From an uncultured Kangiella sp. (GTDB lineage: Bacteria > Pseudomonadota > Gammaproteobacteria > Enterobacterales > DSM-103792): a stretch of 32,328 bases of DNA. Numbering within the stretch: the first letter of the stretch is position 1; each line of letters begins with the position of its first letter. The translations under genes and the position numbers were made by a program. The notes under the pieces are model-generated. The model made no database searches, was not told where the DNA came from, and saw only the letters and a list, made by a program, of their open reading frames with translations. Below are positions 1 to 32,328 of the stretch, piece by piece. Location: NCBI GenBank assembly GCA_946481205.1, contig CAMLNB010000011.1, positions 1 to 32,328 on the forward strand, in the 5' to 3' direction.

Positions 1-379
1 CTTTCAAGGCTTTCTCGACCCGGCCGACGCAGCTCGCGCAGGTCATGCCGCCGATCATCAGGTTGACGGTTGTGGCGGCGGCCGGGGCCGGCACTTCATA
101 GCCGGCGTCGACCACGGCGGCGACCAGCGCATCACGGTTGACCCCTGTGTCGGTATCCAGATAAGCCGTTTCATTGGCGAGGTTCACCCGGACGGCCCGC
201 ACGCCCGGCACCTTGACCAGCGCTTTTTCGACCCGGCCGACGCAGCTGGCGCAGGTCATGCCGCCGATGGGCAATTGCAGCTGGTTGGAACCGGTCTCGT
301 TCATGGGTTGTTCGGGCTGGCCTGCCTGATTGTGGTCAGCGCGACCGGGGTTGGCTGGAATCTCGCAGACGGCGTTCAT
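1..379 (-). CDS. copA: Copper-exporting P1B-type ATPase CopA, N-terminal part (runs off the window)
   Basis: This is the 5' part (126 codons) of a Cu(I)-exporting P-type ATPase of the inner membrane; the gene continues beyond base 1. The translation contains two heavy-metal-associated domains, each opening with the copper-binding motif GMTCASC followed by VGRVEKAL. The first begins near residue 41 and the second near residue 110. The ATP-binding and membrane parts are not visible. The start at 379 follows a GGAGG ribosome site; a second in-frame ATG lies 25 codons downstream and cannot be excluded. The gene is divergent from the copper chaperone gene at 713, and a CueR-type promoter lies just upstream, so copper induction is expected. 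Other metals cannot be excluded without the membrane motifs, but the operator and the neighbour argue for copper. Confidence 0.9.
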   Translation of the reverse strand, partial: MNAVCEIPANPGRADHNQAGQPEQPMNETGSNQLQLPIGGMTCASCVGRVEKALVKVPGVRAVRVNLANETAYLDTDTGVNRDALVAAVVDAGYEVPAPAAATTVNLMIGGMTCASCVGRVEKALK

Positions 380-415
380 GGTGACCTCCAAGGGCTTTGC
401 TACCCATCGGACGCC

Positions 416-446
416 ACTGTCCGCCTTGCCATTGTGGCAAGGTCAA
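416..446 (-). promoter_or_regulatory. CueR-type copper-responsive promoter of copA
   Basis: Read on the minus strand, a -35 TTGACC (446-441) and a -10-like GACAGT (421-416) are separated by 19 bases. This overlong spacer is typical of MerR-family promoters. The spacer holds a perfect dyad, CCTTGCCA-TTG-TGGCAAGG (424-442). Geometry and dyad match the known CueR sites of copA genes. CueR itself is not in the window. Confidence 0.82.
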
Positions 447-633
447 GCGGTTTTTGCTGAGCCGCTTGGGTAGCCTACTGGAGGACCTGCTTGGACGTCT
501 GCTCGGGCAGCCAGCGCAGGCTTGTCCCGGCGCAAGGCAGGGCTCGCTAGAATGCGCGACCCTTTAGCCGGCTCCGGTCATTCAACCGGGCCCGGCGTGA
601 AAACAGGCCCGAAAAATTGCCAGCGCCGGTCGC

Positions 634-664
634 TTGACCCTGCCGTTGTGGCAAGCCGGACACT
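634..664 (+). promoter_or_regulatory. CueR-type copper-responsive promoter of copZ
   Basis: TTGACC (634-639), a 19-base spacer and GACACT (659-664) repeat the layout of the copA promoter on the opposite strand. The spacer dyad is imperfect (CTGCC-GTTGT-GGCAAG). The start codon lies about 50 bases further down. The shared geometry suggests that one CueR-like regulator drives both divergent genes. Confidence 0.78.
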
Positions 665-712
665 GCCGGCCGAACCGGACCACTGCGGTCCGAGCGAATG
701 AGGAGTTCTGTC

Positions 713-919
713 ATGTTTACCGCCAATGTCAACGGCATGACCTGTGGTCATTGCGCCCGCGCGGTGACCCGCGCCATCCAGCAACGGGATCCGGAGGCGA
801 TCGTGCAGGTCGATCTGCCGCAGAAGCAGGTCAAGATTGCCGGCGATCTGTCCGAGCAGGAGATTCGCGCCGCGATTGTCGATGCCGGTTTCGAACCGGG
901 TGCGATCGCGCAGCAATAA
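713..919 (+). CDS. copZ: Copper chaperone CopZ-like, single HMA domain
   Basis: A 68-residue cytoplasmic protein made of one heavy-metal-associated domain with the Cu(I)-binding motif MTCGHC (Cys11 and Cys14). By family knowledge it carries Cu(I) to the N-terminal domains of CopA or to the regulator. The start at 713 is preferred over an upstream in-frame ATG at 698 because AGGAG (700-704) sits seven bases ahead of it. It is transcribed away from copA and has its own CueR-type promoter, so the two genes are a probable copper regulon. A hairpin terminator follows at 946. The Cys-Gly-His-Cys variant with an Ala-rich first helix is ordinary for proteobacterial CopZ proteins. Confidence 0.9.
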   Translation: MFTANVNGMTCGHCARAVTRAIQQRDPEAIVQVDLPQKQVKIAGDLSEQEIRAAIVDAGFEPGAIAQQ

Positions 920-945
920 GCCGGCGCGGTGAGCGCGACAAATGC

Positions 946-970
946 AAAAGGCCAGCAATGCTGGCCCTTT
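946..970. terminator. Hairpin terminator between copZ and the converging protease gene
   Basis: A seven-base stem GGCCAGC / GCTGGCC (950-956 and 960-966) with an AAT loop. It is flanked by AAAA on the left and CTTTGTTT on the right, so it may act on both strands. It lies 27 bases after the copZ stop and ahead of the converging protease stop. Confidence 0.65.
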
Positions 971-1002
971 GTTTACTGCAGTTGTGCGACGGCGTAAGAC
1001 AC

Positions 1003-2592
1003 TTAGTTGAACTTCAGCGTCCACGAATTGATGTAACCGACATCCTGCGCAGCGCGGTCACGCGCGCGCAAACGCCAGCTGCCATTTTTCTGTTCGCTGC
1101 TGGCGCCGCTGACCGTGTACGTCTGAACGATGTTGTCCGCGCTACCACCGGTGCGGTTGTGCAGCACATAGACGCTGCCATCCGGCGCCAGCAGATCGAC
1201 GATCAGATCACCGATATACGGGTGCACGATGTTGACATCAACGGTCACCGTGCCAGCAACACCGGAGGTCGGCACGCTGATCGTGCTTTGCACGCCAGTC
1301 GTGTTGTTGTCCGGAATGTTGAAGTCAGCGCCGTTGGTGTAAGTTTCTTGCGGCGGTGGTGTGCCGCCACGGAAGGCAGCGATGGTTGCAGCCGTTTGAT
1401 TGAGCACGCGCGCGTTGTTCGATTGCGAGGCGGTGCCCATCACTTGCCCGTCGGTGTAGGTCTTGTTCGGGTTCGACCAATAGTTGATGCGCGGGCAACC
1501 GCTGGTGCAGTTGTAGGCCATCACGGTGCGCCAGGCGCTGTTCGGCGCGCGGTAGCCGTGGCCGTAGGCATACGGCGTGGTGCTCGGATCGGCAGCCGGA
1601 TCGTGACGAGCCGATTGCAGGTGACCGATTTCGTGCGCGAACGAGTAATAGCCGGTGGCGCAGTCGTGGTGGACAACGGCAAACGCACTCGACGCGGTCG
1701 CGCCAATCGCTTTGGCAATACCGCAGGCTTCATCGTTGTTCAGAATCAACACGCCGACGTCAGCGGCAACGCTGTCGCGCTGGGCGTGGATGCTATCCAT
1801 GTAACCGTCCGCGGTCGCGGCATAGCGATTCAAATCGGTCGAGATGCTGCTCGATTCGGTGTAGGTCACTTGCGATTTGGCCGCCAGCTCCACCGAAATG
1901 TCGATGCCGGAATTGACATAACCTTGATTGGTTTCGGCCATCGCCAAATCGATCAGGCTGTTGATGTCGGTCACCGCGGCAGCGGCGCCTTGGGTGTAGT
2001 TGACCAACAAGCGAATGGTGTGGGTCGCGCTGATGCCAACATCATTGTTGACGGTGGCGTCGGTTGGTAGCCGCTGTGCAGCATCAAAAATCGCCGCGTA
2101 AGCGCCTTCCGGGTGATCAGCCGGGAAGCGGCTTTCATCGAGCTGCGCGACGACGTGTTCGCCGTTACTGAGCGGGCGAATGCGGTACAGCTTGCCGTTC
2201 ATCCGGACGTTGCCGGTGACCAGACCGTTACGCTGCACCAGCACTGCTTCGTCGCCACCGCCTTTGCTCTGCGCGACAGCGCCAATCCAGACTTCACCAC
2301 CGTCACCGGTGCGATAGCTTTTCTTCATGCTGGCAACAGCGTCGGCACCAGCGAGCAGGTTCAGGCGCAGTTCGCGGCTTTGGCTCAGCGCCGGCCGGGC
2401 GCGCAGACCTTCGGCCATCGCTTGCACTTTGCGATCGCTGCGCAGCTGGTTGAGTTGCGCCAGATCGCGAACGCTGGCGGCTTTGTGCAGGGCAGTGTTG
2501 CTGGTGATGAACAGATCGTCAGCGGCGTACAGCGAGCCAGCCGACGCCATGCTGCCGATCAGCGCGAGGCTGAGCAGGGTGTGGCGTTTCAT
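1003..2592 (-). CDS. Secreted metzincin zinc metalloprotease with C-terminal P/Homo B domain
   Basis: A 529-residue exported protease. Residues 1-23 form a signal peptide ending in LYAAD. After a propeptide-like region, residues 194-410 form a reprolysin-like zinc protease domain. It contains HEIGHLQSARHD (His320, Glu321, His324, His330), the HExxHxxxxxH metzincin signature, and a likely Met-turn at Met358 in TVMAYN. Paired Cys residues (311, 290, and others near 361 and 365) suggest disulfides. After a PPPQE linker, residues 416-529 form a P/Homo B (proprotein convertase P) domain, often found at the end of secreted proteases and thought to aid folding or export. The start at 2592 is chosen because it gives the signal peptide and has AGAGG seven bases ahead. 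The substrate is unknown. It lies downstream of tolC on the same strand, but tolC is closed by a terminator, so the two are not an obvious operon. Confidence 0.88.
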   Translation of the reverse strand: MKRHTLLSLALIGSMASAGSLYAADDLFITSNTALHKAASVRDLAQLNQLRSDRKVQAMAEGLRARPALSQSRELRLNLLAGADAVASMKKSYRTGDGGEVWIGAVAQSKGGGDEAVLVQRNGLVTGNVRMNGKLYRIRPLSNGEHVVAQLDESRFPADHPEGAYAAIFDAAQRLPTDATVNNDVGISATHTIRLLVNYTQGAAAAVTDINSLIDLAMAETNQGYVNSGIDISVELAAKSQVTYTESSSISTDLNRYAATADGYMDSIHAQRDSVAADVGVLILNNDEACGIAKAIGATASSAFAVVHHDCATGYYSFAHEIGHLQSARHDPAADPSTTPYAYGHGYRAPNSAWRTVMAYNCTSGCPRINYWSNPNKTYTDGQVMGTASQSNNARVLNQTAATIAAFRGGTPPPQETYTNGADFNIPDNNTTGVQSTISVPTSGVAGTVTVDVNIVHPYIGDLIVDLLAPDGSVYVLHNRTGGSADNIVQTYTVSGASSEQKNGSWRLRARDRAAQDVGYINSWTLKFN

Positions 2593-2854
2593 AGGTAAAC
2601 CTCTGTGGGTGTTGTTCTGTCTTTCGCTGACTGGTTTGCGCCTTTTGTTGGGCAATACCGTCAGCGCCTCCTCGTTCGCCACAGACAACCCACTTGCAGC
2701 GACGGCGTTTGATATCACCGTCGCTTATATCGATGCAATCACTCCAGGTGACTTGCTGGCCGGAATCCGCAAATAAATTTGGTTTTGTATCGCTATGCGA
2801 TTGTTGTGTATCGGTGCGTATCAGCTTGATGACGGAGGCAGAATTTTCAGCAAT
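2593..2854. other. Non-coding leader region of the protease gene
   Basis: About 260 bases between the protease start and the tolC terminator. Open frames here lack codon character and cross the surrounding signals, so I call no gene. The protease promoter must lie here, but I could not pick a convincing -35/-10 pair. Confidence 0.5.
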
Positions 2855-2884
2855 AAAAAAAGCGTGCCTGAGCACGCTTTTTTT
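2855..2884. terminator. Bidirectional intrinsic terminator downstream of tolC
   Basis: Stem GCGTGC / GCACGC (2862-2867 and 2872-2877) with loop CTGA, bordered by seven A on one side and seven T on the other. It is a textbook rho-independent terminator readable on both strands, 13 bases beyond the tolC stop on the minus strand. Confidence 0.92.
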
Positions 2885-2897
2885 ATTGCGGTAATGC

Positions 2898-4280
2898 TTA
2901 CTCGAGCCAGCTGTTGACCTTGACCAGATCGTCTTCGACCAAGGTGCCGGCTGCTGCTTTCAGTCGCAGAATGTTCAGCGCGTAGTCGTAACGGGCGCGC
3001 CACAGATTGCGCTTGGCCTGATACAGGTTCGAGGTGGCTTGCAGCACATCGACGATGGTGCGGGTGCCAACTTCGAAACCTGCCTGGGTCGCTTCCAAGG
3101 CGCTTTGCGCGGAAATTTCTGCTTGGGTCAGCGCTTTCACCGAACTGATCGCAGCCTGCAAGCCCAGATAAGCACTGCGGGCATCACGTACGGTCTGGCG
3201 GTGCTGCTTTTCCATGTCCTGGGTTGCGACCACGTAGTTCGCCGAAGCCTGATCAGTCGAGGCGCTGGTGCGGAAACCGGAGAAAATCGGCACCGACAGT
3301 TGCACGCCAATGGTTTTGGTTTCCTGCGTGTTGTCGAATTCGCTGGTGGTGTTGTTGGCCAGATCGGTACTGTCACCGTCAGAGTCGGTATCCGAGTAGG
3401 TGGCTTGCAGATCCAGTGTCGGGTAGTGGCCGGCGCGTTGGCGTTTCACTTCTTCGCGGGCAACATCGGCGGCCAAACGCTGGGCCTGCAGGCTCAGGTT
3501 GTTCTCCTGCGCAACGCGAACCCAGTCATCGGCATTGGCCGGCTCTGGCGAGGTCAGCGGCAGCTCGGTTTTCAGCCGGCTGATGCTGTCGTAGTAGGCA
3601 CCGGTAATTTGACGCAGCGATTCATTGGCATTATCCAGCGTGTTCTGCGCCGAGATCATATTGGCTTGTGCTTGGTCGTAACGCGCTTGCGCTTCATGAA
3701 CGTCGGTGATGGCGATCAAGCCGACATTGAAACGCTGTTTGGTCTGTTCCAGCTGCTTGCCAATCGACTCCAGCTCCGATTGCGCCAGCTGCACGCCGTC
3801 TTGCGCCGCCAGTACGTTGAAATACGCTTCTGAAGCGCGCACAACCAGATTTTGCAATTCGCCTTTGTAGCCGAGCTCGGCCTGTTCGGCGCGTTTCTTG
3901 GCTTGCGACAGGCCGACCCAGGTTGCGTGGTTATACAGCTCTTGATCCAGCCGCAGGTTGATGCTGTCGGTCGTGCTTTCCCGTTCGCTGTCGTTCTGGA
4001 CCGGGGTGGCGCCGAACGGCACCGTTGTGCCTGAGGATTCCGAATCCGATTTGCTGGTCGATACGCTGCCGCTGATCTGTGGCAGCAGCGAAGCGCGGGC
4101 GATGGTAATGCCTTCTTTGGCGGCGTTGGCACGCGCTTCCGAGGCGAGGAAAGTCGGGTCGTTCTGCAGCGCCGCCCGGTAAACATCGAGCAGGTTTTCG
4201 GCCGAACTGGAGCTGCTCAGCAGCAGCGCAATGGTGGCAGCAACGGGAGTCAGGGCGTGTTTGAGCGTGCGCTTGAACAT
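2898..4280 (-). CDS. tolC: TolC family outer-membrane channel protein
   Basis: A 460-residue protein with a signal peptide (1-26, ending SSSA) followed by two outer-membrane efflux repeats. The opening ENLLDVYRAALQNDPTF is the usual TolC start (LxxVYxxAxxNDP). The second repeat holds SVPIFSGFRTSAST and ends with QATSNLYQAKRNLWRARYDY, typical of TolC used by type I secretion and RND/ABC efflux systems. The protein would form a trimeric beta-barrel with a periplasmic helical tunnel. The length fits the family. The start at 4280 follows AAGGA and yields the signal peptide; longer in-frame starts do not. It lies downstream of the pcm-like gene on the same strand with a gap of about 230 bases, a known neighbourhood in gammaproteobacteria. 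No inner-membrane partner is present in the window, so its pump is unknown. Confidence 0.93.
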   Translation of the reverse strand: MFKRTLKHALTPVAATIALLLSSSSSAENLLDVYRAALQNDPTFLASEARANAAKEGITIARASLLPQISGSVSTSKSDSESSGTTVPFGATPVQNDSERESTTDSINLRLDQELYNHATWVGLSQAKKRAEQAELGYKGELQNLVVRASEAYFNVLAAQDGVQLAQSELESIGKQLEQTKQRFNVGLIAITDVHEAQARYDQAQANMISAQNTLDNANESLRQITGAYYDSISRLKTELPLTSPEPANADDWVRVAQENNLSLQAQRLAADVAREEVKRQRAGHYPTLDLQATYSDTDSDGDSTDLANNTTSEFDNTQETKTIGVQLSVPIFSGFRTSASTDQASANYVVATQDMEKQHRQTVRDARSAYLGLQAAISSVKALTQAEISAQSALEATQAGFEVGTRTIVDVLQATSNLYQAKRNLWRARYDYALNILRLKAAAGTLVEDDLVKVNSWLE

Positions 4281-4465
4281 CAGGTGTTTCCTTCTTGGTT
4301 CAGTCTTCAATCTTGCATTAACGGTGTCTGCCATGCTGCGCGGCAGAGCTTCGGCCAATCAGCGATACCGACAGTATCGACGCAAATGGCACAGAAATCG
4401 TTTGTCGAAGCGTGACACTTCGTTTCAAGCGTCAGGCGTCGTGTCAGGAAAGACTGAGTGAAGGC

Positions 4466-4493
4466 GGCGCCGGCTCTGCGAGATGCCGGCGCC
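4466..4493. repeat. GC-rich hairpin between pcm-like gene and tolC
   Basis: A nine-base perfect stem GGCGCCGGC / GCCGGCGCC with a ten-base loop, just beyond the pcm-like stop. There is no U-tract on either side, so it is a weak or rho-assisted terminator at best, or a processing or attenuation structure in a pcm-tolC transcript. Confidence 0.5.
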
Positions 4494-4510
4494 CGGCGGG
4501 CGCCGATCGA

Positions 4511-5167
4511 TCAGAACTGGAACTGCGGGCTTTGCGGAGCATTGAGCAGCCGCGCCACCACGGTTTCAAACAGACTTTCCTCGGTCCAGCTCTGGTCACC
4601 GGTGCGGGTGATGAGCTTCGCCGTCATGGCCGGCAGGTCACCTTCAATGCAGAACAGCCGGCCGCCGATTTTCAGGCTGCGCTTGAAGCTGTCCGGCACT
4701 TTGACCAGCGAGCCGGTAATCGCAATCACATCGTAAGGGCCGTAATGATCCCAACCGGCCGAGGCATCACCGACTTCCAACGTGACTTTGGCACCCAGAC
4801 TCAGGCTGTTCAGCTTGGCTTGGGCGCCGGTAATGAATTCCGGGATGATGTCGACGCTGTACACCTGACGCGCGCAGCTGGCCAGCAACGCGGTCACGTA
4901 ACCGCTGCCGGTGCCGATTTCCAAGGCGGTATCGCCCGGCTGGACATTCAGCGCTTGCAGCAGCCGACCTTCTTCCCGCGGCGGCATCATGTCCTGACCG
5001 TGGCCGAGCGGAATCCGGACATCGGCAAAGGCCAGCGACTGATATTCGCTCGGGACAAACTGTTCACGCGGCAGGCTGGCCATCAGATCCAGCACCCGAC
5101 CATCCAGGACATCCCAGGGACGGACTTGTTGCTCGACCATATTGAAGCGGGCTTTTTCGATGTTCAT
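4511..5167 (-). CDS. pcm: Protein-L-isoaspartate O-methyltransferase family protein (Pcm-like)
   Basis: A 218-residue cytoplasmic SAM-dependent methyltransferase of the PCMT family. The SAM-binding loop is EIGTGSGY (residues 83-90), preceded by the family hallmark LGHGQDMMPPREEGRLLQAL and followed by SVDI (motif II). Pcm repairs isoaspartyl residues in aged proteins. In canonical enzymes the stretch after GQ reads (I/V)SxP with a conserved Ser; here it is MMPP, so this may be a paralogue with a different substrate or no repair activity. The start at 5167 is the first Met of the frame and precedes the conserved N-terminal helix (RFNMVEQQVRPWDVLD). The gene lies upstream of tolC on the same strand and is divergent from thiC. 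Confidence 0.85.
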   Translation of the reverse strand: MNIEKARFNMVEQQVRPWDVLDGRVLDLMASLPREQFVPSEYQSLAFADVRIPLGHGQDMMPPREEGRLLQALNVQPGDTALEIGTGSGYVTALLASCARQVYSVDIIPEFITGAQAKLNSLSLGAKVTLEVGDASAGWDHYGPYDVIAITGSLVKVPDSFKRSLKIGGRLFCIEGDLPAMTAKLITRTGDQSWTEESLFETVVARLLNAPQSPQFQF

Positions 5168-7523
<2,356 letters not shown>

Positions 7524-7589
7524 GTGGGCCTCGGCGCTGAGCGGATGGGTTCTGTCGGTAACGACGCTGACGGTTTACAGGTTCTCTGA

Positions 7590-8108
7590 ATGTCGATTCA
7601 TCAGATGAGCGCGCGAGCGTTCATTCGGCCGATGCGTGCGTCGGATATCGGCGCGGTCTTGCGGCTGCAGGCCGAGGCCTATCACGAGGTCGTATTGGAG
7701 ACGGCGGCTGAATTTCAGCACAAGCTGACATTTTGTCCGTCCGGTTGTTTTGTTGCTGAAGCGGCCGATGGCGTTTGCGGCTATGTGTTCTCGCATCCGG
7801 GCCGTTGGTTGCAGCCGCCAGCCATTGGTGCCGCGTTGGATGCCTCCGCGCCAGTCGATTGCTGGTACCTGCATGATCTGGTCGTCGCCGAGCGCGCCCG
7901 TGGCCAGCGACTGGCCCAGCGGCTGCTGGCGCAGGTGCAGCAATGTGCGCAGGCAGCCGGTTTTGACCGGATGGCGCTGACTGCCTTGAAGCAGGCGGTC
8001 GGCTACTGGCAGGCCTGTGGCTTTGAGCCAGTCAGCGCCGGCCGGCCATTGCAAGGCAAGCTGCAGCAGTACGGTGACGGCGCCCGTTACATGGCGCAGG
8101 CCGTCTAA
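7590..8108 (+). CDS. GNAT family N-acetyltransferase
   Basis: A 172-residue cytoplasmic protein with the GNAT fold. The N-terminal block IRPMRASDIGAVLRLQAEAY is the typical beta1-alpha1 opening. WYLHDLVVAERARGQRLAQRLL (broken here as WYLHDLVV and RARGQRLA, residues 92-111) carries the acetyl-CoA pyrophosphate loop (Q/R)xxG. The C-terminal AVGYWQACGFEPV is the usual YxxxGF segment. The substrate is unknown. It follows thiC by 66 bases without a visible terminator, so read-through from thiC is possible. The ribosome site is weak; the ATG at 7605 is an alternative start. Confidence 0.85.
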   Translation: MSIHQMSARAFIRPMRASDIGAVLRLQAEAYHEVVLETAAEFQHKLTFCPSGCFVAEAADGVCGYVFSHPGRWLQPPAIGAALDASAPVDCWYLHDLVVAERARGQRLAQRLLAQVQQCAQAAGFDRMALTALKQAVGYWQACGFEPVSAGRPLQGKLQQYGDGARYMAQAV

Positions 8109-8250
8109 GGTTCCTGCGGTTTGGCCATGTCATGATCGTCAACGGGCCGGTTATCGCTGTGATGGTGGTTTCATGACGACGCTCTTTTCTTGACCGTATC
8201 ATCATCGCCTTATCGCCATCGCTTTATCACCTAGACAGGGAGCGCTCCGC

Positions 8251-8847
8251 GTGAAGCCGCAGTTTCAGCACGATGACTACCAGATCCTTGAGCGCAGTGA
8301 TTTGTATCGCGGCTATTTCCGCGCCGAGAAATTCGTCTTTCAACACAAACGTTTCGCCGGTGGCGTCAGCGAGCCGGTAACGCGGGAAGTGTTCATGACC
8401 CGTGGCGCGGTGTCAGTGTTGTTGTACGACCCGAAACTTGATGCGGTGGTGTTCGTTGAGCAGTTTCGCATCGGTGCGCTTGCCAGTGAGCGTTCACCCT
8501 GGCAGCTGGAAATGGTGGCCGGCATGCTCGACAAAGCGCTGCCGCCCGCCGAGATCGCCCGTCGCGAAGCGATGGAAGAAGCCGGCTGCGTGGTCGATGC
8601 GGTGCATTTCATTGGCCGCTTTTTCACCACGCCCGGTTGCTGCAATGAAATTTTTCATGTCTATGCGGCCAAGGTCGATGCCTCGGCGCTGGCGGCGCAT
8701 GGCGGTCTTGCCGATGAACATGAAGACATCCGCATTCATGTGGTGCCGCGCGCGACCGCGTTTGACTGGCTCGATGCCGGCCATATCGAGAACGCCATGA
8801 CGGTACTGGCCTTGCAATGGTTACGGATTCACGGTACCGGCTGGTAA
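8251..8847 (+). CDS. nudF: ADP-ribose pyrophosphatase NudF
   Basis: A 198-residue Nudix hydrolase expected to cleave ADP-ribose to AMP and ribose 5-phosphate. The Nudix box spans residues 91-113, with the catalytic core RREAMEEAG (Arg105, Glu106, Glu109, Glu110). Upstream FVEQFRIGAL and EMVAGMLD are typical of the ADPRase subgroup, as is GRFFTTPGCCNEIFHVY, which binds the second sugar. One deviation from the box consensus is Leu97 where Glu is usual (G-x5-E). The start is GTG at 8251, with GGGAG eight bases before it. It leads the conserved nudF / DUF1249 / cpdA cluster. Confidence 0.93.
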   Translation: MKPQFQHDDYQILERSDLYRGYFRAEKFVFQHKRFAGGVSEPVTREVFMTRGAVSVLLYDPKLDAVVFVEQFRIGALASERSPWQLEMVAGMLDKALPPAEIARREAMEEAGCVVDAVHFIGRFFTTPGCCNEIFHVYAAKVDASALAAHGGLADEHEDIRIHVVPRATAFDWLDAGHIENAMTVLALQWLRIHGTGW

Positions 8848-8907
8848 TTCACAATTGGTAATCGTGGTAGTTCGCAAACACTGAGGTTTCGCGCTAAGGT
8901 TGCCGAC

Positions 8908-9408
8908 ATGAACGCCGTACTGTTTCGTGCCCGCCAACAACCACGCCGCTATGTGCCGGATCTCGACCGGCTGCTGGCCGGTTGTGAACGCAACTACCAG
9001 ACGCTGACCGCGTTGCTGGCGGTTGGCGACGTGCTCGGCCGGCCCGGCGGCAAGCGGGCGCTGGAACTGACCGGGCTGGAAGAGGACCGTTACACGACGA
9101 CCCTGCGGGTGCAGGAGCACGACCCGAGCGTCAATAGCGGCAGCCAGTGGCTGACTGGCACCCGACGCATGATCGTGCGGCTGTACCACGATGTCCGGCT
9201 GGCTGAAGTGTTACAGTGGCACAACCGTCGCGTCATGCAGGGCGCCTACCCCTATCCCAATGCGGAAATGGCCCAGCGCGACGAAAAACAACGCGTCACC
9301 GATTTTTTGACCGAGTGGCTGGCGTCCTGCCAGCGGCGGCGATTGCCGATCCATTGTGTGCGCTCGACCATTATTCGCGCACCGGCCGTGCGCATCGGAG
9401 CCCCTTGA
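8908..9408 (+). CDS. yqiB: DUF1249 family protein (YqiB-like)
   Basis: A 166-residue protein of the DUF1249 family, whose molecular function is not established. Family marks are the N-terminal YVPDLDRLLAGCERNYQTL, the central RLYHDVRLAEVL and the strongly conserved YPYPNAEMAQRDEKQR (residues 114-129). It is predicted soluble, with no signal peptide or membrane segment. Its stop TGA is immediately followed by the cpdA start (TGAATG), so the two are translationally coupled. The order nudF, this gene, cpdA matches the E. coli and Pseudomonas chromosomes, which supports the call. Confidence 0.9.
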   Translation: MNAVLFRARQQPRRYVPDLDRLLAGCERNYQTLTALLAVGDVLGRPGGKRALELTGLEEDRYTTTLRVQEHDPSVNSGSQWLTGTRRMIVRLYHDVRLAEVLQWHNRRVMQGAYPYPNAEMAQRDEKQRVTDFLTEWLASCQRRRLPIHCVRSTIIRAPAVRIGAP

Positions 9409-10242
9409 ATGCGACAAGGAACCGTCCCGGTTACCCAACTGACCAGCCGCCATCCGGAGCGGATCGAGCTGGTGCAGATCTCGGATTGCCATCTGTTCAA
9501 AGAAGACACCGGCAAGCTGCTCGGTCTGGAGACCGCGTTCAGCCTGCAGGCCGTGCTCGACGATATCGCCGGCCTGCCGGCGCAAGACTTGTTGCTCGCC
9601 ACCGGCGATCTGTCCCAGGACGGCACCCCGGAGTCCTACCGGCGTCTGCGTGATGGCGTGAACCAGTTTCCGATGCCGGCGTTCTGGATCCCCGGCAACC
9701 ATGACGAACCGGATTTGATGGCGGCCGAGCTGACTGGTGGCCAATGGTCGCCGGCCAAGCGCATCCTGATTGGCAACTGGCAGATTGTCCTGCTCAATTC
9801 GATGGTGCCGCGCCGGGTCTACGGCAAGCTCAAGGACGATCAGCTGGCGCTGGTCGAACAGGCGCTGCAGGAATACCCGAACCACCACGCGCTGATTGTG
9901 TTGCACCATCATCCGGTGCCGGTCGACTGCTTCTGGCTCGATACCATCGGGCTCAATAATCCGGAGCCGCTGTTCGCTTTGCTGCAAGCGCACAAAGCCA
10001 AATCGGCGCTGCTCTGGGGCCATATCCACCAGGCCTTTGACCGCGAGCAGGACGGCATCCGGCTGCTCGCGACGCCGTCAACCTGTGTGCAGTTCAAGCC
10101 GCATTCGGAAGATTTCCAGGCCGACACCGAAAGCCCGGGTTATCGCTTACTGCGGCTGCATCAAGACGGCCGCATCGAAACCGAAGTGCGCCGCATCGAA
10201 CATCTCGAATTCACCGTCGATTACTCGGTAAAAGGCTACTGA
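9409..10242 (+). CDS. cpdA: 3',5'-cyclic-AMP phosphodiesterase CpdA
   Basis: A 277-residue class III cyclic-nucleotide phosphodiesterase of the calcineurin-like metallophosphoesterase fold, which hydrolyses cAMP to AMP. All metal-binding motifs are present in order: DCH (Asp26, His28), GDLSQDG (66-72), GNHDE (96-100), HHHPV (166-170) and GHIH (204-207). Length fits the family. The start abuts the preceding stop. It closes the nudF-DUF1249-cpdA unit; the usual next genes yqiA and parE are missing, and a chemoreceptor follows. By family role it limits cAMP-CRP signalling. Confidence 0.95.
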   Translation: MRQGTVPVTQLTSRHPERIELVQISDCHLFKEDTGKLLGLETAFSLQAVLDDIAGLPAQDLLLATGDLSQDGTPESYRRLRDGVNQFPMPAFWIPGNHDEPDLMAAELTGGQWSPAKRILIGNWQIVLLNSMVPRRVYGKLKDDQLALVEQALQEYPNHHALIVLHHHPVPVDCFWLDTIGLNNPEPLFALLQAHKAKSALLWGHIHQAFDREQDGIRLLATPSTCVQFKPHSEDFQADTESPGYRLLRLHQDGRIETEVRRIEHLEFTVDYSVKGY

Positions 10243-10250
10243 GTGCACCC

Positions 10251-10271
10251 GCCCGGTGCACGGCACCGGGC
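10251..10271. terminator. Possible weak terminator after cpdA
   Basis: Perfect nine-base stem GCCCGGTGC / GCACCGGGC with a three-base loop, eight bases after the cpdA stop. It is followed by AATTTCCC and later TTTTCC, not a continuous U-tract, so strength is uncertain. Confidence 0.5.
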
Positions 10272-10327
10272 AATTTCCCAAACTTTTCCTATACTCCTTC
10301 CTGTTGTGTTTCTGGAGGGCGTAACTC

Positions 10328-11938
10328 ATGTTTGGTTTTCGCGATTGGCCATTCCGGCGCAAATTGCTGGTGCCCATCGTCATTCTGGCGCTGATGCTGG
10401 CAGTCATGATGTGGGTCGGCATGGGCGCGACCAGTCGGGTCGGTGGCTTGGCCAATGACATTTCCGGTCGCTTGTTGCCAAGCGTCAATCTGGTGCTCGA
10501 AGCCGACCGCGACCTGTATCAAGCGTTGGTCGCCGAACGGGCCATTGCCGCCGGTCTCGGTGATGCCGGCAAGCAGCGCACCGAGCACGAGGAGAACCTG
10601 AGCCAGGCGAGGGACCGGGTCAGAAAAGCTGCGGCCCTGCATCCGGACGACAGCGGCATTCAGCGCGAGCTGGATCTGTTTCAGCAGGCGTTCGCCCGTT
10701 GGCAACAAAGCTCCAGCGCGTTGATGAGCGGCTCCGCTGACGCCGCCGCCATCGAGCAATCCGCGAAACACTTTCAGGACACCCGCGACACCATCGATCG
10801 GATGGGCGAGCTGATCATGAACGCCGCCAAAGCCGCCGACGAAGAAGTCACTGCGACTCGCACCAGCAGCGCGACCTTGCAAACCATTTTGCTGGTGATT
10901 GGCTTGGCGATTTGCGTGCTGCTGGCGATTACGTTTCCGCCGATGATCGTCGGGCCGTTGAAAGAACTGCTCGGCCGGATCGAGGACATTTCCCATGGTG
11001 ATGGCGATCTGACCCAGCGCATTGATGTCAAAAGTCGGGATGAACTGGGTCAGGTGGCGGCTGCCTTCAATCAGTTTGTCAGCAAGCTGCAGGAAACGCT
11101 GAAGCGGTTGATCACCAACGCCAATGATGTTGGCGACGCGGCAGGTCAGTTGTCCGGCATCACCAAGCGCACCGACAGCTTGATTGGCGATCAGCACCGC
11201 GCCACCGAACAAGTCGCGACGGCAGTGCATGAAATGTCGAGCACCGTGCAGGCCATTGCCCAGACCACTGCGTCAGCGGCGCAAGCGGCGCATAGCGCTG
11301 ACAGTGACGCCAAAGACGGCAGAGCGGTGGTTGGTCAGAGCGTGCATGCCATCGAAGATTTGGCTGGCGATGTTGCGCAGTCGTCCGAGACCATTCACAA
11401 GCTGGAATTGGAAACTGCCAATATCGGCAAGGTGCTCGATGTCATTCAGGGCATTGCCGAGCAAACCAATTTGCTGGCACTGAACGCGGCGATTGAAGCG
11501 GCGCGTGCCGGCGAGCAAGGCCGCGGTTTCGCTGTCGTGGCCGATGAAGTGCGCACGCTGGCCGCGCGCACCCAGCAAAGCACCCACGAAATCCAATCGA
11601 TGATCCAGAGCCTGCAGAACGGCGCCCGCAATGCCGTCAGCATCATGGAGCGTGGCCGCAGCAAAGCTGACACCAGCGTTGATCGCGCCAAAGCCGCGGA
11701 AAATTCCTTGACCAAAATCACCGACTCGGTAGTCAAGCTGACCGATATGAACACCCAGATTGCCACCGCGGCAGAAGAACAAACGGCAGTCACCGACGAC
11801 ATTGCCCGCAACGTCGAGTCGATCCGGACCATTGCTGGACACAGTTCGGAAGCCGCGCGCGCCAGCGCCGAAACGGGCCGCCGCTTGGCCGAATATGCCC
11901 AAGCGCTGCAAAAAGAGGTGGCCCATTTCCGGGTTTAG
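10328..11938 (+). CDS. Methyl-accepting chemotaxis protein
   Basis: A 536-residue transmembrane chemoreceptor. Membrane segment one spans about residues 12-33. A periplasmic helical ligand domain of about 150 residues follows, resembling a four-helix bundle and rich in heptads. Segment two spans about 186-207. A HAMP linker (about 208-262, with [10 protein letters not shown] and [12 protein letters not shown]) leads to the coiled-coil signalling domain. The hairpin tip that contacts CheA and CheW contains [18 protein letters not shown] (378-395), followed by [15 protein letters not shown]. There is no C-terminal CheR-binding pentapeptide. GGAGG (10314-10318) precedes the start. The ligand is unknown, and no other che genes lie nearby. 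A strong terminator at 11989 ends it. Confidence 0.95.
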
Positions 11939-11988
11939 CGAGTGAGCGAAGTGGTCCGACGCGAACCAAAGATAAAATCAACAGTGAA

Positions 11989-12021
11989 AACAGAAACGGC
12001 GCCTTCGGCGCCGTTTCTGTT
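11989..12021. terminator. Bidirectional terminator between chemoreceptor and chrR
   Basis: A 15-base perfect inverted repeat, AACAGAAACGGCGCC / GGCGCCGTTTCTGTT, with loop TTC. The GC-rich inner stem and A/T-rich outer arms make a terminator for the plus-strand chemoreceptor and the converging minus-strand chrR. Confidence 0.88.
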
Positions 12022-12098
12022 TACTGAAGAATCATCAACTGCTGATGGCTAGTCGCCGAACGCGTCAATGCTGATACGTTCAACTCACCGCGAACAAC

Positions 12099-12761
12099 TC
12101 AACTCATCGCCCGTACCAGCGGATTGAACCAGCGGCCAATCGGCCCGGTCAGTTTGATCGGCGCTGACTGCACGGTCAGGCACAGACAATCTTCGTTCTG
12201 CACCGCGGTCGGGGTGTGATCGACCTGTTCATCCAATATCAACATGTCACCGGTTTGATATAGGCCATGCTGATCGGAAAACGAGCCGTTCAGGACCAGC
12301 GTCAGCTCGATGCCATCGTGAGTATGCTGCGGCACTTTGCCGCCGGCGCGAATTTGATGCAGCGCGACCAACGTGCCATCCGGCAATTCTTTCAGCGTTG
12401 CTTGTTTCAGCCGGGTGCCAAGCCGGGTCCATTTGCGTGGCAAACCGTCCGGCAACAAATGCTGAAGCGGCGGCGGCAAACCGGCAGTGGCAGTCGGCGT
12501 TTCGCGGGGGGCGACGCGCTTTTCCGGTAGCGCGTTTTCGGCTAGGCGTCGCGACAAGGTCTGCCAGCTGTCGGCGGCCAGCGCAACCGGCGGCAGTTGT
12601 TCCAGCAAACTGCCACCGAGCTGATTCAAGCTGCTCAATTGCTGACGGCATTGTGCGCAGCTGGACAGATGCGCCGCGGTCGCCAGCGCGTGGGCGCTGT
12701 GCATTTGGCCGCTGGCGTAACTGAGCAACCAATCGGAGGACGGATGGTGAGTGACAGCCAT
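12099..12761 (-). CDS. chrR: ChrR-type zinc anti-sigma factor with C-terminal cupin domain
   Basis: A 220-residue cytoplasmic anti-sigma factor. The N-terminal zinc-binding anti-sigma domain has His6, His31, Cys35 and Cys38 (in HLSSCAQC), the same numbering as the zinc ligands of Rhodobacter sphaeroides ChrR. The C-terminal cupin (about 110-205) carries His146, His148, Glu152 and His182, the ChrR cupin metal set. ChrR holds its sigma factor inactive until singlet oxygen or organic hydroperoxides trigger its turnover. The start at 12761 gives the conserved ligand spacing, lies four bases after the sigma stop and follows AGGG; a start at 12788 would overlap the sigma gene. Coupled translation with the sigma gene is likely. 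Confidence 0.93.
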   Translation of the reverse strand: MAVTHHPSSDWLLSYASGQMHSAHALATAAHLSSCAQCRQQLSSLNQLGGSLLEQLPPVALAADSWQTLSRRLAENALPEKRVAPRETPTATAGLPPPLQHLLPDGLPRKWTRLGTRLKQATLKELPDGTLVALHQIRAGGKVPQHTHDGIELTLVLNGSFSDQHGLYQTGDMLILDEQVDHTPTAVQNEDCLCLTVQSAPIKLTGPIGRWFNPLVRAMS

Positions 12762-12765
12762 AACA

Positions 12766-13422
12766 CTACCCTGCGGTAAAACTGGCATGCAGCCGCTGCA
12801 ACGCGAGCCGGATGCGGGATTTCACGGTACCCACTGGAACGCCGAGTTCATCGGCAATTTCCTGATGGGATTTGTCTTCGAAATACGCTTTCTCGATCAC
12901 TTCCGCCTGCGCGGGTGGCAACTGCGTCATCGACAGCCGCAGTTCGGCACCGCGCAGGATCAAATCGGCCTGCTCGTCGGTCGGCATGGACTCGTCTTCC
13001 AGCACCGGCCAGAGATCATCGACGGGCAGCAATTCGGTCGGGCCGACGCGCCGACATTTGGCATCGATGTAGCGATTACGGGCGATGGTGAACAACCAGG
13101 TACTCGCTGCGGCTTTGCTGGCCTGATAGGTCTCGGCGCGGCGCCAGACCAACAGCATCGTGTCCTGGGTCAGCTCCTCAGCCGAGGCGGCGTCGGCACC
13201 GAGCCGGATGAAATAGGCTTTGATACGCGGCCCGAAGTACTGGAACAAGGTGGCGAACGAGTCGGTACAGCGCTGGGTGGCTACTCGCTCCAGGCAGCTG
13301 GCAAAACCATTCGCCATCCCTTTGTCGGCGTTGTTCACAACCATGCGAGGTTTGAATCGGGCAGTGGACGGCGTGGCGCCATTGTAGCCCTGGGCATTGT
13401 CTTGTTGGGTGCCGCTGGCCAT
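12766..13422 (-). CDS. rpoE: ECF sigma factor RpoE of the ChrR-controlled group (ECF11-like)
   Basis: A 218-residue extracytoplasmic-function sigma factor. Region 2 (about 55-122) contains ATLFQYFGPRIKAYF, EELTQDTMLLVWRRAETY and STWLFTIARNRYID. Region 4 (about 160-212) contains the helix-turn-helix KSHQEIADELGVPVGTVKSR. The close neighbour chrR identifies the group. The start at 13422 is preferred because GGAG lies eight bases upstream and an ECF-type promoter lies just ahead; longer frames would place that promoter inside the gene. The 50 residues before region 2 are not conserved, so a start at the Met in KGMANGF is a shorter alternative. Expected role: response to singlet oxygen or related oxidative stress. 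Confidence 0.93.
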   Translation of the reverse strand: MASGTQQDNAQGYNGATPSTARFKPRMVVNNADKGMANGFASCLERVATQRCTDSFATLFQYFGPRIKAYFIRLGADAASAEELTQDTMLLVWRRAETYQASKAAASTWLFTIARNRYIDAKCRRVGPTELLPVDDLWPVLEDESMPTDEQADLILRGAELRLSMTQLPPAQAEVIEKAYFEDKSHQEIADELGVPVGTVKSRIRLALQRLHASFTAG

Positions 13423-13453
13423 GTCTGCAACTCCAAGGGGCCGTTCGCAATCT

Positions 13454-13481
13454 TTTACGCGTCTTGGATAGCCTCGGATCA
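13454..13481 (-). promoter_or_regulatory. Probable RpoE-dependent autoregulatory promoter of rpoE-chrR
   Basis: On the minus strand TGATCC (13481-13476), a 16-base spacer and CGTAAA (13459-13454). TGATCC is the -35 element described for the ChrR-controlled sigma group. The -10 call rests on similarity to the divergent site at 13550-13576. Transcription would begin about 25 bases before the rpoE start codon. Confidence 0.72.
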
Positions 13482-13549
13482 CCGGGCCCCTCGGCAAAAC
13501 CCTCAATGCTGCCGCTAGTCGGCTTTTTCGACCGCTACCGCACCATTCG

Positions 13550-13576
13550 TGATCGTTCCACCGGCATGACGACGTA
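13550..13576 (+). promoter_or_regulatory. Probable RpoE-dependent promoter of the DUF4397 lipoprotein gene
   Basis: TGATCG (13550-13555), a 17-base spacer and CGTA (13573-13576) mirror the rpoE promoter on the opposite strand, with one -35 mismatch. The lipoprotein start lies about 65 bases downstream. This suggests the lipoprotein is a target of the adjacent sigma factor. Confidence 0.6.
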
Positions 13577-13642
13577 CCGAAGCCCGACCGCCAGCTTGTT
13601 GTGTGCGGGAAAAGGTCTTGTTAAACAAGGAGTCATGCCGCC

Positions 13643-15064
13643 ATGTCTAAGTTAAAAGCTGCGTCTTTGCGAGATCGGGTTCGTTGGCTGGTGTTACCGC
13701 TGGCCGCGGTGTTGATGATGGGGTGTGGGGTATTTGATGACGATGACGACGATGATCCGGTCGTTCCGCCTGCACCCCAGACCGCCAAGCTGCGGGTGGT
13801 TCATGCGTCACCGGACGCCCCACCCGTGAATGTCGTGGCCGGCGCCAACAACACCGCGCTGGTCAGCAACTTCGATTACCAGGGCATTACCCCGCTTTCG
13901 ACGCTCCCTGTCGGTAGCTTGACGGTAACGGTCAACGGCATTTTGCCGGGCAGCACGCCCGCTGTGCTCGGCCCGGCCAACCTGAGTCTCGAAGCCAACA
14001 AAATCTACACCGCCATTGCAGCGGACAATGTTGCCGAGCTCGCCTTGGAGCTAGTGACGATTGACGATACCCCAGTGGCAAGCGGGCAGACCCGGGTGAC
14101 CGTTTATCACGGCGCCCCGGCAGCCCCCCAAGTCGATGTCTATGTGACGGCTCCTGGCGCTGATCTGGCAACGGCCACTGCCTTGGGTTCGTTTGCCTTC
14201 AAGCAATCGCTGGGACCGGTGGCTGTCGCCAATGGCGATTACCGGATCCGGGTCACGCCAGCCGGCACCAAAGCGACTGTCGTATTTGACAGCGGACCGG
14301 TCACACTCGGTGGTGGCGATCGGTTTCTTGTCGCCACCGAAAATGTGCTGAATACCGAACTCGGTGCCGCCTACTCACCGATCAATCTGGCGGTCAGTGA
14401 TGGCATCAACCCGAGCGTGGTGTTGCGTGATGTCAGCACACCCGCGGCGTTGCGCGTGGTTCATGCCTCCCCGGATGCCCCTGCGGTGGATATCGTGGTC
14501 AACGATGACTTCGCCACGCCACTGATCAACGCACTGTCGTATCCGGATTTCACTGCTTATGTGACGGTTCCTGCCGATAGCTACAACGTCAAGGTGGCCG
14601 CCGACGCTGACAACGATATCGTTGCGATCGACGCCGATCTGGATCTGACCGCCGGCAGTGTCAGCAGCGTTCTGGCCGTTGGTGAGCTCGGTGATGCCAG
14701 CATCGCGCCGCTGGTGCTGAGCGATTCGATTCGTCGCATCGCTACCGAAGCGCGTGTACGTCTGGTGCACGGCAGCCCGAGCGCTGGTGCGGTCGATATT
14801 TATGTTGTCGCGCCCGGCACCGATCTCGCCACGGCAACACCGGCGTTTAGCAATGTGCCTTTCTTGGCGGACACCGGTTACGTGTCGCTGCTGGCCGGGG
14901 ATTACGATATCGTGATTACCGCAACCGGCAGCAAAACCGCCGCAATAGGTCCGCTCGCCGTCAGCGTTGAAGCGGGAGGGATCTACACCGCCATTGCCCG
15001 TGACGAGGTCGGGGGCGGCGGTCCGCTTGGCGTCATCTTGTTGGATGATTTTGCCGTGCTCTGA
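13643..15064 (+). CDS. DUF4397 repeat lipoprotein
   Basis: A 473-residue predicted lipoprotein. The N-terminus has a basic region, a hydrophobic segment and a lipobox LMMGC with Cys28 as the lipidated residue. A run of seven Asp (32-38) follows, then a proline-rich spacer. The body holds four related units that begin near residues 49, 150, 270 and 371, each opening with a variant of RVVHASPDAPxVDI (for example RVTVYHGAPAAPQVDVYV and RVRLVHGSPSAGAVDIYV). This is the DUF4397 pattern, predicted all-beta and of unknown function. AAGGAG (13627-13632) precedes the start. It is divergent from rpoE-chrR and has a look-alike sigma promoter, so a role in the envelope response to oxidative stress is inferred. 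No terminator is evident after it. Confidence 0.87.
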   Translation: MSKLKAASLRDRVRWLVLPLAAVLMMGCGVFDDDDDDDPVVPPAPQTAKLRVVHASPDAPPVNVVAGANNTALVSNFDYQGITPLSTLPVGSLTVTVNGILPGSTPAVLGPANLSLEANKIYTAIAADNVAELALELVTIDDTPVASGQTRVTVYHGAPAAPQVDVYVTAPGADLATATALGSFAFKQSLGPVAVANGDYRIRVTPAGTKATVVFDSGPVTLGGGDRFLVATENVLNTELGAAYSPINLAVSDGINPSVVLRDVSTPAALRVVHASPDAPAVDIVVNDDFATPLINALSYPDFTAYVTVPADSYNVKVAADADNDIVAIDADLDLTAGSVSSVLAVGELGDASIAPLVLSDSIRRIATEARVRLVHGSPSAGAVDIYVVAPGTDLATATPAFSNVPFLADTGYVSLLAGDYDIVITATGSKTAAIGPLAVSVEAGGIYTAIARDEVGGGGPLGVILLDDFAVL

Positions 15065-15154
15065 CAACCCAGCAAACCTTCGCCAGCACGTCGCTGGGGA
15101 ATCGGCGCTCACAACAACGTGGCAGGTATCGTGGCCGGTTATACTGCGCCGGCC

Positions 15155-16708
15155 ATGATGCCTGCCGATTCTTTTTCCGTGTTTCCCGATGCGTACAGCG
15201 CGCTGCTGGCGATGCTGGGCGAGCTGCCGCAAGACGATCTGCTCGTGCTCGGGCAGTGCGGGCCACAGTTCAGCGCCGAGCAATCGGCCGCGCTGACGGC
15301 GTGGCGCATTCAGCAAGCCCATCAGGCGCTAGTCGCGGTAGCGCCGCTGTGGTCTGCGTTGCTGCAACAGCCGGACGCGCTCGCACAGACTTTGAAGGGG
15401 TTCGAGGGACATCGGCTGCAGCCGATGCTGACGCAGCTATTGCCAGTCTGGCGCGCCGCGGTGCTCGCCAAAGCATCGATCAATGCCGCTACCGCTTACG
15501 CCGCCTCGCTGCCGTCACTTGCCACCGTTCTGCAATGCTGGCAGCAGTGTTACGAAACGGCCGATCACGTTGCGCCAGCCGCAATACCGGCTGCATTGAT
15601 GGCGTCGTGGCCGCTAAGCGCGGCAACAACGCCGATGTCCACGCCGTCGTTAGCCTTACAACCATTACCCTCACGGCCATTGCCATCACATTGGCAACAA
15701 ACCTTGCTCGATTATGCGGCGCGCGCCGGTGAGTTGGCGGCGCTGGCGTTGCAGCATCCGGTCGCCGCCAGTCCCGCGGAGCGCGACTGTCTGTGGCAGC
15801 AGGATGGCGCGTGTTTGTATCGCTACCCGGCCGCGGCCGACGCGCCACCGCTGCTGATCGTTTACGCCTGGATCAATCGGCCCGAGGTACTCGATCTGGC
15901 GCCGGAGCAATCGCTGATTGCTGCGCTGCGCGCCGAAGGCTTTGCGGTGTGGCTGCTGGATTGGGCCGACGCCGGTGCGCACGGCTGCACACTGGAACAG
16001 TATCTGCTACGTCATCTGGATCGCGCCGTGATGCAGGTGCACGCGACTCACGAGCAGCCAATTGCTGTGCTCGGCATTTGTCAGGGCGGCAGCCTCGCGC
16101 TGACCTATGCGGCGTTGAAACCGGCGGCAATCGCCAGCCTGAGTTTGGCGGTAACACCGATCGATTTTCACAGCCAGACTGATCGCTTGGCTGCGCTGGC
16201 GCAAACGCTGCCGGCGGACGCGTTATCGACCCTGACTGCGCACAGTCCGGCGCCGCTGACGCTCGCTTTTCTGCAACTGAAACCGTACAGCCTGCGCATC
16301 GGCAAATACCTGGCGCTGCTGGCGCAACCGGTGCGACTCGCTGGCTTGCAGGCGTTCTTGCGCTTGGAGCACTGGCTCGGCAGCGGCCCGTTGCTTAGCG
16401 GCCCGGGTTTGGCCGAATACCTGTCGCGGTACTATCAACAAAATGCGTTGTGTCGAAATACCCTGGCGATCGCCGGGCAATCGATCACACTGCAACAATT
16501 GCGGGTGCCAGTGCAGCTGCTGATTGCCGAGCAGGATCATATTGTGCCGCCAGCATCGTCACTGGCTTTGCAAACGCTATTGCGCACGGCACCTGTCGTG
16601 CGGCAGTTTGCCACCGGACATATCGGCATTCTGGTTGGTCGCGCCCGGTTTGCCGTGGCAACGGCAGTGCGCGAGTTTGCCGAGCAGGCACAAACGAAGA
16701 CGCCGTGA
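15155..16708 (+). CDS. phaC: Class III-like poly(3-hydroxyalkanoate) synthase with N-terminal extension
   Basis: About 517 residues. The C-terminal two thirds is an alpha/beta hydrolase closely resembling class III PHA synthase PhaC. It has LLIVYAWINRPEVLDL, the lipase-like box GICQGG with nucleophile Cys309, SLAVTPIDFHSQTD, EQDHIVPP with Asp461 and GHIGILVG with His489, so the catalytic triad is complete. PhaC polymerises hydroxyacyl-CoA into storage polyester. Typical class III PhaC is about 355 residues and needs a separate PhaE subunit. Here roughly 190 extra N-terminal residues, mostly helical, precede the synthase part, and no phaE, phaA or phaB is nearby. The start is uncertain: ATG at 15155 or 15158 without a clear ribosome site, or GTG at 15119 or 15131. 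Confidence 0.78.
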   Translation: MMPADSFSVFPDAYSALLAMLGELPQDDLLVLGQCGPQFSAEQSAALTAWRIQQAHQALVAVAPLWSALLQQPDALAQTLKGFEGHRLQPMLTQLLPVWRAAVLAKASINAATAYAASLPSLATVLQCWQQCYETADHVAPAAIPAALMASWPLSAATTPMSTPSLALQPLPSRPLPSHWQQTLLDYAARAGELAALALQHPVAASPAERDCLWQQDGACLYRYPAAADAPPLLIVYAWINRPEVLDLAPEQSLIAALRAEGFAVWLLDWADAGAHGCTLEQYLLRHLDRAVMQVHATHEQPIAVLGICQGGSLALTYAALKPAAIASLSLAVTPIDFHSQTDRLAALAQTLPADALSTLTAHSPAPLTLAFLQLKPYSLRIGKYLALLAQPVRLAGLQAFLRLEHWLGSGPLLSGPGLAEYLSRYYQQNALCRNTLAIAGQSITLQQLRVPVQLLIAEQDHIVPPASSLALQTLLRTAPVVRQFATGHIGILVGRARFAVATAVREFAEQAQTKTP

Positions 16709-16761
16709 TCACGCAGGCAGTCGCGCAAGCATTCGCGAGCAAAATCTCAGGAGCAAGGGCG

Positions 16762-17298
16762 ATGAACGAAACCAGCAAAACTCTGGTGCTGGGCGTGTTG
16801 CTGGGCAGCGGCGTGCTGACGCAAACCCTGCAGGCCGCCAACACCACTGCGCCACCGGCTTGCGCCAGCGCGGCGCATCGGCAGTTCGATTTCTGGCTCG
16901 GCGACTGGCAGGTTTTCAAACCGGATGGCACGCTGGCCGGCGACAGCCGCATCCGGCGAACCCTTGGTGGTTGCGTGCTGCATGAGCATTACCGCACCGC
17001 GAGTGGTTACGAAGGCGAAAGCTTCAATATTTTCGACAGCCGCAGCCAGCGTTGGCACCAAAGCTGGGTCGATAACAGCGGTTTGTTGTTGCAACTCGAT
17101 GGCGCGCTGCAGTCGGGCAGCATGGTGCTGGAAGGTGATGGCAGCGATAGCGCCGGCAAACCGGCGCGGCAACGGATCAGCTGGACGGCGCAAGCCGATG
17201 GCAGCCTTCGTCAGCACTGGCAAAGTCAGCTTGCTGACGGCAGCTGGAGCACGGTGTTTGACGGAATTTATCGTCGCCGCAGCGAGCCGAAGAATTAG
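16762..17298 (+). CDS. Exported protein of unknown function, DUF1579-like
   Basis: A 178-residue protein with a signal peptide (1-26, ending LQAA). The mature part opens with HRQFDFWLGDWQV (40-51), a motif common in small secreted beta-barrel-like proteins of the DUF1579 kind, followed by GGCVLHEHYRTASGYEG and a C-terminal FDGIYRRR. I cannot assign a reaction. Three Cys are present in the precursor; those at about 34 and 73 of the exported part could pair. AGGAG (16749-16753) supports the start at 16762. It follows the PHA synthase-like gene by 53 bases on the same strand and may share its transcript. It converges on the DUF2007 gene. Confidence 0.75.
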   Translation: MNETSKTLVLGVLLGSGVLTQTLQAANTTAPPACASAAHRQFDFWLGDWQVFKPDGTLAGDSRIRRTLGGCVLHEHYRTASGYEGESFNIFDSRSQRWHQSWVDNSGLLLQLDGALQSGSMVLEGDGSDSAGKPARQRISWTAQADGSLRQHWQSQLADGSWSTVFDGIYRRRSEPKN

Positions 17299-17353
17299 AA
17301 CCCACAGCGATGATTCGCCGTACCCGCCATGCCATGCATGACGTGGTATGGCA

Positions 17354-17668
17354 TCAGGCGCGCACGGTGCCGCATTGCCAGCAGGCGCCAAAACTGCCGT
17401 CCGATTCTTCGCCGCAGTGTTCGCAGCGCCAGGCTTGCTCGCTGTCCTTGCTGCTGGCACGCCATTCCTCCAGCAGCAATTCTGCGCGCGCTTGTTCGGC
17501 CGGGTGCAGAATCCAGACGCTCGGCAACGTGTCCATACCCATCGGCAATTCACCGCGCATCGAGAACAGCACATCGCCCTGCACTTGCGCGTTGACGCCA
17601 TGAGCTTCCAGATAGCCACGCAGCAGATGCGCTTCGAATGGATTGTCGGCGGTGTAAAGCTTGTGCAT
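17354..17668 (-). CDS. DUF2007 domain protein with C-terminal zinc ribbon
   Basis: A 104-residue cytoplasmic protein. The N-terminal part (KLYTADNPFEAHLLRGYLEAHGV) is the DUF2007 fold, a putative signal-transducing ferredoxin-like domain that often resembles PII-like proteins; function is not established. After a linker, Cys82, Cys85, Cys96 and Cys99 (in CEHCGEE and ACWQC) form a small zinc ribbon. The start at 17668 begins at the conserved MHKLYTA; a longer frame upstream lacks support. It converges on the DUF1579-like gene and lies downstream of the cytochrome c gene on the same strand, with a gap of about 105 bases. Confidence 0.85.
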   Translation of the reverse strand: MHKLYTADNPFEAHLLRGYLEAHGVNAQVQGDVLFSMRGELPMGMDTLPSVWILHPAEQARAELLLEEWRASSKDSEQAWRCEHCGEESDGSFGACWQCGTVRA

Positions 17669-17773
17669 GGCTATCGCTGCAAACCGGATTGGTTTGGCAA
17701 CGATAGCACAGCAGCGCAAGAGCACCGGGCAACAGTGTCGGGCAACAGTCTCGGCGTTAGTAAGTCGAACCGT

Positions 17774-18295
17774 TCAGAACGTCACCACCGGTGTTTTCAC
17801 CTCGGCGCCCGGCGCGAGTGCCAGTGGCGCCGGTTCACCAGCCGGACCCAGACTTTTGATGTAACGATACAGCGCGCGTTTGTCGCGCTCTTCCATGTCG
17901 CGCAGATTGAACCAGGGCATCGGCGGCAGCATCGGTGAGGCGGCGCGTTGCAGCCATTGTTCCTCGTTGTAGCGCTGCACCGACAAGCGCAGATTGGCCG
18001 GATAACTGACACCCCATGGTCCTTTCCAACCGAGTGAACTGCCGGTCAGCCATTGCGCCTCCGGTACCTGACCGCCGGTTTCCGGATAGTTGGGCGTGTG
18101 GCAGTCATTGCAGCCGGCAATGGTGACCAGGTAACGGCCGCGGGCGATGTCGGATTGCGGATCGGCTTCGGCGGTGACTGGCATCAGCAGCATCGGAGTA
18201 GCCAAAAGGGCAGCGGAGGTCAGCCCCTGCAGTGACGACGGTAGTTGAAACAGCGATTGCGACAACGGTTGAAACAGCAAAACAAGCGAGATCAT
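17774..18295 (-). CDS. Exported class I cytochrome c
   Basis: A 173-residue protein with one c-type heme site, CNDCH (Cys62, Cys65, His66), in ARGRYLVTIAGCNDCHTPNY. A likely axial Met lies in the PMLPPMPWFNLRD stretch. The hydrophobic N-terminus (1-43) should act as a signal peptide or membrane anchor, giving a periplasmic electron carrier. The pattern GRYLV-AGC-CHT resembles the cytochrome subunits of sugar or alcohol dehydrogenases, but no dehydrogenase is encoded nearby, so the partner is unknown. The start at 18295 has AAGGAA just ahead; a longer frame to 18364 lacks a ribosome site. Confidence 0.85.
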   Translation of the reverse strand: MISLVLLFQPLSQSLFQLPSSLQGLTSAALLATPMLLMPVTAEADPQSDIARGRYLVTIAGCNDCHTPNYPETGGQVPEAQWLTGSSLGWKGPWGVSYPANLRLSVQRYNEEQWLQRAASPMLPPMPWFNLRDMEERDKRALYRYIKSLGPAGEPAPLALAPGAEVKTPVVTF

Positions 18296-18559
18296 GATTC
18301 CTTTCCTTTTGCGAACAAACTGGGCCGGTGACCGCGCCTCCTCATGAGTCGCCGTGACCGGCACCTGCGTTCCGGCTCGGGGCGGTAGGCAGTTCCAGTG
18401 GCGCGCAGCCTACGTGGCCGGCAGCGGCCGCGTTGCTAAGATTTCCGTAAAATCACAGCTTGTTACCGCCTGCAATCAGTGGCCATTGGCGCTACCATAC
18501 GCGCCCTGCGGCGGTCGGCCTTTGGTCGCCCGCATCCGCGCCTACGGAGTCCGGTCCTC

Positions 18560-19588
18560 GTGTCTGCCCCCCTTTCCCGCCGCTTCAGTGTTGCGCCGAT
18601 GATGGATTGGACCGATCGGCATTGCCGCTATTTCCTGCGGCTGATCAGCAAGCACGCGTTGCTGTACACCGAGATGGTCACCTGTGGCGCGATCCTGCAT
18701 GGCAGCCGTGATGCGCAGCTGAAATTCGACAAGTTTGAACATCCGGTTGCGCTGCAACTCGGCGGTTCCGATCCGAAACAGCTGGCGCAATGCGCGCGCA
18801 TTGCCGTCGATTACGGCTACGACGAAATCAACCTGAATGTGGGTTGCCCTTCGGATCGGGTCCAGGAGGGCAAATTCGGCGCGTGCTTGATGGCTGAGCC
18901 ACAGCTGGTGGCCGAGTGTGTGGCGGCGATGAACAGCGCGGTGCGCATTCCGGTGACGGTCAAACATCGCATCGGCATCGACGACAAAGATTCTTGGGAA
19001 GAACTGGTCCGTTTTGTCGAAATTGTTGCCGCTGCCGGTTGCCAGAGCTTTACCGTGCACGCGCGCAAAGCCTGGCTCAATGGCTTGAGCCCAAAAGAAA
19101 ACCGCGAGATCCCGCCGCTGCAATACGACACGGTTTATCGGCTCAAGCAAACCTTTCCGCAACTCGAAATCATCATCAACGGCGGCATCACGCAATGGTC
19201 GGCGATTGATCAGCACTTGCAGCAAGTCGACGGCGTGATGATCGGCCGCGAGGCGTATCACAATCCCTGGTTTCTGGCGCAGGTCGACAGCCATTTGTTC
19301 GGCGATGACATGACGCACACCACGCGCGCCGAGGTGCTGCGCGAGTTTGCCGAATACGCTCGTTACCAGCTCGCCCATGGCAGCGGTTTGCAGCACCTGA
19401 GCCGGCATATCCTCGGGTTGTATCACGGTCAAAAAGGTGGCCGGCTGTTCCGCCGCGTGCTGTCGGAACAGGCGCACAAACGCGGCGCTGGCGTCGAGGT
19501 GTTGTTTGCTGCGCTGGCTGCCGTCGAGGCGGCGCAGGCCGAGCCGATCAGCAATAGCGTCGATACCACCGTAACCAGCATCAGCTGA
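18560..19588 (+). CDS. dusA: tRNA-dihydrouridine synthase A
   Basis: A 342-residue flavoenzyme (FMN, TIM barrel) that reduces uridines 20/20a in the tRNA D-loop. Visible marks are [17 protein letters not shown] at the N-terminus, [12 protein letters not shown] with catalytic Cys96, VKHRIGID, and [17 protein letters not shown], which identifies the DusA subgroup. The start is taken as GTG at 18560, with GGAG ten bases upstream; the longer ATG frame from 18479 adds 27 non-conserved residues. A -10-like TACCAT followed by ACGCGCC (18493-18505) lies upstream. A long inverted repeat follows the gene at 19645. Confidence 0.96.
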
Positions 19589-19644
19589 GCGCAGCAGCGT
19601 TTCGTTTTTCCTCCAACAGCACGGCAGATCCGCAGCCCGGCAGA

Positions 19645-19671
19645 ACCGATTGGCGAATTTCGCCAATCGGT
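19645..19671. repeat. 13-base inverted repeat between dusA and the psp-like operon
   Basis: Arms ACCGATTGGCGAA and TTCGCCAATCGGT meet around a single T, a perfect palindrome. No U-tract follows. Its centre is about 118 bases before the predicted sigma54 start site, in the range of enhancer sites for sigma54 activators such as PspF. It may instead be the dusA terminator hairpin. Confidence 0.6.
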
Positions 19672-19749
19672 GGCGTCGCTGCCAATCCGGCTCTGACGCT
19701 ATCTCGTCAACATTCAGCAGAATCAAACACTTAGTTCAAGCTCCGATGC

Positions 19750-19765
19750 TGGCATGCCGGTTGCG
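19750..19765 (+). promoter_or_regulatory. Sigma54 (-24/-12) promoter of the psp-like operon
   Basis: TGGCATG-CCGG-TTGCG has the invariant GG (19751-19752) and GC (19763-19764) twelve bases apart, as required for RpoN promoters (consensus TGGCAYG-N4-TTGCW). The predicted start is near 19776, about 43 bases before the PspA-like start codon. E. coli psp genes are RpoN- and PspF-dependent, which fits. Confidence 0.78.
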
Positions 19766-19818
19766 ATAGCACCGGTAAGTGGCAGCGTTTTCTGCTGCCG
19801 CAGTCAAGGGAGCAGGCC

Positions 19819-20457
19819 ATGGCGTTGGAATGGCTGAAACAAGAGATGCGCGCGCTGTGGCCGCAGGGCCAGCGCTGGCTGGCGTCGATGCGGCATGAGC
19901 TCAGTCGGGTGCAGGCGCTGCACCGGCGCGAACGCGCCCGTGAACGTCTGCTCGAAGCGGAACTCGACAACGCTCGTGCTGCACTGATGCGCTGGCAAGC
20001 GCGCCGCGATGTCGCCGCGCAATTGCCCAGACCGGAGCTTGCCGAGCGGGCGGCGCTGGAAGTGCAGCGTCACGCCGCCGAAGTCGAAGCGATACAGGTC
20101 GTGTTGGCCAAGCAACAAACGCTGACGACAACGCTGACCGAAAAGCTGAGCGCCATGGAATCGCGGTTTCTGATTGCCAGCGAACGGGCGGCCCTGCCGC
20201 GTCGGCCGGTGTTGGAAGTCAGCCGCACGCTCGAAGAGCTCAGTGTGCGCGAGCGCCGCTTCCAGCACAGCGAACAACAATTGCTGCAGCAGTGGCCACC
20301 GGTGCCGGGCATGGCCCGCGATCCGGCCTATGACGATGCCGTGGTCCATGGCACCGCGGCGCCGCGTAACGAACTGGTCGTCGCAAGCGGCTCGGCGGTC
20401 GATGCAGATTTTGTTACCACTACAACGTCAACAGACAAACCGGAGCGTGCACCATGA
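19819..20457 (+). CDS. pspA: PspA/IM30-like coiled-coil envelope stress protein (divergent)
   Basis: A 212-residue predominantly helical protein. Residues 1-130 are long heptad-rich helices with many Arg, Glu and Ala. The segment RPELAERAALEVQRHAAEVE and following LTEKLSAMESRFLIASERA recall the central helices of PspA, which binds stressed inner membrane and restrains PspF. The C-terminal 50 residues are low-complexity (VTTTTSTDKPERAP). Similarity is by pattern only, and the N-terminus differs from classic PspA. The assignment leans on the sigma54 promoter and the PspC gene downstream. AAGGGAG precedes the start by six bases. Its TGA stop overlaps the ATG of the next small gene (ATGA), so translation is coupled. 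Confidence 0.68.
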   Translation: MALEWLKQEMRALWPQGQRWLASMRHELSRVQALHRRERARERLLEAELDNARAALMRWQARRDVAAQLPRPELAERAALEVQRHAAEVEAIQVVLAKQQTLTTTLTEKLSAMESRFLIASERAALPRRPVLEVSRTLEELSVRERRFQHSEQQLLQQWPPVPGMARDPAYDDAVVHGTAAPRNELVVASGSAVDADFVTTTTSTDKPERAP

Positions 20458-20567
20458 TGGCGAACCAGTTGTGGTTGCTGATGTTCAGCCCGGTGCTGGT
20501 CTACAGCGCCTGCGCGGCGTTGATGACCGGCTGGGATCGCTACTGGCGCAAACGGGGCCTCTACTGA
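20454..20567 (+). CDS. 37-residue single-span membrane peptide in the psp-like operon
   Basis: A 37-codon frame beginning at the ATGA overlap with the PspA-like gene. GGAG (20442-20445) lies eight bases ahead. The peptide has one hydrophobic stretch (about residues 5-24, WLLMFSPVLVYSACAALM) and a basic tail (DRYWRKRGLY), so it should be an inner-membrane peptide with its C-terminus inside by the positive-inside rule. It sits where pspB stands in enterobacterial psp operons, between pspA and pspC, but is half the length of PspB and shows no clear similarity. An ATG at 20457 is an alternative start. It is not a named family that I recognise. Confidence 0.62.
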   Translation: MMANQLWLLMFSPVLVYSACAALMTGWDRYWRKRGLY

Positions 20568-20638
20568 CACGCGAGCCGGCCAATGCCGCTGACGAGTGTC
20601 GATGATGGGTGGTACCGGTGCAGAACGAGGAGTGTGAA

Positions 20639-20920
20639 ATGAGCGAGTGTCCCTATTGCGGTGGCAACATGGCTGGCCGCAAGAATGGCGACGGTACGTT
20701 TCGGCGCGAGGGTCGTGGTCCGTTCCGTGCCAGCGATGGCGGCAAAGTGTTCGGGGTTTGCGCCGGCATTGCCGATCACTTTGGTTGGTCGCGGTTTGCC
20801 GTGCGGTTGATCACCTTGCTGGGATTGGTGTTCTTTTTCCCGGCGGTGCTGATTGGTTACCTGCTGGCGGCGCTGCTGCTCGACCGCGACGACGAGCCGG
20901 CACCGGAGTATCGCACCTAA
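20639..20920 (+). CDS. pspC: PspC domain protein with N-terminal Cys pair
   Basis: A 93-residue protein. Residues about 41-84 form the PspC domain: GKVFGVCAGIADHFGWSRFAVRLI followed by a hydrophobic span (LITLLGLVFFFPAVLIGYLLAALLL), here quoted in parts under the family pattern. PspC is an inner-membrane sensor or effector of the phage shock response. Ahead of it lies a short leader with CPYC (Cys4, Cys7), a half zinc-ribbon or redox-like pair not found in E. coli PspC. The start at 20639 has GAGGAG six bases upstream. It closes the PspA-like / micropeptide / PspC unit and is followed by an inverted repeat at 20961. Confidence 0.85.
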   Translation: MSECPYCGGNMAGRKNGDGTFRREGRGPFRASDGGKVFGVCAGIADHFGWSRFAVRLITLLGLVFFFPAVLIGYLLAALLLDRDDEPAPEYRT

Positions 20921-20960
20921 GAAACCCGCAGTATGCAAACCTGACCCGGTCTGATAGCAC

Positions 20961-20989
20961 GCCGGCTGCGACAAAAGGTCGCAGCCGGC
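20961..20989. repeat. 12-base inverted repeat after pspC, overlapping the PCu(A)C promoter region
   Basis: GCCGGCTGCGAC - AAAAG - GTCGCAGCCGGC, a perfect stem with a five-base loop, 40 bases after pspC. There is no U-tract on the plus strand. It ends 17 bases before the TATAAT of the next gene, so it covers the expected -35 region and may be a terminator, an operator or both. Confidence 0.6.
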
Positions 20990-21006
20990 GCCGACCCAAA
21001 CTGCTC

Positions 21007-21017
21007 TATAATCCGCG
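21007..21017 (+). promoter_or_regulatory. Sigma70-type -10 element of the PCu(A)C gene
   Basis: TATAAT (21007-21012) followed by a CCGCG discriminator, about 47 bases before the start codon. No good -35 hexamer is found at 16-18 bases upstream; that position is taken by an inverted repeat arm. The same -10/CGCGCC pattern recurs elsewhere in the window. Confidence 0.55.
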
Positions 21018-21058
21018 CCCAGATTTGCCGCTGACCGATGCGGCGCGGAGTGCCTGCC

Positions 21059-21487
21059 ATGTCCAAACGTATCCTGTCGCTTATCGCCGTGCTGCTGCTC
21101 CGGTCGTCCTCGCTGCTGGCGGCCGAGGCCAGCGGCATCAGCGTGCACAACGGCTATGTCCGCTTGCCGCCGCCGGGCAGCCCGGCCGCGGCGTATTTCA
21201 CCTTAAAGAACAGTGGCGCCGATCGCGCGCTGGTCGATGCCGAATGCCCCTGCGCCGGCATGACCATGATCCACGAGTCGTTTGAAAAAGACGGCATGGC
21301 AAAAATGCGTCATGTCGACAGCGCCGCGTTGCCAAGCGGTGGCGAATTGGTGCTGAAACCGGGTGGCCTGCATGTGATGTTGATGCGCTTGCAGGCGCCA
21401 CTCAAAGCCGGCGATCAGTTGCCCTTGAAACTGATCTTCGCCGACAGCGACAGCTTGACGATCACGCTTCCGGTCGAAGCCCGCTGA
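21059..21487 (+). CDS. Periplasmic copper chaperone of the PCu(A)C family
   Basis: A 142-residue exported protein. Residues 1-22 form a signal peptide (ending LLAAE). The mature part carries the full H-x10-M-x21-H-x-M copper site: His72, Met83, His105 and Met107. This family binds Cu(I) in the periplasm and delivers it for assembly of the CuA or CuB centre of cytochrome oxidases, together with Sco proteins. No sco or oxidase gene is in the window. GGAG (21047-21050) supports the start at 21059; an upstream in-frame ATG at 21038 is not preferred. The PIG-L-like gene follows eleven bases after the stop, so the two are probably cotranscribed. Confidence 0.92.
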   Translation: MSKRILSLIAVLLLRSSSLLAAEASGISVHNGYVRLPPPGSPAAAYFTLKNSGADRALVDAECPCAGMTMIHESFEKDGMAKMRHVDSAALPSGGELVLKPGGLHVMLMRLQAPLKAGDQLPLKLIFADSDSLTITLPVEAR

Positions 21488-21497
21488 GCCAAGCGGC

Positions 21498-22463
21498 ATG
21501 CGCGGACACAAGCGGGGTGTGAGCGTTGCGTTGCTGCTTCTGCTCAGCAGCGTGAGCGTGGCAGAGCCAGCAACGCCATCGACCAGCAACACGCTTGGCA
21601 AGCGGCACACCGCGCCAACAGAAGATGCCTGTGTCGGCAGTCGGGTGTTGTCGGTGGTCGCTCACGCCGATGACGATCTGTATTTCATCAATCCAGCCAT
21701 TGATGCCGCCATTGCCCGTGGCGCTTGTGTGCATACCGTCGTTGTTACCGGCGGCTATGTCGACAATCCCGACAACCGCTTTCGGCTTGCCGGTTTGAAA
21801 GCGGCCTATGCGCTGATGGCCGGTCGCGATGCCGCGCTGTGGCAGGAACAATGGCAGCTCGTGGCCGGTAAGCCGGTGCAGCAATTGGTGTTGGCCGGAA
21901 CGCCGAAAGTGCAACTCAGTTTTCTGCATCTGCCTTGCGGTTCGCATGACGATATCCGACCGCGGTTGCCAGCAACGTTGTATGAGTTGTATACCGAGCG
22001 CGATCGCACCGAAACGATCGGCCCCGAAGCGGGCGCAAGCTACGATCAAGCAACCTTGATTGCCGTGCTGAAAACCTTGATCCAGCAATGGGATCCCGAC
22101 ACGGTGTATACCCTGCAACCGCACCGGCCGTTTCCGGTGCGGCACAGCCGGCCCGGTGGCGAGGGCGCCCACCCGGATCATGTGATTGTCGCGCGCTTGC
22201 TGCTGACGGCACTCATTGGCGAAAACCGGGTCCGCACCGTGCGCCTGCACGACGATTATCCGATTCAGGATTTGCCAGCCAATCTGAATGCAGAACAAGC
22301 GCAGCGCAAAACCGAGGTGCTGAAAGCGTATTGCCGCGAAGATGTGCGCGGCTGCGCCAATCCAGACACGGTGGCGCCGGCCTGTCGCGCTGAAGAAGCC
22401 GATGGTTGGGGCGAAGCTTGGCTCTGTCGTCATTACCCGATGCGAGTACCGAACCGCGATTGA
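21498..22463 (+). CDS. Secreted PIG-L/LmbE-like zinc deacetylase
   Basis: A 321-residue protein with a signal peptide (about 1-22). The metal site of the PIG-L family is seen as VVAHADDDLYF (His56, Asp58, Asp59); the common AHPDDE reads AHADDD here, with Asp for Glu. A second metal His is in AHPDHVIVARLL. Family members remove N-acetyl groups from sugar or glycolipid substrates; this exported member probably acts on a periplasmic or extracellular sugar, but the substrate is unknown. Several Cys pairs in the C-terminal part (AYCREDVRGCANP, PACRAEE, WLCRHY) suggest disulfides, which fits export. It probably shares a transcript with the PCu(A)C gene. Confidence 0.83.
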   Translation: MRGHKRGVSVALLLLLSSVSVAEPATPSTSNTLGKRHTAPTEDACVGSRVLSVVAHADDDLYFINPAIDAAIARGACVHTVVVTGGYVDNPDNRFRLAGLKAAYALMAGRDAALWQEQWQLVAGKPVQQLVLAGTPKVQLSFLHLPCGSHDDIRPRLPATLYELYTERDRTETIGPEAGASYDQATLIAVLKTLIQQWDPDTVYTLQPHRPFPVRHSRPGGEGAHPDHVIVARLLLTALIGENRVRTVRLHDDYPIQDLPANLNAEQAQRKTEVLKAYCREDVRGCANPDTVAPACRAEEADGWGEAWLCRHYPMRVPNRD

Positions 22464-22482
22464 CACGCCAAGCTAAAAAAGA

Positions 22483-22514
22483 AAGGGCGACTTTCCATCC
22501 AGAAAGTCGCCCTT
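22483..22514 (-). terminator. Terminator of the ahpC-ahpD transcript
   Basis: A 13-base perfect stem, AAGGGCGACTTTC / GAAAGTCGCCCTT, with loop CATCCA. On the minus strand it is followed by TTCTTTTTTAG, a good U-tract, 28 bases after the ahpD stop. It can also stop the plus-strand PIG-L gene, though with only a short T run on that side. Confidence 0.87.
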
Positions 22515-22542
22515 ACGCTTGCGCTCGGGGGAATGCTAACGC

Positions 22543-23103
22543 TTATTGCGGCAGGCTCAGCGCCTGGGCCGTGGCGACCAATACCGCGGCAATGCGTACG
22601 CTCGATTGGATCGCGATCTTGCTGGCACCCTGCTTGCTTACTTCGTGCACATGCGATTCGATGCACATGCCGCAGCCATTGACCGCAGAAACCGCCAGCG
22701 CCATCAATTCAAAATCGAGTTTGGCAATGCCGTGGCTGGCCAAACCGTTCATCCGCAGCCGTGCCGGCAGTTTGCTCAATTCGGCGTCGCCAGCCAGATG
22801 CAGGAAACGATAGTAGACGTTGTTCATCGCCATCACGGTCGCCGCGGTGCGCGCGGCGTTGACGTGAACGTCGTCGAGGTATTGCCGGGCATCGGCTTCG
22901 ACCGCCGTGGCCACGCGATCATGCTTGGTGGCGTAGGCAACAGCCAAGGCAATGCTCCAGATCTGGGTATCGTTCAGTTCCGGGGCGCCGTCGGTGGTCA
23001 GCACGGTGCCGAGATTCAATTTGGTGTCACGCGCTGCCTCGGGCAGGGCGGCGCGTAATGACTCAATTGTGTGAGTCCCGATGGCAGCATTTTCAGCAGA
23101 CAT
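22543..23103 (-). CDS. ahpD: Alkyl hydroperoxide reductase AhpD (CMD family)
   Basis: A 186-residue carboxymuconolactone-decarboxylase-fold protein. The redox site is NGCGMCIESHVHE with Cys144, Cys147 and His151, the CxxCxxxH triad of AhpD. By family knowledge AhpD reduces AhpC through a lipoyl relay and has weak peroxidase activity. AGGAG precedes the start at 23103. It lies downstream of ahpC on the same strand, separated by 134 bases that hold a GC hairpin, and ends in a strong terminator. The pair is divergent from oxyR, so peroxide induction is expected. Confidence 0.94.
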   Translation of the reverse strand: MSAENAAIGTHTIESLRAALPEAARDTKLNLGTVLTTDGAPELNDTQIWSIALAVAYATKHDRVATAVEADARQYLDDVHVNAARTAATVMAMNNVYYRFLHLAGDAELSKLPARLRMNGLASHGIAKLDFELMALAVSAVNGCGMCIESHVHEVSKQGASKIAIQSSVRIAAVLVATAQALSLPQ

Positions 23104-23169
23104 GGCTCGCTCCTGCGCACGTGCAAAACACGCGCGCGATAAAATTCGATTAAGGGTTTCGCTAAAGGT

Positions 23170-23200
23170 GGCGGCCCGCCCCTGCTAGAACCGGGCCGCC
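23170..23200. repeat. Hairpin between ahpC and ahpD
   Basis: Nine-base stem GGCGGCCCG / CGGGCCGCC with a 13-base loop in the ahpC-ahpD gap. No U-tract follows on the minus strand (ACCTTTAGC), so partial termination or RNA stabilisation of ahpC mRNA is possible. Confidence 0.45.
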
Positions 23201-23237
23201 TTCATGACGCGTTGGTCGTGGTCAATCGCGCAGGCGA

Positions 23238-23777
23238 TTAGCCGACTTTCAACGTGTCCTGACCTTTCTGCCAGTTGCACGGGCAGAGTTCATCGGTTTG
23301 CAGCGCATCAAGTACACGCAGCACTTCTTTGACGTTACGGCCGACGTTCAGATCGGTGACCATGACGAAGCGGATGATGCCTTCCGGATCAACGATGAAG
23401 GTCGCGCGCTGGGCAACACCTTCGGCGTCGTCGATGATGCCGAGTGCGCCGGTCAGTTCGCGCTTGACGTCAGCCAGCATCGGGAACGGCAGCTTGTTCA
23501 GCTCTTCCTTGTGCTGGCGCCAGGCCAGGTGGACGAACTCGGTGTCGGTCGACAAACCCAGCACTTGCGCGCCGCGATCGGCAAACTCACTGTTCAGCTT
23601 GCCGAACTCGGCGATTTCGGTCGGGCAGACAAAGGTGAAATCTTTCGGCCAGGCAAACAACACAACCCACTTGCCAGCGAACTGGTCGTTGCGGATGTCA
23701 ACAAACGCGTTGTTGATGTCGTTGCTGACGGTGGCTTTCAGGTTGAAGGCGGGCAATTTTTTACCGACGGACAACAT
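23238..23777 (-). CDS. ahpC: Peroxiredoxin AhpC (three-cysteine type)
   Basis: A 179-residue peroxiredoxin that reduces hydrogen peroxide and organic peroxides. The peroxidatic Cys51 lies in DFTFVCPTE. Two further Cys, 165 and 167, occur in DELCPCNW near the C-terminus. This three-Cys pattern is that of actinobacterial AhpC, which is reduced by AhpD, not by AhpF, and ahpD is the next gene. GAGGAG precedes the start at 23777 by eight bases. It is divergent from oxyR across 336 bases that hold an OxyR-like site. Confidence 0.94.
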   Translation of the reverse strand: MLSVGKKLPAFNLKATVSNDINNAFVDIRNDQFAGKWVVLFAWPKDFTFVCPTEIAEFGKLNSEFADRGAQVLGLSTDTEFVHLAWRQHKEELNKLPFPMLADVKRELTGALGIIDDAEGVAQRATFIVDPEGIIRFVMVTDLNVGRNVKEVLRVLDALQTDELCPCNWQKGQDTLKVG

Positions 23778-24113
23778 GGGCAAAACTCCTCTGAGGGCGA
23801 TTAAAGAAAAGAGCAAAAAAAATCAAGGCATCAACGTGGCAGCAAGCTCGCGCACACGCATTCAAACTCCGGCTCCTGTATTGGCTCCGGCACCAGCTCG
23901 GTTGACGTGCGCTGCAAACACAGCCACCACCAGGAATCGATATCGGTCATTGCTGTGGACTGACGCTTGTCGTTTGGGTGGCGCCATCTTCGGGGAGCGG
24001 GCCGGCGTTGCCCAGTTGAACGGTTGAATCCCGCCGATAGGTATTGCCTATTGAACCGGCTTGGCGGCATAGTCGCTGTCAACAGGCTGCCCGGCAACGA
24101 AGAGGGGGATTCG
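23778..24113. other. ahpC-oxyR divergent regulatory region
   Basis: 336 bases with no credible gene. It holds the OxyR-like site at 24037-24051. The promoter of ahpC is expected here, but no clear -10/-35 pair could be chosen; the site lies about 260 bases from the ahpC start, nearer to oxyR. Confidence 0.55.
24037..24051. promoter_or_regulatory. OxyR-like binding site
   Basis: ATAG-GTATTGC-CTAT matches the OxyR half-unit ATAG-N7-CTAT, including the inner T. Seven bases upstream, GTTG-N7-GAAT is a degenerate second unit in phase (24014-24029). The site is about 60 bases before the oxyR start, so autoregulation and possibly ahpC control are inferred. Confidence 0.62.
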
Positions 24114-25025
24114 ATGAACCTGCGCGATTTGCACTATCTGGTGGCGGTGGCCGAATACAAGCATTTCGGCAAGGCTGCAGAGGCCTGCCATGTTTCCCAG
24201 CCGACGCTGAGCCAGCAGTTGAAAAAACTCGAGGAATACCTCGGCGCCCAACTGATCGAACGCGACAGCCGGCGGGTGCAGCTGACCACGCTCGGCAGCG
24301 AGATCGCCACCCGCGCTCGCCGTATCGTCAGCGACGCCGACGCGCTGGTGCAGTTGGCGCGCTCAGCGTCCGATCCCTTGGTTGGCGAGTTGCGGCTCGG
24401 TGCCTTTCCGACGCTGGCGCCGTATTACCTGCCGTCGGTGCTGCCGATGCTGCGGCAGAAACTGCCGGATCTGAAACTGTTCCTGGTCGAGGACAAAACC
24501 CCGCATTTGGTCCAGCTGGTGTTGCGTGGCGAATTGGATGCCGCGTTGCTGGCGCTGCCGGTGCCACATGATGGGCTGGAAGCGATTCCACTGTTCAGCG
24601 AGCCGTTTTTATTGGCGGTGCCGAAGCAGCACACACTGGCCAAGCGCAAGCAGATCGAACTTGACGATTTGCAGGGCCAGTCGTTGCTACTGCTCGAAGA
24701 TGGCCACTGTTTGCGTGATCAGGCTCTGGAGGTCTGTCAGTTGGCCGGTGCCGGCGAAAACGCCACGTTTCGCGCCAGCAGTCTGGAAACACTGCGGCAG
24801 ATGGTCGCCGGCGGCATCGGCATCACGTTGATGCCGAAAATGGCGGTGCGTGAACAGGAAGAAGGCGTGCGCTATGTGCCGCTGAAAGCCAGTGCCGAAC
24901 GCAATGTCGGCTTGGTGTTCCGCGCCAGCACTTCGCGTCGACGCACGCTGATCCACCTAGTTCAATTGCTGCGTGCGCATCAAGGTGTGCCGACCGCTGG
25001 CAAGCTCGGCAAAGCGGCGCATTGA
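24114..25025 (+). CDS. oxyR: Peroxide-sensing LysR-type regulator OxyR
   Basis: A 303-residue LysR-family regulator. The N-terminal winged helix-turn-helix (1-60) has GKAAEACHVSQPTLSQQLKKL. The effector domain carries GHCLRDQALEVC with Cys199 and Cys208 at the same numbers as E. coli OxyR, the disulfide-forming peroxide sensor. On oxidation it activates antioxidant genes such as ahpC. The start at 24114 has AGAGGGGG just upstream; a longer in-frame start at 23967 would run through the OxyR-like site and is rejected. It is divergent from ahpC-ahpD and converges on the torT-like gene, whose stop lies seven bases away. Confidence 0.96.
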   Translation: MNLRDLHYLVAVAEYKHFGKAAEACHVSQPTLSQQLKKLEEYLGAQLIERDSRRVQLTTLGSEIATRARRIVSDADALVQLARSASDPLVGELRLGAFPTLAPYYLPSVLPMLRQKLPDLKLFLVEDKTPHLVQLVLRGELDAALLALPVPHDGLEAIPLFSEPFLLAVPKQHTLAKRKQIELDDLQGQSLLLLEDGHCLRDQALEVCQLAGAGENATFRASSLETLRQMVAGGIGITLMPKMAVREQEEGVRYVPLKASAERNVGLVFRASTSRRRTLIHLVQLLRAHQGVPTAGKLGKAAH

Positions 25026-25032
25026 ATCGGAT

Positions 25033-26085
25033 TTACGGCGCCGGAATGTCGGTCGGCGCCAAGGCGGTTTCCGGGACGAAATCCGCCAGCGTTTGCTGAT
25101 CGACCACCTGAATGCGCGGCCCGACCCGGAGCGCGTGCGGCTGCTTTTCCAGCACCCGCACCGCCAAATCCACCGCCAGCCTGGCTTGAATCACCGGTGA
25201 GTCGGTCGGCGCTGCCAGAATCCGTTGTTCACGCAGGCCGCGATACACGCTGGCGTTCATGTAGTAGGCAATGACGCGAGTGTGCGGCCGTTGCTGCGCA
25301 CGCAGCAAATGCGAGGCCGCTTCGGCGGTGACGGCGGTGCCGACAATCAGATCGAGCGCCGGATCGGCGCGCAAGGCGGCCTCGACCAAACCCATCTGGA
25401 CTCGGATGCCGGTATCGCCAAACGCGCTGTGGACAATTTCACCGCAGCGCGGATCCAACGTGGCGCGAAACCCTTCATCGCCAGTGCGCACCCAGGCGGC
25501 GCCGTCCGGGCCCGGCAGCCAGGCGAGGCGAAACCGGCGTTGCTCACGCTGACACAAGCCGTTGATATAACGCGCCGCCGCAGCACCCATGTCGCGAAAC
25601 GACACCATTGCTTTTGCGGTAACCGCCGGGCTTTGCACTCCGTTGACCAGATCGATCACCGGCAGACCGGCCTGCGCCAACGTACGGATGCTGTCGTTCA
25701 GACCTTGCTCGTCAATGGCACCGAGAATCACCGCGTCGTGCTGGCCGTCCTGACAGCGTTCACGCAATTGTCGGATTTGTTGCGGCAGCTGGTCATACCC
25801 ACCGGCGTAAATCAGATGCAGCTCAACGCCAAGGCGCTTGGCTTCCGCTTCCAGGCCCCATTCGACGGCACGCCAGTAATCGTCTTTGCGATGCGGCAGT
25901 GCGGCACAAAGTCGCCAGCGCTGCATGGCCTTATCAAGCGCGCGGTAACGCAGGGCCGTGCGTGCGCTGCTGTCCGCGAGGCTGGCCCAGCGTTCGACCG
26001 CATAAGTTGGGGTATCGGCCATGCCGTTGGTGCTGGTGATCAGCGCCGGCAAGACCAGCGCACAGAGGAATCGCCAGCAGCTCAT
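25033..26085 (-). CDS. TorT-like periplasmic ligand-binding protein
   Basis: A 350-residue exported protein of the type I periplasmic-binding fold. A signal peptide (about 1-22, ending GMA) is followed by CAALPHRKDDYWRAVEWGLE and KRLGVELHLIYAGGYD, the pattern of TorT, the protein that binds trimethylamine N-oxide and signals to the sensor kinase TorS. Other marks are HDAVILGAIDEQGLN and IAYYMN. It is divergent from a response regulator and a hybrid histidine kinase by 76 bases, the context expected for a sensory partner. No torA or torC reductase is present, so the ligand may not be TMAO. No strong ribosome site precedes the ATG. Confidence 0.85.
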   Translation of the reverse strand: MSCWRFLCALVLPALITSTNGMADTPTYAVERWASLADSSARTALRYRALDKAMQRWRLCAALPHRKDDYWRAVEWGLEAEAKRLGVELHLIYAGGYDQLPQQIRQLRERCQDGQHDAVILGAIDEQGLNDSIRTLAQAGLPVIDLVNGVQSPAVTAKAMVSFRDMGAAAARYINGLCQREQRRFRLAWLPGPDGAAWVRTGDEGFRATLDPRCGEIVHSAFGDTGIRVQMGLVEAALRADPALDLIVGTAVTAEAASHLLRAQQRPHTRVIAYYMNASVYRGLREQRILAAPTDSPVIQARLAVDLAVRVLEKQPHALRVGPRIQVVDQQTLADFVPETALAPTDIPAP

Positions 26086-26161
26086 GGTGAACGGGAATCA
26101 GTCCGGATTTGCCGGCAGTATAGGCTAGACTGGAGGCAGCGAGCGATGCGGGTAGGGTGCC

Positions 26162-27244
26162 ATGGCAGGACAGGCAAGAGTGCTGGTGGTGGATGACAAC
26201 AACACCAATCTGGCAGTGGTCGGCGAGTTGCTCGAGCGCCAAGGCTTTGATGTGTTTGCCGCCAACAGCGGCGAGATGGCCTTGCAAATGGCGCCGCTGG
26301 CCAAACCGGAAATTCTGCTGCTGGATGTGATGATGCCCGGTGGCATGGACGGTTATGACACCTGCGCGAAATTGCGCGCCTTGCCCGGGCTTGGCAACGT
26401 GCCGGTGTTGTTTCTGTCGGCCGACAGTACACCGCAAAGCAAGCTGCGCGGTTTTCAAGTTGGCGGCATGGATTACGTCAGCAAACCGTTTCAGGCCGAT
26501 GAGTTGTTGGCGCGGCTGCGCACGCATCTGGAGCTGTACCGGTTGCGCGAACATTTGGCCGATGAAGTCTCGCGGAAAACCCAGGCCGTGCAGGTGCTGG
26601 TCAGCGAACTCAACGACTCTTATGAGCAGGCGTTGGCTTTGCTGGCGCGGGCGGGCGAGTTTCGCGACAAGGACACCGGCAATCACACCCGTCGTATCGG
26701 TGAATACGCCAGCAAGCTGGCGATGCTGGCCGGTTGCGATGCCGACTTTTGTCGTCGGATCCAACATGCGGCGCCGTTGCACGATATCGGCAAGGTCTCG
26801 ATACCGGATCGCATCCTGCTCAAAGCCGGTCCGCTCGATGAAGCTGAATGGAAAATCATGCGCACCCATGCCGAAGCCGGTGCTCAGATTCTGCGCAAAT
26901 ACAGCCAGCCGCTGTTTTTGCTGGCAGCCGATATTGCCAGCGCGCATCATGAACGCTTTGATGGCAGTGGTTACCCGCGCGGCGTACGCGGTGAGGACAT
27001 TCCATTGGCAGCCCGGATCACGACGTTGGTGGACACTTACGATGCACTGCGGTCACGGCGACCGTACAAGGAGCCGTACAGCCACGAGCAGGCGGTGCAT
27101 ATTCTGCAGAATGGCGATGGCCGTACCCAGCCAGAACATTTCGATCCGGATCTGCTGCAACTGGTGATCAAGCATCAGGAATTGCTGCGGCCGGTATTTG
27201 ATGCCGACGTGCAACCGGCGCACACCCGCGGAGCCACAGAATGA
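26162..27244 (+). CDS. Response regulator with HD-GYP cyclic-di-GMP phosphodiesterase domain
   Basis: A 360-residue protein. Residues 5-125 form a receiver domain with the acidic pocket VVDDNN, phospho-acceptor Asp55 in LLLDVMMP and Lys107 in VSKPF. A coiled linker (128-155) leads to an HD-GYP domain: NHTRRIGEY, LHDIGK (His206, Asp207) and HHERFDGSGYPRG (His261, His262, with GYP at 269-271). This family hydrolyses c-di-GMP. All catalytic residues look intact. Its TGA overlaps the ATG of the kinase gene (ATGA at 27241), so the two are coupled and probably cognate. Confidence 0.94.
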   Translation: MAGQARVLVVDDNNTNLAVVGELLERQGFDVFAANSGEMALQMAPLAKPEILLLDVMMPGGMDGYDTCAKLRALPGLGNVPVLFLSADSTPQSKLRGFQVGGMDYVSKPFQADELLARLRTHLELYRLREHLADEVSRKTQAVQVLVSELNDSYEQALALLARAGEFRDKDTGNHTRRIGEYASKLAMLAGCDADFCRRIQHAAPLHDIGKVSIPDRILLKAGPLDEAEWKIMRTHAEAGAQILRKYSQPLFLLAADIASAHHERFDGSGYPRGVRGEDIPLAARITTLVDTYDALRSRRPYKEPYSHEQAVHILQNGDGRTQPEHFDPDLLQLVIKHQELLRPVFDADVQPAHTRGATE

Positions 27245-29430
27245 CCCCAGCCCCGCGCCGGCGTGAGCGCCTGCAATCGCAATTATTTGTCCGCGTTGCA
27301 TTACTGGTTCTGGTGTTGATTCCGCTGTTTGGCGCGCTGCGTTTCCAGAACACCCGCGACGCCTTGCAGCAGGAGTTCGATCAGCGCATGGCCGGCGCCA
27401 CCGAAGTACTGTCGGTGGCGCTGCGCGAACCGCTGTGGGAATTTGACGAAAGCCAGATCGGCGAAGCAGTCAAGGCGTTGTCCTATCTGGATGAATTGCA
27501 GCGCGTGCACATCACCGATCTGAGCGCGGCCCGCTACGAGTGGTGGTTCGAGCGTCAGCAGAACGGCCAGCTGGAGTTGGCCAGCGCACCAGCAGAGGCA
27601 GCCAGCGATGCCATTGCAAAGCGCTTTACCATCGCCGCGCGCGGTGCGGATCTGGCGTCGGTCGAGCTGTTCTTTTCCGATGCCAGCGTGCAGGCGGCGT
27701 CACAGGAAGTGCTGATCAGCATGGTTACGCTGGTCGGCGGTTTCACCGTGGCGATTCTGCTGCTGATGTATGTGCTGGTCGAGCGCTACGTTGGCCGGCC
27801 GCTGTGTCAGCTGCAAGACGCCCTGGCCGATGATGCCGAGCCAAATGTGTTGCCGCGGGTGGTCGCCGAACTGCCGGCCAATGAGTTGCAGGCGCTGGCC
27901 GAGCGTTATATGTCGGTGCTGACTGACCTGCGTAGTCACCAGCAGCATTTGACCGAAATGGTGGCAGTGCGTACCCACGCGCTCAGCGACACCAATCAAC
28001 AACTTGAAGCCGAGATCCAGCGTCGTAATGCGGTCGAAAAAGAGCTGATCGCCGCACGCGAACAAGCCGAGCATGCCAGCGAAGCGAAAACCTATTTCCT
28101 GGCGCACATGAGTCACGAATTGAGGACGCCGCTGAACGGCATCATCGGCTACGCCCAGCTGCTCAGTCATGGCAGCCGCGATGAAGCGGAGAGCCGCGAA
28201 TTCGTTGCCAACATCAACCGCTGTGCCGAACATTTGCTGGAGCTGATCAACCGGATTCTGGATCTGTCGAAAATCGAACAGGGCCGGATGGAACGGCAGG
28301 ATGCGCCGTTTGCTCTGAACCGGTTGATTGAGGACGTCACCACCGTCGTGCGACCGCGCACCGATGCCAAAGGCCTGCAGCTGAAAGTCCAGTACGACAA
28401 CGGTCTGCCACTGGCACTGCTCGGCGACGCCGCCAAGATCAAGCAGGTGTTGATCAACCTGCTCGGCAACGCGGTCAAGTTCACTGAGCGTGGCCAGATC
28501 GAATTGAACGTGCGGCAACTGGTGCCGGGGCAAGTGCAGTTTGCCGTGCGTGATACCGGCATCGGCATTTCCAGCCGCGATTTGCAGCGCATTTTTGAGC
28601 CGTTCCAACAGGCCGGCACCAGCGCCCAGCAATGGCGTCAGGAAGGCACCGGGTTGGGGTTGGCGATCGCCCGGCGCTTGGTAGAAATGCTTGGTGGCAC
28701 GCTGCAAGTCGAGAGCGAGCCGGATCATGGTTCTTGTTTTCGTTTCACGGTGCCGCTACCGGTCAGCGATGTGCCGATCGATGCCGGTGAAGTGCTGACG
28801 CCGGTTGGTCTGATCGGCGATGCGCCGAACATTTTGATCGTCGACGACGTTGCCCATAACCGCGAAACCTTGGCGCTGCAACTGCGCCAGATCGGTTTTC
28901 AGGTGCAGACGGTCGATTCCGGTGAGGCGGCCTTGGCCAGCGTTGCCAGCAAGCGCCCGGATCTGGTTTTCATGGATATCCGGATGCCGGGCATGGATGG
29001 CATCGAGTGCGCGCGTCACTTGCGCGCCGATCATCCTGGCTTGCCGGTGCTGGCATTTACCGCCAGCGTGTTTGACGCCCAGGTCAATGCCGACATCCGC
29101 GCCCATTTCGATGGTCTGGTGCTGAAACCGGTCGATCTGGCCCAGGCCTGTTCCAGCATTGCCAAATGCCTGCCGGTGCAATACCGCTATTCCGAAAAAC
29201 CGATAACCGTAACGGCCGAACCCAGTGCCAGCCTCAGCGTTGCCGAATCGCTGTCGGCCAGTGAGCTGGCTCATTTGCGCGCCTGGTTGTCGGCCGGCGC
29301 GCTGGCCCGTATTCGCGATTTCGGCAATGAACTGCGCAACCGCGAACCGGAACAGGCTGCGCTGGGCGAACAATTGCAGAAGCTGGCCCGGGCTTACGAC
29401 ATTGAGGCACTGCGCCGTTTGCTCGGCTGA
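27241..29430 (+). CDS. Hybrid sensor histidine kinase with C-terminal receiver domain
   Basis: A 729-residue inner-membrane hybrid kinase. Segment one (about 17-35) and segment two (about 157-180) bracket a periplasmic domain of 120 residues. A HAMP-like linker and coiled coil follow. HisKA carries AHMSHELRTPLNGIIGYAQ with His292. The HATPase domain has NLLGNAVKFTERG, DTGIGI and GTGLGLAIARRLV. A receiver domain (530-645) carries Asp579 in VFMDIRMPGMDG. The C-terminal 80 residues are helical but show no phosphotransfer His, so there is no evident HPt. It is coupled to the HD-GYP regulator upstream and divergent from the torT-like gene, suggesting that TorT, kinase and regulator form one pathway. 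Confidence 0.94.
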   Translation: MTPAPRRRERLQSQLFVRVALLVLVLIPLFGALRFQNTRDALQQEFDQRMAGATEVLSVALREPLWEFDESQIGEAVKALSYLDELQRVHITDLSAARYEWWFERQQNGQLELASAPAEAASDAIAKRFTIAARGADLASVELFFSDASVQAASQEVLISMVTLVGGFTVAILLLMYVLVERYVGRPLCQLQDALADDAEPNVLPRVVAELPANELQALAERYMSVLTDLRSHQQHLTEMVAVRTHALSDTNQQLEAEIQRRNAVEKELIAAREQAEHASEAKTYFLAHMSHELRTPLNGIIGYAQLLSHGSRDEAESREFVANINRCAEHLLELINRILDLSKIEQGRMERQDAPFALNRLIEDVTTVVRPRTDAKGLQLKVQYDNGLPLALLGDAAKIKQVLINLLGNAVKFTERGQIELNVRQLVPGQVQFAVRDTGIGISSRDLQRIFEPFQQAGTSAQQWRQEGTGLGLAIARRLVEMLGGTLQVESEPDHGSCFRFTVPLPVSDVPIDAGEVLTPVGLIGDAPNILIVDDVAHNRETLALQLRQIGFQVQTVDSGEAALASVASKRPDLVFMDIRMPGMDGIECARHLRADHPGLPVLAFTASVFDAQVNADIRAHFDGLVLKPVDLAQACSSIAKCLPVQYRYSEKPITVTAEPSASLSVAESLSASELAHLRAWLSAGALARIRDFGNELRNREPEQAALGEQLQKLARAYDIEALRRLLG

Positions 29431-29563
29431 CGGCGACCGGCATCGTTGTCCGACCGCCCTGCTCGACAACACCGCCGGTCGGTTGTCCACCTGAGCGGCG
29501 GTGCGTGCGCCTGCTAACATAGGCGGTATGTTCCCATCCCCTACCCAAGAAAAAGAGGACACC

Positions 29564-30409
29564 ATGCGCCGGCTGTCGTGCCCGTTACTGTGCCTGCCAT
29601 TGCTGCTACTGGCGGCCTGTCAACCCAAAGTCGACAACAGTGACACCGAAGCGCTCGCCGACAGCATCAAGGCGATTGCCGAGTCGCGCTCGCCGATCGA
29701 GCGGCAGAATCTTGCCGATGCGCTGTCGGTGATTGCGTTGTCCGAAGTCGGCTACCTCGGTACGCCACCGACCGATGCTGTCGCCATCGCCGAAGATGCC
29801 ACGCTCGGTCCGGCGCTGCTGCAAGTGCTGGACGGTGACGATTACGACGACATCATGGAAATGGCCAAGGGCCTGCGGCTGAGCCGGGAGGAGCGGATGC
29901 TGCAAGCCGCCCAGCTGGCCCAGCAGGAAGTCCAAGCCAAGCTGAAACAGGCGCAGGCCGAGCTGGAACAGCTGCGCGATGTTGGCGTTCAGAATGCTCG
30001 CTACAGCTGGACCACTGGCGATTACATGCCGCAAGCCGTCGTCGAATTCGAGCTGACCAATCGCACCAACGAGCCGGTCACCGGGGTCAAGCTGCGCGGC
30101 ACTTTGACCACGCCCGAGCGCACCGAGCCCTGGGTGTACGAGGTGCTTACCCATGAATTGATTCGACCGCTGCCGGGCCAGAGTCTGGAGCGCTACCGCC
30201 TGGTGCCGAATCAGTTCTCGGCCTGGGGCAACCGCCAACTGCAACGCCGGCGCGATGTCCGGTTGAGCTTTGTTGTCATCAACGTGCGCAAAGGCCAGGA
30301 TTGGTTGGTGTCGGCCGATCCGGAGCAGCTGCAAACCGAATTGAAGCACTATGAAAATGCCGAGCTGCAGGCACGGGCCGCTTTGACGGAATTGAAGGGT
30401 GGCGGCTAA
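29564..30409 (+). CDS. Lipoprotein, DUF6694-like
   Basis: A 281-residue predicted lipoprotein with a lipobox LLAAC at residues 15-19. Residues 23-100 are helical and acidic. A coiled-coil stretch (about 105-145, QQEVQAKLKQAQAELEQLRD) follows, then a beta-rich domain with VVEFELTNRTNEPVTGVKLR, which resembles a DUF6694-like or other Ig-like extracytoplasmic domain. Function is unknown. AGAGGA (29554-29559) precedes the start at 29564; an upstream ATG at 29501 is not preferred. A -10-like TAACAT lies at 29515-29520. A strong terminator follows. Confidence 0.82.
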   Translation: MRRLSCPLLCLPLLLLAACQPKVDNSDTEALADSIKAIAESRSPIERQNLADALSVIALSEVGYLGTPPTDAVAIAEDATLGPALLQVLDGDDYDDIMEMAKGLRLSREERMLQAAQLAQQEVQAKLKQAQAELEQLRDVGVQNARYSWTTGDYMPQAVVEFELTNRTNEPVTGVKLRGTLTTPERTEPWVYEVLTHELIRPLPGQSLERYRLVPNQFSAWGNRQLQRRRDVRLSFVVINVRKGQDWLVSADPEQLQTELKHYENAELQARAALTELKGGG

Positions 30410-30434
30410 CGGCGGGCAAGGCACGACTTTCTTA

Positions 30435-30470
30435 AAAACAAAACGGCGGGTTATCCCGCCGTTTTGTTTT
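30435..30470. terminator. Strong bidirectional terminator after the lipoprotein gene
   Basis: A 16-base stem AAAACAAAACGGCGGG / CCCGCCGTTTTGTTTT with loop TTAT, followed by T-rich sequence on both strands. It lies 26 bases after the lipoprotein stop. Confidence 0.92.
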
Positions 30471-30505
30471 GTTGCCAGCAGCCATCACTGCCAGCGGAAA
30501 AAGAA

Positions 30506-30529
30506 CAGGGCGCAGTTGCCTGCGCCCTG
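30506..30529 (-). terminator. Terminator of the His-rich protein gene
   Basis: Ten-base stem CAGGGCGCAG / CTGCGCCCTG with loop TTGC. On the minus strand it is followed by TTCTTTTTCC. The His-rich gene ends at 30679, about 150 bases before it, so the transcript would have an unusually long 3' tail. Confidence 0.7.
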
Positions 30530-30678
30530 GACAGACCCGATGCGAGGAACCCTCATTACCCGCACCGGATTTGCACGTCTAGCAAACGCGATTCCCGCAA
30601 CAATTGCAGTGCACAATTACCGTTGCCAAGTCCGTGTTGCTGAGCCTGTGTTGCCAAACCCGGCCCATCCGCTGCGGT

Positions 30679-31266
30679 TTACCAATCGCCCAGAATGGCG
30701 CCGATTACGATGCCGGCCGCGACGGCGTCACCAAAGTGGTGGTAATGGCAGCCATGGTGGATGTGGACACCGCTGCGGAAATAAAACGGATCGTAGAAGT
30801 GGCTGTGGAAATCATGGCGCAAATGGTAGTGACGGTAGTGGCCATGACCATCGCCGATGTAAATCACCCGACGCGGCGCCGGTGAATAGTAGTAATGGGT
30901 GTGACGACGATCGTAGTGACGGTCGTAGTCACGGTAATGGCGGTGATTGCGATCCTGCCAATCGCGGCTACCGCGATCGTGCCGATCATCCCAATCGCGG
31001 TCGCGATGGCCATGGCCGCTGTGACGATCGCTGCGCCGATCATCGTCGCGCCATTCGCGCCGATCATTGCCACGGCCACGGCTATCGTCGTGGCGGCGCT
31101 CGTCGCGGTACTCGCGGCTGTTTGATTGGCTGCGACCTTGTTCGCTGTATATGGCTCGGCCTTGGCTGCGCGACTCGTCGCGATCACGGCCGAAGGCGTC
31201 GCTGGCGGTCAGGCTCAGCAGGCCGGCCAGCATCAGGGCGGTGGTACGCATCAGCGGGGTACGCAT
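30679..31266 (-). CDS. Exported His/Arg/Asp-rich low-complexity protein
   Basis: A 195-residue protein with a signal peptide (about 1-26, ending DAFG). The mature part is extremely rich in Arg, Asp, His, Tyr and Ser: first an Arg/Asp/Ser stretch, then dense His and Tyr (for example YDRHYDRRHTHYYY and GHYRHYHLRHDFHSH). It ends in a conserved-looking glycine/hydrophobic segment AAGIVIGAILGDW. Metal or acid binding is suggested by composition only; it resembles RcnB-type periplasmic proteins loosely. AGGAG eight bases upstream supports the start at 31266. The composition departs sharply from its neighbours. Confidence 0.78.
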   Translation of the reverse strand: MRTPLMRTTALMLAGLLSLTASDAFGRDRDESRSQGRAIYSEQGRSQSNSREYRDERRHDDSRGRGNDRREWRDDDRRSDRHSGHGHRDRDWDDRHDRGSRDWQDRNHRHYRDYDRHYDRRHTHYYYSPAPRRVIYIGDGHGHYRHYHLRHDFHSHFYDPFYFRSGVHIHHGCHYHHFGDAVAAGIVIGAILGDW

Positions 31267-31632
31267 GGTTCATGCTCCTTGGCGAATCAGGGCGAATGCA
31301 GTTCGCACTGTGGCTCTGATGCTGAGCTTCGGCAACTGAATCCGGCCTGAACCGGTGTGCGGGTTGAAGCCGCGTGGCGCTTAACTGGCGGGGCTGGGTT
31401 TGGCTCGGGTCCGGATCTGGCTCGGACGGGTCGGGCGCGGGCGTGGCAACGCGGTCGCCGAGCTGGTTGGGGGCCCTGGAAATCGGCGGCCACCAGGGAC
31501 TGGTTTGGTACGAGCGCCCAACGCAGCCAACGGCTGGCCGGCGAACGGTAGTGCCGAGGTACGGTTGGCGGTGACTCTGCCGACAACAGGCATGGCCAGC
31601 ATCGGCGACTCACATCGGTCAAACCGGGCTGC
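31267..31632. other. Non-coding region upstream of the UPF0114 gene
   Basis: About 365 bases with GGCTCGGG-type low-complexity stretches (31390-31440). Overlapping frames lack a ribosome site or family pattern. It must contain the promoter of the His-rich gene on the minus strand, but no pair of elements could be chosen with confidence. Confidence 0.45.
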
Positions 31633-31645
31633 TACAATCCGCGCC
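31633..31645 (+). promoter_or_regulatory. Sigma70-type -10 element of the UPF0114 gene
   Basis: TACAAT (31633-31638) followed by CCGCGCC, about 35 bases before the GTG start. The -35 position (about 31610-31615, TCACAT) is poor. It is one of several GCTAnnAT-nCGCGCC sites in this window. Confidence 0.5.
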
Positions 31646-31672
31646 ACTTTGTTGGCTTTGGAGTTGCAGTAC

Positions 31673-32245
31673 GTGGAACGTCTGATTGAACGCAGCATGT
31701 ATGCCAGCCGCTGGTTGCTGGCGCCGATCTATCTGGGCTTGTCGCTGGCACTGATCGCGTTGACGGTCAAATTCTTTCAGGAATTCATTCACGTTTTCCC
31801 ATCCTTGCTGACCATGAAAGAAAGCGATTTGGTGCTGCTGGTGTTGGCGCTGGTCGATATGGCAATGGTCGGCGGCTTGATCGTCATGGTGATGTTCTCT
31901 GGTTATGAGAACTTTGTGTCCAAGCTGGATGTCGCGGATGGTGATGAAAAACTGGATTGGATGGGCAAGCTCGACACCGGCACCCTGAAGCAGAAAGTCG
32001 CTGCGTCAATCGTTGCCATCTCGTCGATTCATTTGTTGCAGAAATTTATTGGTGTCGAATCGGTCTACAACCAGCGGCTGAAGACGCTGACCGACCAAGG
32101 TGTTGAGTTGACACCGGATGTGTTGCAACTGGCATCGCAGCAATCCAGCGATATGTTGATGTGGTTTGTCATTATTCACATGACGTTTGTCGCATCGGCA
32201 TTCGGCATGGGGTATCTGGATAAGATGACAAAATCCGCGCACTGA
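31673..32245 (+). CDS. yqhA: UPF0114 family membrane protein (YqhA-like)
   Basis: A 190-residue integral inner-membrane protein of the UPF0114 family; its function is not established. The N-terminus ([20 protein letters not shown]) is the family hallmark. Membrane spans are seen at about residues 14-37, 50-72, 106-124 and 157-178 ([21 protein letters not shown]). The conserved motif [12 protein letters not shown] follows the second span. The start is GTG at 31673, with GGAG nine bases upstream; longer frames into the GC-rich region upstream lack family similarity. Length fits the family. The gene stands alone, and the window ends 83 bases after it. Confidence 0.9.
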
Positions 32246-32328
32246 GTTCGGCGCACTCCGGTTGCCGAAATCGTTGCTTAGAAAAATCCGTTCCTACGGC
32301 TGGCATCAAACATGCTAGTCTTCGTTCA

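Follow-up and report, generated by a model that had tools for sequence, protein, structure and literature searches.

In E. coli, the phage-shock (Psp) response is controlled by PspF, which activates the waiting sigma-54 polymerase, and by PspA, which restrains PspF. The operon of the E. coli type, pspF-pspABC, shares with the operon analysed here a sigma-54 promoter, a palindromic upstream site, and the order of a PspA-type protein first, a small membrane protein second and PspC third. The present operon differs, however, in having no adjacent pspF, a far diverged PspA and dusA as its neighbour; its middle protein of 37 aa is devoid of the cytoplasmic part of PspB, and its PspC is short and carries a CxxC motif.

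Additional arrangements are close to this operon. The accessible text of PMC9239133 gives pspG as the only other PspF target in E. coli. Like the present operon, pspG is located directly downstream of dusA and has an activator motif and a sigma-54 promoter, but it is one membrane gene, whereas three genes without pspG form the operon described here; the activator motif is the same in both. The dusA-linked pspA2-pspC2 genes of the same order agree in place, in the short PspC and, in most of those scanned, in like control elements; some carry a small ORF separating the two genes, and some are followed by pcuAC. Their PspA is, however, an ordinary one (PF04012 above the cut-off where this model was applied), and their PspC frames showed no CxxC. 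A PspC fused to an N-terminal zinc ribbon has been published before (PMC11237479). It shares with the present protein the cysteines of metal-binding type before the PspC domain, but the present PspC has one CxxC only, so that a metal site would need two subunits. Among the papers listed on Psp evolution, on pspG/yjbN/PspF and on the PspF regulon (mostly open main texts), none was seen to describe a psp operon linked to dusA.

Results

Organization of the dusA-linked operon

The window, as we call the whole stretch of 32,328 nucleotides analysed, contains the following elements.

18479–19588, + strand: dusA, the conserved upstream neighbour, outside the operon
19645–19671, no strand assigned: 27-bp perfect palindrome, predicted PspF-type upstream activating sequence, with the motif core at 19648–19668
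19750–19765, + strand: sigma-54 −24/−12 promoter TGGCATG-CCGG-TTGCG, with a predicted transcription start near 19776
19819–20457, + strand: pspA-like gene (pspA′, 212 aa), assigned by a weak PF04012 match and predicted fold
20454–20567, + strand: gene for a micro-protein of 37 aa with one hydrophobic stretch (by eye) and an ATGA overlap with the pspA-like stop
20639–20920, + strand: pspC-like gene (pspC′, 93 aa), encoding an N-terminal CPYC and a PspC domain without C-terminal extension
20960–20990, + strand: 13-bp G+C-rich perfect hairpin with a 5-nt loop, between the pspC-like gene and pcuAC, without T run
21038–21487, + strand: pcuAC, copper chaperone gene, the downstream neighbour

The palindrome, the promoter and the three ORFs had been pointed out in a sequence-only reading of this DNA, and all were recovered at the same places. 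As judged from sequence comparison, it is likely that the three genes (pspA′, micro-protein and pspC′) form a second, divergent phage-shock operon at dusA, belonging to the PspF/sigma-54 regulon. The Psp-like nature of the operon was supported, but it probably does not represent the main psp operon deprived of pspF; it is rather a second operon, as Permianibacter sp. IMCC34836 has a canonical pspF-pspABC elsewhere. The gene order, which had been considered unusual, is the usual A-B-C order with a small membrane gene between A and C, although the middle gene is indeed non-canonical, being no PspB by Pfam. As had been noticed, pspF is absent from the window: phmmer of the window ORFs gave no PspF match (E 1e-5, among matches listed above 25 bits).

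Comparison with genomes of the same family

All close named relatives of the PspA-like and PspC-like proteins belong to Permianibacter. We compared three genomes of one family: Permianibacter sp. IMCC34836 (G069), a genome taken for P. aggregans (G024), and G049. The IMCC34836 locus (L110) has the order of the window, that is, dusA, palindrome, promoter, PspA-like gene, 37-codon ORF, CPYC PspC, pcuAC and PIG-L. The aligned intergenic sequences show two conspicuous conserved blocks, one at the palindrome and one at the promoter; the palindrome is kept in an imperfect form, GAATGGTGAAATTCGCCATTC, with a motif score of 15.5 bits. On another contig, IMCC34836 carries a canonical operon, in which pspF (518.6 bits, cut-off 443.6) is divergent from ordinary pspA (122.9 bits), pspB and pspC. 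The operon of the window type is therefore the second one in this genome. The activator had been supposed to be encoded elsewhere, and the pspF beside this canonical pspABC makes such a place probable for the window as well.

Genes for sigma-54 (rpoN) were present in all three family genomes, and PspF above the cut-off in two of them (G069 and G049). G049 likewise has pspF and pspABC elsewhere, and its dusA is followed by genes for an ordinary PspA (148.5 bits), for a small protein of 37 aa and for a PspC of 75 aa. In G024, 13 matches to the PspF model were obtained, the best of 284 bits and none above the cut-off; its dusA locus shows no activator site (best 4.8 bits) and no pspA′, and dusA is followed only by a 31-aa ORF and a CxxC PspC. 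The joint absence of PspF, site and pspA′ fits the model of PspF control, as a single event. Apart from these loci, G024 has a PF04012 match of 62.8 bits, above the cut-off, in a 371-aa frame (C1, 1849443–1850093, in L116), though no PspF passes there, and G049 has two more PF04012 proteins above the cut-off (C16, L100; C21, L108) outside its two psp operons.

Middle micro-protein

The second ORF, of 37 codons, overlaps the PspA-like ORF by ATGA, in agreement with the first reading, and it matched no Pfam family. When 35 codons were compared between the window and IMCC34836, the differences numbered 10, 5 and 17 at codon positions 1, 2 and 3; 10 codons were identical, 13 had synonymous and 12 non-synonymous changes. 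This pattern is as would be expected for a translated gene. PspG was rejected as the middle gene: no PF09583 match was detected in the middle protein, and none above the cut-off in the three family genomes.

Small ORFs of 30–43 codons, in which a single hydrophobic stretch was recognised by eye, were found just before pspC2 in 11 aligned loci, the alignment excluding L129 (22 codons) and L130 (near-identical to L128, with a like ORF). A proline, residue 13 in the window micro-protein, is invariant in 11/11 sequences; identity to the window protein ranges from 13 to 23% outside the two Permianibacter genomes. In one comparison alignment, L023 (wrong frame) and L034 were removed and 17 of 19 kept. 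By position and pattern, the small ORFs are likely to represent a single family.

It is conceivable, and we regard this as a real though lesser possibility, that the middle gene is a shortened PspB with the membrane segment only, the operon then being a reduced pspABC. The gene sits between A and C as PspB does, and the G049 version resembles many PspB in having two prolines at a distance of ten residues. Upon hhalign comparison of 8 members with PspB, a P value of 9e-4 was obtained, and the score was reached by none of 200 full column shuffles; shuffles of the hydrophobic core only, however, reached it in 11 of 200. With 11 members the PspB score was lower, being reached by 3/250 full and 32/250 core shuffles, and none of these 11 micro-proteins matched the PspB model of Pfam.

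PspA-like protein

The PspA-like nature of the first gene product was supported in part. The PF04012 search gave 16.8 bits (E 0.0053), below the cut-off of 33.9, but the predicted fold best matches PspA/Vipp1. By hhalign, the PspA-like family gave a weak match to PspA (probability 19.9%, P 0.0011), collinear over 94 columns. The structure model, made from 15 aligned sequences, predicts helices at residues 2–13, 16–67, 72–125 and 134–158, corresponding to a short first helix, a long hairpin and a fourth helix, and thus the ESCRT-III-like helix order with long hairpin; pLDDT is 93–98 in the block of residues 21–120 and below 50 for residues 171–208. In the Foldseek search against PDB, the 17 best rows were all PspA/Vipp1 (E 8.6e-4 to 2.1e-2, one below 0.001), and E. 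coli PspA(1–144) was aligned at 1.6 Å over 107 columns. Helical hairpins are common, and with VIA-align unrelated helical hairpins tied with PspA/Vipp1, giving no discrimination. When the profile of the PspA-like family was searched against PDB sequences, only two weak matches to unrelated proteins were obtained.

When the family HMM was run against the ORFs of the fetched loci, ranks 1–3 were the window protein and the IMCC34836 gene in two copies that overlap, and hits 4–13 were all PspA (20.1 to 13.8 bits, E 0.0005 to 0.04), non-PspA frames starting at rank 14. In the reverse search with the PspA HMM, the IMCC34836 protein scored 18.5 bits, and the window protein 11.8 bits (E 0.12), as high as frames not labelled PspA. 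Taken together, PspA′ is very probably PspA by descent.

That PspA′ is an unrelated coiled-coil protein, which displaced PspA at the dusA locus, appears unlikely to us. Besides the score below the PF04012 cut-off, such an origin would agree with the narrow distribution of the protein: the protein search gave just 14 relatives at E ≤ 0.01, and none was detected in the 10 other genomes reached via the loci. The collinear alignment with PspA, the predicted helix order of PspA type and the exclusive PspA/Vipp1 content of the best fold rows nevertheless speak against it, and ordinary PspA occupies the same place in G049 and others. Scans of viral contigs and a plasmid search gave no relative of the PspA-like protein. 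Two scans of genome contigs gave no Permianibacter locus, one being without match and the other among the best 80 matches listed.

As a PspA by descent, PspA′ seems to have features of its own. Its tail, of low confidence in the model, carries a conserved DADF motif and is probably disordered. No C-terminal helix 5 is seen in the model, in which residues 171–208 are of low pLDDT. The apparent lack of helix 5 and the DADF motif in the tail are features of this PspA′ branch.

PspC-like protein

The third ORF was identified as pspC by PF04024 (E 4e-15, 55.8 bits, cut-off 25), in agreement with the sequence-only reading. With TIGR02978, the equivalog model of E. coli PspC, it stayed below the cut-off (48.1 vs 104 bits). 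The cysteine leader noted earlier is present in the form of a single CxxC; a zinc-ribbon PspC had been published before (PMC11237479). Cys4 and Cys7 are invariant in 14 aligned sequences, and in several relatives His-rich linkers follow CPYC. Of 134 pspC-matching frames (duplicates included), five have a CxxC before the PspC domain; these five come from the window or from one of the two Permianibacter genomes. No relative of PspC′ was found in the viral contigs scanned. The fold prediction of PspC′ (mean pLDDT 63) was set aside. Given the adjoining pcuAC, a link of PspC′ to metal is no more than a fair guess.

Predicted promoter and activator site

The −24/−12 element TGGCATGCCGGTTGCG, with GG at 19751–19752 and GC at 19763–19764, 12 apart, was found at 19750–19765 as had been proposed; the criterion is the general consensus of sigma-54 promoters. 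It is one of two window sites with 1 mismatch to TGGCAYGNNNNTTGCW, sites with 0 mismatches being absent from the window. With up to 2 mismatches, 10 sites were found against 18.5 expected, and since the bare pattern is not enriched in the window, the promoter call rests on conservation and place. The sequence TGGCATG-N2-GGTTGCGATA is the same in the window and IMCC34836 except for the N2, and in each of them 93 bp separate the centre of the activator site from the −24 GG.

The nature of the palindrome was examined with a motif learned independently of the window. We collected 68 loci with pspF divergent from pspA, of which 66 remained after a length filter and 59 after removal of near-duplicates, and carried out a symmetric de novo motif search on these 59 pspF-pspA intergenic regions, the window being excluded. 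The best motif was aaTTaGTnAAaTTnACtAAtt, and lower-scoring alternative motifs from the same runs were set aside. A site of at least 12 bits is present in 40 of the 59 canonical regions and absent from 19. The window palindrome, consisting of arms of 13 nt each (19645–19657 and 19659–19671; 100% complementary) around a 1-nt centre, scored 20.4 bits and ranked first in the 32 kb, the next site having 6.1 bits; the window holds just one strong motif site. After dropping two canonical regions of the Permianibacter family from the motif, the palindrome still scored 20.3 bits. With this leave-out motif, none of 300 windows simulated with matched dinucleotide composition reached its score (largest 18.1 bits). 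As a positive control, the motif ranked the E. coli dusA-pspG intergenic site first within its 5.7-kb locus.

Sites of PspF type are expected about 80–130 bp upstream of the start. The palindrome centre is at −118 from the predicted start 19776, as calculated before, and the palindrome is predicted to bind PspF. Its proposal as a PspF-type activator site gains support from its first rank with the independent motif and its conservation in IMCC34836.

The motif was less regular in other operons. Of 22 operons, several of which are close relatives, 16 have the highest-scoring site of their locus in the 800 bp upstream of pspA; five of the 22 (L114, L124, L134, L138 and L139) have no site above 8 bits within this distance. 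In L126, the best site is located between promoter and gene, i.e. downstream of the promoter, and at the dusA locus of G049, the top site (16.2 bits) lies inside pspC, the upstream site having 6.3 bits. The 15-bp core pattern, with up to 1 mismatch on both strands, gave 168, 83 and 135 matches in three genomes (reversed control 24, 9 and 48), and as a definition of the regulon it was rejected as too loose. Because the core pattern is frequent and the top site of G049 is inside pspC, a motif match alone is unspecific; the activator site of the window, as a prediction, rests on score, place and conservation taken together.

Control of the sigma-54 operon by an enhancer-binding protein other than PspF, with the palindrome as its site, is quite improbable. 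In favour of it, the PspF model matches 10 proteins of IMCC34836, only one of which is above the PspF cut-off, and most others are other activators of this class. However, the motif was derived from pspF-pspA intergenic regions and finds the pspG site of E. coli as well, the gene content is that of Psp, and G024, with no PspF-model match above the cut-off, shows neither the site nor pspA′ at dusA. It is hardly credible that the palindrome, instead of being an activator site, is a dusA terminator or RNA hairpin: it lies 56 bp past the dusA stop and could form a hairpin, but no T run follows it, the imperfect palindrome of IMCC34836 keeps its 15.5-bit motif score, and the only terminator-like site on the + strand in 19500–21200 is at 19587–19602, before the palindrome, such sites being unenriched against shuffles.

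Neighbourhood of dusA in other genomes

Other genomes have the order dusA-pspA2-pspC2, in some cases followed by pcuAC. Of 28 loci, 19 have dusA on the same strand ahead of the psp genes and 15 have pcuAC after them; these were selected loci, 20 of them chosen for short PspC frames and L166–L169 for psp genes at dusA, and the counts are not prevalences. For dusA, an 18-bit edge fragment in L133 was not counted, and gaps of 1.7–1.8 kb are present in L125 and L140. In an even draw of genomes, DusA was found in 65 of 69, and in five of those (G013, G039, G041, G049 and G068) comparison by eye placed a PF04012 match on the same strand not more than 2 kb downstream of it. IMCC34836 is a sixth dusA-psp genome, its PspA-like protein being below the limit of the even-draw search.

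The gene content at this place is variable. E. coli LR-24 has dusA-pspG. Two genomes have pspA2, pspC2 and pspG in succession; Pfam confirmed the PspG, and no dusA was found within the 7 kb examined. This gene succession suggests a common ancestral operon. Four loci with dusA and pspC2 but without pspA (L111, L141, L166 and L167) retain the micro-protein ORF. As the simplest reading, we infer an ancestral dusA-linked operon under PspF control, of which different lineages would have retained different parts.

The pcuAC gene follows pspC2 in the window and in L110, L111, L123, L124, L133, L134, L135, L137–L141, L166 and L169, and its recurrence suggests a link of this Psp arm to copper delivery or respiration. 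Between pspC′ and pcuAC of the window, the hairpin at 20960–20990 is in an intergenic region with a z-score of −6.2, and may be the end or a stabiliser of the operon transcript, or a repeat element. A bare TATAAT at 21007–21012 may belong to an own promoter of pcuAC; the sigma-70 scan listed no promoter there.

Some other genes were observed near these loci. An unannotated protein of about 73–119 aa, exported-looking by eye, is encoded in several psp operons, where its gene follows the sigma-54 promoter and precedes pspA, or else separates dusA from the micro-protein: upstream of pspA2 in L128, L129, L130, L132, L133 and L136, and in L141 (3529–3804), L166 (1947–2593, two copies), L167 (2471–2743) and L113 (5043–5402). 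It occurs in one canonical psp operon too, and four tested members gave no Pfam match above the cut-off. Elsewhere in the window, genes for an HD-domain response regulator and a hybrid histidine kinase, with a 4-base overlap, are located at 26162–29430 near LysR-type and periplasmic-binding-type genes, and a protein with four DUF4397 stretches is encoded at 13643–15064, adjoining an alpha/beta hydrolase gene.

Discussion

A working model of the dusA-linked operon may be drawn as follows. PspF, encoded elsewhere, would bind at 19648–19668. Membrane damage would draw the main PspA off PspF, and the freed PspF would remodel the sigma-54 RNA polymerase waiting at 19750–19765, DNA looping bringing the two into contact, so as to start transcription near 19776. 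The micro-protein would be translated by coupling to pspA′. PspA′ would be an ESCRT-III-like hairpin, seemingly without the final helix used in polymerisation, and the micro-protein and PspC′ would retain it at the inner membrane, where it could stabilise the bilayer or act on the polymers formed by the main PspA so as to modify them. For the CxxC of PspC′, a redox activity or the binding of a metal between two subunits may be envisaged.

The operon is a well supported, strongly altered variant of the known phage-shock operon. From its predicted sites, it is probably driven by PspF and sigma-54. Rather than a new kind of system, it seems to be a second arm of a stress response that is already known.

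Beyond this operon, we tentatively propose that the Psp regulon of this gammaproteobacterial order may include a second, largely unrecognised arm at dusA. Its core would be an unannotated one-helix micro-protein of 30–43 aa with an invariant proline and a minimal PspC, able to persist without PspA and linked to pcuAC. E. coli pspG would then be a remnant of this arm, and the Permianibacter line would represent a specialisation, with CxxC on PspC and a PspA apparently without the polymerising helix, perhaps for envelope damage caused by metal.

The dusA-linked psp operon offers a reason for the position of pspG at dusA in E. coli, and with the motif obtained here, sites of PspF type can be sought in this order. 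The candidate micro-protein and the stripped-down pair of PspA and PspC are test material for the roles of PspB, of the PspC extension and of the last helix of PspA.
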